64,000 bases of DNA from Pelagicoccus enzymogenes. Its GTDB lineage: Bacteria; Verrucomicrobiota; Verrucomicrobiia; Opitutales; Opitutaceae. The notes beneath the pieces were generated by a model. It worked only from the letters and a program-made list of their open reading frames with translations, had not been told where the DNA came from and searched no databases. The stretch covers positions 1-64,000 of the forward strand of contig NZ_JACYFG010000013.1 of assembly GCF_014803405.1 (NCBI RefSeq), in the 5' to 3' direction. This document shows, piece by piece, positions 1-64,000 of this stretch (position 1 is its first letter; every line of letters starts with the position of its first letter). Made by a program: the position numbers and the translations under genes.

Positions 1-105
1 ATGCCCAAGGAAGTGTTGAAGTTGCTCAAGAAAGCCTGGGTATCCGGCCAACAACTACAGATGTCTCGCGTCGGAGAAAAGCGCCGCAACCACTTCGACA
101 AATAG
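1..105 (+). CDS. C-terminal end of an unknown protein (partial)
   Basis: An open frame runs from the first base to a TAG at 103-105 and gives 34 Lys/Arg-rich residues ending RRNHFDK. It starts with an ATG at base 1, but this may be chance, so it is probably the tail of a gene that begins before the window. An intrinsic terminator follows directly, which supports a real gene end here. I do not recognise a family. Confidence 0.4.
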   Translation: MPKEVLKLLKKAWVSGQQLQMSRVGEKRRNHFDK

Positions 106-117
106 TAGGATCTTCTT

Positions 118-153
118 AAGCCGTTCTCGGGAAATCGCGGGAACGGCTTTTTC
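118..153 (+). terminator. intrinsic terminator
   Basis: A 9-bp perfect stem, AAGCCGTTC (118-126) with GAACGGCTT (141-149), is followed by a run of T. It sits just after the TAG at 105 and before the small Cys-rich gene. Confidence 0.85.
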
Positions 154-175
154 GTTTAATCTGACAGTGAACAGC

Positions 176-304
176 ATGGAACAAGAGGACATCAGGCGCT
201 GCACGGAATGCGGGGGAAGCTTACCCTCGGAGAGCAATCTTCCGCTTTGCGACGATTGTTTCACCGCTTCCTGCGACAGCTGTTGCGCTGACGATTGCGA
301 GTAA
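176..304 (+). CDS. small cysteine-rich putative zinc-ribbon protein
   Basis: This is a 42-residue ORF, ATG 176 to TAA 304. It contains eight Cys in 42 residues: CTEC near the N-terminus, CDDC about eleven residues later, then CDSCC and a final DDC. The paired CxxC knuckles resemble a minimal zinc ribbon, so metal binding is inferred from spacing only. It lies between a terminator and the rhodanese gene, whose ATG is 14 bases after this stop, so the two are probably cotranscribed. No clear ribosome-binding site is visible. The very high Cys density in a clean frame makes a chance ORF less likely, but no function can be assigned. Confidence 0.6.
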   Translation: MEQEDIRRCTECGGSLPSESNLPLCDDCFTASCDSCCADDCE

Positions 305-318
305 CTTACCTTACGATC

Positions 319-702
319 ATGCCACGCTTCCTCGTTTTCCTACTGTCCCTAGGCCTTTTCGCTGCGCTCGCGAAGGCCGATGTCGAACAGGCAAGCCCAC
401 AACGCTTTTCATCCCTGATCCAGCAAGACAACGTGATTTTGGTCGATGTCAGGACTCAGGCTGAGGCCGATAGCGAGAAGCTGGCAGGCGCCCAAGTGAT
501 TGACTTCTACGCTAGCGACTTTGCGGAACGCATCCAAGAGCTCCCAAGGGACAAGACCCTGCTGCTTTACTGCCGCTCCGGAAACCGCAGCGGAAAAACG
601 GCAGCTTTTTTGCGCTCGAAAGGCTTTGCGAAGCTAGTGAACCTGGAGGGCGGTATCATCGCTTGGAAAGCGGCTCGCTTGCCGGTCGTTTCCTCAGAAT
701 AG
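319..702 (+). CDS. secreted rhodanese-like sulfurtransferase
   Basis: This encodes 127 residues. The ATG at 319 opens a signal peptide (residues 1-20, MPRFLVFLL then AALAKA); an upstream in-frame TTG at 295 would put charged residues before it and overlap the previous gene. One rhodanese domain follows (about 30-120) with LVDVRT, the active-site loop YCRSGNRS carrying Cys85, and the closing LEGGIIAW. Such single-domain periplasmic rhodaneses transfer sulfane sulfur or bind sulfur or selenium species; the substrate here is unknown. The Cys-rich protein just upstream is probably in the same transcript. Confidence 0.9.
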   Translation: MPRFLVFLLSLGLFAALAKADVEQASPQRFSSLIQQDNVILVDVRTQAEADSEKLAGAQVIDFYASDFAERIQELPRDKTLLLYCRSGNRSGKTAAFLRSKGFAKLVNLEGGIIAWKAARLPVVSSE

Positions 703-776
703 GCCCTAGCTCGCGTTCACTGCAGTACGGGATCGCTTGCCACTTGTCCCTAAATCGAGGAAGAGCAGAGACACCA

Positions 777-2057
777 ATGCCTTCCCAGACCAAAACTATC
801 CGCGATTGGCAGGAACTCGCCCTCGAATCTCCGGAACGAGCGACTCGAACCTATTTCGAGCAAATATCGAAAATCCCGCAAGACACGCAGCGACGCGTTT
901 TCGCTTCCCTGCCAAGCTTCGAGGAATTGCTGGGAGGTTTCGAAAAAGCCGGATCCTTTCCCGGAGCAGCTCTTGCTGGAGCGCCCTATCTCCTCAAGGA
1001 CCTTTACGACTACCCGGGCTTTCCCACAACTGCTTCGTCGAGCTTCCTGCCTGAAGTTCGACCGGATCCCGGAGAAGAGGCGGCGCTTTCGATAGCGCTC
1101 AGGTCGCAAGGAGCGGTCTTCGCCGGCAAGACGCATCTCAACGAGTTCGCTTACGGGCTTTCTGGCGAGAATCTGAGCTTCGGCGATTGCCCGCACCCCC
1201 TGTTCCCAGAGCGCCTCAGCGGAGGCTCCAGCAGCGGTTCCGCATGGGCGGTCAAATGCGGGATTGCTCCGGTCGCGACCGGAACCGACACGGCAGGCTC
1301 GATCCGGGTGCCGGCTGCTTGGTGCGGCCTCTGGGGAATCCGATTCGCTCCGGACGAATGGTCGAGCAAGGGCTGCTTCCCGCTCGCCCCGAAATTTGAT
1401 ACGGCGGGATGGATGACCGCAACAGGGCAAGACATGGAGCAGGTCATTCGAGCGATTGTGCCGCTGGAGTCGACCCCGCCTCGCCCCCTCAGAGGCTTGA
1501 ACCTGATAGACGCGATTCCGAAGCTGAGTCCGATGTTTCGGAGTCGCTGCTCGGACACGATATCAAAATTGGGAGCTGAAAAGGATGAGGAGGCTTTGGC
1601 GGCGTATCTCAGCGAAACCAGCGATTCTCCCTTCAGTTACGCGGTGCTGCAAAGCCAGGACGCTTTCGAGGTCCATAGGCTCTGGATCGACGAATACCGG
1701 GAGCGCTACGACCCCGTTGTGTGGCAACGCCTCGATCGAGCGCGGCACTGGAGCGAAGCTGAAAACGAGAGGGCCCTGAAAGCCGAACGTTCAACCAAAC
1801 GCTTCTTCGCTCGCTGCTTCGAAAGCTACGACTACATCGTCCTGCCGGCGACGCAATCGCCCGCCATCCCAGCGGCGGAGCACACCGATCGTTTTCGCAA
1901 CGAATTGCTCGCGATCACTGCCCCCGCGAGCGTGGGGCGCGTCCCGGCCCTCACAATTCCGATAGGGCTTGAGAACGGGGAGACGCAAGGTTTGCAGCTG
2001 CTCTTTCGAGCCCCCTACTCCGACGTTCCGCTACGCTTGCTGGAAGCCTTGGGCTAG
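777..2057 (+). CDS. amidase signature family protein
   Basis: This encodes 426 residues of the Ser-cisSer-Lys amidase family, which also includes GatA and allophanate hydrolase. Lys74 in YLLKDLYD, the Gly/Ser motif RLSGGSSSGSAWAV (cis-Ser about 151) and the nucleophile Ser175 in DTAGSIRVPAAWCG are all present. The start at 777 follows an AGGAAG-like ribosome site; a longer reading from 663 would overlap the rhodanese gene and add low-quality sequence. It is somewhat shorter than GatA and is not next to gatB or gatC, so it is probably a stand-alone amidase. The natural substrate cannot be deduced. It converges on the SYLF gene. Confidence 0.88.
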   Translation: MPSQTKTIRDWQELALESPERATRTYFEQISKIPQDTQRRVFASLPSFEELLGGFEKAGSFPGAALAGAPYLLKDLYDYPGFPTTASSSFLPEVRPDPGEEAALSIALRSQGAVFAGKTHLNEFAYGLSGENLSFGDCPHPLFPERLSGGSSSGSAWAVKCGIAPVATGTDTAGSIRVPAAWCGLWGIRFAPDEWSSKGCFPLAPKFDTAGWMTATGQDMEQVIRAIVPLESTPPRPLRGLNLIDAIPKLSPMFRSRCSDTISKLGAEKDEEALAAYLSETSDSPFSYAVLQSQDAFEVHRLWIDEYRERYDPVVWQRLDRARHWSEAENERALKAERSTKRFFARCFESYDYIVLPATQSPAIPAAEHTDRFRNELLAITAPASVGRVPALTIPIGLENGETQGLQLLFRAPYSDVPLRLLEALG

Positions 2058-2083
2058 ATGAGAACTGCCCTCATGTCATCTAG
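2054..2083. terminator. hairpin between convergent genes
   Basis: CTAGATGA (2054-2061) and TCATCTAG (2076-2083) form an 8-bp stem spanning both stop codons of the convergent amidase and SYLF genes. It lacks a long T run, so terminator activity is inferred from position. Confidence 0.4.
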
Positions 2084-2619
2084 TCTTTGACGATCTTCGT
2101 CAATTTTGAGCCTTCAAGCGACAAGTTGTACATCAGCCCCTTGTTGCCGAAGACGAAGGCAACGACGGGCTCGTCCAGAGTCTTGGAGTCAATTTCTCCG
2201 CCGGCTCCGATATTGGCGATCGCGACGCTTCCATCGACTCCTACTTCCCAGCCGTCGCTTTCACGGAATTTTTTGAGCGCCGACTTTTCCAAAAACAGGA
2301 TGATTTGAGAGCGGCTCTGCACCCCAATTTGGAATCCAATGGAGGCGCTGGCCGTACTGTAGTACTGGACGCGCTTGCCGTTTACGAAAAGGGCTCCTTC
2401 CCCGTACTCGCCGCCTACGCCAAAGCCCGCTTTTCCCACGGTCGGGAAAACAAGCATGCCAGCTGCATCTTCGGCCAATTTCTTGCCGGCGCTGGTGTGT
2501 TCGTAGAATTCTTCGATAGCCTGGTCGATTTTCGCATCGAGCACCTTCTTCTTCGCGGCGAAGACGGAAGGCGTGGAAAAAAGGAATGAAACGAGCGTCA
2601 AGCAAATGAGTTTCTTCAT
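2080..2619 (-). CDS. SYLF (Ysc84-like) lipid-binding protein
   Basis: This encodes 179 residues with an N-terminal signal peptide (MKKLICLTLVSFLFS through VFAA). The rest is a SYLF/Ysc84 domain, with the helical start KIDQAIEEFYE, then GMLVFPTVGKAGFGVGGEYG and repeated small-residue beta segments through the TLDEPVVAFVFGNKGLMYNL end. The family binds phosphoinositides in eukaryotes; bacterial exported members are common and poorly understood. It stands alone between convergent and co-directional neighbours. Confidence 0.88.
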   Translation of the reverse strand: MKKLICLTLVSFLFSTPSVFAAKKKVLDAKIDQAIEEFYEHTSAGKKLAEDAAGMLVFPTVGKAGFGVGGEYGEGALFVNGKRVQYYSTASASIGFQIGVQSRSQIILFLEKSALKKFRESDGWEVGVDGSVAIANIGAGGEIDSKTLDEPVVAFVFGNKGLMYNLSLEGSKLTKIVKD

Positions 2620-2683
2620 GGTTCTTAAGTTTGAGATTTGAGGATTGGCCTAGCTCAGGACAACGAAAGACGTCATTTGCTCC

Positions 2684-2731
2684 CAAAAATGTAGGGAGAG
2701 CGACCGGATTCTTTTCCAGAGGTCGCTCTCC
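2684..2731 (-). terminator. intrinsic terminator of the FN3 gene
   Basis: An 11-bp perfect stem (GGAGAGCGACC 2695-2705 with GGTCGCTCTCC 2721-2731) lies just after the stop at 2746 of the minus-strand FN3 gene. On that strand an ATTTTT run follows four bases after the stem. Confidence 0.65.
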
Positions 2732-2745
2732 ATGAGGTCGTTACG

Positions 2746-4299
2746 CTAGTTTGCCAGGCTTGAGATGAGCAGGCCGCTCGGTATGCTCGGCTTTACTGCA
2801 TCCTCGCCCATCGTCAGTATCTGACCGCTGAAGTTCGCTTGCTGAAACTCCGCTGCCACCAAGCCCGAGGCGGAGCCGCCCGCTAGGGCGAAGCCCAGAA
2901 ACACCTCTTCCCCTAGGTCTAGGCTGTCGCTTCCCACTAGGCTCCAGGAGTCAGAAAGGGACGCTTTGCCGTAGTAGCGTATGGTGGAGCCCGTTTTTTC
3001 GATCCGCAGCCATGGCGTAGCGGAGAAGCTGGAACCGAGGGACCGCTCTTCGGTAGATGCGCCGCGAGTGGCTCGTGTACGCACGCTCAAGGCGTTGTCG
3101 CCATTCAATAGCAGCGAGGCCTGCGGGGACTTGCCGTAGAGCGCAGAGCGGAGCATCAAACCAGCCACCGTGCCGCTGGCTGAGGTGTCGAGTGCCGAAA
3201 TTTGCGCTTCCACTGCCACATCGCCACTGGCTCTCAGGTAATAGTAGCGGTGCGAGTCGGAGCTTCCCCAGATCAATCCGCTTTGGTCCTCGAGCGTGAA
3301 GGTGTCGCTGGCGAGATCGTAGCCCGCGGAACCTGCCGTTGTGGATTCTTCGACAGAAAGGGTCGCCAAGCTGTCCACGATGCTGGAGTCCACCGGTGCC
3401 GCCCCAACCCACAAGGTTTGGTCAGCGGTAACGGTTTGCGCCCGCCCGTCAATTGTCGCGACCGCAGTGAGCGTGTAGCTGCCCGCTTCCGATATCGCCA
3501 AAGTCGCCTCGAAGGGAGATGAGGTGACTGTTTCCAACAACTCGTCACCGATCCAATAGCTCACTGAAGTGACGTCGGAAGCGTCGGACGCAGTGGCCGT
3601 GACGAGGAAGCTTTCTCCCGCCCGCGGCTGAGCGGCAATGCTTTCGACCGCCAGTTGCAGGCTTGGGAATACGTAAGCGTTGACGGAGAACAAGAAGGAG
3701 ATGCTGTTGCTGTCCTCTCCGTCCGAGACCGTAACAGTGATTGTACTTTCGCCAGCGGTGTTGAATGAGGGGGTCAGCCTGAAGCTTTTTTCGGCACCGC
3801 TGCCTTCGATTTCGACGCCAGCGACGTCGACCAAATCCGGATTGCTGCTGGATACTGCAAGGGTCAAATCCCCGCTGGCAGTTTCAAAGTCGCTCACCGA
3901 GAAAGAGATCGGATCCGTCGTCTGGTTTTCCTCTACGGCAAAGTCCTGCACAGCAGTGATCGTCGGCGCTACATTGATATAGTGGCTCGCCACGTTCGTG
4001 TAGCCCGAGTAACCAAACGCATTGTAGGCGTTCACTCGATATTGGTAGTCGACGCCTTCGACGGCCGTGGCGTCCGTGTAGGTCTGCACGTCAGCTCCGA
4101 CCTGGGCAATCGTTTCGAATACGCCGTCGCCGGCAGCCCGCTCGATGTTGAAGCCGTCTTCGTTGTCCGAGTTGTCGCTCCAGGTGAGGACAACGTCGTC
4201 AGCGAAGGCCGCTGCGCTAAGAGAAAAAGTCGCCAAGCAGGCAAGAAGCCGACGCCATTTGGCAGAGGTGGGATTGAGTCGAGAGCTCGTGAGTTGCAT
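2746..4299 (-). CDS. secreted multidomain protein with FN3 and Ig/cadherin-like domains
   Basis: This encodes 517 residues. A signal peptide of about 33 residues (LACLATFSLSAAAFA) is followed by a fibronectin type III domain (about 34-108: LTWSDNSDNEDGFNIER, YQYRVNAYNAFGYSGYTN). Next come a cadherin/VCBS-like domain (about 112-205, ending in TVTVSDGED), an Ig-like domain (about 210-295) and a concanavalin-like C-terminal module with SSDSHRYYYLRASGD and VAGLMLRS. The last module resembles the enolase-regulating or DUF1349-like lectin folds seen in extracellular hydrolases. No catalytic domain or sorting signal is seen at the C-terminus (SLAN). It is probably a surface or extracellular adhesion or carbohydrate-binding protein. 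Confidence 0.75.
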   Translation of the reverse strand: MQLTSSRLNPTSAKWRRLLACLATFSLSAAAFADDVVLTWSDNSDNEDGFNIERAAGDGVFETIAQVGADVQTYTDATAVEGVDYQYRVNAYNAFGYSGYTNVASHYINVAPTITAVQDFAVEENQTTDPISFSVSDFETASGDLTLAVSSSNPDLVDVAGVEIEGSGAEKSFRLTPSFNTAGESTITVTVSDGEDSNSISFLFSVNAYVFPSLQLAVESIAAQPRAGESFLVTATASDASDVTSVSYWIGDELLETVTSSPFEATLAISEAGSYTLTAVATIDGRAQTVTADQTLWVGAAPVDSSIVDSLATLSVEESTTAGSAGYDLASDTFTLEDQSGLIWGSSDSHRYYYLRASGDVAVEAQISALDTSASGTVAGLMLRSALYGKSPQASLLLNGDNALSVRTRATRGASTEERSLGSSFSATPWLRIEKTGSTIRYYGKASLSDSWSLVGSDSLDLGEEVFLGFALAGGSASGLVAAEFQQANFSGQILTMGEDAVKPSIPSGLLISSLAN

Positions 4300-4375
4300 G
4301 TCCCGCGTAACGGGAAATCAGGTCCCCGATTCACATCCTTGGCCAAACTTGATGGGTTCTCCTAGCAAGAGCTGA

Positions 4376-4417
4376 GGGACTTCCGGCAAACCGCTGGGCA
4401 GATTCCTAGGAAGTCCC
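4376..4417. other. hairpin between aroG and the FN3 gene
   Basis: GGGACTTCC (4376-4384) and GGAAGTCCC (4409-4417) form a 9-bp perfect stem about 40 bases after the aroG stop on the minus strand. There is no T run, so it may be a processing or 3-prime-stabilising structure or a weak terminator. Confidence 0.45.
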
Positions 4418-4455
4418 CCTTGGTTAAGATCCACCATCGAAGCTGCGTTGGTTAC

Positions 4456-5523
4456 TCAGAGCGCGTCCGCCAAGCTTTTCACTAGGTATTCAGTATCCTT
4501 CCAGTTGATACAAGCATCCGTAATAGACTGGCCGAAACGCCGTGCATTTCCTCTATTCGAATCTTGATTCCCCTCCACCAGGTAGCTCTCCAGCATCACC
4601 CCAGCCACTCCGCCTTGCCCTCGCTCCACCTGCTCTATGACCGATCGCAAAACCTGCGACTGGCGGCGATGGTCCTTCTGCGAGTTACCATGCGAGCAGT
4701 CGACCACGACCGGCCTTTGCACTCCACGTTCCCTGCCAGCCTCTACCGCCCGCGAGACGTTTGCTGCGTCGAAGTTCGGTCCGCCGGACCCGCCCCTCAA
4801 AATCAAATGCGCGTCCCTATTGCCACTCGTCTCTACGAGGCAGGGCTCTCCCTCGATGCCTTGTCCGAAGAACGAGTGCGCAGACCGAGCAGACTGCATC
4901 GCATTCGCAGCTGACGCGACGCTGCTGTCCATCCCGTTTTTCATGCCCATGGGCATGGGCAAGCGACTCGCTAGTTCGCGATGGATTTGGCTTTCTACAG
5001 TTCGGGAGCCGATCGAACCGTATGCCATGCTGTCCTCAAGGTAGAGCGCCAGTAATGGATTCAGGAATTCAGTCGCGCAAGGGAGGCCTGCGTCGTTCAC
5101 GCGAGCGGTGAAGCGGCGAGCCATCGAAATGCCAGTGGTCGGGCTGCGATCCCCTGTTGTCATTGGATCGTAGAGCAAGCCCTTCCATCCCATAACGCTG
5201 CGGGGCTTCTCGAAATAGGTCCGCATCACGATGACCAGTTTTTCCCGCACGCTGGCGGAAAGGCGTAACAATCGTTCAGCATAGACATGGGCTGCGTTCA
5301 CATCGTCGATCGAACAAGGACCACAGACCACGACCATCCGCTTCGAGTCGCTCCCTTGCAGGATGGCTGAGACCTCTCGACGCCCTTTCGCAACGGTCTC
5401 TCTAGCCGTTGGCGAGAGCGGAATATCGCGACGAAGCTTCGAGGGCGGTTGGATGCTTTGAGTCGAGCTGCTCGATTTCGCAGGCGGAACAGCTTCTCGT
5501 TCAGGTAAGATAGTAGCGTTCAT
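4456..5523 (-). CDS. aroG: 3-deoxy-7-phosphoheptulonate (DAHP) synthase, class I AroG type
   Basis: This 355-residue enzyme condenses phosphoenolpyruvate and erythrose 4-phosphate, the first step of the shikimate pathway. Family landmarks are visible: VVCGPCSIDD, MRTYFEKPRSVMGWKGL, PMGMKNGMDSS, LILRGG, VDCSHGNSQKDHRRQ and a GVMLESYLVEGNQ to SITDACINW end. The length matches E. coli AroG (350). The start is ATG 5523 (MNATILPE). A longer reading to 5688 would translate through the upstream terminator and is rejected. It sits alone behind an aromatic leader-peptide attenuator, so the supply of charged Phe, Tyr and Trp tRNAs probably controls its transcription. Feedback specificity cannot be read. 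Confidence 0.95.
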   Translation of the reverse strand: MNATILPEREAVPPAKSSSSTQSIQPPSKLRRDIPLSPTARETVAKGRREVSAILQGSDSKRMVVVCGPCSIDDVNAAHVYAERLLRLSASVREKLVIVMRTYFEKPRSVMGWKGLLYDPMTTGDRSPTTGISMARRFTARVNDAGLPCATEFLNPLLALYLEDSMAYGSIGSRTVESQIHRELASRLPMPMGMKNGMDSSVASAANAMQSARSAHSFFGQGIEGEPCLVETSGNRDAHLILRGGSGGPNFDAANVSRAVEAGRERGVQRPVVVDCSHGNSQKDHRRQSQVLRSVIEQVERGQGGVAGVMLESYLVEGNQDSNRGNARRFGQSITDACINWKDTEYLVKSLADAL

Positions 5524-5579
5524 TTTCGTTTCTTTGAAGTATGTAGTAGCGTTTGCAGGAGAGCAGAAAACGGGCATGC

Positions 5580-5616
5580 AAAAAGCCCTGGGATTCACAT
5601 GGAATGCCAGGGCTTT
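5580..5616 (-). terminator. attenuator terminator of aroG
   Basis: On the minus strand AAAGCCCTGG (5616-5607) pairs with CCAGGGCTTT (5591-5582). One C-C mismatch then leads into a further 4-bp ATTC/GAAT stem with loop CATGT, and a run of five T (5584-5580) follows. It lies between the aromatic leader peptide and the aroG start, the position expected for a terminator used in attenuation. Confidence 0.88.
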
Positions 5617-5672
5617 ATTGCGGATATGCTCGGTTCTAATAAGATACGTCAATCTCGCCCCTGGGAATTCCA
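5600..5672 (-). promoter_or_regulatory. aroG antiterminator pairing
   Basis: The leader reading TGGAAT-TC-CCAGGG (5672-5659, codons Trp15 to Gly19) can pair with CCCTGG-C-ATTCCA (5612-5600). This makes two 6-bp helices separated by a 2x1 internal loop. The second arm is the first arm of the terminator, so the two structures exclude each other. A ribosome that reaches the leader stop codon would mask 5672-5659 and let the terminator form; a ribosome stalled on the aromatic codons upstream would leave it free. The pairing is read directly, and the mechanism is inferred from trp and phe attenuators. Confidence 0.75.
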
Positions 5673-5714
5673 GAAGTAATAAAACCAAAAGGCATAAGTG
5701 GTTGCGATTGACAT
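5649..5714 (-). CDS. aromatic amino acid leader peptide of aroG
   Basis: This is a 21-residue ORF, ATG 5714 to TGA 5649. Residues 7-15 read YAFWFYYFW, so eight of nine consecutive residues are Phe, Tyr or Trp (Phe 3, Tyr 3, Trp 2), and the ORF ends NSQGRD. It lies 125 bases upstream of aroG on the same strand and is followed by mutually exclusive terminator and antiterminator hairpins. Unlike E. coli pheL or trpL, which sense one amino acid each, it would sense all three aromatic products of the pathway. Such a run by chance in a 21-codon ORF placed before DAHP synthase is very unlikely. No strong ribosome site is visible; the ORF may start very near the 5-prime end of the RNA. Confidence 0.88.
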   Translation of the reverse strand: MSIATTYAFWFYYFWNSQGRD

Positions 5715-5723
5715 GATTCCAAA

Positions 5724-5752
5724 ATCATTGGGCGCGGTAGCCTGTAGGTCAA
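5724..5752 (-). promoter_or_regulatory. candidate promoter of the aroG leader
   Basis: TTGACC (5752-5747) and AATGAT (5729-5724) are separated by 17 bases and would start RNA only a few bases before the leader ATG at 5714. The -35 box matches five of six consensus bases and the -10 box four of six. Confidence 0.45.
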
Positions 5753-5781
5753 GCGATAAGGCCTGCCCTTGTCGCTGCGGC

Positions 5782-7899
5782 CTAAACGTACCTAGCGATC
5801 AATTGCTTAAAGCGTTCGATATTGATGGGCTTCACGAGACAATCCGAGCAGCCTGCCTGCAAGGCTCGATCCAGATCGCTCTGCATCGCATGAGCAGTGT
5901 GGGCGATCACCGGCAGATCTGGACGCCTTTGCTTGATGAGCCGGGTCGCTTCCAGTCCATTGAGAACTGGCATGCTGATATCCATCACCACCAGCTTTAT
6001 CTCCAAGTCGCGTTCAACTGCCGATACTGCGTCCTCCCCATTCACCGCGCGTATCGAAACGAGTTTCTCCTTGCGCAAGATTTCATCGACCACCTGAAAA
6101 TTCATGTCGTCGTCCTCCGCCACGAGCACTTTGCTGCCCTCTTGAATCTTTCGCTGGAGCGATTGATCGGAGTTGCCGTGGACATTGCTCTTCCCTGCCG
6201 AGACATCCCCATTGCCCGCACCATGCGAAAGGTCTCGAATCGTGAAGCGAAATACGGCCCCATGAGGATGGTTCGCCTCTATCCAAATCCTTCCGCCCAA
6301 TAGCGAAACTAAGCCTTGGCAGATGGACAAGCCCAGCCCGACACCGTCATTGCGCTTGCCTGCTTGCGACTCGCCCTGCCGGAAGCGCTTGAAAATCCGT
6401 TCACGCATCGATTCCGGCACCCCAGACCCGGTGTCGGCGACGTAGAACTCCAGCATTCCCTCTTCCCCCCGATCGTAACCAACGTGAATGCTTCCCTCTG
6501 CAGTAAACTTGATGGAATTCGAAATAAGATTGTAAACAATTTGCTTGAGGCGGGTTTCGTCGCAAAGGACGAACTCCGTTCCTTGTAATTGATTATCCAT
6601 TACAAGCTCAACCGAGCTTCCGTCGGCACCCTGGATCCGATCATGAAAAGCTGAATACGTTTCCGTGAGCATCATATGCAGGTCAAACATCACGGGCTCC
6701 ACTCTCAACTGGTTCGATTCGATTTGGGCGAGTTCGATGATGTCACCCAAGATTCGCAGGAGGTGGTCGCCATTGGACAGAATGATATCCAAGAACTTCT
6801 CGCGTTCCGCTTCGGTGCCTTCGCCAGTTTTCAGGAGTTGCGCAAATCCCATGACGGCATTCAGAGGCGTGCGAATTTCGTGTGACATATTCGCCAAGAA
6901 GGCAGATTTCAGCCGGTCGCTTTCTTCGGCTTTTTCCTTTGCTTCAACCCACTCCCTCTCTCGCAGCTTTTGCTGGGTAATATTTCTGCTGTAGACAGTG
7001 GCTCCCACAACACGACCGCTTTCTCGAATGGGCCTGAGGGAAATGTGAAAATAGAAGCGACTTCCTTTGATGTTAAAGCCTTCCTCGATCTGGAAAGATT
7101 CACCTGCCAAAGCTCTCGCGAAGCGGGGTTTCCAGGTTGGAGCGATATCGCTAGGCGATATCTCGAAAACACTGTCCCCTGCGTGTATTCGTTTTCCGAA
7201 CGCAGCCCGCATGTTAGCTCGAAACCTCGAGTTAAAGACCGTTAAGCGATAGTCCGCGTCGATCGAGAATACGATGTTCTTGGTATTCTCCAGAATGGCT
7301 TCCATGTAAGCTACGCCTCTATCAAGCAAGGATTCCGTACGCTTTCGCTCGGTAACCTCCGTGATTGCTCCCGCTATTTGCAGGTGTCCTTGCTCGTCTA
7401 ATACAGGGCATAAGGTTAGTTCAACCCAAACGACCCCTCCTCCTGGCTTTACGAAGCGACAGTCCATAGGGCTACGACGACGGCCCGACTTAGCGTGTTC
7501 GAAAGCTAGCTTGAAAGCGGCTCTGTCCTCCAAGTGAAGAGCCTGCCTAAAACGTTCGGCTGAGATGGTCTCTCCCTCGTGCTCGAATCCCAATATTTTG
7601 AATACAACATTGTCGCAACGGATTTCGTCCAGTTTGAGGTTCCACAGCAAGCCTGCTACCCCAGCCGCAGAAAAGGCGACCTGATAGGGATTCGACAAAT
7701 TTCCAGCAGGCGAGGACGATAAGTTTGAACTCGCGTCTTTGAAGGAGGACGCAAGAAGAGCGATCAGAGACACGAACAAGGGAAGGAAAACCGAGGTCCA
7801 ATCTACTTCCGGTCTCACCAGCAAAACGACCGCGCCAGCCAACACACCGCTTGCAGCTGCTAGCAGGAAACGACTTCGGTCTCGGTTCAAAAAATGCAT
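5782..7899 (-). CDS. membrane-bound hybrid histidine kinase with PAS domains and receiver
   Basis: This encodes 705 residues. Two N-terminal membrane segments (about 12-28 and 35-52) are followed by two PAS/PAC sensory domains (about 80-185 and 195-310). A HisKA dimerisation domain with FLANMSHEIRTP follows (phospho-acceptor His340), then a HATPase domain with DTGSGVP and NDGVGLGLSICQGL. The C-terminal receiver (about 590-705) has VAEDDDMN, the phospho-acceptor Asp in VVMDISMP and the Lys in LVKPI. It autophosphorylates and passes phosphate to its own receiver. No output regulator is adjacent, so the target is unknown. It is divergent from the GH130 gene across a 330-base gap. Confidence 0.92.
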   Translation of the reverse strand: MHFLNRDRSRFLLAAASGVLAGAVVLLVRPEVDWTSVFLPLFVSLIALLASSFKDASSNLSSSPAGNLSNPYQVAFSAAGVAGLLWNLKLDEIRCDNVVFKILGFEHEGETISAERFRQALHLEDRAAFKLAFEHAKSGRRRSPMDCRFVKPGGGVVWVELTLCPVLDEQGHLQIAGAITEVTERKRTESLLDRGVAYMEAILENTKNIVFSIDADYRLTVFNSRFRANMRAAFGKRIHAGDSVFEISPSDIAPTWKPRFARALAGESFQIEEGFNIKGSRFYFHISLRPIRESGRVVGATVYSRNITQQKLREREWVEAKEKAEESDRLKSAFLANMSHEIRTPLNAVMGFAQLLKTGEGTEAEREKFLDIILSNGDHLLRILGDIIELAQIESNQLRVEPVMFDLHMMLTETYSAFHDRIQGADGSSVELVMDNQLQGTEFVLCDETRLKQIVYNLISNSIKFTAEGSIHVGYDRGEEGMLEFYVADTGSGVPESMRERIFKRFRQGESQAGKRNDGVGLGLSICQGLVSLLGGRIWIEANHPHGAVFRFTIRDLSHGAGNGDVSAGKSNVHGNSDQSLQRKIQEGSKVLVAEDDDMNFQVVDEILRKEKLVSIRAVNGEDAVSAVERDLEIKLVVMDISMPVLNGLEATRLIKQRRPDLPVIAHTAHAMQSDLDRALQAGCSDCLVKPINIERFKQLIARYV

Positions 7900-8229
7900 C
7901 CGAGGCGAGAGCGAAACCTGGATCCAGAGCCGAAATACTCAGCCCAGACGCGATCTGACGTACTGACAGGAGCGTTTGGCATTCGAGCTTTTACAAATAA
8001 ATCCACGCAGTTGGGGTTAATTTCGAAAACGATGACTTGCGCCAAAAGCGCAGAGGTTTTGTCGCAGGATTTTAAATACCTGCCACACGCCCTTGGCAAT
8101 CTCTCAACCCATTAAAAGCGTAAAAACAGTATAATTTTCGTTGAAATCGAAAGAGCGATGTCGCTTTGATTAGGCATCTCGTAAGTTACTATATTGTAGA
8201 AGCTTACGTTATAATATACCTCAAAACAA
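7900..8229. other. 330-base divergent intergenic region
   Basis: This gap lies between the divergent hybrid kinase and GH130 genes. I see no coding signal in it. The half next to GH130 is AT-rich and holds a promoter with an overlapping inverted repeat (separate entry). The half next to the kinase shows nothing recognisable. Confidence 0.6.
8180..8215 (+). promoter_or_regulatory. GH130 promoter with operator-like inverted repeat
   Basis: A perfect -10 box TATAAT lies at 8210-8215, with a weak -35 TTACTA at 8186-8191. CGTAAG (8180-8185) and CTTACG (8203-8208) form an inverted repeat spanning the -35 box and spacer, typical of a repressor site. Transcription would start near 8222, only about eight bases before the ATG at 8230, so the mRNA may be leaderless or nearly so. 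Confidence 0.55.
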
Positions 8230-9234
8230 ATGAGCAAAAACTCAAATCGAAATACCATTATCGGCAGCGCTCTTCCGAACCTGCCCTGGGAGGAACGACC
8301 TGATACCTGCAAGGATCCGGTCTGGCGATTCAGCCAGAATCCAATTATCGGTTGGAACCCAATTCCAAGCGGAGCTCGCGCCTACAACAGCGCTGTGGTT
8401 CCCTATGGCGATGGCTTTGTGGGAGTCTTTCGCATCGACGACAAGAGCGGGCGAGCAGGACTGCACTTCGGCAAGAGCGACGATGCGATTCGTTGGGAAC
8501 TAGAGGACAAGCGCATTGATTGGGTAGACGAATCTGGCAAGCCGAACCCCAATTCCTACGCATACGATCCACGTGTCGTTCTCATCGAAGGCACATACTA
8601 TATTACTTGGTGCGACGATCTGAAGGGCGCGTCTATAGGGATGGGATATACCAAGGACTTCAAAACCTTCGTGAAGGTGGAGAACCCGCTCATGCCCTTC
8701 AATCGAAACGGAGTGTTGTTCCCACGCAAGATCGGCGGCGAATACGTTCTCCTCAGCCGGCCTTCCGACAGCGCACACACGCCCTTCGGCGACATTTTCC
8801 TGAGCCATTCCCCGGACCTCACCTACTGGGGCAAGCATCGGCACGTGATGGCTGCAGGCGGTTCAGGCTGGTGGCAGGGAACCAAAGTCGGAGCTGGCCC
8901 AATCCCGATCGAAACGACCGAAGGCTGGCTGCTTTTTTACCACGGCGTATCCAACACTTGCAATGGATTCGTCTACAGCATCGGCGCTGCCTTGCTCGAC
9001 CTGGAGGATCCCTCAAAGGTTCTATACCGATCCCGCGGATATCTGCTGACTCCAGAAAAGGAATACGAAACAAGCGGTTTCGTTCCTAACGTCGCCTTTC
9101 CGTGCGCCACCATGTACGATGCTCCAAGCGGTAAGATCGCGATCTACTACGGGGCCGCAGACACCTACAGCGCCATCGCCTTCACTCAAGTCGACGAGCT
9201 GATCTCATATATCAAGAACGACTCCGAAGTTTAG
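8230..9234 (+). CDS. GH130 family glycosidase or mannoside phosphorylase
   Basis: This encodes 334 residues with no signal peptide, so it is cytoplasmic. The five-bladed propeller signatures of GH130 are present: ARAYNSAVVPYGDGFVG, YAYDPRVVLIEGTYYITWCD, FNRNGVLFPRKIGG, SRPSD, KVGAGPIPIETTEGWLLFYH and the closing GFVPNVAFPCATMYD with YYGAADT. GH130 enzymes cleave or phosphorolyse beta-mannosides; exact linkage and phosphate use cannot be read. It stands alone with its own promoter and operator-like repeat, which suggests sugar-dependent control. It converges on a broken lipoprotein gene. Confidence 0.9.
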   Translation: MSKNSNRNTIIGSALPNLPWEERPDTCKDPVWRFSQNPIIGWNPIPSGARAYNSAVVPYGDGFVGVFRIDDKSGRAGLHFGKSDDAIRWELEDKRIDWVDESGKPNPNSYAYDPRVVLIEGTYYITWCDDLKGASIGMGYTKDFKTFVKVENPLMPFNRNGVLFPRKIGGEYVLLSRPSDSAHTPFGDIFLSHSPDLTYWGKHRHVMAAGGSGWWQGTKVGAGPIPIETTEGWLLFYHGVSNTCNGFVYSIGAALLDLEDPSKVLYRSRGYLLTPEKEYETSGFVPNVAFPCATMYDAPSGKIAIYYGAADTYSAIAFTQVDELISYIKNDSEV

Positions 9235-9246
9235 CAGACTTCCCTG

Positions 9247-9274
9247 CTGGTGGCAGCTCAATGGCTGCCGCCAG
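9247..9274. terminator. hairpin between convergent genes
   Basis: CTGGTGGCAGC (9247-9257) pairs with GCTGCCGCCAG (9264-9274) with one G-T pair. It lies between the GH130 stop and the stop of the minus-strand broken gene. There is no T run. Confidence 0.35.
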
Positions 9275-10066
9275 CCTTCATGTTCGCCCTTATGCTTTCC
9301 AGGGAAATCGACAGTTCCTTGTAGATTTCAGGGACGGAGTCGTCCCAAGCGTCGCCGATGTAGTTGCGAGCCACCTTGCCGCTCGTCGTTTCTGGATTGA
9401 TTCGGAATGCGATCCATTCGCTTGGGGGCAACGCTTCGCGGCTTGCGGGCTTCATCACGTAGTTTCGCTCGTAGCCGAAAATGAAGTCCGCCAACGGAAT
9501 GGTAATCTCCATCCATCGGTCAAAGTCTCGCTTCGGGTCGAAGGTCAACGAATAGGTCGCATTCAGTGTCTCGGTGCCTTGGCCGTTGTAGCCGGCTTCC
9601 GCAAAGGTGAGCCCTAGACAGGGAACGCCTGTATCCAAACTTTCCACCGCTTCGTCCCCGAGCTGCCCTTGGCAGTGCGACTTCAATGCTGCAAGCATCG
9701 GAAATGCTCGAGTCGCTAGAATTGAGCTTCAGGCGGAGGGTAAAGGATTCCACCGCTACGATCGGTAGCGGTTGGTCAAAAAAACACCGGTTCGATACCG
9801 TTGGCGTGTTGCTGTCCCCAATTGCTCAGCTTCCTCACCAGCACCGTCCTGAATACTCTCTTGCCCGCAAACGCTTCGTCTTCGGTCATGGACCGTTCGT
9901 CAACCGCATACTTCAGCGGATTCAAGGCGATCAGCGGAAAGCGTTCCAGTTGGGCAGCGACATGACTCCATCCTTTTACGAGGCCTTCTAGTGAATCGTA
10001 CAAGCTGACAAACGTTTGCCGTTCGCTGGAGCAGGAAGCGAGGACTGTAGCGACGACAAAGGGCAT
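9258..10066 (-). pseudogene. lipoprotein gene broken by two frameshifts
   Basis: Three minus-strand reading frames join into one plausible protein. The first (10066-9776) opens with a lipoprotein signal, VVATVLASCSSE, and stops at a TGA inside a run of seven T (9784-9778). Dropping one T restores the second frame, with VESFTLRLKLNSSD and ACSIEVALP. Dropping one G near the GGG around 9667 restores the third frame, with DEAVESLDTGVPCLGLTFAE to the stop at 9258. The product would be about 268 residues. The third segment (RWMEITIPLADFIFGYE) looks like a beta-sandwich domain, but I recognise no family. Two shifts at short homopolymers could mean a decayed gene or sequencing errors. Confidence 0.65.
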
Positions 10067-10144
10067 AGCGAATCAAACGAGCGGGGCGGATAGCATTCGC
10101 GCAGGCCCGCGCTCCCTCCGCGGAAAGGCAAGCGCCGGCTGTCG

Positions 10145-11179
10145 CTAGACTTCCTTCAGCAAGTCGTAGGCATAGAGCAGCTTCACCATTTCGACGTCAG
10201 GATAGTGGCCGCCCTTGTAGTCAATGATCTTTCCGACAAATCGCCCTTCGTCGATCAAGGCCAAAGCCGCCAGCAAATCGAGTACTGCACGGTGCCAGGC
10301 AGCCTCCAACGACTTGCCTTCGTGCATGTGGGTAGGCTCGTTGCTGTAACGCCTCTTGCCAGCGATCAGAACGTTCTTGCTGTTGTATCCAAGGTTTCGC
10401 GACTCAGGGAACAGCTTCCCGAAAGTGGTAACCAGCAATTTCTGTCTCGCGGTCGTATTCGTGCGGGCCGTTGAACCGTGAAGGAAGGACCGCTCGTTGT
10501 TAACGAAGCGTATGCGCTGCTGCCCGATGGCGTTGGGGAAGTTGCGCACGCAGTCGATGTCAAGGCGCAGGCTGCCCTCCTCTGCCGGGTCTATTTGCAG
10601 CAATCCGTTGTGGGGCGTCAGCAAGGACACGCGCTCCTTTACCGTGAAATAGCGAACCGGCGTTGCCAGTTCCTTGCGGCCCGCGGAATTGATCGCCTCT
10701 ACTAGTTCCTTGCTCCCAGCGTTGAAGAGCGGCGGGTCCCCTGAGTCCAGCTTGATCAGGAGGTTGTCCACGTCCATGCCTGCCTTGAGGGCGATGATGT
10801 GCTCCACCAGTCTCACGTAGTTGTGGACCGAACCCGAACGCAGCACAATGTTGCTCACGATTTCGCCGGTGGTCCATACGTTGCGTATCGATACCTTGAT
10901 TGGGCGGGAGTCTGGAATGTCGCAACGTTCCAGCCACCATCCTGAAAGGTCTGTCGGCTCCAGCCTGAGGGTACGGATCGAGTTTTTGGAAAACGTTCCT
11001 GGAGCGCTGACCTCGACGGGACGGGCAATCGTTCTGGCGCGCGCAAGGCGCGGCGCCGGAAGATCGGCGGACCAATCCTGGTCGATCGGCGTCGCTTCGA
11101 ATTCAGCCTTCGCTTGGGCAAGCGCCTGGGCGCTTCCCTCGAGTATCCGTCCTAAACCGTCGTTTTGCGTGGCTGTCAT
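10145..11179 (-). CDS. divergent LpxC-like deacetylase homologue
   Basis: About 344 residues align along their length with LpxC, the zinc UDP-3-O-acyl-GlcNAc deacetylase of lipid A synthesis. RLVEHIIALKAGMDVDN matches the VEHLLAAL motif (Glu and first zinc His kept), PPLFNAGSKELVEAI matches the IMDGS region, TTFGKLFPESRNLG matches the TFGF region, and KGGHYPD matches SGHALN. In the second metal motif, however, HKILDAIGD becomes HRAVLDLLAA. The His is displaced by one residue relative to Asp, and the second Asp is lost. It may therefore be a paralogue with altered or lost catalysis. An in-frame TTG at 11224 is an alternative start. Confidence 0.7.
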   Translation of the reverse strand: MTATQNDGLGRILEGSAQALAQAKAEFEATPIDQDWSADLPAPRLARARTIARPVEVSAPGTFSKNSIRTLRLEPTDLSGWWLERCDIPDSRPIKVSIRNVWTTGEIVSNIVLRSGSVHNYVRLVEHIIALKAGMDVDNLLIKLDSGDPPLFNAGSKELVEAINSAGRKELATPVRYFTVKERVSLLTPHNGLLQIDPAEEGSLRLDIDCVRNFPNAIGQQRIRFVNNERSFLHGSTARTNTTARQKLLVTTFGKLFPESRNLGYNSKNVLIAGKRRYSNEPTHMHEGKSLEAAWHRAVLDLLAALALIDEGRFVGKIIDYKGGHYPDVEMVKLLYAYDLLKEV

Positions 11180-11313
11180 CTGCGTAAAGCCGAGTAAGAC
11201 GACAAGCTTGTTGCGCTGGTTCAAGCTTCAACTTATCTTACGCCCTACATCGAGGGCCGCCCCGCCTTCCAATCGCCGCGACACCCTTACCGAATTTTCT
11301 CCGACGATAATAA

Positions 11314-11335
11314 TTAAAGATATTTTTGTCTTTAA
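11314..11335. promoter_or_regulatory. palindrome upstream of the PFOR gene
   Basis: TTAAAGA (11314-11320) and TCTTTAA (11329-11335) are perfect inverted arms around an 8-base spacer. They lie in the AT-rich part of the 240-base gap before the oxidoreductase, about 130 bases upstream of its ATG. It may be a regulator site; the gap holds no other recognisable signal. Confidence 0.4.
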
Positions 11336-11466
11336 ATATTGGGTTAAATAGGTAAACCTCAGTTCATGCCCCTGAACCGCGACCTCGCCGCCTGGTTGGA
11401 TGCGCCTCCTCGCGTTACGGCAGGGGCGTCCGAAAGCTGATTTTAACCGCTCACAATCAAAAGACC

Positions 11467-14400
11467 ATGATCGCATCGAAACCGAAATATCCCGGCATTC
11501 GCATTACCACCAACGGCAACCAGCTGGTAGCCTTGTATACTGAGGCCCGCATCGCGGAAGCCGGCGTCTTCTATCCGATCACTCCCTCCACGGAAATGGG
11601 TGAAATGTTCGAATTCGCTCGGGCGAAAGGACAGCTCAACGTGTTTGGACAACCGACCCTCGCTATCGAAACCGAGGGCGAACACGCGGCTCAGGGCGGA
11701 GCCATCGCCCAATCCGTAACCGGCAAGCGCACCGTTAACTTTACCTCTGGTCAAGGCATCGTCTACGGAGTGGAGCAATACTACCACGCACCTGGCAAGC
11801 TATCCACCATGGTGTTGGAGGTCGCCGCCCGGGCACTGACCAAACATGCGCTGAACGTGCACTGTGGCCACGACGACATCTACGCTGCCCTGGATACGGG
11901 CTGGATCATGATGTTCGCCAAGGACGCCCAACAGGCTGCCGACCAAGCCGTGATCCTGCGAAAGGTCACGGAAAAGGCCCTCACGCCGGGAATGAACATC
12001 CAGGACGGGTTCCTCACCTCCCACCTGGAGCGCACTTTTCTCAAACACGAATCCGAATTGCTGCGCGAGTTCCTCGGATCGCCCGACGACATCGTAGAAT
12101 GTCCCACAGAAGCTCAAAGGAAGCTATTCGGGCCCACCCGCCGTCGGATCCCCAAAGTCATCGACCTGCACGATCCTGCCCTGATCGGCCCCGTGCAGAA
12201 CCAGGAACACTATATGAATGGGGTGGTGGCGCGTCGCAACAACTTCGTGGAGCCAATCTTGGGGTTCATCGAAGAAGCCTATAACGAGTTCGGCAACCTC
12301 ACCGGCCGCCATTACAGCCTAGTCTCCGAATATCGGAACGACGACGCGGAAATCACCTTCATATCGCTTGGCTCCGCCGCCGAGAATATCGAGGCCGCCG
12401 TCGATCACCTGCGAGAAACGCGGGGCGTCAAGGTCGGCTCCATCCATGTCAACGTGATCCGACCTTTCCCTCAAGCCGCCATCGTGGACGCTCTCCGCGG
12501 CAAGAAGGCTTGCATCATCCTCGAACGTACCGACGAACCGTTCGCCGGAGACAATCCGCTAGCCCGCGAGGTCCGAGCCGCCCTCACCAAGAGCTACATT
12601 CACCCCGGTTTCCCACATCGAGACGGATTGCCCACGATCGAGCAAAGCGAGGTTCCCCGCAACTATTCGGGTGTCTACGGCCTCGGATCCCGCGATTTCC
12701 GCCCGGAGCACATCATCGGAGCCTACGAGTTCGTGGCTGAAGGCCGAGCCCGTCAGGACGGCAAGACCGCTGCCGACGGAGTCACCTTCTTCAACCTCGG
12801 CGTAGACCATCCCTATTCCGTCTGTTCGGACGAGACCCCCTCTCTCCTGCCCAAGGACGCCATCGCGGTACGGCTTCATTCCATTGGCGGTTGGGGCATG
12901 ATCACCACCGGCAAGAACCTGGCGGAAATCATCGGGGAACTGGGTACCTACGTCGCCCAACGAGACAAGGAGCTCGACGAAAACGGGAATCCGAAAGAAG
13001 TGGTGCACGTTTCCGCCAACCCAAAGTACGGTTCGGAAAAGAAGGGGGCTCCCACCGAGTACTTCCTCACCGCCGCACCCGAGCGGGTGCGAGTCAATTG
13101 CGACCTCAAGCACGTCAACGTAGTGCTCTGCTGCGATCCCAAAGCCTTCACCCACATCAATCCCATCAAGGGGCTCGTGGAAGGCGGAGCCTTCATCTGG
13201 GAATCGGCGGAATCGCCTGAGCAAGCTTGGCAACGCATCCCCCAAAAGTACCGGCAAGAGATCATCGACAAGAAGATCCGCATCTACACCCTGCCCGGAT
13301 TCAAGATCGCCAAGGGCGCCACCAAGCGCCCCGACCTGCAGCTCCGCATGCAGGGCAATTCCTTCCTCGGCGCCTTCTTCAAGGTATCGCCTTTCCTCGA
13401 CACCTTCGGTATCGACGAAGACCACTTCAAGGAGGTGGTGCGAGCCCAGTACAACAAGAAGTTCGGCAAGTTCGGCGAAGCGGTGGTGGATTCCAACATG
13501 GAAGTCATGATCCAAGGGGGCTCCCAGTTGCGGGAGGTGCCCTACGGTCCCCTCGAAGCGCCGGACCATTCCGCCATGCGCGGAGAAATGCTACTTCCCA
13601 ATTCCGATTGCGGAGGAGCTTGCGGCTGCGCCCCCCAAGAGGGACAGCCCGAGGGAACTCCCATGTACCGCACGAGCGCCTTCGACAAGGAATTCCGAGC
13701 TGGCCTTGGCTACGACCAACCCGCCTCGCCGCTCTCCGCGGTTGGCGTGATGGCCTCCGCCACTGGCGCCACGTCCTCCAAATACGGGGCTCGACGTGAG
13801 ACGCCGAAGTACTTTGCGGAAAATTGCACCCAGTGCATGGAATGCATCACCTCCTGCCCGGACACCGCTTTGCCGAACACGGCCCAGGACTTGCAAACCA
13901 TCCTTCGTACCGCCGTCGAGAATTACGTTCGCGACCCTGAGCAACGGGCGCTCATCGCAGCCGCCATCCCTGACGTCGATCAAGCGATACGCGACCGCAT
14001 GAAGGAAAACGCCAAGAAGAAGGAAGGCGAATCGGTACGCGACCTCGTCATGGAAATCGTGCGGGGCGAGGCCAAGATTTCCGCTACCGCCGCCGAGGAG
14101 CTAGACGCCATCCTGAAAATTCTTCCTTTGGCCTACCTCAAAGTCCCAGCCGTCTTCTTTTCCCTCGAACGCAAGGAAGCGGGCATGGGTGGGATATTCT
14201 CCATTTTCGTCTCCGACCTCTGCAAGGGCTGCGGCCTCTGCGTAGAGGAATGCGGCGACCACGACGCCCTGCGCATGGTGGAAGACACCGAGGAATACAA
14301 TGCGGAGATCCTTTCCGCAACGGAGTTCCTCAGGCTGCTGCCGGACACCAACCAGAAATACCTCGGACTCTACAACGACGAGACGCCGGAGGACTCTCGC

Positions 14401-16110
14401 CCTGCCGCTTGGCGCAACCACATGATGGTCAACCGCAACTACGATGCCCTTGTCTCCGGGGACGGAGCCTGCGCCGGTTGCGGCGAGAAACCGGTCCTGC
14501 ACGCGCTCGCGTCGGTGACCGAAGCTTACATGCGCCCCGTCTACCACAAGAAAGCGGACCGCATGTTGCAGAAAGTGGCCCAGCTAAAGGCGGAAGGCGC
14601 CGCCAAACTGGAAGCCCTCGCCCAAAGCGACGCCAAGGCCTACGGCACTTGGAAACGCATCGTCTCTCACGTCGTTATGGGACTCGGAGGTGACTCCAAC
14701 GAGGATACCGATGCCCGTCTCGCAGCCCACGGAGAGATTTCCGATGCGGAGTTGGTGGAAGCCATCTGCCTCGTGCTGGAAAAGGAAGCCTTTAACCATA
14801 AGAACCTGCAAACCATCGATGGTCGCCTCGCCAATGGCATGTCCGTCATGGCCATGGGAGCGCATACCGGCTGCAATACCGTTTACGGCTCAACCCCTCC
14901 CAACAACCCGCACCCCTACCCTTGGCTCAACTCGCTCTTCCAGGACGGCGCAACGATCTCCTGGATGATGGGTGAAAGCTTCATGACCGAAAACGCCCGT
15001 CGCTCCGTAATCCCAGAACGCATGATCGACCATCTCATGGATGGCGACCTGCTGGACGAAGCGACTTACTTCAATTATACCCATTTTACCGATGCCCTGA
15101 TGACCGATCAGGAAATCAAGGAATTGCCAAAGGTATGGTGCGTAGGCGGCGACGGCGGCATGGGCGATATTGGGTTCCAAAACGTATCCAAAGTCATCCT
15201 ACAGAATCGACCGAACGTTAAGCTCCTTATGCTCGACACCCAAGTGTATTCAAACACTGGAGGACAAAACTCGGACCACAGCCCGATGACTGGAGGTTTT
15301 GACATGAACCAAGCCGGAGCGGCTTCCCAAGGAAAGCTGAACGAGATGAAAAACATCACGGAGTGCTTCCTGAATGGGCACGGCTCTCCCTACCTCGCTC
15401 AAGTTTCCATGGCCGATTCCGCAAAGCTCTACAACAGCTTGCTCGAGGGCTTGCAGTACCGCGGTACCGCTTTCTTCCAATGCTACACGACTTGCCAACC
15501 GGAGCACGGCGTCGCCGACAACATGGCAACCAATCAAGCCACTCTCGCTCGCGAGAGCCGCTGCTTGCCTGAGTTCGTCTTCAACCCTCAGCTCGGAGAG
15601 TCCTACCAGGAGGCCCTTAGCCTCAAGGGAAACAAGAATCCGGACCGTGATTGGTGGCAGGCAAAATACAGCGATTCGAAGGATACCTATTCCTTCACCA
15701 TCGCTCACTGGGCATGCACCGAAGCTCGCTTCCGCCAACACATCAAGAAAGCAGCTCCGGAAGAAGTTGAGCGCATGGAGCACCTTGAGGACGTCTTGCT
15801 GAGAGTTACGCAACAGGACATCGTCCATCGCAGATTCATCGACCCAAAAAACCGGGCCTATATCCCCGACTTCGGAGTCTACATCTACTACGATGCCGGA
15901 AACGGCAAGCGCGTCCCGATGAAGATGAGCCGCCAAATGGTGCTCTTCAACGTCGAGCGCCGCAAAGCGTGGCGCATGCTGCAAAGCCATGCCGGAGTCG
16001 TAAACAAAGACTACGAAGCCCAGAAAGCCCTCCTCGCTCAAGTCGACAAAGGTGAGATCAGCCTGCAGGACCTCAAGTCCAAGGGACGCGAACTCCTCGT
16101 CGCCGAATAG
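11467..16110 (+). CDS. nifJ: pyruvate:ferredoxin (flavodoxin) oxidoreductase, extended form
   Basis: This encodes 1547 residues, against about 1170-1200 for usual single-chain enzymes. It oxidatively decarboxylates pyruvate to acetyl-CoA and reduces ferredoxin or flavodoxin, using TPP and Fe-S clusters. The alpha domain starts with YPITPSTEMGE. Two 4Fe-4S motifs follow, NCTQCMECITSCPD (about 787) and CKGCGLCVEECGD (about 919). The beta domain has DGACAGCGEKP (about 998) and the TPP motif GDGGMGDIGFQN with DTQVYSNTGGQ (about 1230-1260). Extra length includes about 115 residues between the two cluster motifs and a long helical C-terminus. It is a single gene with its own terminator. It implies an anaerobic or microaerobic branch of metabolism. 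Confidence 0.95.
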   Translation: MIASKPKYPGIRITTNGNQLVALYTEARIAEAGVFYPITPSTEMGEMFEFARAKGQLNVFGQPTLAIETEGEHAAQGGAIAQSVTGKRTVNFTSGQGIVYGVEQYYHAPGKLSTMVLEVAARALTKHALNVHCGHDDIYAALDTGWIMMFAKDAQQAADQAVILRKVTEKALTPGMNIQDGFLTSHLERTFLKHESELLREFLGSPDDIVECPTEAQRKLFGPTRRRIPKVIDLHDPALIGPVQNQEHYMNGVVARRNNFVEPILGFIEEAYNEFGNLTGRHYSLVSEYRNDDAEITFISLGSAAENIEAAVDHLRETRGVKVGSIHVNVIRPFPQAAIVDALRGKKACIILERTDEPFAGDNPLAREVRAALTKSYIHPGFPHRDGLPTIEQSEVPRNYSGVYGLGSRDFRPEHIIGAYEFVAEGRARQDGKTAADGVTFFNLGVDHPYSVCSDETPSLLPKDAIAVRLHSIGGWGMITTGKNLAEIIGELGTYVAQRDKELDENGNPKEVVHVSANPKYGSEKKGAPTEYFLTAAPERVRVNCDLKHVNVVLCCDPKAFTHINPIKGLVEGGAFIWESAESPEQAWQRIPQKYRQEIIDKKIRIYTLPGFKIAKGATKRPDLQLRMQGNSFLGAFFKVSPFLDTFGIDEDHFKEVVRAQYNKKFGKFGEAVVDSNMEVMIQGGSQLREVPYGPLEAPDHSAMRGEMLLPNSDCGGACGCAPQEGQPEGTPMYRTSAFDKEFRAGLGYDQPASPLSAVGVMASATGATSSKYGARRETPKYFAENCTQCMECITSCPDTALPNTAQDLQTILRTAVENYVRDPEQRALIAAAIPDVDQAIRDRMKENAKKKEGESVRDLVMEIVRGEAKISATAAEELDAILKILPLAYLKVPAVFFSLERKEAGMGGIFSIFVSDLCKGCGLCVEECGDHDALRMVEDTEEYNAEILSATEFLRLLPDTNQKYLGLYNDETPEDSRPAAWRNHMMVNRNYDALVSGDGACAGCGEKPVLHALASVTEAYMRPVYHKKADRMLQKVAQLKAEGAAKLEALAQSDAKAYGTWKRIVSHVVMGLGGDSNEDTDARLAAHGEISDAELVEAICLVLEKEAFNHKNLQTIDGRLANGMSVMAMGAHTGCNTVYGSTPPNNPHPYPWLNSLFQDGATISWMMGESFMTENARRSVIPERMIDHLMDGDLLDEATYFNYTHFTDALMTDQEIKELPKVWCVGGDGGMGDIGFQNVSKVILQNRPNVKLLMLDTQVYSNTGGQNSDHSPMTGGFDMNQAGAASQGKLNEMKNITECFLNGHGSPYLAQVSMADSAKLYNSLLEGLQYRGTAFFQCYTTCQPEHGVADNMATNQATLARESRCLPEFVFNPQLGESYQEALSLKGNKNPDRDWWQAKYSDSKDTYSFTIAHWACTEARFRQHIKKAAPEEVERMEHLEDVLLRVTQQDIVHRRFIDPKNRAYIPDFGVYIYYDAGNGKRVPMKMSRQMVLFNVERRKAWRMLQSHAGVVNKDYEAQKALLAQVDKGEISLQDLKSKGRELLVAE

Positions 16111-16146
16111 TCGATACAAAGGAATTCTTAGACTCTTTCCTCAAGC

Positions 16147-16184
16147 AAAGTCCGGATTCGCTCCATGCGAATCCGGACTTTTTG
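16147..16184 (+). terminator. strong intrinsic terminator of the PFOR gene
   Basis: A 14-bp stem, AAAGTCCGGATTCG with CGAATCCGGACTTT around loop CTCCATG, ends in five T. It stands between the PFOR gene and the convergent cobalamin operon. Confidence 0.92.
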
Positions 16185-16251
16185 TTGCCACTGTCAACGG
16201 GGTGGGAACGCGCTTGTCACGCGATAATTGTTTGAAGTAAAGCAGCGACCT

Positions 16252-17706
16252 TTACACGCCCAGATACCGTTTCACCGTATCCAAATCTAAATACCGTTCC
16301 AAACTGTCCGCCATCGCGTCGTAGACCTTCATGCGTTTCTGCTTCCAGTCGTCGCGACAAATCAAGACTCCAGCTATTCCCGCCTCATCTACCAAGAGCT
16401 GACGAAGCTCCGGAGCATCAAAAATGCCGTGTTGGTAACTGCCCCAGACGTTTCCAACTTTCATTCCGTCTGCCGTAAAAGCCCTCTCTCCTGCTTTCCG
16501 TACCTCGAAAAGCCGACCATACTGCACGCCCGTTCCAACACGACTCTCGCCAGTGTGAATCTCAAAGGTTTCCCAGACACGGTCTCCAAGCTTCGCCTCG
16601 TTTCGCTGCACGCGTTTCTCTGCGAGGAATTCGGTATCGATTGGCAGCAACTGCAGGCCTTGCACTGTCGTTCCAGCTCTTGGCTCATACAGCGATCTGC
16701 CGAGCATCTGCTTGCCACCGCAAATCCCCACCACCGGGCGCCCCGAATTAGCTAATTCAAGAACAGCCAAGTCCAAATCCGCCTCCCTTAACCACCTGAG
16801 GTCCTCTAAAGTGTTTTTACTACCGGGCAAAACGACGGCAGCCGCGCTACACACGACCCTCGGGTCGCTTGTCCAGATCGAATCGACTCCCTCGTCATGT
16901 TTCCACGGCAGCATGTCTTGGCTATTGGATACGCGTGGATACTTGATCCAGGCTACATACGGCCTGCCTGTTTGCGGAGCTTCAGTAAGAGCATTTAAGC
17001 TATCCTCGTCATCGATAGCGAGCGCCCTGTCGAAAGGCACCACTCCAAGGTAGGGCAATTCCGCCCTCGACTCGATCTCCCGCTTCGCCCCGTCAAACAA
17101 GCTCAAGTCGCCGCGGAATCGATTTACCGCAACGCCCAGCCCCCGTGCGCGTATCGACTCCGGCAGCAAATTCCAAGTCCCAATGATTTGGGCGAAAACG
17201 CCACCGTATTCAATATTGGATACCAGCAACCATTTACCATCCAAGTACTCGATGGGACGTAAATTTACGATGTCTCGATCCATCAGGTTCAGCTCCACTG
17301 GACTGCCTGCACCCTCAAGGACTAGCACTTCGCACTCCGAATTCCAATGGTCCAAGGTCTCTCGAACCGTTTCCCAAGAAGACTCAATGCTGCGGTAGTA
17401 GTCGCGAGCCGTAGCGTTTTCACCGGCAACTCCAAGCCTAACGATCTGGGAACCATCCGGACCGTTGGGCTTCAGCAAAATTGGATTCATCTCCACGGTT
17501 GGCACCAGCCCGCAGGCTTCCGCTTGCACCGATTGAGCCACGCCGATTTCTCCGCCGCTCAGGGTAGCGAAAGCATTGTTGGCCATATTCTGGGCCTTGA
17601 AGGGGGCAACCTTCACGCCCTGCCGCCTTAGCCACGCGCACAAGGCGGTCGCCATCCAACTCTTTCCCGCATTGGAAGAGGTGCCGAGAATAGAGATGGC
17701 TTTCAT
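16252..17706 (-). CDS. cobQ: cobyric acid synthase (glutamine-hydrolysing)
   Basis: This 484-residue enzyme amidates four side chains of adenosylcobyrinic acid a,c-diamide. The N-terminal synthetase part has the P-loop GTSSNAGKSWM and the motif APFKAQNMANNAF with EMNPILLKP. The C-terminal glutamine amidotransferase part has the nucleophile Cys329 in GICGGKQMLG and His426 in SYQHGIFD. It is the last gene of the cobalamin operon and starts 7 bases after the adenosyltransferase stop. CobQ normally serves de novo synthesis, while CbiZ in the same operon makes cobyric acid by salvage. The two could feed one pool if the upstream corrin genes lie elsewhere. Confidence 0.95.
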   Translation of the reverse strand: MKAISILGTSSNAGKSWMATALCAWLRRQGVKVAPFKAQNMANNAFATLSGGEIGVAQSVQAEACGLVPTVEMNPILLKPNGPDGSQIVRLGVAGENATARDYYRSIESSWETVRETLDHWNSECEVLVLEGAGSPVELNLMDRDIVNLRPIEYLDGKWLLVSNIEYGGVFAQIIGTWNLLPESIRARGLGVAVNRFRGDLSLFDGAKREIESRAELPYLGVVPFDRALAIDDEDSLNALTEAPQTGRPYVAWIKYPRVSNSQDMLPWKHDEGVDSIWTSDPRVVCSAAAVVLPGSKNTLEDLRWLREADLDLAVLELANSGRPVVGICGGKQMLGRSLYEPRAGTTVQGLQLLPIDTEFLAEKRVQRNEAKLGDRVWETFEIHTGESRVGTGVQYGRLFEVRKAGERAFTADGMKVGNVWGSYQHGIFDAPELRQLLVDEAGIAGVLICRDDWKQKRMKVYDAMADSLERYLDLDTVKRYLGV

Positions 17707-17713
17707 CGTCTAT

Positions 17714-18286
17714 CTATCGTTTGTCACGAAAAAGACGCCAGCGATCTTCGGTCAGCCCTTTGCGATGGGTTTCCTGCCGTGCGAGCTTGAAGGCAAGATC
17801 CGACAGCCGGTTCACGAACTTGAGAATACTCGGGGCCACGGGATCGATTTTGTTGAGGGTGACCAAGCGTCGCTCCGCTCGACGAGCAACCGTGCGGACC
17901 ATATGGCATTGAGCTGAAATTGAGTTTCCTCCCGGAAGCAGGAAATACTCCGTCGCGTCGGATAAGCTGTCCTCGATTTCCTGCATCCAGCCCTCCATCC
18001 ACAAGGATGACTCGTCTGGCAAAGGCACCGAAGGTTGCCGGGGCGACGTCGATGGCGTAGCCACGTGCCCCATCAGGTTCATCATCTCGGTTTGGATTCG
18101 CTGCAGCCCCGGCTCCCAGTCGTGTTCGGGCGGCAAAACGCTACGCAGCACGCCAATCACGCTGTTAGTCTCGTCGAGGTCGCCCAGCGCTTCGATGCGA
18201 GCGTCATCCTTGTCGACGCGGCCACCGCCCCCAACTCCGGTGGTTCCTTTGTCGCCCGATCGTGTTGAAATATTTCCTTTTGGCAT
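17714..18286 (-). CDS. pduO: PduO-type cob(I)alamin adenosyltransferase
   Basis: This encodes 190 residues and transfers the adenosyl group of ATP to reduced corrinoids. Family marks are the N-terminal ATP loop TRSGDKGTTGV, GDLDETNSVIG, and the helix VRTVARRAERR near LPGGNSISAQCHMVR, followed by KFVNRLSDLAFKLAR. It lies between cbiZ and cobQ in the riboswitch-controlled operon. Adenosylation is needed before CbiZ, CbiB and CobQ can use incoming corrinoids, which fits its place. Confidence 0.93.
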   Translation of the reverse strand: MPKGNISTRSGDKGTTGVGGGGRVDKDDARIEALGDLDETNSVIGVLRSVLPPEHDWEPGLQRIQTEMMNLMGHVATPSTSPRQPSVPLPDESSLWMEGWMQEIEDSLSDATEYFLLPGGNSISAQCHMVRTVARRAERRLVTLNKIDPVAPSILKFVNRLSDLAFKLARQETHRKGLTEDRWRLFRDKR

Positions 18287-18319
18287 AATTCTATATGTAA
18301 TTAAATTTAGCTTACAGCG

Positions 18320-19480
18320 CTAGTCCTCGAAGCGCCCAGACCATTTCAGGGCATAGCCGATGGCAAAGCTGCGGCGCACCAAGTCCAATAAGCTCGAGGC
18401 TTGCAAGCTCACCCGCCAGGAACCGAGCCTTTTTTGCATTTCCTCGCGCCCCATTTCTCTCCCGCTTGCTGCCGAAGCGATCAAGCTTGCTTGTCCGATC
18501 ATGGCTTCGTGGATACAAGTCCGGGGAAGAACGCTCCATTGAAACTGATCCCACACATGCACGAGAGCTTGTACGGCGGCCACGGTGACGGGGTCATGAT
18601 TTGCCGAGAGAAAGTTCGCTTCAAACAGATCCGCTGCCTCTTCGGGCAACCGCTCTCGGATCGACTCTATAAACGAGGATTGCGTTTCACCAAAACGCAA
18701 AAGCTGGGCAAGGCTGGATCTGCGAGCATCCGGAGTGAGTCCGGATTGTAGATTGAGCGCTTGGAAGAGAGCGGTACGCACAGCCTTTCCAATCAGTTCG
18801 CCAAGCTTTGAATGCTTATTTGCATCCGTATGCTGGATACTGGTTCCGATGAGACTAGCGATTGCGATTTGATCCGTACCCGTTCCCGTAGCGATCCCTT
18901 GGGAATAACGCGAGGGAGCCATCAATTCCTGAAGCACGCTTGATTTCGCCTCCGTCATAACGGTGCTCGCCGCGACCAGAGCTCCCGGCGTCACCTCCTG
19001 GTTTATCAGCAATAGGGTGTTAATCGTTCCAGCAGGGGGAGGTGCTCTCTCGATTATCACGGTGCCTTCCTCGCTAGCATAGTAGGAAGCGGGGTCACCT
19101 GCCCGTCCACCGTTGCCGCCAACGCCTGCCGTGGTAATCGCCACCACTTGCAGATCACGATGGGATTCCCTTGCGATTGCTGCGTTGTTGACGTTTGCCG
19201 CGGTCCCCAAGGAGGCGCTCTTGCCATACTCAATTCCCGCCTTGCTCGCGATTCGCCTTTGGTAACGTGCAGGATCCTTGACCGCTACCTCGCAAAGGTC
19301 ATGCCCAAGGTGGGCTCTCGGTTCGCAGGATTGATGATTATAGATGAACTCTAGGTCCTCCCGCAGACCTCCATTCAAGCGACATGTCGACAGCACGCGA
19401 TGCGGCTTCAACAGCTGGGCATAGATGATTTTTTCCTTCCGGTGCAGTTCCACCGATTCGTAATATTCGCCGATCTTCAT
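18320..19480 (-). CDS. cbiZ: adenosylcobinamide amidohydrolase CbiZ with C-terminal extension
   Basis: This encodes 386 residues. CbiZ cuts the aminopropanol side chain of adenosylcobinamide to give adenosylcobyric acid, allowing salvage and remodelling of foreign corrinoids. The CbiZ domain (about 1-235) carries STCRLNGGL, NHQSCEP, TTAGVGGNGGRAGDPASY, GTINTLLLINQEVTPGALV, TEAKSSVLQELM and GIATGTGTDQIAIAS. About 150 residues follow that go beyond the core domain, mostly helical, beginning HTDANKHSKLGELIGKAV. The gene overlaps btuD by 4 bases, and GGGGAG precedes its ATG, so translation is probably coupled. Confidence 0.92.
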   Translation of the reverse strand: MKIGEYYESVELHRKEKIIYAQLLKPHRVLSTCRLNGGLREDLEFIYNHQSCEPRAHLGHDLCEVAVKDPARYQRRIASKAGIEYGKSASLGTAANVNNAAIARESHRDLQVVAITTAGVGGNGGRAGDPASYYASEEGTVIIERAPPPAGTINTLLLINQEVTPGALVAASTVMTEAKSSVLQELMAPSRYSQGIATGTGTDQIAIASLIGTSIQHTDANKHSKLGELIGKAVRTALFQALNLQSGLTPDARRSSLAQLLRFGETQSSFIESIRERLPEEAADLFEANFLSANHDPVTVAAVQALVHVWDQFQWSVLPRTCIHEAMIGQASLIASAASGREMGREEMQKRLGSWRVSLQASSLLDLVRRSFAIGYALKWSGRFED

Positions 19481-20514
19481 GTCTCCCCATTCGCAGCTTG
19501 ATGCGATCTCCCTAGCAATCCTTGCAGGAGCTCGTGCAGGGACTCAAATCGCTCTGATCCCTCCTCGGATTCGACCTTCCAGAAAAATCCGTTTCCTCTA
19601 GCTTCAATTTGTATCCTGATTTTGGATTCACTTTTCTCGGACCCTACTTCATATCCAATGCGAGCAAGAGCCCTGCGGGTCCAAACTTCGATCGCCCCAC
19701 TGCCGTGGAGAGTCACTGAAGCGCAGGCTCGATTGTGCATTTTGAACGCACCTTGCTCATTGTCCCAATCAACCTCGCTCGAGCGAAACGCGTTCGCAAT
19801 CTCTCCCGCATAAGCGAGTTCTTCCGGGATTCCGGTCGTCAATCCGCCCTCGCTGTCCAGCAACCAGAGGCGGTCAGCGCTCCTCAAGGCAAGGTCTAGG
19901 TCATGAGTGGAGAGCAGAATACTAAGCCCTTCATTGCGAGACAGATCCCTTAAGGTACGCATTAATTCCACCCTTCTTGGCAAATCAAGGAAGGCCGTTG
20001 GTTCATCCAGCAAGATGAGCTTCGTCTCTTGAGCGAGGGCTCGCGCGATCATGATCTTCTGCCTCTCGCCGTCGCTTAGCTCAGAAACCTGCCGACGGGC
20101 GAGTCCGCCGGCGCCCACTGCCTGAAGGGCCCATTCGATGCGCTGGCGATCCCTCTCGGCCAAGCTGCCCGTCCAACCGGTGTGAGGATGACGACCCAGT
20201 GCGACCACCGAGTAAGCATCGAACATGCCCTGCGGCAAGCTGTCGGTCAGCACCACGCTCACCGCCCTCGCCTTTTGCTTCGGCGACAAGGCTTTCAAAT
20301 CCGTATCCGCAATCCTTATACTCCCAGAAATCGGTTTTTGCATTCCAGCGAGGGTGCGGATCAATGTTGACTTCCCCACTCCGTTTGGCCCAAGCAAACA
20401 CACAAATTCTCCTGCCTTGAGCGAAACCGTGAGCCCACTTGCCACGACGCGAGCGGTAGTCCCCTTGCCTTCGTAGCCAACGCTTACGCTTACTGCCTCT
20501 AGAGCTAGGCTCAT
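19477..20514 (-). CDS. btuD: cobalamin ABC transporter ATP-binding protein with C-terminal domain
   Basis: This encodes 345 residues of the BtuD/FecE type. Walker A is GPNGVGKST (about 43-51), the signature is LSDGERQK, Walker B is LILLDEPT and the switch His lies in LLSTHDLDL. Residues about 255-345 form an additional small alpha/beta domain ([19 protein letters not shown] to SLHELLQGL) that E. coli BtuD lacks. It energises uptake through BtuC of corrinoids delivered by BtuF. ATGA overlaps with both btuC and cbiZ show one operon. Confidence 0.92.
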
Positions 20515-21566
20515 CCGAAAGCCTTTCTCAGGTTCCTTTGACGGATCAACGCCACGATGATGACGGGAGCCCCTACAAGGGCAGTCACTGCATTTAAGGG
20601 CAGAGCCCCATCGAATCCCGGAGCCTTCGCCACCAAGTCGGCCGCCAAGGCGATGCCGCCTCCTCCCAGCAAGGAAGCTGGGATCAGAACTTTATGTTGG
20701 GCCGTTTTGAAAAGGTAACGGCAGAGATGGGGCGCCGCGATTCCTAGAAAACCGATAGGTCCACAAAATCCCGTAACCGTCCCCGCCAGAAGAGAAGCAA
20801 GCCCAAGCGAAAAAATGCGCACGCGCTTCACTTTAGTTCCGAGTGATTCAGCGAAGCGTTCCCCCATTAACATCGCATCCAACGGCTTGCTAAGAAAGAG
20901 GCTGGCGAAGGCCCCTGCACCGACGCAGAAGCCAAATACCTTCATGTGACTCCATGCCACATTGCCGAACGTACCATAGGACCAGGCGAAGAAAGACAGC
21001 AAACGTTCCGCCATGCTGTAGAACATTAGGACGCTCACCACCGCTCCTACAGCGTAGCTGAGCATGAGCCCGAGTATCAGCAGCGACATGACATCGACTC
21101 TTTGAGCGAAGGATAACACGACTCCCAAAACAACGGCAGCTCCACCCGTCGCGGCGATGACCACTAACAAATGTCCTCCCAGTTCCAGTCCCTGCGTCAG
21201 GCTTACGCCAGCGGGTGCGAGAACCAACAAAACGATGGCGACTCCGAGGCTCGCTCCCGAATTGACTCCGAGTACAAATGGATCAGCCAAGGGGTTACGA
21301 AAGATGGTTTGCATCAACAATCCGGATACAGCCAATGCCGCCCCCGCGAGCAAAGCGGTCAAGGCTCGCGGCATGCGGAAGTCCATCACGATTTGACTGG
21401 TAACCGAATTTCTCGAATCGCCGCCGATGATTGCGTTCCAAACGTCACCCAAGGATATTGTGGCAGAACCCAAACAGACGTTTGCAACCAGCAACGCCAG
21501 CACCCCCACGCCCAACGCGAAGAACAGCATCGCAGTGCGACTCTTATGGTTAGCGGTAGCTTTCAC
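20511..21566 (-). CDS. btuC: cobalamin ABC transporter permease
   Basis: About 351 residues of the FecCD/BtuC family with around ten membrane helices. Typical motifs are [36 protein letters not shown] and [13 protein letters not shown]. The start is uncertain: GTG 21566 or TTG 21575. The pairing with BtuD and BtuF, and the upstream cobalamin riboswitch, favour corrinoid rather than siderophore transport. The 112 bases to btuF contain a GC-rich hairpin but no clear terminator. Confidence 0.92.
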
Positions 21567-21687
21567 GTGGAGCAAAATCCATGCAGGGCTGGCGCCTGCG
21601 CCACGCCGCGTTGCAACGAGGTCAACTTCAAGGTTCTGCGGCGTGCCGCAAGCGGCAGCCCTACAAAATGCTTCTGGCTCGGATAAA

Positions 21688-22785
21688 TCACTTCAGCCTC
21701 TCGTAAAACACGAACTCATGGTCAGGCACAAGTTCCGGGTGAAATATCTTGATCAAGTCAGCTAGCACTTCTTCCGGATGGGAAACGCCCCTTTCGAAAA
21801 TGTCGTTTCCGCCGTTTTCGTTGACGCGTACCGTATTATTGTAAACGCGGCCTTTCTGCAAGGCTTCGAAAGCGGCGAATCGCTCGTCCGCTGAAAGCAG
21901 TCCCCTGATCGAATCGTAGTGGCTCGGATTTAGCCAGAAGTCCGCTTTTGCCGCGCGCTTCAGAATGACTTCGACGTCAAGGGGCACTCCTCCTTTCGAC
22001 GGATTGTCAGCCCACAAGTAATCCGCTCCTGCATGCATGAATGCGGTCGCTGAATAACTTTGGCCGCCAGGCACGTGCCATACGCCTGAATACGGAGCGC
22101 TGGCAAATACCGTGGGCCGTTCTTTCGTGTTTTTCGCCAGAGCGACCAGCGCTTCGTAGCGCTCCGCGATTTGCGAAAAGATGCGCTCAGCCTCCTCTTC
22201 CTTGTCGTAGAACGCAGCCACGAACTTTATCCACTCCGTGCGAGCCAAGGGGTGCGCTTCCATGTATCCAGCGGTTACGACCACCGGTAGCCCAGCACGC
22301 AACATCTGAGGATGGACATCGAAAGTCGGATTTCCAGTCGTGCTGGTCAGGATGAGATCCGGTTGTAGCATAAGCATGGATTCAACATCCATAGCAGTAC
22401 CGGATTGAATACGTCGGGCAGCCCCCGAATCCACCAACTGATGAGCCTTCTCGTCGTTTGCGTAGTCGAGATAAGCAATACCGACAAGCGAATCGTACAG
22501 GTCCAAGTCGCGTATCGGTCCCAAAAAGACGGTCGCCATGATTGCGAGCCGCTCCACAGGAGTCCGAATCACAATGGTTCCTTTGTCCAACTTAGGCAGA
22601 GCGGATTTCCGAGGTACCAGAGCGTAGACTTGCTCCCGGTCGCCAGCGCCCTTCCACGTATTTCGTACGGTTATTTCCTTGTGCGTATCCAAAACTTCAA
22701 TCGAGAAATTCTTGGCATAGCGAACCTCTGACGCCCAGGCAGATACGGATAAGCACGACAAAATGCAAATGAGGAACGTTTTCAT
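21688..22785 (-). CDS. btuF: periplasmic corrinoid-binding protein
   Basis: About 365 residues. ATG 22785 opens a signal peptide ([18 protein letters not shown]); a longer reading to 22845 would add residues from the upstream hairpin. A class III periplasmic binding fold follows, with [14 protein letters not shown], a hinge helix rich in KNTKER and [10 protein letters not shown], and [10 protein letters not shown]. It differs from siderophore binders mainly by context: it sits between btuB and btuC under a cobalamin riboswitch. Confidence 0.88.
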
Positions 22786-22800
22786 TTTATTTGAAAGAAA

Positions 22801-22855
22801 GGAAGCGTGCCCGCCCGACAGCCATGAGCACAGCCTGCTGGGCAAACACGCTTCC
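22801..22855 (-). other. intercistronic hairpin between btuB and btuF
   Basis: GGAAGCGTG (22801-22809) and CACGCTTCC (22847-22855) form a 9-bp stem, with a further GCCC/GGGC stem inside. On the minus strand a TTTCTTTC tail follows, just before the btuF ATG. It could be a partial terminator or mRNA-stabilising hairpin that lowers transporter expression relative to the outer-membrane receptor. Confidence 0.55.
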
Positions 22856-22867
22856 GCCTAAGTGAGT

Positions 22868-24748
22868 CTAGAAATTCATTCGCACACCGGCGTGCACGTT
22901 CGCTCCGGGCGTTTGATAACCAGCAATTTCCTCGTATTCGGTATCCAATACATTCCCAACACGGATCCACAAGGTACTCGTTTCGGTGACCTGAAAAGTG
23001 GCTGCGAAATTCACTACCTCGTAGCCTTCGAGCTTCGTTCCGCTGGAGCGAGACCCGCTGTCCCCGTATTGACTGGAAACAAAGAGGGCATCGATATTCA
23101 GGCCAAGCTTGCCCCCGACTCCCGTCCAATTCGCTCCGATGGAACCGACACTCCGCGGCACGCGCAGCGCCTCTAAATCCGTTGCCTCTTCCGCGTCGCT
23201 ATAAGTGTAAGCCGCCTTCAACCGAAGGGAATCGTTCACGTAAAGACGAGCAGCGTTTTCGATGCCGACCGACTTGAATTCGCTCACATTCCTGTAAATC
23301 CCATCCCAATCGATCTTGTCATTCACCTTGTTGCCAAAAGCCGTGGAGCTGAGCTGTAGCTTGCCGTCGAGCAAGGTCTTCTCCACCCCAAGATCCCATC
23401 CTTTACCCGTTTCAGGTTTCAAGGAACGATTTCCGTACCATTCGTTAAATAGCTGATAAAACGAAGGCGCCTGAAACGAGGAACCGACGGAACCGCGGAC
23501 CCGCGCATCCAATCCTTCGATACGATAGCTAAAGGTAGCGCGATAGGTTGTTTCGTCGCCGTAAGCGCTGTTGTCATCGTAACGGGCCCCAAGCGTGAGG
23601 TCCAAGCCATCGCCAAAGGAAAATACGTTTTCCACGAAAACCGACGCATCATTGCGGTTTCCGACGTCGCTCAGGTTCTCTTCCGATTCGTACTCAAGAC
23701 CAGCAACCAGCTGCCAGCCTTCCGCGGCGTCCAGCGAGTTAATCCAATCGTACTTGTACCGCTTTCCAGAGGCGTAGTACGGACTGGCGTTCGCATAAGA
23801 AAGCGTATCCACATCCGAATACGAGATATTCACCGAACTGTTCCAGTTGTTGCGGATGCGAAAGTCAGAGCCGATGCGAGCAAAGAGTTGCTCGGTAGTC
23901 GCATACTGATCGCTGGCTGGCTCTCCCCAGACCCATGCGGGATCACCTGGATCGAATTCGGAGTAGGTGTCCAGGTAAACAGCGGAGGCATGCAAGCTAA
24001 GCTCCTCGCTCAATGCGTACTTCAAGGTGCCGCTCAAGGTCGTATTGTCATAGGCGTCATCGTCCGCCCAAGCCTCGCCGTAAGCGGGCGTCTGGGCCGA
24101 AAATCCCTCCGACTCTTGAACGAAACCGTCCACCGACCAGCTCAAGCCTCCTTGCGAGCCCGTATGGCCGAGGCCGTAGTTGAGCGTGTCGAAGGATCCG
24201 TATCCCAAGAGGGCTCTTCCCCCGGCAGCGCTGTCAGGACCTAAAGTGTCGACTGCTATGACTCCCGCCAATGCATCGGCGCCATACAAGGAGCTTTGCG
24301 GGCCCCGCAGCACTTCCACTCTCGAAGCGGCCCCGGTAAAGACGTTGCCCAAATTTAAAATTTGCCCGTTTGAGGGGTTGCTCACTTCGATGCCGTTGAG
24401 CAAAACCGTGGGACGATTAGAACTCAGCCCGCGGGTCGTGATGCCAAAGGTTCCTCCGGGGCCGCCATTGTTTCGCATGACCAAGCCCGGTATTTCACGC
24501 AGGGCATCGACGAGAAAGATCTCCTGTCCGTTCTGCAGTTCGTAAGCGTCCAGTACGTCTACGGTACTGCCGACTTGTTGTACGGGAATTTCGATACGGT
24601 TCGCCGTAATGGAGAACGCTTCGAGTTCGAAAAACGCTTCGCTCGTGTTCTCCTGAGATCGCGCAGGAGCGGCCAAGCAAGCGAGGCCTAGGCCAGCGAA
24701 GAAAAGTCCGCTGGCGCTTTTGTATTTGTATTCAGATATTTGGTTCAT
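22868..24748 (-). CDS. btuB: TonB-dependent cobalamin receptor
   Basis: This encodes 626 residues. A signal peptide ends near CLAAPARSQ. The plug domain (about 50-165) has VDALREIPGLVMRNNGGPGG, TVLLNGIEVSNPSNGQ and VEVLRGPQSSLYGADALAGVI. A 22-strand barrel follows and ends with aromatic Phe (VHAGVRMNF). The length matches E. coli BtuB. Being first behind a cobalamin riboswitch and ahead of btuF-btuC-btuD supports vitamin B12 as ligand. The ATG is immediately preceded by a hairpin that probably acts as the expression platform. Confidence 0.93.
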   Translation of the reverse strand: MNQISEYKYKSASGLFFAGLGLACLAAPARSQENTSEAFFELEAFSITANRIEIPVQQVGSTVDVLDAYELQNGQEIFLVDALREIPGLVMRNNGGPGGTFGITTRGLSSNRPTVLLNGIEVSNPSNGQILNLGNVFTGAASRVEVLRGPQSSLYGADALAGVIAVDTLGPDSAAGGRALLGYGSFDTLNYGLGHTGSQGGLSWSVDGFVQESEGFSAQTPAYGEAWADDDAYDNTTLSGTLKYALSEELSLHASAVYLDTYSEFDPGDPAWVWGEPASDQYATTEQLFARIGSDFRIRNNWNSSVNISYSDVDTLSYANASPYYASGKRYKYDWINSLDAAEGWQLVAGLEYESEENLSDVGNRNDASVFVENVFSFGDGLDLTLGARYDDNSAYGDETTYRATFSYRIEGLDARVRGSVGSSFQAPSFYQLFNEWYGNRSLKPETGKGWDLGVEKTLLDGKLQLSSTAFGNKVNDKIDWDGIYRNVSEFKSVGIENAARLYVNDSLRLKAAYTYSDAEEATDLEALRVPRSVGSIGANWTGVGGKLGLNIDALFVSSQYGDSGSRSSGTKLEGYEVVNFAATFQVTETSTLWIRVGNVLDTEYEEIAGYQTPGANVHAGVRMNF

Positions 24749-24749
24749 T

Positions 24750-24797
24750 GTTCGATGTGAGAAGCGCCGCTATTCCAAAAAGGCGCGAACATCGAAC
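24750..24797 (-). promoter_or_regulatory. start-site hairpin of btuB (riboswitch expression platform)
   Basis: On the minus strand GTTCGATGT (24797-24789) pairs with ACATCGAAC (24758-24750), with an inner GCGCC/GGCGC helix. The structure ends two bases before the btuB ATG, so it could hide the initiation region. There is no T run after it, which suggests translational rather than transcriptional control. Confidence 0.6.
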
Positions 24798-24884
24798 CAG
24801 CAAGCTGAGCACGGTTCTTCCCCAGCAGGGGATGGAAGCGTCGACAGCGATGCTGAGCATGCGCGTTACCCTCTTGTTCCAGCG

Positions 24885-25049
24885 ACAAGTTGTGTGCCCT
24901 CGCGGGGGACCGAGAAGGCGGGTAGGATTCGTAGGCAGTGGTCGGACTCCAAGTTTGCATCCACACCGAATTTCGATGGGAAACCTTGCCCTACTCTGCT
25001 GCAGCGAGCGCAAAACCTTACCAGAGTTCTGCACGGACTTGTGACTTGT
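24885..25049 (-). ncRNA. cobalamin riboswitch
   Basis: Upstream of btuB the minus-strand RNA contains elements of the B12 aptamer in order: a GGTAAGGTTTTG segment, GAAATTCGGTG with ATGCAAAC, CCGACCACTGCC (the conserved CUGxCC..CACTG core) and a B12-box-like end CCTACCCGCC. ACAAGT near 25042 and ACTTGT near 24890 can close a basal P1 stem. Matches are to conserved blocks by eye, and the B12-box half differs from consensus. The gene order downstream (btuB, btuF, btuC, btuD, cbiZ) strongly supports the call. Confidence 0.75.
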
Positions 25050-25163
25050 TACCGTAGCGCGACTGTCGCCGGTTCTAACGGCGTTTCCTGTCGACGAATC
25101 GATTCAATTGATAAAGAACACCTCCCTTAAGTCGTACCTGCGAAACTTAAGCAAGGCTAATTA

Positions 25164-25179
25164 ATTACATTTTTGTAAT
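25164..25179. promoter_or_regulatory. TTACA/TGTAA palindrome at the cbiB stop
   Basis: ATTACA and TGTAAT are perfect arms around TTTT. The element covers the last base of cbiB. It resembles palindromes at 52970 and 50078 in this window (see findings). The rest of the gap between cbiB and the riboswitch shows only a CTTAAG/CTTAAG repeat. Confidence 0.35.
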
Positions 25180-26114
25180 CAGTTGAACAGGAGCCAGGAG
25201 ACAATCCATCCAGCGAGAATCAGGCCCAGACATTTCGCGTAAGCGATCCCCATTAAGTCGGTTGCTCGCAAGATATCCGCTCGCTTCGGCTGGCGGGCTC
25301 CCTTGTTCATCTCCGCAGTTTGCACAAGCTTCCCACCCTCGTACATCCGCCCGCCGATCACCACTCCAAGTCGTTGCGCCATAGCCGCTTCCGGCCAGCC
25401 AGCGTTGAAGCTCGGATGCAGCTTAGCATCCGGTCTCAAACGCCGCCAGCAGCGAACCTCACTTACCTTGAGCAACAAGAGGCAGCAAAGCCGAGCGGGC
25501 AGGTAGTTGAGCAGGTCGTCGATGCGGGCGGAGGCCTTCCCCAGCCTTTCGAACCTAGCAGTGCGATGCCCGACCATGGCGTCCAGAGTATTGCTTACGC
25601 GAAAAACCAAGGCGCCCAGCGGACCGAATAGAGCGAACCAGAAGAGAGGCGCCACCACTGCGTCGTTCAGGTTCTCCGCCCCGCTCTCGATCGCCGCCCT
25701 GCACACGTCGTCCTCTTCCATTTGCTCCGTGTCGCGACCAACGATCCATGAAACGCGGCGGCGTCCCTCTTCCAGGCCACGGTCCAGCCCCGACTTTACC
25801 GCCACCACGTGCTTAACCAAGTCACGGTATGCGATGCATTGAAACAACAGAAGCCCGTCCAGCAACACCTTAGCCCAATCGCCAATCAAGCCAGCTCCCC
25901 AGGCGCAAACCGCGTAGCCAGCGGTCATGACCAATACCACGACCGCCCACAGTATCATACCGGCGAATACGCTGCGACCCAGCAGGCGAACCAGTTGTGT
26001 CTCCCCGGCTACAGCCAGCGCACCCACCCATTTGACGATATGAGGCATCTTTCGAGGATCCCCAAAAACGAAATCCAGGGCCACTCCGATCCCCAACGCT
26101 ATCGCATAATCCAT
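25179..26114 (-). CDS. cbiB: adenosylcobinamide-phosphate synthase (CbiB/CobD)
   Basis: About 311 residues of an integral membrane enzyme that attaches aminopropanol phosphate to adenosylcobyric acid. Signatures are ALDFVFGDPRKMPHIVKWVG, RRRVSWIVGRDTEQMEEDDV, AAIESGAENLNDAVVAPLFW and RVSNTLDAMVGHR, with membrane segments near 50-110 and at the C-terminus. It rebuilds what CbiZ cleaves, so the two together allow side-chain remodelling. It lies upstream of the riboswitch and so is probably read from its own promoter. GTG 26129 is an alternative start. Confidence 0.92.
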   Translation of the reverse strand: MDYAIALGIGVALDFVFGDPRKMPHIVKWVGALAVAGETQLVRLLGRSVFAGMILWAVVVLVMTAGYAVCAWGAGLIGDWAKVLLDGLLLFQCIAYRDLVKHVVAVKSGLDRGLEEGRRRVSWIVGRDTEQMEEDDVCRAAIESGAENLNDAVVAPLFWFALFGPLGALVFRVSNTLDAMVGHRTARFERLGKASARIDDLLNYLPARLCCLLLLKVSEVRCWRRLRPDAKLHPSFNAGWPEAAMAQRLGVVIGGRMYEGGKLVQTAEMNKGARQPKRADILRATDLMGIAYAKCLGLILAGWIVSWLLFN

Positions 26115-26358
26115 GTACACGGGGGTCACTCTTGCTCAAATTTGCGTGTCGAGTCCAGCACCGCTTCCTGTCATTCCGCGCGATGAGCCTCCGATTGGAA
26201 GCGCCTGTTATATAGTCTGAACAAGGTGACTTATGGGAAAACGCGGTTATGTTTGGACGCCGCCCGTTTCCATTACACGTTGACCACCAATTCGGTTCTC
26301 AAGCGCTCGATCGTCGTCTAGCTCAGCCCTTAGACAACCCAATTACCTCGTACCGGAC

Positions 26359-29244
26359 ATGCTAAACCTCCCAGAAAACATCTCCCGTTCCCTGCGGAAC
26401 GGTCTTATCTGTACCCTTGTCTTTTTTGCCGCCAACGTTGGATACGCATTAGGCGATGCGTCCTACGTGACGCGGAGCAAGGAAAGCTCAGGCCTGCAAC
26501 TGGCCGCCCATGGCAAGTTGATCGACCTCTATGTGGACTCCGAGGACCATTGGGGCCTCGTCCGCGCCGTCGGCGATTTACAAGCTGACTTCGAAAAGGT
26601 TACCGGAACGCAGCCCAAGCTCGAGCACTCGCCGAGCAAGCTTGGAAAAACGGCGGTCATCGTCGGTACGATCGGTAAGTCTGCCCTCATCGATCGACTG
26701 GTCTCGGATGGCAAAATCGATATTTCTGAGGTGCGAGGGAAATGGGAAGCCTACCACATCGAGCTCGTCGACCAGCCCGCCAAAGGCTTGCAAAAGGCCC
26801 TCGTAATCGCTGGCAGCGACATGAGGGGCGCGATCTTCGGAGTCTACGACCTCTCCGAACAGATTGGCGTATCGCCCTGGCACTGGTGGGCGGATGTCCC
26901 CGCTACCAAGAGCTCCACGCTCTGGGTCAAAAACGGCACCCGAATCCAAGACGCTCCCAAGGTTCAGTACCGAGGCATATTTCTGAATGACGAAGCGCCC
27001 GCGTTGACCGGTTGGGTGCATGAGAACTACGGCAACTACACGCACGAGTTTTACGTCCATGTATTCGAGCTATTGTTACGGCTCAAATCCAACTTTCTAT
27101 GGCCGGCCATGTGGAACAACGCATTCGCCGACGACGACGAGCAAAACATGATCTTGGCGCACAAGTACGGAATTGTCATGAGTACCTCGCACCACGAGCC
27201 GATGATGCGAGCAGACAAGGAATGGGACCGCCACGGGGAAGGTCCTTGGGACTACGCTCGCAACCCCGATCGCCTAGATGCCTTCTGGAAGGAAGGAGCC
27301 GAACGCAACAAGCCTTACGACTCCATCTACACAATCGGCATGCGCGGCCAAGCGGATACGCCGATGTCCGAAACGGAGGACATCGGCTTGTTGGAAAAAA
27401 TCGTGGACGCCCAGAGGGAAATCCTGACCGAAGTTTTCGATGACCGAGATATCTCGGAAGTCCCTCAGGTGTGGGCGCTCTACAAGGAAGTACAAGGGTA
27501 CTACGAAAGCGGCATGCGAGTGCCAGACGACGTCATACTCCTTTGGTGCGACGACAATTGGGGCAATATTCGCCGACTTCCTACTCCAGAAGAACGTAAG
27601 CGCGTTGGCGGAGCTGGCGTGTATTACCATTTCGACTACGTGGGTGGACCACGCTCCTACCGGTGGACCAACGTCACCCAACTCGCCAAGGTTTGGGAGC
27701 AGATGAACTTGGCCGACAAGTACGATGCCAATAAGATTTGGCTGACCAACGTGGGAGACCTCAAGCCCCAGGAGTTGCCCATCACCTACTTTCTCGATCT
27801 CGCCTGGGATATCGACGATTGGCCGAAGGAGCGCATCCCCGAATACGGGAAGCTTTTTGCCGAAAGCGCCTTCGGACCGGAACATACGGAAGCAATAGCA
27901 GAGCTGCTCACCGCCTACACCAGGCACAACGCCCGCCGCAAACCCGAACTGCAAGACGCCACGACCTACAGCCTCCTAAACTACCGCGAAGCAGAACGTA
28001 TCGAAACTGAACTGGCCCAAATGGTGGCGAAAGCCGAAGCCCTCTACGCAGCGACTCCAGAGGAACGAAAGTCAGCCTTTTTCCAGCTCGTGTACTATCC
28101 GGTCAAGGCTTCAGCTGCCATCACTCAGATGTACATCGCGCAAGCCAAGAACCATCTTTACGCAGCCCAAGGCAGGTCGGTCACCAACGAATACGCAAAG
28201 CTTACGGAAAAGTATTTCGACTTGAACAAGGAGCTGGAGGATCTTTTCCACGGGGACGCGACCGGTGGCAAATGGAACCACATGATGTCGCAACCACGTA
28301 TTGGATACACCTACTGGAACAATCCACCTGCCGATATGATGCCCGCGATCATGCTCAACCGTCCTGCAGCCGTCGCTGACATGGGCGTCGCAGTCGAGGG
28401 CATGACAGCTGCTTGGCCCGCCGAAGGCAACTACTACGCGCTGCCAGACTTTCATCGCTACGGACAAGACGAACGGCTTATAGAAGTATTCAACAGAGGA
28501 ACCGTACCTTTCGACTTCCAGGCTACTGCATCGGAGAACTGGATAAAGCTGAGCAAAACCTCCGGAACAATAAAAAACCAGGAACAGGTTAGCGTATCCA
28601 TTGATTGGAAACAAGTTCCTGAAGGAACGCATCGCGGCAGTATCCTAGTCCGCGGTACCGGTTGGGGAGGTGCTCGCATCGCCGTTACCGCTCACCAACC
28701 AAAGTCAAACGACCTAAAGGGCTTCCTAGAGGCGGACGGATACGTATCCATCGACGCGGCGAATTACAGTTCCAAGCGCGATGTAGACGGCTTGTCTTGG
28801 GAAGTTATTCCGAACCTCGGCCGCACGAATAGCTCCATTTCCGTTTACCCAATCGGCGATAGAAGTTTCGAGAATCCAGCCGATGCTCCATTTGTTGAAT
28901 ACGACTTAACCTTGTTCAGCAGCGGAACGGTTTCAGTGGAAACGCTCTGGAACCCAACGTGGCCAATCGCTCCAGACCGTGGACTGCGCTTTGCCATAGC
29001 CTTCGACGACGAAACACCGCAAATCGTCGACCTTCACGCAGACCGGGCACACAGCCTCTGGCAAGAATCCGTGCGTACAGCCGTTCGGCCTGCCACAACG
29101 AGCCACGAGATTGAGACGGCCGGCCACCACACGCTTCGCATCTACATGGTCGACCCGGCTACCACCTTGCAGAAAATCATCGTCAATACGGGCGGTCTCG
29201 GCGACAGCTACCTAGGCCCCGAACAGAGCCTGTTGGCACCTTAG
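26359..29244 (+). CDS. secreted GH115 xylan alpha-1,2-glucuronidase
   Basis: This encodes 961 residues with a signal peptide (LICTLVFFAANVGYALG). The GH115 N-terminal domain and catalytic barrel are clear: IAGSDMRGAIFGVYDLSEQIGV, WHWWADVP, YRGIFLNDEAPALTGWV, LKSNFLWPAMWNNAF, STSHHEPMMRA, TIGMRGQADTPM and LWCDDNWGNIRRLP. A C-terminal part (about 690-960) contains the beta-rich domains seen in the family. These enzymes release (methyl)glucuronic acid from xylan or arabinogalactan side chains. It is alone, with a candidate promoter TATAGT near 26213 in the gap. Confidence 0.93.
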   Translation: MLNLPENISRSLRNGLICTLVFFAANVGYALGDASYVTRSKESSGLQLAAHGKLIDLYVDSEDHWGLVRAVGDLQADFEKVTGTQPKLEHSPSKLGKTAVIVGTIGKSALIDRLVSDGKIDISEVRGKWEAYHIELVDQPAKGLQKALVIAGSDMRGAIFGVYDLSEQIGVSPWHWWADVPATKSSTLWVKNGTRIQDAPKVQYRGIFLNDEAPALTGWVHENYGNYTHEFYVHVFELLLRLKSNFLWPAMWNNAFADDDEQNMILAHKYGIVMSTSHHEPMMRADKEWDRHGEGPWDYARNPDRLDAFWKEGAERNKPYDSIYTIGMRGQADTPMSETEDIGLLEKIVDAQREILTEVFDDRDISEVPQVWALYKEVQGYYESGMRVPDDVILLWCDDNWGNIRRLPTPEERKRVGGAGVYYHFDYVGGPRSYRWTNVTQLAKVWEQMNLADKYDANKIWLTNVGDLKPQELPITYFLDLAWDIDDWPKERIPEYGKLFAESAFGPEHTEAIAELLTAYTRHNARRKPELQDATTYSLLNYREAERIETELAQMVAKAEALYAATPEERKSAFFQLVYYPVKASAAITQMYIAQAKNHLYAAQGRSVTNEYAKLTEKYFDLNKELEDLFHGDATGGKWNHMMSQPRIGYTYWNNPPADMMPAIMLNRPAAVADMGVAVEGMTAAWPAEGNYYALPDFHRYGQDERLIEVFNRGTVPFDFQATASENWIKLSKTSGTIKNQEQVSVSIDWKQVPEGTHRGSILVRGTGWGGARIAVTAHQPKSNDLKGFLEADGYVSIDAANYSSKRDVDGLSWEVIPNLGRTNSSISVYPIGDRSFENPADAPFVEYDLTLFSSGTVSVETLWNPTWPIAPDRGLRFAIAFDDETPQIVDLHADRAHSLWQESVRTAVRPATTSHEIETAGHHTLRIYMVDPATTLQKIIVNTGGLGDSYLGPEQSLLAP

Positions 29245-29285
29245 CGCGAGACGTATCGCCTTCGATCAGCTTGACTAAATACCGC

Positions 29286-29316
29286 ATCTTCATCCTCTTT
29301 CTCGGAGGATGAAGAT
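29286..29316 (+). promoter_or_regulatory. hairpin covering the SRPBCC start codon
   Basis: ATCTTCATCCTC (29286-29297) and GAGGATGAAGAT (29305-29316) form a perfect 12-bp stem with a 7-base loop. The second arm holds the GGAGG sequence and the ATG at 29309, so the structure would block translation initiation. It could also serve as a 3-prime structure for the GH115 mRNA, but no T run follows. Confidence 0.6.
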
Positions 29317-29767
29317 CGTTGCCAAGAGAGATCTCAAAGCTTCGCCCCAGGAGCTTTGGGCCATCGTCGCTCAACCTGGCAACATGCCCGCTTGGAATCC
29401 CAAATGCGTCCGAGCAAGCGAGACGCCCACCATCAACGCTGGCGAGACGTTCACTGCACTCTACGAGATGAAAGGGCAACAGCACGAGGCCGTAGGCGAT
29501 ATTCTCCGAAGCGAAACCAATCGCGAAATCACATTCCGCTACAACCTGAAAGATAGCGCAGGTACGGGTACGATAATCGAAACGCTAAGCTTCGCTCCCA
29601 AGACCGATAGCATCACGCGCGTCTCGCACAGTGTCGACTTCAGCAAATCGAACCTCCCCTTTTGGGTTAAGCTACTGATCGGCCTCATCGGCAGGTTTGG
29701 GCGCAACGTAGGCGCAGAACCTCTGCAGGGCGTTCAAGACCTGCTGGGCACCGTCAACAAAAGCTAG
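29309..29767 (+). CDS. SRPBCC (START-like) family protein
   Basis: This encodes 152 residues. The start MKIVAKRDLKASPQELWAIV with GNMPAWNPKC is typical of the polyketide cyclase / ligand-binding SRPBCC fold: a beta-hairpin, two helices, a beta-sheet, and a long C-terminal helix (NVGAEPLQGVQDLLGTVN). A hydrophobic ligand is expected, but its identity is unknown. The start codon lies within a hairpin. The gene converges on ybbP only 4 bases apart. Confidence 0.8.
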   Translation: MKIVAKRDLKASPQELWAIVAQPGNMPAWNPKCVRASETPTINAGETFTALYEMKGQQHEAVGDILRSETNREITFRYNLKDSAGTGTIIETLSFAPKTDSITRVSHSVDFSKSNLPFWVKLLIGLIGRFGRNVGAEPLQGVQDLLGTVNKS

Positions 29768-29771
29768 GTTC

Positions 29772-32324
29772 TCATCCCTCGGAGCGAATCGACTCCATGG
29801 GGGACTGCTTTGCGATGCCAAGACTGTTAAGCATTCCGGTCACAAGGGTCATCACCGCCACGATTCCTACGGTCGCCAAAGTCGCGCCCCAAGGTATGTA
29901 AAGCTCGACCTTCAGGGCATACTTGGTGACCGCCCACCCCGAGGCCAGCGATAGACCCACTCCTGCAATGCCGGCTATGATTCCAACCAGAGCATACTCA
30001 ACTCCCATAATCCCCCGTATTTGCTTTGCGGATGCGCCGATCGTCCTCAACAAAGCGCTTTCCCGAGCCCTCTGGTAACGGCTTGTGATCACAGACGCCA
30101 TCAAGGCGATCAAACCGGTGACGATCGTGAAAGATGCCATAAAGCGGATCACGAAACTGATCTTGTCGAAAATCTCCCTCAAGCTTTCCAGTACCATGGT
30201 CAAGTTTACGGCGGACACGTTTGGGTACTGCTTCACGACCGTGGATTGAAGCGCGACCATCGTTTCCTTGTTTGACGCGTGAGCCGCCGTTACGAAAAAT
30301 GCGGGGGCTGCCTCCAGCACTCCAGCGGGAAACACCACGAAAAAATTCGGTTTCATCTCTCGCCAATCCACTTTTCGGATACTGGTAACTTCCGTCTCGA
30401 TTGGCAGCCCCTGCACGTCCCAAACGATACGGTCACCAAGCTTCAGCTTCAGGGCTTCGACCACACGCTGCTCGACCGAAACCGGGATCGGCGAATCGGA
30501 ATCGAGCGAAGCGGTCGGCGTAAACTCACCGCTGAGCAGTTCCTCGTCGTCTCGGATGTAGTCTCGATAGGTAGATCGGTATTCCCGGCGAGCGGCCCAG
30601 CGTTCGATGTCTAAATTTCGGTCATCGATCAGTTCCTCCGCCGTTCTCCCATTCAGGCTTTGCAAGCGCATCGTCACGATCGGAGCCGGGCGGATAGCGT
30701 CGACTTGCAATTCTTCGATCACCTTTTCGACCCCCTCCACTTGGTCGGGCTGGATGTCGAACAAAATCACGTTTGGTTGTCCCTCATTGTCCGCCAGCTC
30801 TCCTTGCCGCAACATACTCTGCTCGCTGATATAGATCGTGTAAATCAGGAAGGCGCCCATTCCCAAGGTGACCACCAGCATCGTCGTACGGTTGTTGGGC
30901 CGGTGCAGATTGGACAAACCTTGGCGCCAAACGTACGGCAGCCCAGCGACACTGATTCGCTTGAGAGCGAAACGCAGCAACCAGCCAATACCTGCCAGCA
31001 GCAACATCGCCGCCAGTATGCCACCGAAAAAGCCGGCCGCTTGGGCAAGCGTCTGGGTCTGCGTCACCGTGAACACGGCAGTCAGAACCAGCAGGGCGAA
31101 CAACACCAGCAAGAATGCTAGGTCTCGCCATGCCCTTCCGCGGGCTTCGACCGAGGCCCGAATCGCTCGCAATGGGGATACGCGACGTAGGGGCAGCAAT
31201 GGCAAAAAGGCGAACAAGCTGGTGAACAACCAACCGAAGAGAAGGCTCAGAAAGATGCTGTTCCAGGAAAGCTCTACTTGAAGTTCGAGCGGCAAGAAAC
31301 TCTTCATTAACTCTGGGAGAAACGATTGTATTGAGACCCCTAAGACAGCTCCGCTCACGCAACCGATAAATCCGACCAAGGAAATTTGGATACAATAGAT
31401 CAACATCGCCTGGCGAGTGCTCGCCCCCAGACAACGCAAAATCGCCACCGAATCTGTTTTGGCTTTGAGGTAAACCTGTACCGCGCCCGCTATGGCGACT
31501 CCCCCCAACAAGAGCGCGACAAATCCGACCATGCTCAAGAAGCTGTTCATGCCGTCTAAAGTGCGACCCACCCTGCGACGCTGGTCAGCCACTGTATCCA
31601 CATCGACATCCATGGCCTCCAACTCATCCTTGAGCCCCTTGAGAACCTCCAAGCTCGGTTCAGCCATTAGCTCGTCGAACTTCTGGTACGCGAAATAGTG
31701 GAGCCGACTTCCGTATTGTGACAAGCCAGTCGCTTCGAAAAAGGACATCGGAATGAGGACGCGAGGAGCGAAGGATCCGGTAAACGAACCTTCACCCGGG
31801 ATGCGGAGCACTTCGCCGATAATCTTGAATTCCTGTTCGCCGATCTTGATCGGATCTCCCACCTTCAGATCGAACTGCAGCATCAAGCTCTCCTCCAGCA
31901 AGGCAACCGGCTCCTCGCTATCCGCCACGCGCAGTCCCGCTGGAGTTGTATCCAATTTTCCATACCAAGGAAACGCGCCCTCCATGGCGTGAGCTCTCAC
32001 GATGCGCGTGTCATCCTTGGTGGGAAAATAGGCCATCGTCGCGAATTTAATTTCCCGAGCGATGGCTTCCGCTGGAACCATGGAAATCAAGGCTTCTGCC
32101 TTCTCGCTAAATGGCACGTTCGCATCGTACTCCACGTCAGCCCCAAGGAGGCTGCGCGACTGCCGATCCATCTCGCTTTCCAAGTTCGCGCGGAAGGAGT
32201 TGATCGCTACCAGGGCCGCGACTCCAGCGACCACAGCCAGGGCGAAGAGCCCGAGTTGTCTCTTCGCTCGACGCATGTCGCGCCAAGCCATAAGAAAGAT
32301 CCAAGCTTTAGAGGCCTGCTTCAT
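29772..32324 (-). CDS. ybbP: FtsX-family ABC permease, YbbP type
   Basis: This encodes 850 residues. One N-terminal membrane helix (about 23-42) is followed by a large periplasmic domain, then an FtsX unit (about 265-400), further helices (about 400-500), a second periplasmic part and a final FtsX unit (about 720-840) containing ARESALLRTIGASAKQIRGIM. The duplicated layout fits COG3127, of which E. coli YbbP is a member. With YbbA it forms an exporter-like or mechanotransmission complex of unsure substrate. It lies 27 bases after ybbA, and tesA is divergent, as in E. coli. Confidence 0.87.
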   Translation of the reverse strand: MKQASKAWIFLMAWRDMRRAKRQLGLFALAVVAGVAALVAINSFRANLESEMDRQSRSLLGADVEYDANVPFSEKAEALISMVPAEAIAREIKFATMAYFPTKDDTRIVRAHAMEGAFPWYGKLDTTPAGLRVADSEEPVALLEESLMLQFDLKVGDPIKIGEQEFKIIGEVLRIPGEGSFTGSFAPRVLIPMSFFEATGLSQYGSRLHYFAYQKFDELMAEPSLEVLKGLKDELEAMDVDVDTVADQRRRVGRTLDGMNSFLSMVGFVALLLGGVAIAGAVQVYLKAKTDSVAILRCLGASTRQAMLIYCIQISLVGFIGCVSGAVLGVSIQSFLPELMKSFLPLELQVELSWNSIFLSLLFGWLFTSLFAFLPLLPLRRVSPLRAIRASVEARGRAWRDLAFLLVLFALLVLTAVFTVTQTQTLAQAAGFFGGILAAMLLLAGIGWLLRFALKRISVAGLPYVWRQGLSNLHRPNNRTTMLVVTLGMGAFLIYTIYISEQSMLRQGELADNEGQPNVILFDIQPDQVEGVEKVIEELQVDAIRPAPIVTMRLQSLNGRTAEELIDDRNLDIERWAARREYRSTYRDYIRDDEELLSGEFTPTASLDSDSPIPVSVEQRVVEALKLKLGDRIVWDVQGLPIETEVTSIRKVDWREMKPNFFVVFPAGVLEAAPAFFVTAAHASNKETMVALQSTVVKQYPNVSAVNLTMVLESLREIFDKISFVIRFMASFTIVTGLIALMASVITSRYQRARESALLRTIGASAKQIRGIMGVEYALVGIIAGIAGVGLSLASGWAVTKYALKVELYIPWGATLATVGIVAVMTLVTGMLNSLGIAKQSPMESIRSEG

Positions 32325-32351
32325 AACGCTTCCAGTCTTTTGCGCTCACGC

Positions 32352-33047
32352 TCACCTCTCGACCTCCTGGAGACGACCGCGATCGATTTTCAGCAAACGA
32401 TCCGTCGTCTTCGCCAACTCGAGGTCGTGGGTCACCAGTACCAAGGTGGTGCCCGCTGTTTTGTTCAAGTCGAAGAGCAAGTCTACGATCGGCAGACTCG
32501 TTTCAGAGTCTAGATTGCCCGTCGGCTCGTCTGCGAACAGGATTCGCGGACGGTTTACGAAGGCCCGAGCCAAGGCGACACGTTGCTGCTCGCCTCCCGA
32601 AAGCTGGATGGGGTAGTGCGAGGTTCGCTCCTTCAGCCCGACCTTTTCCAGCAACGATTCCGCCCGCTTGCGGGCTCCCCTCTCGCCCCGCAGTTCCAGC
32701 GGCACCATCACGTTCTCCAAAGCGGTCAGAGTCGGCATCAGCTGGAAGTTCTGGAAAACGAAGCCAACGCTCTCGTTCCGCACAGCCGCTCTTTCGTCCT
32801 CGCTCATTTCAGAGATGTCGCGACCGCACAAGGAAACCGTACCGCTGCTAGGCCGGTCCAGTCCCGCGCAAATCCCCAGCAAGGTCGTCTTGCCGCTGCC
32901 GGAAGGCCCAATGATCGAAACGGTTTCGCCCTCTCGCACCTGGAACGAAATATCTTTCAACACCTCCAAGTCTTCGTGCCCGCTATGGTAGGCCTTTTTC
33001 ACCTCGCTCAGCTCTAACACCGATAGGGATTCGCTAGATTCCGTCAT
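32352..33047 (-). CDS. ybbA: ABC transporter ATP-binding protein, YbbA/LolD type
   Basis: This encodes about 231 residues. Walker A is GPSGSGKTTLLGICAGLD, the Q-loop has FVFQNFQLMPTL, the signature is LSGGEQQRVALARAF, Walker B is ILFADEPTGNLD and the switch is LVTHD. The MacB/LolD subgroup is shown by the EPTGNLD motif and pairing with an FtsX-type permease. ATG 33047 is chosen; a start at 33080 would overlap the divergent tesA leader more. Confidence 0.9.
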   Translation of the reverse strand: MTESSESLSVLELSEVKKAYHSGHEDLEVLKDISFQVREGETVSIIGPSGSGKTTLLGICAGLDRPSSGTVSLCGRDISEMSEDERAAVRNESVGFVFQNFQLMPTLTALENVMVPLELRGERGARKRAESLLEKVGLKERTSHYPIQLSGGEQQRVALARAFVNRPRILFADEPTGNLDSETSLPIVDLLFDLNKTAGTTLVLVTHDLELAKTTDRLLKIDRGRLQEVER

Positions 33048-33108
33048 GCGCTCCAACCCAATATTCGTATCTTGTAACATGCAACTGCTTACGCTCTTCT
33101 CAACTGAT

Positions 33109-33744
33109 ATGAAGCCAACGCGTCTCGCCCTGCATTTGATTGCCGCCTATGCACTGCTCGCCCTTACAAATTTTGCCCATGCCGACTCGACTTCCAAACG
33201 CATCCTGTTTTTGGGCGACAGCTTGACGGCTGGCTACGGCATCGATCAACGCGAAGCCTATCCAGCTCTCATAGGAGCGAAACTGAAAGCGTCAGGCCTC
33301 GACTACGATGTGAGCCCGGCGGGCCTGAGCGGAGAAACGAGCGCCGGAGGCCTGCGTCGCGTGGGCTGGGTCATGCAAAAACCTGCCGATATCCTGGTGC
33401 TTGCCCTCGGAGCCAACGACGGTCTGCGCGGTATCAAGCTCTCGGATACCAAAAAGAACCTGCAGGGGATCATCGACTTCGCGAAAAAGAAGAATCCGGA
33501 CATTCATATCGTGATCGCCGGAATGCAAATGCCTCCCAATCTCGGGGAGGCCTACACCTCCGAGTTTCGCGAGATGTACCCATCTTTGGCTCACGAGAAT
33601 GAGGCGACCTTGATCCCATTTCTCTTAGAGGGAGTCGCTGGCGACCCCGAGCTCAACATCGCCGACGGAATCCACCCTAACCCGGCTGGACACGAAATCG
33701 TGGCGGAGACGGTGTGGAAAGCCCTTGAGCCGCTGCTGAAATAG
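33109..33744 (+). CDS. tesA: periplasmic SGNH esterase / lysophospholipase L1
   Basis: This encodes 211 residues. ATG 33109 opens a signal peptide (MKPTRLALHL to ALTNFAHA). SGNH blocks are complete: block I ILFLGDSLTAGYG, Gly in SPAGLSGETSAGG, Asn in LALGANDGLRG, and Asp-His in DGIHPNPAGHE. The family hydrolyses lysophospholipids, acyl-CoA thioesters and aryl esters. It is divergent from ybbA-ybbP, the same arrangement as in E. coli, which points to a conserved functional link. Confidence 0.92.
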   Translation: MKPTRLALHLIAAYALLALTNFAHADSTSKRILFLGDSLTAGYGIDQREAYPALIGAKLKASGLDYDVSPAGLSGETSAGGLRRVGWVMQKPADILVLALGANDGLRGIKLSDTKKNLQGIIDFAKKKNPDIHIVIAGMQMPPNLGEAYTSEFREMYPSLAHENEATLIPFLLEGVAGDPELNIADGIHPNPAGHEIVAETVWKALEPLLK

Positions 33745-33859
33745 AACCTAGCGCTAAACCGAGCGTAGCGACAACCCTCACTTTATCCAGCGTCAGCACT
33801 CCAGGTTCGACTATCCATAGTCTCTGGCTTAAGCCCAGCGATACAGTCGGGATGGATCG

Positions 33860-34366
33860 TTACACTCCCAACTCCTTTAAATCCTTCGCCGACAATCCGC
33901 CCATCTTGCAGACCGCCTTGAAATGAGCCTTCTCCACCGGCTGGATTGATAGCCTTTGCCCGCGTTTCACCACCAGCATGTCTTCGAGCTCCGGGGCTTC
34001 CTTGAGCTCCTTCAGGGTCACGAGACGCTTGAAAGGCTTGCCGTACTTGAAATCGACCATCAGCCAACGAGGGTTCTCCTTGGTCGACTTGGCATCATAG
34101 TAGTTGGATTTTGGATCAAATTGGGTGTGGTCCGGGTACGCCTTCTCGCTGGCAACCGTAGCCAGCCCCACGGCGCCGACATTTGCTCCCGCGTTGGAAT
34201 GGTAGAAAATCGCGACGTCGCCCTGCCGCATCTCGTCGCGCATAAAGTTGCGAGCTTGGTAGTTGCGAATCCCGTCCCAAGGCTCGGTTTGCCCCTTGCA
34301 CTTCTCCAAATCATCGAAGCCGAAAACGTCCGGTTCGCTTTTTATGAGCCAAAATTTCTTCGCCAT
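33860..34366 (-). CDS. EVE domain protein
   Basis: This encodes 168 residues that begin at MAKKFWLIKSEPDVFG. This start matches the family N-terminus (KSEP), so longer in-frame readings to 34582 are rejected. The EVE/PUA-like fold is seen in PWDGIRNYQARNFMRDEMRQGDVAIFYHSN, AYPDHTQFDP and RWLMVDFKYG. EVE proteins (thymocyte nuclear protein 1 relatives) bind modified bases in nucleic acid. The 230-base gap to moxR is a divergent promoter region without recognisable motifs. Confidence 0.88.
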   Translation of the reverse strand: MAKKFWLIKSEPDVFGFDDLEKCKGQTEPWDGIRNYQARNFMRDEMRQGDVAIFYHSNAGANVGAVGLATVASEKAYPDHTQFDPKSNYYDAKSTKENPRWLMVDFKYGKPFKRLVTLKELKEAPELEDMLVVKRGQRLSIQPVEKAHFKAVCKMGGLSAKDLKELGV

Positions 34367-34599
34367 GCCCCATGCCTGCGCGGGACAGAGGCCTGTCTCA
34401 AGAACAATTCGTCCAGCCAGCTCAACGAGATCGAAATCGCCCACCCGCTCGCCATCGACAAGCGACGGCAGGAAATCTGCTTTGGCGCGCTGAAACATAG
34501 TCTTGATTAGAAGGTCATTCGACGGTGTCCTTCTCAGCTTCCGTTGGGCAAGCCTCAGCGGCTTGGCCTGAATCCCATACAAAATTACCGAAAATCCAT

Positions 34600-35565
34600 A
34601 TGAGCAGCTGGTCTGAACGCGTCAGAAACGAAGTTGGAAAAGCAATCCTCGGACAGGAAGTCGTTGTCGAACGAATGCTTGTCGCCCTCCTCGCCGACGG
34701 GCATGTCCTGTTGGAGGGGATGCCCGGGCTCGCCAAGACGCTCCTCATTAAAAGTCTCGGCACCGCGCTCGGCCTGCAGTTCGAACGAGTCCAGTTCACT
34801 CCGGACCTGCTCCCCAGCGACGTGATCGGGACCATGATTTTCCAAGCTCAATCCGGCCAATTCGAGCCGCACAAGGGCCCCATCTTCGCCAACCTGGTGC
34901 TGGCCGACGAAATTAACCGCGCCCCTGCCAAGGTACAAAGCGCCCTGCTCGAGGCCATGCAGGAAAAGCAAGTCACCCTCGGCCCCACCTCCCACAAGCT
35001 CCCGCGCCCGTTCTTCGTCATGGCCACCCAAAACCCGGTCGAGCAAGAAGGCACCTATCCGCTGCCGGAAGCCCAGCGCGACCGCTTCCTCTTCAAGCTG
35101 CTGGTAGACTACCCCAGCCAAGAGGACGAGTTCGAGATGATGCGCCGCTGGGGCCAAGTCACGGAAAAGCCCGAACTCCAGCCGGTCGCCTCCGGCGAGG
35201 AGCTGCTCGCCTTGCGCGCCGAAGTGGACGGCGTGCACGTCTCGGAAGACATCCAAGCCTACATTCTCGAGCTCGTGCGGGCCACTCGCGAGATGCCTAA
35301 AGCCACCAAGCCCGAAGACCGGCTTCTCTCCTACGGCGCCTCGCCTCGAGCCTCCATCAGCCTCTACCAGGCTAGCCGCGCCCTCGCTTGGCTGCGCGGC
35401 ATGGACCACGTCTCGCCCGCAGTCGTAAAGGACATATTCTTCGACGCCATGCGCCACCGCGTGGGACTGAGCTACGAAGCGGAAGCCGAGGAAATCACCG
35501 CCGACCAAGTGTTGCTGAAAATCCTAGACAAGACCGCCATCCCCAGCCGAGCCGGCATGATCTAA
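34600..35565 (+). CDS. moxR: MoxR-family AAA ATPase
   Basis: This encodes 321 residues. Walker A is EGMPGLAKT, Walker B is NLVLADEINRAPAKVQS, sensor 1 is FFVMATQNPVEQEGTYPL and sensor 2 lies near SYGASPRASISL. MoxR ATPases act as chaperones for VWA-domain partners. It is the first gene of a moxR-DUF58-batA-batB-batC-batD operon, the standard aerotolerance layout. ATG 34600 begins the conserved MSSWSERVRNEVGKAILGQ; an upstream in-frame start at 34525 looks spurious. Confidence 0.93.
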   Translation: MSSWSERVRNEVGKAILGQEVVVERMLVALLADGHVLLEGMPGLAKTLLIKSLGTALGLQFERVQFTPDLLPSDVIGTMIFQAQSGQFEPHKGPIFANLVLADEINRAPAKVQSALLEAMQEKQVTLGPTSHKLPRPFFVMATQNPVEQEGTYPLPEAQRDRFLFKLLVDYPSQEDEFEMMRRWGQVTEKPELQPVASGEELLALRAEVDGVHVSEDIQAYILELVRATREMPKATKPEDRLLSYGASPRASISLYQASRALAWLRGMDHVSPAVVKDIFFDAMRHRVGLSYEAEAEEITADQVLLKILDKTAIPSRAGMI

Positions 35566-35629
35566 GTTCTTGGATACGATTTAACCATTCGCTCGAGCAA
35601 TCGCTCCGGCGAAATCCACGCTCCCACCC

Positions 35630-36550
35630 ATGCCAACTCCCGAAGAGAAGCCTAGCTCCCAAGCCAACCTTTCCGCAACCGTCGCCATGTTGCGACGCTT
35701 GGAATGGCGGGCTCGTCTCGTGGTGCAGAGCGCCCTCGGCGGAGAATACAAGTCCTCCTTCCGCGGCAAAGGCATGGAGTTCGACCAAGTCGTGAAGTAC
35801 GAGTTTGGCGACGACGTGCGGGACATCGACTGGAACGTAACCGCCAGACTTGGCGAGGCGTACCGCAAGAAGTTCATCGAAGAACGGGAAATCACCCTCC
35901 TACTCCTTTTTGAAGACACTCCCTCGCTGCAATTCGGATCCGGTAGCGTCACCAAGCGCCAAGCTCTGCTGGAGCTCGCGAGCCTTCTCATGCTGCTCAG
36001 CGCCGTGAATGGCGACCGAATTTCCCTGCTGCACGCAACTCCCCAGGGGTACACTCTCACCAAATCAGCCACCGGTCGCGGCCGTGTGATGCACACTGCC
36101 GCCAATCTGCTCGGGCACCCGGCCCCACCCATTCTCGACGGGCAAGAAGCAAAGATTCCTTGGAAGTACGTGCTCAAAGCGGCTCCGCGACACAGCATCT
36201 TCGTCTGGCTCGGCGACTTCCCCGGCCCCTCCCAACCGGATGTCTGGCCCGTTCTACGGCGACAGTACCAGCCGGTCGGATTTCGCATTTCGGATCCATG
36301 GGAGCTGGAGCTCCCAAAGTCCGGCAGCCAACCTGTCTACGACCCCACCACTGGCGAGCTCTATACCCTCAACGGTGGATCGAGCGCTCAGAGATCGGCC
36401 CATGAAAGCTGGAGCCAACAACGTGACAAGGCCTTCCAAAACCTATTCCCCAAAGACAGCGATCGGCTCAGCCTCACCGCTGGCGATGATGCGCTGGAGG
36501 CCGTGACCAACTTTTTCCATCAACGCATGAAACGTTTCGCCCGCGTATGA
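35630..36550 (+). CDS. DUF58 domain protein
   Basis: This encodes 306 residues with a DUF58 core: GGEYKSSFRGKGMEFDQVVKYEFGDDVRDIDWNV, split by me here as GMEFDQV, EFGDDVRDIDWNV and the RKKFIEEREITLLLL strand. It resembles a degenerate VWA fold without the MIDAS motif. It is a usual partner between MoxR and the Bat VWA proteins, probably presenting a substrate or adaptor surface to the ATPase. It overlaps batA by 4 bases. Confidence 0.9.
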   Translation: MPTPEEKPSSQANLSATVAMLRRLEWRARLVVQSALGGEYKSSFRGKGMEFDQVVKYEFGDDVRDIDWNVTARLGEAYRKKFIEEREITLLLLFEDTPSLQFGSGSVTKRQALLELASLLMLLSAVNGDRISLLHATPQGYTLTKSATGRGRVMHTAANLLGHPAPPILDGQEAKIPWKYVLKAAPRHSIFVWLGDFPGPSQPDVWPVLRRQYQPVGFRISDPWELELPKSGSQPVYDPTTGELYTLNGGSSAQRSAHESWSQQRDKAFQNLFPKDSDRLSLTAGDDALEAVTNFFHQRMKRFARV

Positions 36551-37578
36551 TTGAGCTTTTGGATACAAAGTTTCAACTGGCCAGTCCCTACTGGCTTTTG
36601 GCCCTGCTGGTTTTGCCCGTTGTGGCTTGGCTGCGAGGTCGTCGGGCTGTATCCGCCATGATACTACCATTTTCCGGAGCCTGGCGCCGCCCAAGTTTCA
36701 TTGGAGGCACGAAGCTAGCGACAACGCTCGTATTCCTCTCAGCGGTTGCCATGATTCTCGCTTTGGCCCGCCCCCAATCCGTGGCCACGGAACGCCATTC
36801 CAAGAGCCGCGGCTACGACATCATACTCGCAGTAGACCTTTCTGGATCCATGGAAGCGGAGGACTACTTCGTAAACCGCAAGCGCTCCAATCGCCTCCAA
36901 GCCGTCAAGCCCGTGCTCAGCGCCTTTATCAATCGTCGCGAAAACGACCGCATCGGTCTCATCGCCTTCGCCGGACGGGCCTACACCGCAGCGCCTTTGA
37001 CCTTCGACCACAAATGGCTAGCCCGCCAAACGGAGCGGCTGCAGATCGGATTGATCGAGGACGGGACAGCCATCGGTGACGCGCTCGCCGTCGCCACCTC
37101 TCGCCTTCTGGAAGGGGCCAAAGAGCGCGCCGGCGAGCGAGAGGGCGCTTTTATCGTACTCCTCACCGACGGAGAAAACACTGCGGGAATGATGGAACCC
37201 ATGGAGGGCGCTACCCTAGCCAAAGAGGCAGGCATTCGCGTCTACACAATCGCAGCGGGAAAAAATGGATACGTTCCCTTTCCTCGCCGCAACGAGCGTG
37301 GCGAACGCATCGGCACAACACAGCAGCTCCTCCGCGTCGACACCGAAACGCTGAAGAAGATTTCCGACTTTACCAGCGGCGAATTTTTCCGTGCCGAAGA
37401 TTCGGATACAATCGATCAAGCGTTTCAGAAGATCGATGAATCAAGCACCATAGAATTCGAAGTGAGGCAGTATTCAACCATTACCGAGCTTTTTCCTTAT
37501 CCGCTCTATGCAGCGGCAGCATTTGCCCTGCTGGGCCTCGTTGCCGGAGCGAATAAATTCAGGGAGGCCCTCGCATGA
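36547..37578 (+). CDS. batA: BatA-like VWA protein
   Basis: This encodes 343 residues. Two N-terminal membrane segments (about 14-30 and 57-75) precede a VWA domain with a complete MIDAS (DLSGSME, GDALA, LTDGEN), and a C-terminal membrane helix (PYPLYAAAAFALLGLV) follows. It is anchored in the inner membrane with the VWA domain expected in the periplasm. It is translationally coupled to its neighbours on both sides. Bat proteins were linked to oxygen tolerance in Bacteroides; the mechanism is not known. Confidence 0.92.
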   Translation: MIELLDTKFQLASPYWLLALLVLPVVAWLRGRRAVSAMILPFSGAWRRPSFIGGTKLATTLVFLSAVAMILALARPQSVATERHSKSRGYDIILAVDLSGSMEAEDYFVNRKRSNRLQAVKPVLSAFINRRENDRIGLIAFAGRAYTAAPLTFDHKWLARQTERLQIGLIEDGTAIGDALAVATSRLLEGAKERAGEREGAFIVLLTDGENTAGMMEPMEGATLAKEAGIRVYTIAAGKNGYVPFPRRNERGERIGTTQQLLRVDTETLKKISDFTSGEFFRAEDSDTIDQAFQKIDESSTIEFEVRQYSTITELFPYPLYAAAAFALLGLVAGANKFREALA

Positions 37579-38612
37579 GTATCGATTGGGCACATGAAGA
37601 ATACCTTTGGGGGCTCGCTTTTCCGATCCTCCTGCTGGCATGGAATTTGTTCCACCGCAGTCGGGCCTCTGCACGACGGAAGGGCGCCCAAGCCCAATGG
37701 GCGACCGCCGGTTTCGGCGGCATCAAGCAAGCGAGCCGAACCCGAGCTCGGCCGCCCAAGATCATGCTTTGCGCTTCTCTCGCGCTTCTCGTCGTATCCG
37801 TTGCGCAACCACGCTGGGGAACTGAGGAACAGCTTACCTTCGAACGCAGTCGCGAGGTCATTATCGCAATCGACCTATCGAAGAGCATGCTGGCGAATGA
37901 CATTAAACCGAACCGCCTCGAACGCGCGAAACTCGTGGTGGAAGGAATGCTGGATACCTTGGAAGGCGAGAGCGTGGGCTTGATCGTATTCGCCGGGACC
38001 GCCTTTCTGCAAAGCCCCATGAGTCCCGACTATCAGATCCTGCGTGGCTTTCTCGACGACATAAACCCGAGCTTCATTCCGCAAGGCGGCACCAATTACA
38101 CGGCGATGATGGAGACTGCGTTGGACTCGTTCGAGCAATCTGATGGTATGGCTGACCGCTTCCTTATTATCATCAGCGACGGCGAAAGCTTGGATTCCGG
38201 TTGGGAATCGAGAGCCCAAATGCTGAAGGAGCAAAACGTCCGTACTATCTGTCTCGGTTTCGGCACCAAAGAAGGTAGCCTCATTCCCGATGGATCCGGT
38301 GGCTACCTCAAGGATCCCCAAGGCGCCGTAGTGCTCAGCAAGCTCGAACCAGGAACCCTCACGCAAATTGCCCGCATCACGGGAGGGATCTACCGCGAAG
38401 CCAGCGTTTGGGTCGACCTCGCCCAAGTCGTCGAAGAAACTGTGGAAAAAGGCAAAGCGGCCCTCAAGGAACGAGAGCGGGAAGACGCAATGATCGAGCG
38501 CTTCCACTACTTCCTAGCCCCTGGCTTACTCCTCTTGTTGCTTTCAATTTATTGGGAGTTTCCCACCTTGCCGAAAGCTCGGACCATCAAACGAAAGGAG
38601 GCGACCGCATGA
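37575..38612 (+). CDS. batB: BatB-like VWA protein
   Basis: This encodes 345 residues with the same plan as BatA: N-terminal helices, a VWA domain with DLSKSMLANDI, QGGTNYTAMM and ISDGES, and a C-terminal helix (FLAPGLLLLLLSIYW). The MIDAS is intact. It overlaps both batA and the next gene by ATGA. BatA and BatB probably form a heteromeric membrane complex. Confidence 0.92.
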   Translation: MSIDWAHEEYLWGLAFPILLLAWNLFHRSRASARRKGAQAQWATAGFGGIKQASRTRARPPKIMLCASLALLVVSVAQPRWGTEEQLTFERSREVIIAIDLSKSMLANDIKPNRLERAKLVVEGMLDTLEGESVGLIVFAGTAFLQSPMSPDYQILRGFLDDINPSFIPQGGTNYTAMMETALDSFEQSDGMADRFLIIISDGESLDSGWESRAQMLKEQNVRTICLGFGTKEGSLIPDGSGGYLKDPQGAVVLSKLEPGTLTQIARITGGIYREASVWVDLAQVVEETVEKGKAALKEREREDAMIERFHYFLAPGLLLLLLSIYWEFPTLPKARTIKRKEATA

Positions 38613-39571
38613 AACCTCGCATTATCGTTTCAACGACGACTCTGTTCGTTAGCTCAACCCTGTTTGGCGTCACCAGCTCGACTCCAGATTCCGAATACGA
38701 AAGCGGAGCTCCTGCGCGGCGTCCATCTCCCCCTCAAACAGCAGAAGGCGTCACCCTTCCGAATTTGATTTCCGAAATCGTAGAAAAGGACGAGGTCACG
38801 GCCGAAGATTACGGGAAGGTCGCTTCCGGGACGATGCAAGTCGCCATGCAGCTCATGCAGCAAGGGCAAGAGATGCCGGATGGTCCGGTGAAAGACGCTC
38901 TTGATGCCGTAGCAGCAGGAAGGGAGCTCGACCCCATCGCCGCAGATTGGGACAGTCTCGAGCAACGCCTACTCGACCTGCTCAATCCCCCGCATCAAGA
39001 GCAGCAGCCACAGCAACAGGAAGGCGACAACTCCGACGAGCAACAAGAGCAGCAAGACGGCGAGCAGCAGCAGGAAGGCAGTTCCGGTTCCTCGGAGGAG
39101 GGCTCAGAAAACTCGGAGGAGAGCGACGCCCAGTCTCAAGGCGATGAGTCGCAACAGTCGGACGAAGGCCAGCAAGGCGAAGACGCAGAGCAGCAACAAG
39201 AAGGGGAAAACGGCGAATCGCAAAACCAAGACGGCGGGGAAGAGCGAGGCGAGCAAGGCGAAGGAGACGAGTCTACCCAAGCGACCAACACGCAGGACGG
39301 CGCTCAAATGGGCGAGCTCGACCAGCCTGAGGAACAGCAACAAGTCGAGTTGGACGGCGAAGAATCCGCTCAGCAGCCTTCTCAAGAAGAAATGCAAACC
39401 CTAGGCGGAAAACAGGCAGTTGGGGAACCCGTCAATGCCGAGACCGCCGCCTTGAAGCAAATGCTGGAGCAGCTCCGCCAGCAGGACCAACCCGGAAAAC
39501 TTTACCAGATCTTACAGGAAGCCCAAACGGGCGGAAAAAAGAAACAGCAACCCAATGCCAAGGATTGGTAA
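38609..39571 (+). CDS. BatC-like acidic, Gln/Glu-rich low-complexity protein
   Basis: This encodes 320 residues. A signal peptide or anchor (IIVSTTTLFVSSTLFGVTSS) is followed by a short conserved-looking helical part (about 45-125). A long disordered stretch (about 130-265) is made almost only of Gln, Glu, Gly, Asp and Ser (QQEQQDGEQQQEGSSG and similar). The C-terminal helix has ETAALKQMLEQLRQQDQPG. In other Bat operons batC encodes a TPR protein with a charged low-complexity region at this place. Here no TPR is evident, so the name is positional. It overlaps batB by ATGA. Confidence 0.75.
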   Translation: MKPRIIVSTTTLFVSSTLFGVTSSTPDSEYESGAPARRPSPPQTAEGVTLPNLISEIVEKDEVTAEDYGKVASGTMQVAMQLMQQGQEMPDGPVKDALDAVAAGRELDPIAADWDSLEQRLLDLLNPPHQEQQPQQQEGDNSDEQQEQQDGEQQQEGSSGSSEEGSENSEESDAQSQGDESQQSDEGQQGEDAEQQQEGENGESQNQDGGEERGEQGEGDESTQATNTQDGAQMGELDQPEEQQQVELDGEESAQQPSQEEMQTLGGKQAVGEPVNAETAALKQMLEQLRQQDQPGKLYQILQEAQTGGKKKQQPNAKDW

Positions 39572-39573
39572 CC

Positions 39574-42156
39574 ATGCGTTTCCCTCTAGCTAAACTTCTA
39601 ATCGTCCTCGCCGCCGTATCCGGCTGCGTATCCACAATCTGGGCTCAATCAGTCTATTGGTCTCCCAGCAGCGGCACGCTGCAGCAAGGCAAGTCCAACG
39701 CCATCGACCTCTTTTTCGACTCCTGCCAACCCGAAGGGCAACCGGAACTCCCGGAAATCAGTGGCCTGGACCTCCGCTTTCGCGGCCAATCGAGTTCAAC
39801 CAACATTATCAACGGTCGCCGCAGCTCAAAAGTCATCCTCAACTATCAAGCAACTCCATTGAGGCTCGGAACCGTTACCCTGCCCAGTATTCGCGTACAG
39901 ACTTCAGAGGGTGAAATGCAAGTAACAGCCGCCCGCTTCGAAGTAGTGGAAGCCACCGTGGGCAACAGCGGCGTCAGCCCGGATGAAGTCTTCGTTTCTC
40001 TTTTTCAAAACCGAGACGACAAGATCTACGTCGGCGAAGTCTTCGAATTGGAATACGTCGCTGGAGCCAAGGAGGAGTATCAGCTTGCCGACCTTTCCGT
40101 GCCGGAATGGAATCCTACCGAAATAGTGAGCGGTGGCTTGGTAGATGGCCAAGTGAGCCGTGTTAATTATCAAGGCTCCCCCTACCTGATAAAGCTGTAC
40201 ACGACCAAAGCCATCGCGACCTCGCCGGGCATCAAGCAACTGCCCTCCGCTACCCAGGAAGCGACAGTCGTGATCGGCCGCCGCCGTAACATCTTTCAAG
40301 AGGCGGTCTACGATTCCTTTATCATCGAAAGCGATCCCTTCGCTCTAGAGATCCTTCCCTTGCCGGAAGGGGCTCCCGCATCCTTCAAAGGTGCCGTCGG
40401 TCAATTCGAGCTGGATTCGCGCGTAGTGCCCGAACAAGTACAGGTTGGCGAACCGGTGACATGGACCTTGGAGCTCAAAGGCACGGGCAATTGGCCAGCA
40501 GGCATTGGCGTTCCAGCCCGTTCCGTCTCCAGTCGCTTCAAAGCGATTCAGCCGGAGATCAACAACGAGTTCAGCGAAGACAACCTTTTTAGCGGCAGCC
40601 AAAGCGAGGACATCGTGCTGATCCCCACAGAGGCTGGAACCTTCGATTTCGGACCGCTGGAATACACCTATTTCGACCCGCAGGAGGAAACCTACAAGAC
40701 GATCAGCCTGCCCTCTCGCACCGTGACCGTGACTCCCGCCGTTCCGCAATCCCCCCAGGGCACGGCCACTCCCGCCGAGGCGGGGGCGCCTAGCGCGGAT
40801 CAGTTCTCGGGCGAAACTCCGAGCTACGACCTCAATCCCTCCGGCCAAAATACCTTTCAAAAGCCACCCCAACTTCTCAAGGATCCGCAAGTATCGAAGC
40901 GTAGCGCAAAGGCGCCCAGCGAGAAGTTCTCCCTGCTCAGGCCGACGCTCTTGGCTGTCAGCGCTCCGATCGCGGGATGGCTGGTCCTGGCCATGCTGCA
41001 AAGCATCTTGGTCGATCCTCGCAGGCCTGAACGACGCGCCCTGCGCCAACTGCGCAAGCTCAGCCGACTGGCCTCACCCAGCGATCTCGAGCAACAAAAG
41101 CAGCACCATCGTAGGTGGCGAGATGCAGCCAGCCGCTACTTTGCAGTGAGAGCTCTCGAACCGACGCCGCTGGAAATTTTCAATTCTGCCAAGACACTGC
41201 GCAACGAGGAGTTCGCCAAGCATTGGAGCAAAGCCTGGGAGTTGTCCGACCAGCTCCTTTTTGGCAGAGGCAACATCGACCAAAAAGAATGGGAACGCCT
41301 ACAGAAGCTCGCCGTTGGCATGTGCCCGGGAAAGAACTACAAGCCAAGCTCGGTATTTCGCGTGAAGTCCTGGTTCCCGGCCATTGCTCTATCCTGCATT
41401 GCCCTCGTCGATCCACATTCAGGCATTGCCCAGGAAATCGATGACTTGGAGCCGGCAGAGCTTTACCAGCAAGGTAAGTTCGAGCAGGCCGCCGCCCAAT
41501 GGCTCGGCGCCCTGGACTCCGAACCCCAAGTGGTCGAGCACCGCTACAACGCTGGCTTGGCGTTCGCCCAGATGGGCGACTGGCCGCGCGCTTGGGCATA
41601 CTGGACCAGCGCGTTTTGCCTCGATCCCAGCGACGAGAACGTGGCTTGGAATCTAAGAATCGCCCATCAAAACACCTCTGCCTACGATCCAGTGTTGCAG
41701 TCCCTGATCGAGGGCGAGGGCTTGTACCGCATCGTTCGCCTACGTTCCCCCTCCGCTTGGCAAACGCTATCGCAGCAAGCGATTTGGGCCCTCGGGTTCC
41801 TTCTCTTCGCAGCGATCTTGACCATCTACGTCAAGCCGCTTCGCCGCGCCTCAGCCTACCTGCTGGTGCTCGCCGTGCTGAGCGGCCTCTTCGCCTACTT
41901 TTCAGCATGGGCCCTGTCCAAGTACGAGGCTCTCGGCGAACCCGATTCTATTTTGGTCGTCGCCGAAGCCCCCTTGCTTTCAATCCCAACGGACCTGCAG
42001 GCCGAGCAGGTTTCAAGCGTGGTCGCAGAAGGTACCATCGTGACACGGCAGAAGAGCTTTCTCGGCTGGGTGAAAATCGAGCTGCCAAACGGCGAATCTG
42101 GCTGGCTGCGACAGGAAAACTTATTGCCTCTTTACGGACCTGCGACGCAAGGATAA
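39574..42156 (+). CDS. BatD-BatE fusion protein (oxygen tolerance, TPR and SH3)
   Basis: This encodes 860 residues. A signal peptide (LIVLAAVSGCVSTIWAQ) is followed by BatD-type beta domains (about 25-400: YWSPSSGTLQQG, GLDLRFRGQSS, PEQVQVGEPVTWTLELKGTGNWP) and a membrane helix near 460-480. A cytoplasmic helical region, a second membrane segment (WFPAIALSCIALVDPHSGIAQ) and TPR-like repeats (about 625-695: AELYQQGKFEQAAAQWLGAL) come next. Two more helices precede a final SH3-like domain (VVAEGTIVTRQKSFLGWVKI). BatD and BatE are separate genes in Bacteroides; here they appear fused. It starts 2 bases after the batC-like stop. Confidence 0.85.
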   Translation: MRFPLAKLLIVLAAVSGCVSTIWAQSVYWSPSSGTLQQGKSNAIDLFFDSCQPEGQPELPEISGLDLRFRGQSSSTNIINGRRSSKVILNYQATPLRLGTVTLPSIRVQTSEGEMQVTAARFEVVEATVGNSGVSPDEVFVSLFQNRDDKIYVGEVFELEYVAGAKEEYQLADLSVPEWNPTEIVSGGLVDGQVSRVNYQGSPYLIKLYTTKAIATSPGIKQLPSATQEATVVIGRRRNIFQEAVYDSFIIESDPFALEILPLPEGAPASFKGAVGQFELDSRVVPEQVQVGEPVTWTLELKGTGNWPAGIGVPARSVSSRFKAIQPEINNEFSEDNLFSGSQSEDIVLIPTEAGTFDFGPLEYTYFDPQEETYKTISLPSRTVTVTPAVPQSPQGTATPAEAGAPSADQFSGETPSYDLNPSGQNTFQKPPQLLKDPQVSKRSAKAPSEKFSLLRPTLLAVSAPIAGWLVLAMLQSILVDPRRPERRALRQLRKLSRLASPSDLEQQKQHHRRWRDAASRYFAVRALEPTPLEIFNSAKTLRNEEFAKHWSKAWELSDQLLFGRGNIDQKEWERLQKLAVGMCPGKNYKPSSVFRVKSWFPAIALSCIALVDPHSGIAQEIDDLEPAELYQQGKFEQAAAQWLGALDSEPQVVEHRYNAGLAFAQMGDWPRAWAYWTSAFCLDPSDENVAWNLRIAHQNTSAYDPVLQSLIEGEGLYRIVRLRSPSAWQTLSQQAIWALGFLLFAAILTIYVKPLRRASAYLLVLAVLSGLFAYFSAWALSKYEALGEPDSILVVAEAPLLSIPTDLQAEQVSSVVAEGTIVTRQKSFLGWVKIELPNGESGWLRQENLLPLYGPATQG

Positions 42157-42274
42157 GGCAATCAGGAACTTAGCCTTGACTGTAAAGAGAGGCGACGATT
42201 GGTCGATGCAATAAAATTGCCGAAATCACTCCCTTGGCAGAGTCGTTTCTCTGGCATAGTTCAAAACGCATCGA

Positions 42275-42883
42275 ATGGATTTCTTTAAACGCCACTGTTC
42301 AACAATCGTACTCATTACGATAGCAGCGTTCTGGATCGGCATCAGGCTCGGTACAGACGACTGCCCGAGCTGCGTTGTGTCCAATTTGACCGACAGAGCT
42401 TTCAGCGAGGAGGAAACTGCGGTCGTCGCGGAAAAGGAACCAGCCGAGAAGAAGGTGAACTGGTCCACCGTCGATACCGAAGGAAAGCTCTTTTCCAGCA
42501 ACGATCTCGACGGCAAAGTCGGTGTGCTTGTCTACTGGGCTACCTGGTGCGGAGGATGCAAGTCCGAGATCCCGGACCTCATCGCCTTGAGAAAAGAATT
42601 CGCGACAAGCGACGTAGAAATCGTAGGCCTCTCCGTCGACGAAGCTCACAAGGACCTCGCAGCTTTTGCCGAATCCGCCGGAATCAACTACCGTATCGCT
42701 CGGGTAACTCCGTCCATCGTCGAAACCTTCGGACAAGCGGAATCAATCCCTACCCTAATGATCGTAGACCAAGAAGGCCGTATTCACTTTCGCCATACAG
42801 GGGTCGTATCCAAAGATGCCCTGTCCGAGCGCGTTCGCAGCCTTCTCGCAACACACCACATCGATCGAGCTTACGGAATTTAA
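42275..42883 (+). CDS. membrane-anchored thioredoxin-like (TlpA family) protein
   Basis: This encodes 202 residues. An N-terminal anchor (TIVLITIAAFWIGI) is followed by a linker and a TlpA/AhpC-type thioredoxin fold (about 60-195). The redox motif is WATWCGGC (Cys92 and Cys95), and the cis-Pro region is ESIPTLMIVDQEGRIHFRHTG. A second Cys pair, DDCPSC, lies just after the anchor. It probably reduces periplasmic disulfides or helps cytochrome maturation. It follows the bat operon by 118 bases and may be separately transcribed. Confidence 0.88.
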   Translation: MDFFKRHCSTIVLITIAAFWIGIRLGTDDCPSCVVSNLTDRAFSEEETAVVAEKEPAEKKVNWSTVDTEGKLFSSNDLDGKVGVLVYWATWCGGCKSEIPDLIALRKEFATSDVEIVGLSVDEAHKDLAAFAESAGINYRIARVTPSIVETFGQAESIPTLMIVDQEGRIHFRHTGVVSKDALSERVRSLLATHHIDRAYGI

Positions 42884-42899
42884 ACAGTTCGTGCGCTGA

Positions 42900-42919
42900 C
42901 CGTCCGCCTAGGCGGACGG
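42900..42919. repeat. perfect GC-rich palindrome
   Basis: CCGTCCGCC and GGCGGACGG around TA make a 20-base palindrome between the convergent thioredoxin and DUF748 genes. It may help termination in both directions. No T run is present. Confidence 0.5.
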
Positions 42920-43018
42920 GACGGTGACGAAGAATGTGGCGGATTCCACTTCGTCCACGCTGAGCCAGTAGCTTCTTTTCCCGCACTCATCTCATCCTGC
43001 GCAGTCCGCTACGAAAGG

Positions 43019-46000
43019 TCAGTCTGTCAGTCGAATGATCAATGCCCCCGATTCGCCAGAAGCTTCGGCCTCGTCAAGCGCGGTCGAAAAGATACGATTT
43101 GCCTCGACTTCTCCATCCTCCAAGAGAGCTGTCTTAAAATTCCTGATACGTTCCTCCGAGAGGTCCTCAATCCAATTACTGCTAAGGCTTACTTCTGGAG
43201 TCATTTCGACCACTGCAGCCAGCATTTTTTCAAAGCTCACCGATTCCACTGGATTCGATTCCGCTTTGCCAAGGTCCGAAACACTTTCCGACGGTGCGGA
43301 GGCGAGCTTGGGCTGAACATTTGTTTGAGGCGAAGGATTATCTTTCTTCCCGAATCCAATAAAACGAGCGAGTCGCTTTACCAATCCCGTGTTCGATTCT
43401 GCGGATTCGGTTCCCTTCGGAGTCGCCTCGACCACGGTGACAGCATCGTCCTCGGACGCTTCAACGCCTTGGCCCGCTTCCATCCCTTCTGTTACGGAGG
43501 CGGCTTGAATCTCAGCGTAGCGGCTCTCAACGGCAGCCCGCAGGGCCTCCCGGTCAACTGGCTGCAGCAAGTCTAGCCCGCTCACAACTTGAAACTGGGG
43601 ATTAGCTAACGTGTGCATCAAGTATTGATCTTTTAAATACTGCTCTTCCGCAGGATCCGGTAAAAAGCTCGCCTCAAGCTTCAAGCCCGGGCGTTCGACC
43701 AGAAGCTTTCGAAGGGCTGTTACCTTGTCCATTGCTACCGAATCCAGTTCGACTTCCGATACTGCAAAAGCGATCGAATCTAAGTCCTCTCTCCCTCCCG
43801 CTAATCTAGCGAGAAATTTCAATGGCGATGCGACTGCATTCAAAATCAAGTTACGGAAAGCCTTACCGACCAAGCCCCAAGGTTTAACTTGAGGGTCCGA
43901 GAGATCACCTGAAACAGGCAAGCCGTTGTAAGAAATCATGCCGCTGGGATCTCTCATCAGATTGATGGCAAAGCCCAACGGCAGATTGATAGCCCGCTCG
44001 CTTTCGACTTTTTCTCCCAGCGTTAGCTGGTCAATTTTGAAATCGTTGCTTCCTTCCAAGCGATCGTCGCGTACTTCGTAGCGAGAAATAATCTCAAACT
44101 GCCCTTTCGATAGTTTGCGCCCCAAATACGTTGCCCAGTAAGGGCTCGTTGAAGTGAGGTCGTATCCACGAAAGCTCATGTCGAGGTCGAGGTACTTACC
44201 TGGATCCGCAATATTCAACTTCCCTTTGCCAGCGATTCGAGCGCTCCCGTCCACTGTACCTGAGAAATTGAAATTCGCCAATTCGTCCGACGAGGTAGAG
44301 ACTCCTTCCACCAGTAAATCGAAATTGCTCAATCGGCTATTATGAGTCGAGACAAGGGTTGTATCCACAAAACCAGCCCCAGCAGACTTCAACTCCAAGC
44401 GGGCGAGCCGGAACCGCAAACCGGTGCTCTCCTCAACCGCTTCCGCCTTCTGCTCCACCTCCTGCTCGATTTTAGCGATGCGCTGTAGATTGATGCCGGC
44501 CTCGTCTTGCCACGTTGCGATCAATGGCTCTACGAGCGTCACGCTTTCGATCGTAACGTCCTCGCCCCGAAAATCGACCCCCTTCACCATCAGGCTCGCA
44601 AGCGAAGCGATTTCCTTCTCGGATTTCGATTCCTTCAGCAAAAGCTTCTCCAACTCGAGCGAGCCCGTCACAACCGGATTTTCGAAGGCATTCAATGCGG
44701 CATCGATCTGCATTCCAAGTACGCCGTCTTCCACTCGGGCATGAGCGAATTCCGACACGTAAGCCTGAGCGTGCCGCAGCTCCACGCCCTCCATGGTCAG
44801 AGAGGCCTTCGAGAGGCCTTGCAGCGACTCCAAAGCAGCATCAAGCTCCAGCTTTCCTCCAAGGGCATTCAGCGCCAGGGTGAGCGCTCCAGACGCGTCG
44901 TAAGCGCCATCGACTTGAGCGGCCTGCAAGGCGGAGAGCGAGAGCTCAATGTTTTCGATCTCAGTTTCAAACGGATCGGAAAGGCTTTGATCTTCAAAAC
45001 TCAATCGTCCTTGAGAAACAACTACGGAATCAATCGACGCTTTAAAGTTGCCAGCAGTTGCCTTGTCCTCGCCGGAGGAGCTGCTGGCAACCGCCTCCTC
45101 GCTTTTCAGCGCCGGAAGTCTGGGGCTGCCGTCTGGAAGCAGAACCGACTCGAAAGCTGGTGCCTCCAAGGCGATGCGTTCAACTGCGAGCTCCATTTCT
45201 CGAGCGTTAAGCTGGATACCCTCCAGCCTCAGCGTTTGCCAAACCGCAAAGGTCTGGACTTCATCCGAAACCTCCACCCCTTCGACTCCGATATCTCCCG
45301 CTACCGTGATCGTTGCGCCACTTTCGCTTAGCTCAACATTCTGCGTAAGCTTAAAACCAAAAGTACCAGCGACCTCAGCTTCTACGGCTTCATCGACAAA
45401 GGGCTGTAAGCTCCGCAACGGAAAGCCGAGAAGTTCAGTCTTAATCTTGAAATGCCAAGGAGCCAGGCTAAGGGCCCCTCCGCTAACTTTTAGGGCGGCT
45501 CCGCTCCCCGTTGACAATTCTCCGTCGAAATCCCAATGGAAAGCAGCCTCAGCTGTATTTGCCTCGCTGATACCTCTTTTTTCCACCGTACCGATATCGC
45601 GCCCGTGGAACCGATCGATTGCCAAAGTCTCCTCGTAAGGCGTCGCGAGGCTGGCATCCTTGTAGTGAAACCTTAAGCTCTCGAGCGAGAGGTTTCTCAC
45701 GATCACAGAAGGAACCGAAGAATCGCTATCCGTCTCGGCTTGAGGAGCCGCTGCCTGAGCATCTAGGATATCTTGAAAGCTGAAAGATCCGCTGGGATCC
45801 ACGGCAACCCAAACATCGGCATCGTTGATCTCCACAGACTTCAGGGTGATGGTACCAAAAACACTCGCTAATTGCGGATTGGCGGAGAGCTTCGCAATCT
45901 CCAGCAGATTGCCTGCTTCACCCTCTCTAGGACCGACCGACAAACCGTACAATTTCGCTTCCAAGCTGAAGGGATTGAAGGTCGCTCTTTCCAAAAGCAC

Positions 46001-46159
46001 ATCACGTCCAAGCGTCTCGCTTCCAAGCCCTTGAATTTGCGATTTCAGGATCGCAGGAACGCCCCAAATACCAAAGGCAATGTAAAGCGTGAAAAGGACT
46101 AGGCCCGTGATAGCGAGTCGTTTGCGCCAGGAGTGTTTCGATGAAGCTCGTCTTGTCAT
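43019..46159 (-). CDS. large DUF748 / AsmA-like envelope protein
   Basis: This encodes 1046 residues. An N-terminal membrane helix (about 14-34, LAITGLVLFTLYIAFGIWGV) is followed by repeated beta-rich AsmA/DUF748 segments: TLGRDVLLERATFNPFSLEAKLYGL, ITLKSVEINDADVWVAVD, YDLTSTSPYWATYLGRKLSKGQFEI and PLGFAINLMRDPSGMISYNGLPVSGDLSDP (motifs shortened here). The C-terminus is Glu/Ser-rich. AsmA-like proteins with this layout are thought to bridge the periplasm and move lipids. It stands alone and divergent from the HAD gene. Confidence 0.85.
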   Translation of the reverse strand: MTRRASSKHSWRKRLAITGLVLFTLYIAFGIWGVPAILKSQIQGLGSETLGRDVLLERATFNPFSLEAKLYGLSVGPREGEAGNLLEIAKLSANPQLASVFGTITLKSVEINDADVWVAVDPSGSFSFQDILDAQAAAPQAETDSDSSVPSVIVRNLSLESLRFHYKDASLATPYEETLAIDRFHGRDIGTVEKRGISEANTAEAAFHWDFDGELSTGSGAALKVSGGALSLAPWHFKIKTELLGFPLRSLQPFVDEAVEAEVAGTFGFKLTQNVELSESGATITVAGDIGVEGVEVSDEVQTFAVWQTLRLEGIQLNAREMELAVERIALEAPAFESVLLPDGSPRLPALKSEEAVASSSSGEDKATAGNFKASIDSVVVSQGRLSFEDQSLSDPFETEIENIELSLSALQAAQVDGAYDASGALTLALNALGGKLELDAALESLQGLSKASLTMEGVELRHAQAYVSEFAHARVEDGVLGMQIDAALNAFENPVVTGSLELEKLLLKESKSEKEIASLASLMVKGVDFRGEDVTIESVTLVEPLIATWQDEAGINLQRIAKIEQEVEQKAEAVEESTGLRFRLARLELKSAGAGFVDTTLVSTHNSRLSNFDLLVEGVSTSSDELANFNFSGTVDGSARIAGKGKLNIADPGKYLDLDMSFRGYDLTSTSPYWATYLGRKLSKGQFEIISRYEVRDDRLEGSNDFKIDQLTLGEKVESERAINLPLGFAINLMRDPSGMISYNGLPVSGDLSDPQVKPWGLVGKAFRNLILNAVASPLKFLARLAGGREDLDSIAFAVSEVELDSVAMDKVTALRKLLVERPGLKLEASFLPDPAEEQYLKDQYLMHTLANPQFQVVSGLDLLQPVDREALRAAVESRYAEIQAASVTEGMEAGQGVEASEDDAVTVVEATPKGTESAESNTGLVKRLARFIGFGKKDNPSPQTNVQPKLASAPSESVSDLGKAESNPVESVSFEKMLAAVVEMTPEVSLSSNWIEDLSEERIRNFKTALLEDGEVEANRIFSTALDEAEASGESGALIIRLTD

Positions 46160-46255
46160 AACTACGATTCCAGTAGGAAGCTTTCTATGATGAACCGTGG
46201 ATCATGGCAAGGTTTGGAGTTGTAGGAACCCTCATTTTCAGCTTCCTCGGGGGCT

Positions 46256-46936
46256 ATGAGTGGAAACTCCGCATTCGACGCAATAGTCTGGGATATGGAC
46301 GGTCTGATATTTGATACCGAACGGCTTTCCTTTCTCGCCTGGCAAGCGGGAGCAAAGTCCATCGGGGCGACTATCGACCTGGAGCTCTTCCAGTCGCTCA
46401 TCGGCATGAACGCCCGAGCCATCCAAGCTAAGCTGCTTCAAGATCTGGGCGAAGGAATCGATGTCAACGCCCTCACGAAGGCTGCGGGGGCCAGCTACGA
46501 GCAACTGATAGCCGACGGCCCCCCCTTGAAGCCGGGAGCAAAAGAGTGCTTGGAAACGATTGCTCGCTCTCCCATCCCTCAAGCGCTGGCGACTTCGTCC
46601 TCTTTTCGCTACGCATCTAAGAAGCTGGAGCACCATGACCTTTTGAAGTGCTTCGACGCCACGGTGACAGGCGATCAGGTCAGCAATGGAAAGCCGCATC
46701 CGGAGCCCTATCTTCTAGCGGCCGAAAAACTCGGTCTCTCGCCCGCTCGATGCATCGCTTTCGAAGACTCCGTGAACGGCATCCAATCGGCTAAGTCAGC
46801 AGGCATGTACACCGTGCTCATCCCTGACATGTGCCCCCACGACGCCGTCTCCCGGAGCCGCGTAGATCGTGAATTTTCCTCCCTCGTGGAGGCGCTTCCG
46901 TTTCTCTGCCAGCAGTTTGCAATCACCCAGGGCTAG
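46256..46936 (+). CDS. HAD-superfamily hydrolase, beta-phosphoglucomutase-like
   Basis: This encodes 226 residues. HAD motif I is VWDMDGLIFDTE (Asp13 and Asp15), motif II is ALATSSS, the Lys lies in NGKPHPEPYLLAAEKLG and motif III is CIAFEDSVNGIQSAKSAGM. A helical cap between motifs I and II places it in HAD subfamily IA, close to sugar-phosphate phosphatases or mutases. The substrate cannot be named. Confidence 0.9.
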   Translation: MSGNSAFDAIVWDMDGLIFDTERLSFLAWQAGAKSIGATIDLELFQSLIGMNARAIQAKLLQDLGEGIDVNALTKAAGASYEQLIADGPPLKPGAKECLETIARSPIPQALATSSSFRYASKKLEHHDLLKCFDATVTGDQVSNGKPHPEPYLLAAEKLGLSPARCIAFEDSVNGIQSAKSAGMYTVLIPDMCPHDAVSRSRVDREFSSLVEALPFLCQQFAITQG

Positions 46937-47023
46937 GGCATGCTGCTCATGGTTGGAACGAGCACGCATGGTAGCTGCGCAATCTCGCGCCTCCAGAGAT
47001 CGTTGCACTGAAAACGACTGCCT

Positions 47024-47809
47024 ATGAAAAAAATCCTTCTTCTTCCGATTCTCCTCTCAATCTCAGCAAGCCTCTTCGCCAAGGCCAACTTTCAAAGCAA
47101 AACCGTGCGTTACCAACTGGACGGAACAACGTTCGAAAGCACCATCGTGTATTCAAAGGACGGCGACAGTTCCAAGCCTGGCATATTGATGGTTCCGAAT
47201 TGGATGGGCCCTACCGAGGGCTCGCTGCAAAAGGCTGCCAAAGTGGCGAGCGACAAGTACATCGTGATGATGGTCGACATGTACGGCGTGCAGACGCGCC
47301 CGAGCAACGGACAGGAAGCGGGTGCAGCCGCTGGAGCGGTGAGGGCAGACCGTGATCTAATGAGGGCTCGTTCCGCGAAAGCCTTGTCGGTATTTAAGTC
47401 GGAAGCCAAGGAACTAGGGCTAAACGCCAATAAAGTCGCTGCCATCGGTTTTTGCTTCGGAGGCGGCACCGTTCTTGAGCTTGGCCGTAGCGGGGCAGAG
47501 CTCGATGCGATCGTGAGCTTCCATGGCGATCTACTTTCGCCGACCCTCGCCGAGGATGCGGCTTCCACCCAAGCCAAGGTCCTGGTGCTCCACGGAGCGG
47601 ACGATCCCTACGTGCCACAGTCAGACGTCGAAACATTCGTTAAAACCATGCAAGGCACGAACGTCGACTGGCAGCTGGTGCAATACAGCGACACCGTGCA
47701 CAGCTTCACCAATCCGGAGGCCAACTCCGACGGTGCCCGCTACAACGCGATCAGCTCCCAGAGGGCTTTCGCCGCTATGGAAGCCTTGCTCGCCGAGGCG
47801 TGGCGCTAG
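47024..47809 (+). CDS. secreted dienelactone hydrolase family protein
   Basis: This encodes 261 residues with a signal peptide (LLLPILLSISASLFAKA). An alpha/beta hydrolase core follows, with Cys144 as nucleophile in IGFCFGGGTVLELG, Asp in VLHGADDPYVP and His in DTVHSFTNPEA, the dienelactone hydrolase triad. Exported members act on unknown esters or lactones. It precedes the phosphoesterase by 16 bases and may share a transcript with it. Confidence 0.9.
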   Translation: MKKILLLPILLSISASLFAKANFQSKTVRYQLDGTTFESTIVYSKDGDSSKPGILMVPNWMGPTEGSLQKAAKVASDKYIVMMVDMYGVQTRPSNGQEAGAAAGAVRADRDLMRARSAKALSVFKSEAKELGLNANKVAAIGFCFGGGTVLELGRSGAELDAIVSFHGDLLSPTLAEDAASTQAKVLVLHGADDPYVPQSDVETFVKTMQGTNVDWQLVQYSDTVHSFTNPEANSDGARYNAISSQRAFAAMEALLAEAWR

Positions 47810-47825
47810 GGCTTGTTGACGCGTC

Positions 47826-48890
47826 ATGTTTTTTGTATTGGTCCCGCTAATACTCGGGCTCATCAACTACTACCTCTTTCGCACGGCAGCCAATGCCTTC
47901 CCGGCCCTCGCTGTCTTCTTCGCCACTTCGCTCACCCTTCTCTTCCTGTCGCTCTTCGCGGCTATCTATTTGGAGAGGCGTAAGCGACTTGCCCTATCCC
48001 TCCCTTTCTCCTGGATCGGCTACTCTTGGCTAGGCATCAGCGGGATCGCCTTCAGCCTGACCTGCCTCAGCGACCTTGGGCAGTTGATCGGTCTCGGCTA
48101 CTCAGACCGTTCCCAATTCCTGGGAATCGCAATTCTCACCGTGTCGCTCAGCGCTTGGGCCGCCTATGAAGCAAGACGGGTGCACGTCAAGCGAGTCACT
48201 CTGCGGAGTCCGAAACTGAAGGGGCTTCGCAAGCCGATCCGGATCGCCCAAATTTCAGACCTGCACCTCGGCGACAGCAGTTCATTGAAGCGGACCAGAA
48301 AAATCGTGCAGTCCATTAACCTGCACGAACCTCATTTGGTCGTATCCACCGGAGACTTGTTCGATGGCTACCTCGAATTAATGGCCCCCTTCGTCGATAG
48401 CCTCAGAGAACTCGAGGCTCCGCTGGGAAAATTTGCGATCTCTGGAAACCACGAGGTTTACGCCGGCTTGGAAGAAGCGATGTCTCTCACTGAGCTTGCG
48501 GGATTTTCCCTGCTGCGGAACCGATCGCAGGCTGTCAACGAGTACCTCACGGTCGCTGGAGTCGAGGACCCCGCTTCCCCTCAGCGGCCGGACGAAAAGG
48601 CGGCCTTGAATACCTTGTCTCAAATCCCTTTCCACCTCCTGCTGAAACACCGACCCGATTTCGATGCCGAATCTGTCGGGAAATTCGACCTGCAGCTTTC
48701 GGGACACACCCACGGAGGACAAATCGCCCCGTTTCATCTGCTCACCAAAATCGCCTACAAAGCGAAACCTGGACTTTCGGAGCTCGCTCCCGATCAGTTT
48801 CTCTACCTCTCCCGCGGGACAGGGTCCTGGGGCCCGCAGCTTCGCTTGTTCGCCCCTCCAGAAATCACAGTCATCGAATTGACGTCCTGA
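47826..48890 (+). CDS. membrane metallophosphoesterase (YkuE/YaeI-like)
   Basis: This encodes 354 residues. About four N-terminal membrane segments (1-115) precede a calcineurin-like domain with all metal motifs: AQISDLHLGD, STGDLFDG, ISGNHEVYAG, LLKHRP and LSGHTHGGQ. Bacterial relatives include lipid- or peptidoglycan-linked phosphoesterases; the substrate here is unknown. Confidence 0.9.
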   Translation: MFFVLVPLILGLINYYLFRTAANAFPALAVFFATSLTLLFLSLFAAIYLERRKRLALSLPFSWIGYSWLGISGIAFSLTCLSDLGQLIGLGYSDRSQFLGIAILTVSLSAWAAYEARRVHVKRVTLRSPKLKGLRKPIRIAQISDLHLGDSSSLKRTRKIVQSINLHEPHLVVSTGDLFDGYLELMAPFVDSLRELEAPLGKFAISGNHEVYAGLEEAMSLTELAGFSLLRNRSQAVNEYLTVAGVEDPASPQRPDEKAALNTLSQIPFHLLLKHRPDFDAESVGKFDLQLSGHTHGGQIAPFHLLTKIAYKAKPGLSELAPDQFLYLSRGTGSWGPQLRLFAPPEITVIELTS

Positions 48891-48900
48891 TCCAATGGAT

Positions 48901-48933
48901 ACAAGAAGGGCGAGACTTGTACTTGTCTCGCCC
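48901..48933 (-). terminator. intrinsic terminator of the choice-of-anchor gene
   Basis: GGGCGAGAC (48908-48916) and GTCTCGCCC (48925-48933) make a 9-bp stem, followed on the minus strand by TTCTTGT. It lies 23 bases after the stop at 48956 and also separates the convergent phosphoesterase gene. Confidence 0.7.
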
Positions 48934-48955
48934 CTACGACTACCAATCGATCATT

Positions 48956-49942
48956 TCAGCGCAGCTTGCGTCGCAAGAGAGCCAGCATAGGCAATGCGAT
49001 CGCCGTCATCAGAGCAGTGGAACCGGTGTCGGGCACTTCCGGGATGTCGTGCTCGATCCGATGAACGTGTACCTGTCCCCCCGACTTGTTGAAGGAATCG
49101 GCCACCACCATGCCTTTGATTTGATTGTTGTGGTGGTTGACGCTGGTATCGACGGCGAGAATGGACCCCACGAACTGGTTCTCCAGGTTCACGAAGCTGT
49201 TCCCGTAGAAGTTCCAGAGAATGTGGTCGGCTGCTTCTTCGCCGTTTTGCGTGTTGGAGAGCGTTCCCGCAAAACCAGTGAGGTCGACGTTGATGATAAG
49301 CTTATCGGTCGCTCCGGCCAAAGCGGTGAAGTTGAGGCTCTTGATCGTCAGGAGCTCTGCGGCGGTCAGGCTGATAACGTCTACCATGCCACTCGTCCCC
49401 AAAGCGTAGTTCCAGTTGTTCTTGTCTGGAATGTCGGTGTCTAGGTCCAGGGTAGCCGCCGTGTTCTTAAGCGCGTTGGAAAGAGCCGAAAAGGCGGAAA
49501 ACGAGCTCGAAAAATCGATGCCGAGGGAGCCGACAGATCCTGTTTGCGGAGGCTGAAAGTTGATTTTCTTGCCCGTGTTCGCGTCATTAAATCCGGAGGC
49601 ATCGATGCTCTGTCCTGCCGACAAGCTTTCGACGCGGATCGCATTCGTGTCCAAATTCGAGGCCATCTGCCCGCCGTTCCCGGTGGAGAGCAGTTCGATC
49701 TGCTTCGAGGCGATCACGTAATCGCTGATGTTGGGACGGCTGCTGAAAAGGCTTTGGTTTCCGTCCAAGATCAAGCTACCACCAGTGGCGATCGATCCGT
49801 GGATGCTGGCGCCATCCAAGGTCGCATCTCCCCTGACGAATACGTCGTAGCCGTAGGTCAAGTCCTGGAACGAAACAGCCGAAGCAATCGGGGCAAGGCT
49901 GAGAATTGAAGCTGCTAAGAGAGTAACTGAGGTCTTTTTCAT
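48956..49942 (-). CDS. choice-of-anchor A family protein with exosortase signal
   Basis: This encodes 328 residues. ATG 49942 opens a signal peptide (MKKTSVTLLAASILSLAPIA). A choice-of-anchor A domain follows, with YDVFVRGDATLDGASIHGSI and VDLTGFAGTLSNTQN. The C-terminus has the tripartite sorting signal: VPDTGST, a hydrophobic helix (ALMTAIALPMLALL) and the basic tail RRKLR. This matches the VPDSG-CTERM type found in Verrucomicrobia. The protein is expected to be processed by an exosortase and displayed outside the cell. No exosortase gene lies in the window. Confidence 0.9.
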   Translation of the reverse strand: MKKTSVTLLAASILSLAPIASAVSFQDLTYGYDVFVRGDATLDGASIHGSIATGGSLILDGNQSLFSSRPNISDYVIASKQIELLSTGNGGQMASNLDTNAIRVESLSAGQSIDASGFNDANTGKKINFQPPQTGSVGSLGIDFSSSFSAFSALSNALKNTAATLDLDTDIPDKNNWNYALGTSGMVDVISLTAAELLTIKSLNFTALAGATDKLIINVDLTGFAGTLSNTQNGEEAADHILWNFYGNSFVNLENQFVGSILAVDTSVNHHNNQIKGMVVADSFNKSGGQVHVHRIEHDIPEVPDTGSTALMTAIALPMLALLRRKLR

Positions 49943-50077
49943 CGCGATGTTCTGGCCTCGAGTAAGCAAGCGGCATACCCGAAGCCGAAGATGCAACGTT
50001 AAATCCCAGTTACGCACCTGCGCAGCAAAGACTTAGGCAAGGTAAAAAATCGTACGATAAGACATCAGCCGTCCCTT

Positions 50078-50110
50078 GTTTTGTAAGAACAAGCAGACAT
50101 CTTACAAAAC
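50078..50110. promoter_or_regulatory. long inverted repeat upstream of the choice-of-anchor gene
   Basis: GTTTTGTAAGA (50078-50088) and TCTTACAAAAC (50100-50110) are perfect 11-base arms around 11 bases, followed by another TTGTAA. It lies about 135 bases before the start at 49942 and just after the stop at 50167 of the next minus-strand gene. It could be a regulator site or a terminator of the upstream gene. Confidence 0.5.
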
Positions 50111-50166
50111 TTGTAAAAACCCAACGTCCCATAACTCGTCGGGCTTAGCGAGCCCATCGGCTGCCT

Positions 50167-50694
50167 CTAGAACGTGAGGCCGCTTTCGAAGGGCACCACA
50201 TCGTACTTCACAGTGCGGTACACTTCCCCATCTATATAGATCGTCAGCTCGTACTGCCCGAGCGGGTCGTCCTCGGAGAACCAGAAGGGGCTGGAGTAAA
50301 TCTTCCAGTGGATTTCAGAGTTGGAGCGGATGAACTTCCCGCCTTCCATGACAGTGAACGCTTTTTCCAGTTCAGGCGTTACGCGGATGGGTTCAGGGAA
50401 GCGGATCTCGAAATATCCCATAAACCGTTGCTGATCCTTTCGAGTCACCTCGAACCCGTGCACGTACTCCTTGTCGACGTTGCGATAAATGTAAGTCGTC
50501 TCGGCGTAGACGCGAAACGCGCCCGAGGGCCCAGGGGACATCACTCCAAATTTGGAAGCGTATTCGGACTTCCACTTGTTCTTGGGTTTCGCTTCCAGGA
50601 ATTGTCCGCCAACGAAAGCAGCAAGCGCGACAAGAGCAATCGCATGCAGACGGGCGAAGGCGTGAAGGCGGGGCAATGAGAGCTTGGAATTCAT
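50167..50694 (-). CDS. exported protein of unknown function linked to a two-component system
   Basis: This encodes 175 residues with an N-terminal export signal (IALVALAAFVGGQFLEA). The mature part is beta-rich with many aromatic residues (YAETTYIYRNVDKEYVHGFE, YSSPFWFSEDDPLGQYELTI, VYRTVKYDVVPFESGLTF). It may be a small sandwich domain like those of outer-surface or ligand-binding proteins. I do not recognise a family. It starts 35 bases after the histidine kinase stop, so it is probably the third gene of the regulator-kinase operon. Confidence 0.7.
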   Translation of the reverse strand: MNSKLSLPRLHAFARLHAIALVALAAFVGGQFLEAKPKNKWKSEYASKFGVMSPGPSGAFRVYAETTYIYRNVDKEYVHGFEVTRKDQQRFMGYFEIRFPEPIRVTPELEKAFTVMEGGKFIRSNSEIHWKIYSSPFWFSEDDPLGQYELTIYIDGEVYRTVKYDVVPFESGLTF

Positions 50695-50729
50695 AAACGC
50701 CCAAGCCCTAAAGAACTCCGCCAGCGAGG

Positions 50730-52256
50730 TCAATCCGCCGCTGATCGCGAGCCCCGATAAGCAGGCAGCTGGAGCTGTATGCGCAAGAGGTCCGCAGGGT
50801 CGTCCCCCACGATCGACAGCTGCCCGCCTTGCGCCCTGGCGAACTCCAAGGAAAGGCTCAGTCCTAGACCCGCTCCGTCCACCGCCCGATTGCGCGCCGC
50901 GTCTCCACGGATGAAGCGGTCGAAAAGTCGCGAGCGGGTATCGCTGTCCATCGGCTCGCAACGATTGGCCACCTCGACCGCGATCATGTCCCCGATCGCC
51001 TCGAGGCGAACGGTCACCACCGACTCTCGCGGCATGCGGTACTTCAAGGCATTTCCCACCAGATTGTTGAGGATTTGACGGGAGAGGGTTTCGTCGCACA
51101 GCGACTCCAGCTTTTGCTCCGACGGCGAAACCTCAAAACGCAGCTTGGCCTCCGGCTCGTCGTCGCGAGCGAGCTCAACGACATCCTCTACCAGTTGCGC
51201 AAGGTCGACTCGTTCCGCTTGGATTTCCAAGGTCCCCGCATCGGCTTTCGCAAGAATGAGCAGTTTGCGGGTAATCGACTTTAGCCGGTGCGTTTCCTCT
51301 AGAAGCCCCCCTAGCAACCGTTGGGCGTCGCTGCGGTCCTCGGCCTGCTGCAAGGCGACTTCCAATTGCCCCTGCAAAATGGCCAAGGGCGTTTTCAGTT
51401 CGTGAGCCGCGTCCGCGCTGAAGCGGGTCGCTTGCGTGAAACTGCGTTCCAGTCGCTCCAGCATGCCGTTAAAATGTTCGATAAGAGAGGCGAACTCGCT
51501 GTATTCGCCGGAGCTATCCACTCGTGCTGCCAGGCTTTGAGCGGAAACGGAAGCAATCGTATCGCTCAAGCGGCGAACCGGCGAAATCGCTTTTGTAACA
51601 AAAATCCAGATACACGCCGCCATAGCGGCTAGAGCAACCGGGAACGCGATTGCAAAGGCGTTTCGCATTAGGGCCGTGTCTTCTCGAATCGTTTCGTAGT
51701 TGACCCCTACCAACACGTTGTAGCCCCTCAGCTTCACCGCAGCGATACGCCAATGGCTTCCATCACCCTCGCGAACCCAGGAGAGGAACTGCATCTCGGG
51801 ACGCGCCTGCTCCATGCGGAAACCGCGTTCCCTGCCGTTGAAGCCGCCGGGACCGGATGGCGAACCACGCGGACGGTCCTCAAACGGATCGTAGCTACCC
51901 TCGGAGCGCGGCAACGCGGATCGATCCAAAAACAATTCCTCGAATTGGCCCCATGAAACCACGGTGAGCTCTGAAGCTGCTTGCTCGCCGACGTCCTCCC
52001 TGCCGTATGCGGCAATAAAGACTTCTGTGCCAAAGCGTTTCTGCAGCTCCTTGACCGCTTCCGGCCCAAAGCGATTCCAGTAGCGAGCGTGGCTAGGAGG
52101 CGGATGGGCGCGCTCCACCATGATTCGCAAGAAATCGTCCACTTGCCCCTGCTTGATGTGCTTGAAAGCCAGGTTTCCCGCAATGCCGAATGCCAACATC
52201 ACGGCGCCCGCGATCACGCTCGTCCAAAGGATAATCCTGAGCCGAAAAGATTTCAT
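50730..52256 (-). CDS. sensor histidine kinase
   Basis: This encodes 508 residues. A first membrane helix (about 5-28), a periplasmic sensor of about 160 residues and a second helix (AFPVALAAMAACIWIFV) lead into HAMP (about 205-255). A HisKA domain follows with FSADAAHELKTPLAI (His285) and a HATPase with DRFIRGDAARNRA and GAGLGLSLSLEFA. ATG 52256 overlaps the regulator stop by 4 bases. The architecture resembles CusS-type kinases; the signal is unknown. Confidence 0.92.
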   Translation of the reverse strand: MKSFRLRIILWTSVIAGAVMLAFGIAGNLAFKHIKQGQVDDFLRIMVERAHPPPSHARYWNRFGPEAVKELQKRFGTEVFIAAYGREDVGEQAASELTVVSWGQFEELFLDRSALPRSEGSYDPFEDRPRGSPSGPGGFNGRERGFRMEQARPEMQFLSWVREGDGSHWRIAAVKLRGYNVLVGVNYETIREDTALMRNAFAIAFPVALAAMAACIWIFVTKAISPVRRLSDTIASVSAQSLAARVDSSGEYSEFASLIEHFNGMLERLERSFTQATRFSADAAHELKTPLAILQGQLEVALQQAEDRSDAQRLLGGLLEETHRLKSITRKLLILAKADAGTLEIQAERVDLAQLVEDVVELARDDEPEAKLRFEVSPSEQKLESLCDETLSRQILNNLVGNALKYRMPRESVVTVRLEAIGDMIAVEVANRCEPMDSDTRSRLFDRFIRGDAARNRAVDGAGLGLSLSLEFARAQGGQLSIVGDDPADLLRIQLQLPAYRGSRSAAD

Positions 52257-52924
52257 GACTTGCGCATTCGGTACCCTGCCCCACGCACCGTTTCGATCAA
52301 TTGCGTTTCCTGCCCCGCATCGACCTTCTTGCGTAGTCGTTGTATGCACACATCCACTACATTAGTGCTCGGGTCGAAGTCGTAGCCCCAAACATGTTCC
52401 AGGATTTGGGTACGGGTCAGCACCCGGCCGGGGGAACGCATCAAGTATTCGAGCAGATTGAATTCACGCGTCGTCAATTCCACTGAGTCGCCGCCTCGCA
52501 TCACTTCTCGCGTGCTCAGGTTCACGGTCAGGTCTTCTACCTGCATCAAGCTAAGCGATTGCCCGCTGGAGCGACGGTGCAGGGCTTGGATGCGAGCGAC
52601 CAGCTCGTCCAGATAAAAGGGTTTCGTGAGGTAGTCGTCCGCTCCAAGGTTCAAGCCCTCCAGTCTCTCATCCAGCTCGCTCCGAGCCGTTACCAATATC
52701 ACAGGCACCGTATTGCCCGACTTCCGCAGCGACTTCAAAATGCTCAAGCCATCTCTCCCAGGCAACATGATATCCAGCACGACCACATCGTAGCTTTGGG
52801 TGGTTGCGTGCAGGTAGCCGTCATTCCCATCTTCCGCTAACTCGACGACGTAACCGTGCTCCTTCAGTCCTTTGAGCACGAAGTCGGAAATCTTTTTTTC
52901 GTCCTCGACGAGCAATACCTTCAT
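52253..52924 (-). CDS. OmpR-family response regulator
   Basis: This encodes 223 residues. The receiver has VEDEKK, phospho-acceptor Asp51 in VLDIMLPGRDG and Lys in YLTKPF. The winged-helix domain shows ELTTREFNLLEYLMRSPGRVLTR and VVDVCIQRLRKKVD. It is closest in pattern to CusR/CopR/QseB regulators. It is cotranscribed with the kinase and divergent from an EF-hand gene across a 169-base region with repeated GTAAT sites, which are likely its operators. Confidence 0.93.
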   Translation of the reverse strand: MKVLLVEDEKKISDFVLKGLKEHGYVVELAEDGNDGYLHATTQSYDVVVLDIMLPGRDGLSILKSLRKSGNTVPVILVTARSELDERLEGLNLGADDYLTKPFYLDELVARIQALHRRSSGQSLSLMQVEDLTVNLSTREVMRGGDSVELTTREFNLLEYLMRSPGRVLTRTQILEHVWGYDFDPSTNVVDVCIQRLRKKVDAGQETQLIETVRGAGYRMRKS

Positions 52925-52969
52925 AACAGCCATCCTGCAATAAATGCCCCAGCTATCAAGGTCACGATT

Positions 52970-53010
52970 CATTACAATTTTGTAATGGGGAAGGTAATGA
53001 AGCGGTAATC
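52970..53010. promoter_or_regulatory. candidate response-regulator operator
   Basis: A palindrome, CATTACA-ATTT-TGTAATG (52970-52987), is followed by two more GTAAT units at 52994 and 53005. The three forward GTAAT copies are 12 and 11 bases apart, about one helical turn, as for OmpR-family binding sites. The array lies between the divergent regulator and EF-hand genes and could control both. Confidence 0.55.
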
Positions 53011-53093
53011 CCGACGCGGTTTAATCCGAGCATCGAATCGAACGGCGAACCCGCCGTCGCAACCACAATTAACATCGGAAAACCAAAATCGTA

Positions 53094-53555
53094 ATGAAAG
53101 CACAACTACTCACTCTCGCCGCCTTGGGATCGGCTTTTTTCAGCTCAACCCTGTTCGCTCGCCCCGAAGGACCTCCGCCGCCACCAGATCCTGAAGCCGT
53201 GGTGGTAGAAATGTTCACCGACTACGATGTGGACGAAAACAACAGCCTCAATCAGGAAGAACTCATCGCTGCCTTCGTAGGCATCCGAGAAAAGCATATG
53301 GCAGCTCGCCAAGGCGATCGTCCTCGCATGGGACGCAAAGGACCGGAGGGAGAGGAATCCACCGACCGCCCCAGAAAGGGCAAGCGGCGCGGCCCCCCTG
53401 CTCCCGAAGAGCTCGCTCCTAAACTGATCGAAGATTTCGACGCCAGCGGAGACGGGGAGCTCAATACCGAGGAACTCCTGCAAGCCCTGCAGAAAATGCA
53501 CGAGCGCGGCGGCCGTAGAGGCCCTGGCAAGCCAGAGTCAGACGACGCGGCCTAG
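53094..53555 (+). CDS. secreted EF-hand protein
   Basis: This encodes 153 residues with a signal peptide (LLTLAALGSAFFSSTLFA). Two canonical calcium loops are visible: DVDENNSLNQEE (45-56) and DASGDGELNTEE near 115. A basic linker rich in Arg, Gly and Pro lies between them. It is divergent from an OmpR-type two-component operon and shares its operator candidates. Calcium binding is supported by sequence; whether it buffers calcium, senses it for the kinase or is just a target is inference. Confidence 0.88.
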   Translation: MKAQLLTLAALGSAFFSSTLFARPEGPPPPPDPEAVVVEMFTDYDVDENNSLNQEELIAAFVGIREKHMAARQGDRPRMGRKGPEGEESTDRPRKGKRRGPPAPEELAPKLIEDFDASGDGELNTEELLQALQKMHERGGRRGPGKPESDDAA

Positions 53556-53631
53556 CCGACCAAGGCAATCGACCGTGGCGTAGAAACGTCACCTCGCTCG
53601 GAGATCCGTTTTCCACACACAACACACACGG

Positions 53632-53659
53632 CGGGTCCAGCCTCTGGCTGGGCCCGTTT
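53632..53659 (+). terminator. intrinsic terminator of the EF-hand gene
   Basis: CGGGTCCAGCC and GGCTGGGCCCG form an 11-bp stem with one G-T pair and loop TCT, followed by TTT. It lies about 75 bases after the EF-hand stop. Confidence 0.7.
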
Positions 53660-53716
53660 GCGTGCGATTCGCAATTGCCAAGCCAAGCAGCAAACCTAGG
53701 CTCTCGGCCCAACAGC

Positions 53717-54235
53717 ATGCTGAGCGAACGCGAACAAATCCTTTTCAAGAAAGCACTCACCTACGCAAACGGCTACCGGGAACTCGGCATGGTCGAGGAA
53801 GCCTTGCAAGAGCTCGCAAACCTAGGCGAGACCTATGCCTCCCGAACCGAATTCCTGCAAATGCAGCTGGCCATTTTCATGGAAGCTAAACGCTGGCAGG
53901 ACGCCTTGCCCGTGGCCAATATCCTCGCCTCGCGAAACGATTCGGACCCCGGCAATTTCGTTAACCTCGCCTACATCACGCGACGTGCGAGCGGGATCGA
54001 GGGGGCACGCATCATTCTCGAAAACGCGTCCAAGCGCTTTCCCCGAGAAGCGATCATTCACTACAACCTTGGCTGCTACGCTTGCTGTACCAAAGACATG
54101 GATACCGCGAAAGCGCACCTGCTCACATCCTTCAGCCTAGACGAAAGCTACCTCGAAATGAGCGAGACCGACGAGGACCTCAAGTCCCTGAGAAGCTGGA
54201 TCGCCAAAATTCCCCGCCCCGAAAAAGAAAGCTAA
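53717..54235 (+). CDS. TPR repeat protein
   Basis: This encodes 172 residues, all helical, with about three or four tetratricopeptide units: KKALTYANGYRELGMVEEALQEL, MEAKRWQDALPVANILA, and AIIHYNLGCYACCTKDMDTAKAHLLTSF (shortened). It is cytoplasmic, with no signal peptide. ATG 53717 is favoured over 53675, which overlaps the terminator zone. The partner is unknown. Confidence 0.78.
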   Translation: MLSEREQILFKKALTYANGYRELGMVEEALQELANLGETYASRTEFLQMQLAIFMEAKRWQDALPVANILASRNDSDPGNFVNLAYITRRASGIEGARIILENASKRFPREAIIHYNLGCYACCTKDMDTAKAHLLTSFSLDESYLEMSETDEDLKSLRSWIAKIPRPEKES

Positions 54236-54242
54236 GTCCCCC

Positions 54243-54317
54243 GTAGCGCTGAGCTTCAGCCAGCGTCCGCAGAGCAAGACCCTTTCTCTGATTTCGCTGG
54301 CTGAAGTTCAGCGCTAC
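54243..54317. repeat. REP-like large palindrome
   Basis: GTAGCGCTGAGCTTCAGCCA plus GCG (54243-54265) is the near-perfect reverse complement of 54295-54317, giving a 23-bp stem with one G-T pair around a 29-base loop. It sits between the convergent TPR and dnaX genes. Its size and position suit a REP/MITE-type intergenic repeat or a bidirectional terminator. No second copy is seen in this window. Confidence 0.7.
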
Positions 54318-54328
54318 GATTTCCGCCC

Positions 54329-55812
54329 TTACTTGATCTTCTTCGGGTTTACCCGCTGGACCTTGTTCAGCTTGGCTCGAAAGAGCTCCTCCATGAGCAC
54401 GCGCGTCTTCTCGGGGATACGCTTTTCGACCGTTTCCAAGGGCGGCAATTCCATGCCGTCGTCGGGAATTACGTCTTCGTCACGCACGGGCATGGAGCTG
54501 CCAAGCTCTTCGGCTAGGTCGAATTCGCTCGGTGCATCGATGTAGCCCTCGTCCGCCTCCGTTTCCCGGTTCTCGAAAGGGCTGGCCTCCGGCGCTCCGA
54601 CAGGTGCGAGCCGTTCAGGCGCGGGAGCGATTTGCGTTCTGACGTAGGGCTTACGCTCCGGGACCGTCAGTCGTTTTTTTTTTCGTCAGCAGTCTCCGGC
54701 AAACCCTCCGCGATGCTGGAAAGCTCGCGGATCAAGCCGTCGATAGCGCGGGCCCGACATTCCTCGGACGCCTTGAGGAGAGCGACTTCGAAGTTCACCT
54801 TTTCGCTGAGGCCAAACTTCAGGCCGGACTCGCTCTGGCGCAGGCTGTCGAGCAAACGCGTCAGCGACTCGGTGCTGAGCTCCTCGCCCAGACTGGATGT
54901 CTTGCCACCGCCGCGCACGGCTTCCAACAAGGCCGCACGTACCCGAGCCTGCAAGTCCACCAACGCCCGGTAGAAGTCTTGTCCGGAAGCGTCAAATTGG
55001 TCGCTTAGCTCCAAAAGTCGCGGGTGGTCGCCAGTAGCGATCGACTTTGCCAGCTCGTCGATATGCTCGCCGCTGACCAGTCCGTACACTTGCAGTACAT
55101 CCGGTTCGCTGATCTTAGCGCCGCAGAACGCGATCATCTGGTCGAGGATCGATTGCGAGTCGCGCATGCCGCCGTCCGCGAGGCGGGCGACCGCCTTGAG
55201 GGCGTCCTCGTCCGCTTCGATACCTTCCGCCTTGCAGATCAGAGCTAGGCGCTCGCGGATGAGCTCCTCGGGAATGGGCTTGAGGTCGAAGCGTTGGCAG
55301 CGGGATACGATGGTTGGCAAAACCTTGTGGGCTTCCGTGGTCGCGAAGACGAACTTCACGTGCTCGGGAGGCTCCTCGAGAATTTTGAGCAAGGCGTTGA
55401 AAGCGCCGGTAGAGAGCATGTGCACCTCGTCGATAATATAGACCTTGTACTTGCCTTGGCTCGGGGCGTACTGGGCGTCTTCGCGCAAGGCTCTTACCTG
55501 CTCCACGCCGTTGTTGGAGGCGCCGTCGATCTCCAGCACGTCCATGCAGGTGCCGTTCATGATGGCCTTGCAGATTTCGGAATCTTCCGGCGGTTCCGCC
55601 AAGGGGCCTCCTTCGCAGTTGAGGCACTTGGCGAAGATGCGGGCAGTAGTTGTTTTTCCAGTACCGCGAGGACCGACGAATAAGTAGGCGTGAGCGATGC
55701 GATTTTGCTCGATCGCGTTCTTCAAAGTCCGGACCACATGGTCCTGACCTACGACTTCGTCGAACTTCTGCGGGCGCCACTTGCGGGCAATTACCTGATA
55801 GCCTTGGCTCAT
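54329..55812 (-). CDS. dnaX: DnaX long form (tau) made by slippage
   Basis: If one extra A is read in the A10 run at 54683-54674 (a -1 ribosomal shift or transcriptional slippage), the frame passes the short-form stop and stays open to TAA 54329, giving 494 residues. The added 115 or so residues are acidic, then helical ([14 protein letters not shown] to [20 protein letters not shown]) and show normal coding character, with no start or promoter of their own. In other bacteria tau carries C-terminal regions that bind DnaB and the polymerase core. An A10 run that is really A11 or A8 in the genome would instead give one long gene. Confidence 0.75.
54667..55812 (-). CDS. dnaX: DNA polymerase III gamma subunit (short DnaX form)
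   Basis: This encodes 381 residues and is the clamp-loader ATPase. ATG 55812 starts [23 protein letters not shown]. Walker A is [10 protein letters not shown], the zinc module has CLNCEGG with later EICKA and GTCMD, Walker B is IIDEVHML, sensor 1 is FATTEAHK and the SRC motif is VSRCQRFD. The zero-frame ends EKKND directly after a run of ten A. This short product corresponds to gamma. An SRP RNA gene lies just upstream on the same strand, a neighbourhood often seen with dnaX. Confidence 0.93.
54674..54683 (-). other. A10 slippery site in dnaX
   Basis: Ten A in a row on the coding strand (GAA AAA AAA AAC) lie three codons before the short-form stop. GGAG lies exactly 10 bases upstream, matching the spacing of the SD-like stimulator of E. 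coli dnaX frameshifting. Runs of nine A drive transcriptional slippage in Thermus dnaX, so either mechanism could act. Confidence 0.75.
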
Positions 55813-55826
55813 TGATTGGGAAACTT

Positions 55827-55880
55827 GGTGGGGCGGCTTGTGCGAAGCAACCCTGGAGAATATCAGGTGGGGCGGCTTGT
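55827..55880. repeat. direct repeat in the dnaX leader
   Basis: GGTGGGGCGGCTTGT occurs at 55827-55841 and again at 55866-55880, exactly 39 bases apart. It lies between the SRP RNA terminator and the dnaX ATG. The role is unknown: it could be a regulator site, or the trace of a short duplication. Confidence 0.55.
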
Positions 55881-55901
55881 CCCAAGACGCTTGCGAAAAG
55901 G

Positions 55902-56041
<140 letters not shown>

Positions 56042-56067
56042 ACCCCAATTTTAACAAATTTCGCTTC

Positions 56068-56092
56068 CCCCTCCGAAAGCCCGGCGGAGGGG
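56068..56092. other. hairpin downstream of mprF
   Basis: CCCCTCCG (56068-56075) and CGGAGGGG (56085-56092) form an 8-bp stem between the mprF stop and the SRP RNA gene. No T run follows; it may be a weak terminator of the mprF transcript. Confidence 0.4.
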
Positions 56093-56142
56093 CGGCTGCC
56101 ACGCCGTCCTCGCTGCAAGGACAAAACCGAGAGACAACTCCC

Positions 56143-58713
56143 CTACGCTGCCGCCCCGCTCGCTTTCGCGGGACGCGAAGAAACCACGCGGGTAACGTCG
56201 GCCGTCACGAAGGGCAATCGCCAGCTTCCCGGGCTTGCCACGTAGATCGGCTCCCACTCGGGATTGAAGCGCTCCTTGTAGGAACGAATGCCGCGGAAAC
56301 CGTAGAAGTTCTCCCCATGGTTGAAAACCAGGTCCAGCAGCTTGTGGGCGATGGGCACGGCGTTCCCGACCGTGATTCCCGAGAGCGGCGCCACTCGGAG
56401 GTCGAAAAAGCTGAAACCTTCCGCCTTTGCCCATTGAATCAGCTCGACGAACAGAAATTCCATGACGCTGGGTGGAGCCAAGTGGGTGTAACGCATCAAG
56501 TCGATCGATAGCTCCTGCCGCGACTTGGTTTCCCAAATGTTCGTGAAAGCCACGATTTCACCCTCGACCCGAACCACCGCGATACGGAAATTCGCTAGGT
56601 ACGCTTCGTCAAAATATCCGAGCGAAAAGCCCTTTTCCTTAGACTTCTTGGCTGTCAGCCACTCATCCGAAATCGCCCGCAGCGTCTTCATCTCCAGTAA
56701 GGCATCCGCTTGGCTTAGCACTTCGAAGCTGCAGCCTTTCTTGGCTGCTCGCTTCAAACGAGAGCGCATACTCTGCCGCTTGGAACCCTCCAAGGTGAAA
56801 TCCGCGAGGCGAACTCTCGCAATTTCGCCCACCTTCACCGGGCGTAGGCCCACGTCGACGTAATTGAAGAGATGGTCCTTGCTGGCTTGGTAAAACACGG
56901 GTTGCCCGCCAAAGCGGGCCGCCGTCTCGCGAAACTCTCGAATCAGTTCCTTGAACGCCTGCGGGTCGCCAACGGGGTCACCCATGGATACCCATGTCTT
57001 CCCGCTGATCCGGAACATGATGAAGGCGCTTTCCTGCTCGTTGAAGAAGAATCGCTTGTCTCCCATGAGAGCCAGGTTCGCGGAAGCGACCGAGCTGGTC
57101 GCCAGGATCCGCTCCACCGCTTCGCGCTTTTTCCAAAAGGGCTCGCCGGCATCTGGACGGGCGGTGTGGATGAGCTTGTAGCCAGCCAATAAAAATCCGA
57201 GCAAAGCGATTCCGAAGGACGTGCGCAGGAAGCGCGGCTTCTCCCCATCAAGCTCGAACTGCCACCACGATTGGTCCTCGTAGGCACCATGGTGGTAGAC
57301 AAAAAGGCCGAGGTAAATCGAGCTTCCGACCGCTAGCAGCACCGCCAGAACCGAGCCGGATTCCATGTTGAGGTCCAGAAGCGATGACTTCCTGTAGAAA
57401 TACCTGCGGCAAGGGGCCAAGATCCCAGCCATCACGGCCAGCACCAGGCCCATTCCTATCCCGTCGCCACGCAACAAGGATAACGGAGCTGCCACGCAAA
57501 GTACGAGCAGGGTCAGATAGTAGGCGCTGTCGATCTTCCGCTTGATTCCGTAGGCCAAGAAAAGAAGGACTAGCCCGATCAAGCTGACCGCGAAGTGCGA
57601 GAGCTGTATCAAGGGCAGCGGAAACAAGCCCTCTAGCCACTCAGCGTGCAAAGTGTTGGACGGAAGGGAACCGGCGAGCAGCAACAGCAGCCCACCTGCG
57701 AAAATGAAAGCGGACAAAAGTCGCGGAGCAATCACGCTGAGCCATCCTTGAGCTTTGGCCATGCGCGGCCCGGCTACGCCCATTACGGACTTACCCTCCA
57801 GCACTGCAAAGAGCGAACATGCCACCAACAAAGGCAGCAGGAAATAGATAGCCCGGTAGACCAGCAAGGCCGCGAGCAGTTCGTTGTTGTCTGCGCTCGT
57901 GGGCAAAAACAGCAGGAATACCGTTTCAAACACGCCGATACCGCCAGGGGTGCTGCTCACCAGTCCTCCAAAAAAGGCGATACAGAAGATGCTCGTGAAC
58001 GCGAAAAAGCTAAGGTTCTGGTCGGGGATGAGAAAATAGAGGGCCGTCGCGGCTGCAACCGTATCCGCTACGGTAATACCGATCTGCCCGATGCCCGCCT
58101 TCCAGTCGGGCAACGCCAAGCGTCGTCCCCAGAAGGAAAGTCCGCTTTTCGAAAAGCGACAAGCAAGCACGTAAGCTACCCCCGCTAGGGCCATCAGCAG
58201 GCCGACCGGTCGAACCAGCGCGTCCGGGATCGGATAGGCTCCGTCGAAGGACACTTCAGAAGCGCAGAGAGCGACTCCCGCCAATACCGCCAATCCCAAC
58301 CAAAAGCTGACAGACGCGAAGACGATCAGCTTCGCGATATCTTTGGGACTGTATCCCCAGCCTTGATACATCTTGTAGCGAACCGCCGATGAGCTGACGA
58401 TGGACAAGCCGACGTTGAGGCTCAGCACATAACTGTAGAAGGCAACCAACAGGGTGCGTTTCCAGTTCTGCCGCTTGCCGATGTAGCGCTGGCCCAACCA
58501 ATCGTAGCCCCCCATCAATAGATAGCTAACTGCAGTGAACAATACCGCCAATCCGATGGACAAGGCCGAATAGGACTTCACCGTGTGCAAAATACTGCGG
58601 TAGTCGAACTTCGAGAGGTTCTGAAACAGCAAGTACATCAAACCGACGACCAATACCGTCACCGCGAGCGTAACCATTCGTTTCTTCCATGTGGTTTGCC
58701 CTCGAGAGTTCAT
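56143..58713 (-). CDS. mprF: lysylphosphatidylglycerol synthase/flippase MprF
   Basis: This encodes 856 residues. The N-terminal half (about 1-520) has some 13 or 14 membrane helices of the flippase type (SSAVRYKMYQGWGYSPKDIAKL, STPGGIGVFETVFL). The C-terminal half is the DUF2156 aminoacyl-transferase fold (FNEQESAFIMFRISGKTWVSMGDPVG, KGFSLGYFDEAYL, FFDLRVAPLSG, YGFRGIRSYKERFNPEWEPIY). It adds an amino acid, usually Lys, from charged tRNA to phosphatidylglycerol and flips the product, lowering surface charge. It overlaps the alpha/beta hydrolase by 4 bases, which hints at a lipid-related pair. Confidence 0.93.
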   Translation of the reverse strand: MNSRGQTTWKKRMVTLAVTVLVVGLMYLLFQNLSKFDYRSILHTVKSYSALSIGLAVLFTAVSYLLMGGYDWLGQRYIGKRQNWKRTLLVAFYSYVLSLNVGLSIVSSSAVRYKMYQGWGYSPKDIAKLIVFASVSFWLGLAVLAGVALCASEVSFDGAYPIPDALVRPVGLLMALAGVAYVLACRFSKSGLSFWGRRLALPDWKAGIGQIGITVADTVAAATALYFLIPDQNLSFFAFTSIFCIAFFGGLVSSTPGGIGVFETVFLLFLPTSADNNELLAALLVYRAIYFLLPLLVACSLFAVLEGKSVMGVAGPRMAKAQGWLSVIAPRLLSAFIFAGGLLLLLAGSLPSNTLHAEWLEGLFPLPLIQLSHFAVSLIGLVLLFLAYGIKRKIDSAYYLTLLVLCVAAPLSLLRGDGIGMGLVLAVMAGILAPCRRYFYRKSSLLDLNMESGSVLAVLLAVGSSIYLGLFVYHHGAYEDQSWWQFELDGEKPRFLRTSFGIALLGFLLAGYKLIHTARPDAGEPFWKKREAVERILATSSVASANLALMGDKRFFFNEQESAFIMFRISGKTWVSMGDPVGDPQAFKELIREFRETAARFGGQPVFYQASKDHLFNYVDVGLRPVKVGEIARVRLADFTLEGSKRQSMRSRLKRAAKKGCSFEVLSQADALLEMKTLRAISDEWLTAKKSKEKGFSLGYFDEAYLANFRIAVVRVEGEIVAFTNIWETKSRQELSIDLMRYTHLAPPSVMEFLFVELIQWAKAEGFSFFDLRVAPLSGITVGNAVPIAHKLLDLVFNHGENFYGFRGIRSYKERFNPEWEPIYVASPGSWRLPFVTADVTRVVSSRPAKASGAAA

Positions 58714-59537
58714 GCCTTATTCTCCTTTTCTACGGAGTCGCCTGCGACCAAGGCTGCGATCTCCTTCGCTATCAGTTTGGGGTGGGATTGGATCAAGGCA
58801 TGACCTCCGCCAGGAACGGGAACCAGCTTTGCGTTGCGCCCCGAAAGACGGGACGCGATGTATTCAGAATTTGCGAACGGGATGGTTCGATCTTCCTCGC
58901 CATGCAGCAGGGTCACTGGAACCTTGCAGCGATCCCAAAACCTGAGCAATTGAGCTAGGTATGTCGTGACGGCCGACATTTCCTTGGCCGACTGCACGTA
59001 GTGGCGAGGGAATAGCCTGGAAACGTACGGAATCAGCAACAGCCGATGATACCAGCGACACTGCACTTCATCGGGGCTAAGCACTCCGGCAACGAGGACC
59101 AATCCCCCGAGCCTCCCAGGCACCGCAAGCCTCTCGGCCAAAGCCGCCGCGAGGGCTGCCCCATAGGAGTGCCCCACTATGAAAAGCGACCTCTCGCTTT
59201 GAGCCTCAGCCTGCAAGACCGTTTCGAAGGAAGCGAGCTGCCCTTCCCAATCTTCAAGGGAGTCGCCAGCCGCATTTTCGCCGAAGCCGAGGCGATCGAG
59301 GGCAACCCTCTCGCAATCGAAACCAAGTTCCGCTAGTTCACGCCAGACCGCTTCCCAGTCGGAAGCGGTTCCCGGAGTTCCGTGAATAAAAAACACGACA
59401 CGGCCACAATCCGTCTTGCCGGACCGCCGCGCGACGAATGGGCTGCCTGCAGCTGACGCGAGAGCAGTGGCCGTCATCGCTGAGGCCGCTACTCTCGCAT
59501 CTCCGTCTTTTGAGAAAGCTTCGATTTTATGCTGCAT
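58710..59537 (-). CDS. alpha/beta hydrolase
   Basis: This encodes 275 residues. The fold is clear: VVFFIHGTPGTASDWEAVW, nucleophile Ser in IVGHSYGAALAAALAE, acid Asp in LHGEEDRTIPF and His in GGGHALIQ. It lies directly before mprF with an ATGA overlap. In some bacteria MprF partners are hydrolases that remove the amino acid from aminoacyl-PG (for example VirJ or AhyD), so a lipid-remodelling role is possible but unproven. No signal peptide is evident. Confidence 0.88.
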   Translation of the reverse strand: MQHKIEAFSKDGDARVAASAMTATALASAAGSPFVARRSGKTDCGRVVFFIHGTPGTASDWEAVWRELAELGFDCERVALDRLGFGENAAGDSLEDWEGQLASFETVLQAEAQSERSLFIVGHSYGAALAAALAERLAVPGRLGGLVLVAGVLSPDEVQCRWYHRLLLIPYVSRLFPRHYVQSAKEMSAVTTYLAQLLRFWDRCKVPVTLLHGEEDRTIPFANSEYIASRLSGRNAKLVPVPGGGHALIQSHPKLIAKEIAALVAGDSVEKENKA

Positions 59538-59649
59538 CGAGAGTGGTTACACTTCGTTTTGCAACGAAGCTTAGAGTGACTTCTCTATCGGCCCCAGTCC
59601 TGAGCTCATGTAGTCTAGGCTTTCACCCCTGCGCACTTTCTCCAAGTTT

Positions 59650-60342
59650 TTACCAGATCGTCTCTACCACCACCTTGAACGATCCTGCCACCGGAGGCGG
59701 CTTTACCACGAGGAGCTTTGGCGAGTACTGGTCGGCCACGAAGCGCGCGGAGTAGACGATTTCCTTGCGCCCCTTCCAAGGAAGCGAGAGCTCCAAAGTC
59801 ATTGGCACAGAGTACTCTCCCTCGAAGCAAAGGATGTCGGTAGCCCCCACTTCCACCGGAAACTCGAAGCGTTGCATCTTGGCGTTTAAGGGCACTCCCG
59901 TGAGGTTGAGAAAGCGAGCGCAGCGCGGTCCCCAGACTGCAGGCGACTCATCGAAAACCAGGTAGTCGTACTCGGGGGGTGAATCTCCCCCATTTTCCTT
60001 TTGCAGGAACACGACGAGGACGCGCTCCGCCCCCGCAGGCCAGGTGACCTCGCCCAGCCCTCTCCTTTCAATCTTTCCCCGGGCGTTTAGCGACTGAGCG
60101 AAAAACGAGAGCCGCCCCGGTTCCGAAGCCAGCGTGACTGGCCGCGACTTGCGGTCGGGCACAAAAACCAATTCGACGAGCTCGTCCCCCTCCACGCCTT
60201 CGCGCTCGAAAAAGATGCCCTGAAAATCCCCATCCCCATAACCCAGAACCCGAAAGCTTGGCTGAGCCTCCTCCTGAGCCGAGAGCTGGCACGCCAACAG
60301 CAAGGGAACAATTAGGAAAAGTTGTCGCAGCAACCGCCTCAT
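59650..60342 (-). CDS. exported protein of the Verru_Chthon cassette region
   Basis: This encodes 230 residues with a signal peptide (LFLIVPLLLACQLSAQ). The mature part is beta-rich without known motifs (FRVLGYGDGDFQGIFFEREG, ELVFVPDRKSRPVTLASEPG, YDYLVFDESPAVWGPRCARF). Its ATG overlaps the stop of the large cassette gene upstream, so it belongs to that operon. I do not recognise a family; a role in the pseudopilus-like assembly is inferred from position. Confidence 0.7.
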   Translation of the reverse strand: MRRLLRQLFLIVPLLLACQLSAQEEAQPSFRVLGYGDGDFQGIFFEREGVEGDELVELVFVPDRKSRPVTLASEPGRLSFFAQSLNARGKIERRGLGEVTWPAGAERVLVVFLQKENGGDSPPEYDYLVFDESPAVWGPRCARFLNLTGVPLNAKMQRFEFPVEVGATDILCFEGEYSVPMTLELSLPWKGRKEIVYSARFVADQYSPKLLVVKPPPVAGSFKVVVETIW

Positions 60343-63206
60343 ATTTCCGAAGGCGACAACCAGCGGAAGGCCACCACTTCAAATTTGCGATCGATGTCAG
60401 CGGTCGATGCTGGCACATCGTCGCCGTATTCTTCATGTGTCCGTTGCACGATCGCTTCGCAGTACGCCTTCGCCCAAACGTTGGTGGGATCCGCCGGGTC
60501 CACCGCATCCCCGTAGGCGCGTACCAGAAAGGTATCGCTGCGCACCGAAAGGATGCCCGAAATCAAGTTCAAGATCGTCGACTGCCGAAACTCCGCCGGC
60601 GTGCCCGGAATGACCCAGGACGGGTTGATACGAAGGGTCGTCTCCTCATGAGAATCAAGAGCCTCGATGGCGTCTTGCAACACCCCCGAATCGACGAATT
60701 CCTCCAACGAGTCAAAAGGGTTGTTCGGACTGGCTCCAACGTAACCTCGAATCTCCTTAACGATGAGTTTCGCCAATTCCTCGACTTGCGCCTCAGTCAG
60801 GGAAAAAGCGTTCTTTTTTAAGCTCAAGCGTATCGCTTCTAGTGACTCGATCGTGGGTGCAGTCCCAGGATCAAGGACATTCATATCTTCACCCCCCAAA
60901 GGGTGGTTCATAAATAAAAAAGTACCATCAGGCAAAATATCCTTCCAATATGGATGCTGCGAAACCGGAGATCCTTTCAATATCGCCTCCCAAGCATCGG
61001 TAGAGGTCGAATGCACATTGAACATGCCATGCACCCAAAGGTCTTGGGCTGAGTCCGCAGTATAGCTAGCCACTCCGGAACGGGGTCGATAATTGGTATT
61101 TGGCAGACTGTCACCGAAATCCCAAGCAGTGGTTCCTGGCGGTATGCTAGAGAAGAAGTACTGATCAAAAAAACTGTTTTGGTCGCTAGACGCAAAAGCT
61201 TCGCCGATCAACGGGGCTAGCGCATCCCGCCGTACACCTGTTGCAACACTAAGCTGGCCGACGTTGGTTAGAGCCTGCTTGGGTAGCTTTAACAACGGAA
61301 AGTCAGATTTGGATGCTTCTAATGTGCTTGTTTCGCCAAACAAAACATCAGCAGCAGTGGAGAACACGGGGTTGATATTGACGTCGGCAGCTGCATCGGC
61401 CTCCCACCCCTTCAGGATCGCAGCGTCCAAAGATAGATCGAAAAGCTGGGTCGTTTCGCCGAGCGGAAAGGCAAGGTCATCAAATTCCCAACTGAAACCA
61501 AAACGAGGAGGGGTCACCACTGCCGGGTTCTCAAATAGAGTCTTCGAAAGCACAAATTTTGTAGGACTGTAAACCAGCAAATCCGATCCTTCGTCTCTTA
61601 ATTTAACACTTAGGTCGACATCGCTCGCCTCACCAACCAGGCCAACCTTGACGTAGAAGTGACTCAACGCTTCGGGCAGAGTAATACTTGAGGTATGAAC
61701 GACAGCCCTAGTGAGATCCACCGTTCCCGACGCTAATTCATAAAGCACTCCGCCGCTACCATCCTCCAATGGACCAGACAAGAGAGTGATTTCTCCTGCC
61801 CTCATTCGCTTTGAAGCATCGGAAATCGAATCAATCGAAAACGAGAGAGCCGACGGCAGATCCACGCTGTTCAATATCAGATTGGGAGCGCCTTCCGGCG
61901 TACCGTCATTCAACCAAACCGAAAGGCTAGTTGGCAGTCCTTCTATGAGGACATCTAGATTGCCATCGCTGAACTCGATTGCATTCACGTATGGGTTCCA
62001 AAGTTCTACTGACGCTTCTACCGAAACCGATATATCGGAAGGCCCAGCTTCAATCGACGAGAAATAGATAGCGTAGTTTAGATTGAACTGCGTGATTGCC
62101 GGAAGCACCCCCAACGATTCGACTCCTGCAGTCCTCAGGCTGTAAGTAAAGTCATCAAATTGGTCATAGGAAGCGAGATTCGCTGTATGGAAGTTTGAAT
62201 ACGCTTTGTAGGCTTGATTGTAAACACTGCCAGATGGCGGCTCCGCTAGAGAAAGGTCTAATTTCAATCCACCATTCTCACTATCCACCATCAATCCCTT
62301 CGATAGCGGTGTGAAGTCATGAAAAAAGTCTTCAACATTGGCCTGCTCCAAATCGATTAGATATCGATCATCTTGCAAGTCGTCAGAGCTGGTATCTCCA
62401 AAATCCGAACGAAATTGAAAATCGCTCACAAGAGATTCAATCCTAACAGGATTAGTAGGAGTTGTAGATTCGTCGTTAGTATCGACTGTCTCAATTTCCG
62501 GTTTTGATATCGTCATCTGCCGCAACCGATCTCTCTGATCTTTCAAGATGTATTCGTCATCCGGAACATCCGGATCAGGGTCTATGATCACGCCAATATA
62601 GTTGTCATGCGCTACCTCATCCAACTGATCGTACCACGCGTAGCTCGCCTTTACGCCGAGGTCCCCTATCCAGTATCCGTAGTTGCCAATGGTTCGCGCT
62701 GAGTCATCAGCGAAACCATCCACGCCTTTCATCGCAATCGATTCGGTAGGAACCTTCACTTTCAACAATGGATTGTCACCTACTGTCCCTTCGCCAAGAA
62801 GCTCTACTTCTCCTCCTGAAAAAGCACCAGTCGGCAATGCCGTGGTACCGTCCAACTTACGCGTAACCAACCAATTTACGTTTCCAGAACCTTGGCTTGC
62901 ACCCGTCCAAAATGGTTCCCGGGCAGCACCGATGCGTTCCGCCTTAAAGTCTTCTGGTTCGGCTGCGCTTAACGTATCGGCAGTAAACGACACGGCGATA
63001 TCTTTGCCCATTTCCTCCTGCAATTCCGCTATCGCAATATCGAGCGCGGCTCGAGCATGCTCGCGAGCCAGTCGCACCCGTTGATCGTAACTCGCGGCTG
63101 CAGTCTGCAGACGCGTAACAACAACAAGCGACGCTCCAAGCAAAAATATCAGGCCCGCTAAAGCCGCGACCAAGACAATCGCAAAACCTCTACGCTCTCT
63201 TGTCAT
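60339..63206 (-). CDS. Verru_Chthon cassette protein A-like pseudopilin-associated protein
   Basis: This encodes 955 residues. The N-terminus RERRGFAIVLVAALAGLIFLL with a following helix (REHARAALDIAIAELQEEMG) is the type IV pilin/PilX-like form. The remainder is a long exported beta-rich region with WVHGMFNVHSTSTDAWEAIL, a typical feature of these proteins, and an end with ILSVRSDTFLVRAYGDAVDP and WAKAYCEAIVQR. Such genes occur in cassettes of four or five ORFs in Verrucomicrobia (Chthoniobacter, Verrucomicrobium). Function is unknown; a type II secretion or pilus relative is likely. It overlaps both neighbours by 4 bases. Confidence 0.82.
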   Translation of the reverse strand: MTRERRGFAIVLVAALAGLIFLLGASLVVVTRLQTAAASYDQRVRLAREHARAALDIAIAELQEEMGKDIAVSFTADTLSAAEPEDFKAERIGAAREPFWTGASQGSGNVNWLVTRKLDGTTALPTGAFSGGEVELLGEGTVGDNPLLKVKVPTESIAMKGVDGFADDSARTIGNYGYWIGDLGVKASYAWYDQLDEVAHDNYIGVIIDPDPDVPDDEYILKDQRDRLRQMTISKPEIETVDTNDESTTPTNPVRIESLVSDFQFRSDFGDTSSDDLQDDRYLIDLEQANVEDFFHDFTPLSKGLMVDSENGGLKLDLSLAEPPSGSVYNQAYKAYSNFHTANLASYDQFDDFTYSLRTAGVESLGVLPAITQFNLNYAIYFSSIEAGPSDISVSVEASVELWNPYVNAIEFSDGNLDVLIEGLPTSLSVWLNDGTPEGAPNLILNSVDLPSALSFSIDSISDASKRMRAGEITLLSGPLEDGSGGVLYELASGTVDLTRAVVHTSSITLPEALSHFYVKVGLVGEASDVDLSVKLRDEGSDLLVYSPTKFVLSKTLFENPAVVTPPRFGFSWEFDDLAFPLGETTQLFDLSLDAAILKGWEADAAADVNINPVFSTAADVLFGETSTLEASKSDFPLLKLPKQALTNVGQLSVATGVRRDALAPLIGEAFASSDQNSFFDQYFFSSIPPGTTAWDFGDSLPNTNYRPRSGVASYTADSAQDLWVHGMFNVHSTSTDAWEAILKGSPVSQHPYWKDILPDGTFLFMNHPLGGEDMNVLDPGTAPTIESLEAIRLSLKKNAFSLTEAQVEELAKLIVKEIRGYVGASPNNPFDSLEEFVDSGVLQDAIEALDSHEETTLRINPSWVIPGTPAEFRQSTILNLISGILSVRSDTFLVRAYGDAVDPADPTNVWAKAYCEAIVQRTHEEYGDDVPASTADIDRKFEVVAFRWLSPSEI

Positions 63207-64000
63207 GGAGTATATCCTTTCGGTTCGCGACCTGGAAGCCGAACCATCCGTTGGTAAAGTCGACTGTGTTTTTCGACAATTTCATTGTAGTCGGATACAG
63301 TTTCACCTGCTTCAAGGCGAATGAGCAAATCGGCGCCAACATCATCCAAAACGCGTAGAAAAACCTCGGCTACCTCTGGATAGCGGCTGCCAAAGTTGTT
63401 TCCCGTTAAAGTGGAGCCAAGGTGTTCCTTGTCGTTTATATCCAAATTCCCATTGGCATCAGCGGGAAAAACCAGACGCAAACCGCGTGGGGAATCATCA
63501 GTTCCCGACATCGATTCGTCGAAGACGTATAGACGCAATCCAAAGTCAACGACATCCTCCAGGATGGCGGAGTCTAGTCGTGGGCTGGCAATGGCGTTCG
63601 CTGTGGTTCCATCCTGATAATTACCGTTCACGATGTCGAATCCCCCTGCTATGGTATTGTCTTGGCGAATTAGGCTTCGATGTAGAAGGTAGCGATCCAC
63701 CGATGAATCCCCAAAGGCGGGTCTTCGAATAACCTGATAACCAACGGCATTAAACGAGGGAGCTGCCGTAAAAAAACGGAGCCACGAGCCAGCCCAACCA
63801 TAGCGGTGTTGCCCCGGATCAAAGTGCCACTCAGCTGGTCGAGCACTCTCGTCAATATCCTGCCAACGATTCGAAAAGCTAACCTGATAGGGATCGTCAT
63901 CACCCTTGGCGATCGCCGATAAAGCAAACATCGGAACCGCATTTCCTAACGGATCCTGACGCTCTTGAAAAATGGCAGCTTCTAGATCCATGACGATTCG
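63203..64000 (-). CDS. Verru_Chthon cassette protein C-like (partial, runs off the window)
   Basis: The frame is open from TAG/TGA at 63203 through the window end, and at least 265 residues are visible. RIVMDLEAAIFQERQDPLG and AEWHFDPGQHRYGWAGSWLRFF fit the C protein of Verru_Chthon cassettes, with the N-terminal prepilin segment expected outside the window. The stop overlaps the start of the A-like gene. Only the C-terminal part is seen, so the assignment leans on gene order. Confidence 0.75.
   Translation of the reverse strand, partial: RIVMDLEAAIFQERQDPLGNAVPMFALSAIAKGDDDPYQVSFSNRWQDIDESARPAEWHFDPGQHRYGWAGSWLRFFTAAPSFNAVGYQVIRRPAFGDSSVDRYLLHRSLIRQDNTIAGGFDIVNGNYQDGTTANAIASPRLDSAILEDVVDFGLRLYVFDESMSGTDDSPRGLRLVFPADANGNLDINDKEHLGSTLTGNNFGSRYPEVAEVFLRVLDDVGADLLIRLEAGETVSDYNEIVEKHSRLYQRMVRLPGREPKGYTP

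Follow-up and report, generated by a model that had tools for sequence, protein, structure and literature searches.

Does a short and almost purely aromatic reading frame upstream of a DAHP synthase gene control that gene, and which amino acids would it read? The question is raised by aroG on the minus strand of a 64,000-nucleotide stretch of Pelagicoccus enzymogenes DNA (the window, meaning the whole stretch analysed), where the original prediction had placed an attenuator. Our reading is that of a ribosome-mediated attenuator of transcription, as known from trp, phe and ilv, with Phe, Trp and Tyr codons together in its leader, and we give this reading a probability of roughly 0.86. That all three amino acids are sensed in vivo is a separate claim, which we consider fairly probable. 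The trp/phe-type arrangement first proposed for this locus finds support in the family, where the leader, the terminator and a mutually exclusive helix 2:3 all recur.

Close relatives of this synthase were found in 17 of 252 family genomes (E 1e-95 or better) and in three of 49 genera. They comprise seven of the eight genomes of Pelagicoccus itself, two of a second genus (g13) and eight of a third (g64). All 17 loci of this clade, the window's own counted, carry an aromatic-rich leader and a hairpin, and they supply the rows (L006-L013 and L153-L161) of the alignment discussed below. The features of the window are collected in Table 1.

Table 1. Features of the aroG leader region in window coordinates
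Feature	Position	Strand	Evidence or remark
-35-like hexamer TTGACC	5747..5752	-	promoter scan: 1 found against 0.5 expected by chance
-10-like hexamer AATGAT (weak)	5724..5729	-	ends 9 nt before leader ATG
Leader peptide ORF MSIATTYAFWFYYFWNSQGRD, 21 codons	5649..5714	-	ORF list; counterparts in 17/17 clade loci, own included
Regulatory codons Y-A-F-W-F-Y-Y-F-W (codons 7-15)	5670..5696	-	F-W-F (codons 9-11) invariant in 17/17
Region 1 (CTTCTGG), last aromatic codons; partner region 2	5670..5676	-	98.3% of cells paired
Region 2 (CCAGGGGC); partner region 1 or region 3	5657..5664	-	2:3 paired in 94.1%
Region 3 (GCCCTGG), 5' arm of terminator	5607..5613	-	invariant in 17/17
Region 4 (CCAGGGC), 3' arm of terminator	5585..5591	-	3:4 paired in 91.2%
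Whole terminator hairpin GCAATAAAGCCCTGG..CCAGGGCTTTTTGC	5578..5620	-	-20.2 kcal/mol, z -3.95 (45 nt folded)
Type I-alpha DAHP synthase aroG, 355 aa (P0001), eroded inhibitor site	4456..5523	-	profiles, residue table, tree

An aromatic leader peptide

The 21-residue frame with YAFWFYYFW that had been proposed on the aroG strand is confirmed. Eight of the nine codons in its block are aromatic, a run of the kind that marks attenuators of the trp/phe/his class. Across both strands of the window, the leader is the sole site with at least seven aromatic codons per nine in a row. No stretch of this density appeared in 200 Markov sequences of 64 kb with equal dinucleotide make-up. Among 20,000 local Markov sequences of 260 nt, 26 reached at least seven aromatic codons in nine and none reached at least eight. 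On the plus strand, a 201-codon open frame (5698-6303) runs antisense over the start of the leader and the end of the neighbouring kinase gene, and is probably a chance frame.

Alignment of the 17 leaders yields the core consensus F-W-F-[YFH]-[YFTC]-F-[WG], in which the first F of F-W-F is counted as core codon 1. L156 has Gly in place of W7. The Tyr codons shift their place from row to row and are replaced at core codons 4 and 5 by F, H, T or C. Codons for Phe, Trp and Tyr all lie inside core codons -2 to 5 in every one of the 17 leaders.

Three alternative helices and a terminator

Pairing was counted over the 17-row alignment, and each helix was compared with slid versions of itself. Helix 1:2 is paired in 98.3% of cells against 39-71% for the slid versions, helix 2:3 in 94.1% against 2-57%, and helix 3:4 in 91.2% against 11-69%. 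RNAalifold recovers 1:2 and 3:4 without a supplied structure. Helix 1:2 carries only one-sided changes; it overlaps the regulatory codons in the manner of a protector hairpin, an assignment that draws on its pairing and on the blind prediction, with no two-sided changes. This third helix of the family is absent from the original prediction. Helix 2:3 shares an arm with the terminator and is mutually exclusive with it, as is characteristic of an antiterminator.

The original prediction paired TGGAAT-TC-CCAGGG with CCCTGG-C-ATTCCA. This pairing is present in the sequence and its CCAG..GGC/GCCCTGG part is conserved, while the TGGAAT/ATTCCA extension occurs only in some Pelagicoccus rows. The covariation that the prediction proposed to look for is found in the arms of the terminator and, for the antiterminator 2:3, at one pair only. 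Helix 3:4 holds 15 cells with a two-sided change, a count that none of 500 shuffles attains, and these changes fall on three pairs, a number that is as high in 260 of 500 shuffles. In its lower stem, RNAalifold marks two-sided changes between columns 86 and 127 in eight rows, mostly A-U to G-C with others too. For the single pair of 2:3, 24 of 500 shuffles are as high.

The outer pair of 2:3 changes from C-G to U-A in three rows and is unpaired in five. In L011, L154 and L161, an A stands instead of G after region 3, and both of its partners carry U instead of C. This column pair shows the three-way logic of the helices. In L006-L010, the outer pair is formed in neither helix.

An intrinsic terminator behind the leader was also part of the original prediction, and the hairpin is indeed present between the leader ORF and aroG in 17 of 17 loci. 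The T tract behind it has only four to five residues in all rows (TTTTTGC after region 4 in the window), which counts against an intrinsic terminator. Folded together, leader and terminator reach a z of -4.51. The hairpin pattern AAGCCC..GGGCTTTT has a single match in the window, compared with 0.05 expected. A scan of the window with a strict consensus terminator did not return this hairpin among its calls.

A probable leaderless start

The probable start site was missed in the original prediction and is an addition to it. TTGACC is located 36-40 nt 5' of the leader ATG in all seven Pelagicoccus rows. With a normal spacer, this distance would place the start of the transcript 0-5 nt before the leader ATG, and the leader ORF is therefore probably leaderless or nearly so, its transcript starting at the ATG or a few nucleotides before it. 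A Shine-Dalgarno-like motif precedes the leader start in two of 17 rows. The -10 boxes are weak. Rows of the other two genera have their highest-scoring hexamer pairs at varied distances of 36-52 nt; a TTTACA-like box about 36-39 nt from the ATG was recognised by eye in some of these rows.

Predicted stalling position and the probable signal

We infer the start site, the stalling and the response to shortage as follows. RNA polymerase would begin its transcript at the leader ATG or beside it, with a ribosome translating the leader. With all three amino acids plentiful, the ribosome would reach the stop codon and cover region 2, regions 3 and 4 would pair, and transcription would end before aroG. 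Should Phe-, Trp- or Tyr-tRNA run short, the ribosome would halt on leader codons 7-13 and cover region 1, leaving region 2 free. The 2:3 antiterminator could then form and aroG would be transcribed. In the absence of translation, 1:2 would form and termination would be favoured.

Ribosome positions were modelled by folding the RNA under a mask. With an assumed ribosome footprint masked, the mean P(2:3) is 0.78-0.96 when core codons -1 to 5 occupy the A site, 0.15 at core codon 6 and 0 at codon 7 and beyond, a cut-off that shifts by about one codon with the footprint. In this model, a stalled ribosome frees region 2 and a ribosome at the stop covers it, with deviations in four rows. P(2:3) is 0.00 in L008 at codons 4-5, where the model wants it high. 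Values against the model are also obtained in L158 (0.13 at W2 and 0.02 at Y4), in L155 (0.23 at codon 5) and in L156 (0.49 at codon 4). Ribosome-free RNA prefers 1:2 in nine of 17 rows, 2:3 in six (L007, L011, L013, L154, L159 and L160) and neither in two. Since these preferences are split, termination without translation is not predicted at equilibrium for every row. The permissive stretch, with codons for all three amino acids inside it, gives the element an anatomy that suits an OR gate, in which any one shortage would stall the ribosome.

A narrower reading would keep the attenuator and let it answer mainly to Phe, or to Phe and Trp, with the Tyr codons as passengers. We regard it as possible but unlikely. 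It draws on the invariance of F-W-F beside Tyr positions that wobble and are replaced at core codons 4 and 5, and on the aroR leader of C. glutamicum (F-Y-F), which is reported to respond to Phe limitation, Tyr being without effect (PMC11802643). However, none of the 17 leaders is without a Tyr codon in the permissive stretch, even though the codon sits at different places, a pattern that looks like selection for its presence.

The sensing of charged tRNA by codons can also be set against nascent-peptide arrest, the type to which TnaC and ErmL belong. Here, the FWF..FW peptide would stall the ribosome together with a free aromatic amino acid or another ligand. The order F-W-F-x-x-F-W is nearly invariant, beyond what simple codon sensing needs. 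Its last two residues, however, are encoded by core codons 6-7, which double as region 1 of the RNA, and this explains their constancy. After W7, moreover, the frame changes while the RNA is kept. L006-L008 differ by one nucleotide and have region 2 in another frame, so that core codon 10 is CAG and the peptide continues Q-G-R in these three rows, as against CCA or CCG with P-G-A or P-E-A in the other 14; the RNA motif CC[AG]G is retained. This suggests that the RNA rather than the peptide is selected there. An excess of free ligand would also be expected to switch a biosynthetic gene the wrong way. Altogether, arrest seems improbable for this leader.

Still more improbable is a T-box-like or metabolite-binding riboswitch that drives the terminator while the ORF is incidental. 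Such an RNA would also present conserved pairs upstream of a biosynthetic gene. Conservation is nevertheless confined to the codons and the arms, and most of the 40 nt between regions 2 and 3 are variable. With a limit of E 10, searches against Rfam returned only two matches, both at chance level (15.7 and 12.4 bits) and neither of them to a leader family. The Rfam leader families proper (Trp_leader RF00513 and relatives) gave no match up to E 10, and we assign the element to no Rfam family.

Upstream gene context

A hybrid histidine kinase gene, assigned by family matches, lies upstream of the leader on the minus strand (5782-7899), and a like kinase frame occupies the same position and strand in L006-L009 and L011. 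Eleven of the 17 loci (L010, L012, L013, L153-L157 and L159-L161) have their nearest long upstream frame on the opposite strand, and in L158 an opposite-strand frame overlaps the element; all of these are open frames, not annotated genes. Other open frames of the genus are directly followed by similar hairpins (L190 and L191), and the hairpin thus looks like a local terminator form. The proposal that it is the ordinary terminator of an upstream gene, with the aromatic ORF a chance frame, can point to these hairpins and to a kinase gene that ends at 5782 on the same strand (with a like frame in L007-L009 and L011), but we dismiss it almost entirely, as the element persists in the 11 loci where the upstream frame runs the other way, so that the terminator is not that frame's own, and the chance control yielded no case in 20,000 of at least eight aromatic codons in nine.

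Distribution of the element

Read as an attenuator, the element is linked to one synthase clade among those scanned. No relative was found that conserves this aroG and lacks an aromatic-rich ORF, a combination on which the original prediction had staked itself: leader and terminator accompany the gene in 17 of 17 loci. The only one of the eight Pelagicoccus genomes without the leader (G005) is also without this aroG and gives no match to the model described below. The highest number of aromatic codons in nine is six in one clade row, seven in four, eight in ten and nine in two. Upstream of 114 other DAHP synthase genes from the phylum, a sample among the matches listed in which at least two genes stand twice (L002/L208 and L021/L220), no aromatic-rich leader was found and the maximum was five in nine, reached by nine of the 114 regions. 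These controls (24 + 90 regions) covered up to 650 nt upstream, less in L019, L024 and L274, and were scanned in the same way as the clade loci.

A covariance model of the element matches at full length in 20 of the 252 family genomes (E 1.7e-15 or better). The matches are the 17 clade loci and three more g64 genomes, and each is positioned before this synthase or a remnant of it. In G226, the element is matched by the model and aroG is cut by the end of the contig. Several copies are damaged. G217 (L179) has a broken aroG behind an intact leader, and in G218 (L180) leader and aroG are both broken. In G220 (L159, L048), a stop or frame change divides aroG into open frames of 145 and 270 codons behind an intact leader, the result of either decay or faulty assembly.

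Outside the three genera, the strongest model match among 372 genomes of the order (E 1.9e-6) reads as an unrelated terminator; RNA-model searches of more than 40 genomes used stricter filters, with which weak members could be missed. Eleven weak model hits (G405, G259, G209, G350, G417, G251, G339, G041, G004:C93, G000:C6 and G001:C31) were rejected, as they look like ordinary terminators. On reading, none of the eleven showed a leader with at least seven aromatic codons in nine, and G041 held one five-in-nine frame. At the protein level, six of 387 phylum genomes have a match at 1e-94, three of them belonging to the clade and three to another clade, which carries Asp146.

The element is also present in named records of Pelagicoccus mobilis (L091), Verrucomicrobiae bacterium DG1235 (L038) and Opitutaceae bacterium EAC85 (L048). 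Its core is found in Pelagicoccus sp. SDUM812005 (L122), where the sequence ends soon after. These cases come from a pattern scan of named genomes (at least 117 stretches) in which the element was recognised by eye among the 121 matches listed, with frames of fewer than 80 codons, and which cannot show absence elsewhere.

A synthase with an eroded inhibitor site

The aroG product scores 386.9 bits with TIGR00034 (cut-off 173.2) and 425.9 bits with NF009395, over the cut-off of that family. Two further proteins of the genome match type I-alpha DAHP synthase, and neither of their genes has such a leader. A tree was built from 43 rows, E. coli AroF, AroG and AroH included. The clade is a deep one that occupies one side of a single branch (support 100/100), and the other two synthases of the genome are placed next to AroF (L001) and next to AroH/AroG (L002). 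The genes of these two (G000:C50:602137-610976; L001 and L002/L208) are located about 7 kb apart on opposite strands. The AroG/AroH-like paralogue has Gly at position 150, and the other paralogue is AroF-like.

Inhibitor-site residues, numbered as in E. coli AroG, were counted in 16 clade proteins; L159 and the copies of G217, G218 and G226 were left out, as they were from the tree. The clade has Asn at D146 and Ala at P150 in 16 of 16 proteins, Gln at Q151 in none, Ser at S180 in three and Phe at F209 in six. Its paralogues keep D146, Q151, S180 and F209 in 24 of 24, with Pro (19) or Gly (5) at position 150. The same four residues are kept in 32 of 32 phylum rows, some of which are the same genes as in the paralogue set. 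The residues that mark a feedback-inhibited enzyme (D146, P150 or, in AroH, Gly, Q151, S180 and F209) are as a set missing from the clade, in a comparison of these five positions, the N-termini with D6 and D7 being mostly unaligned. Asn146 is shared by the copies of G217, G218, G226 and G220, and the decayed G218 copy has Pro at 150. C61, R92, K97, R165, K186, R234, H268, E302 and D326, which we take to be the catalytic residues of DAHP synthase, are retained in 16 of 16.

D146N and P150L are reported to make AroG completely feedback-resistant, and Q151, S180 and F209 are also involved (PMC9529685). In yeast DAHP synthases, inhibition is relieved by the equivalent Asp-to-Asn change, at an Asp described as highly conserved among enzymes of this type (PMC10349828). 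With its inhibitor-site residues lost and its catalytic residues kept, the clade synthase is predicted to be active and insensitive to feedback inhibition. Its supply would then be set by the attenuator.

That the leader precedes this clade, and that the 114 other genes scanned have no aromatic-rich leader, suggests that regulation moved from protein to RNA. It is an even call whether control of entry into the shikimate pathway shifted from enzyme to RNA, with the inhibitor site lost, a three-input OR-type attenuator as the only brake seen, and the enzyme serving as a feedback-blind reserve beside AroF-like and AroG/AroH-like paralogues that have inhibitor sites. Judged from sequence, the enzyme is best read as a feedback-blind isoenzyme that would be produced upon shortage of an aromatic amino acid. 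In the same genome, the regions before trpE, a pabB-like gene and pheA (L289, L290 and L291) showed no convincing Trp- or Phe-rich leader, so that attenuation is seen at one aromatic gene among those looked at. Frames with two or three W before two of these genes were taken as chance.

Comparison with known systems

The mechanism itself is known. Three things appear to be new: a leader with all three aromatic amino acids, the phylum, and the coupling to an enzyme that lacks its inhibitor site. Searches of an open-access library showed no description of a leader in which Phe, Tyr and Trp codons are read jointly upstream of DAHP synthase, and no such attenuator for Verrucomicrobiota. If the reading is correct, a single leader peptide would naturally sense the whole aromatic family through three inputs, and it might serve as a biosensor that reports when any aromatic amino acid is short. 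Nature would also have traded allosteric control for attenuation at one enzyme step, in a form that is fixed in three genera.

The aroR-aroF attenuator of Corynebacterium glutamicum was reportedly described by Neshat et al. in 2014. This DAHP synthase attenuator is reported to have Phe and Tyr codons and to answer to Phe and not to Tyr (PMC11802643, PMC4046766). Like the present element, it has a leader with aromatic codons (Phe-Tyr-Phe) upstream of DAHP synthase and attenuates by ribosome stalling. Unlike it, aroR belongs to an actinobacterium and has no Trp codon named in the text consulted, and the two are likened by description, not by sequence.

The trpL-trpE and pheL-pheA systems of E. 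coli (on the regulatory codons of trp attenuation, see PMC1183508) share with the element a leader ORF, hairpins 1:2, 2:3 and 3:4, and a terminator before the first structural gene. They serve one amino acid each, whereas the leader of this clade has codons for three, precedes one gene only, that for the entry step of the common pathway, and is probably leaderless. The ilvGMEDA operon of E. coli, with a leader of 32 amino acids of which 15 are branched-chain residues (PMC6123439), likewise has a single leader in which codons for more than one end product of the same pathway are read. It differs in concerning the branched-chain pathway and in its longer leader, the aromatic family here being gathered in a block of 7-10 codons.

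The enzyme, too, has a counterpart. Metabolic engineers make the same kind of change by hand (AroG D146N), and the clade therefore offers candidate feedback-resistant enzymes. Engineered feedback-resistant AroG (D146N, P150L and S180F), as listed in PMC9529685, is altered at the positions that are changed in the clade, but the changes of the clade are natural, fixed and coupled to an attenuator.
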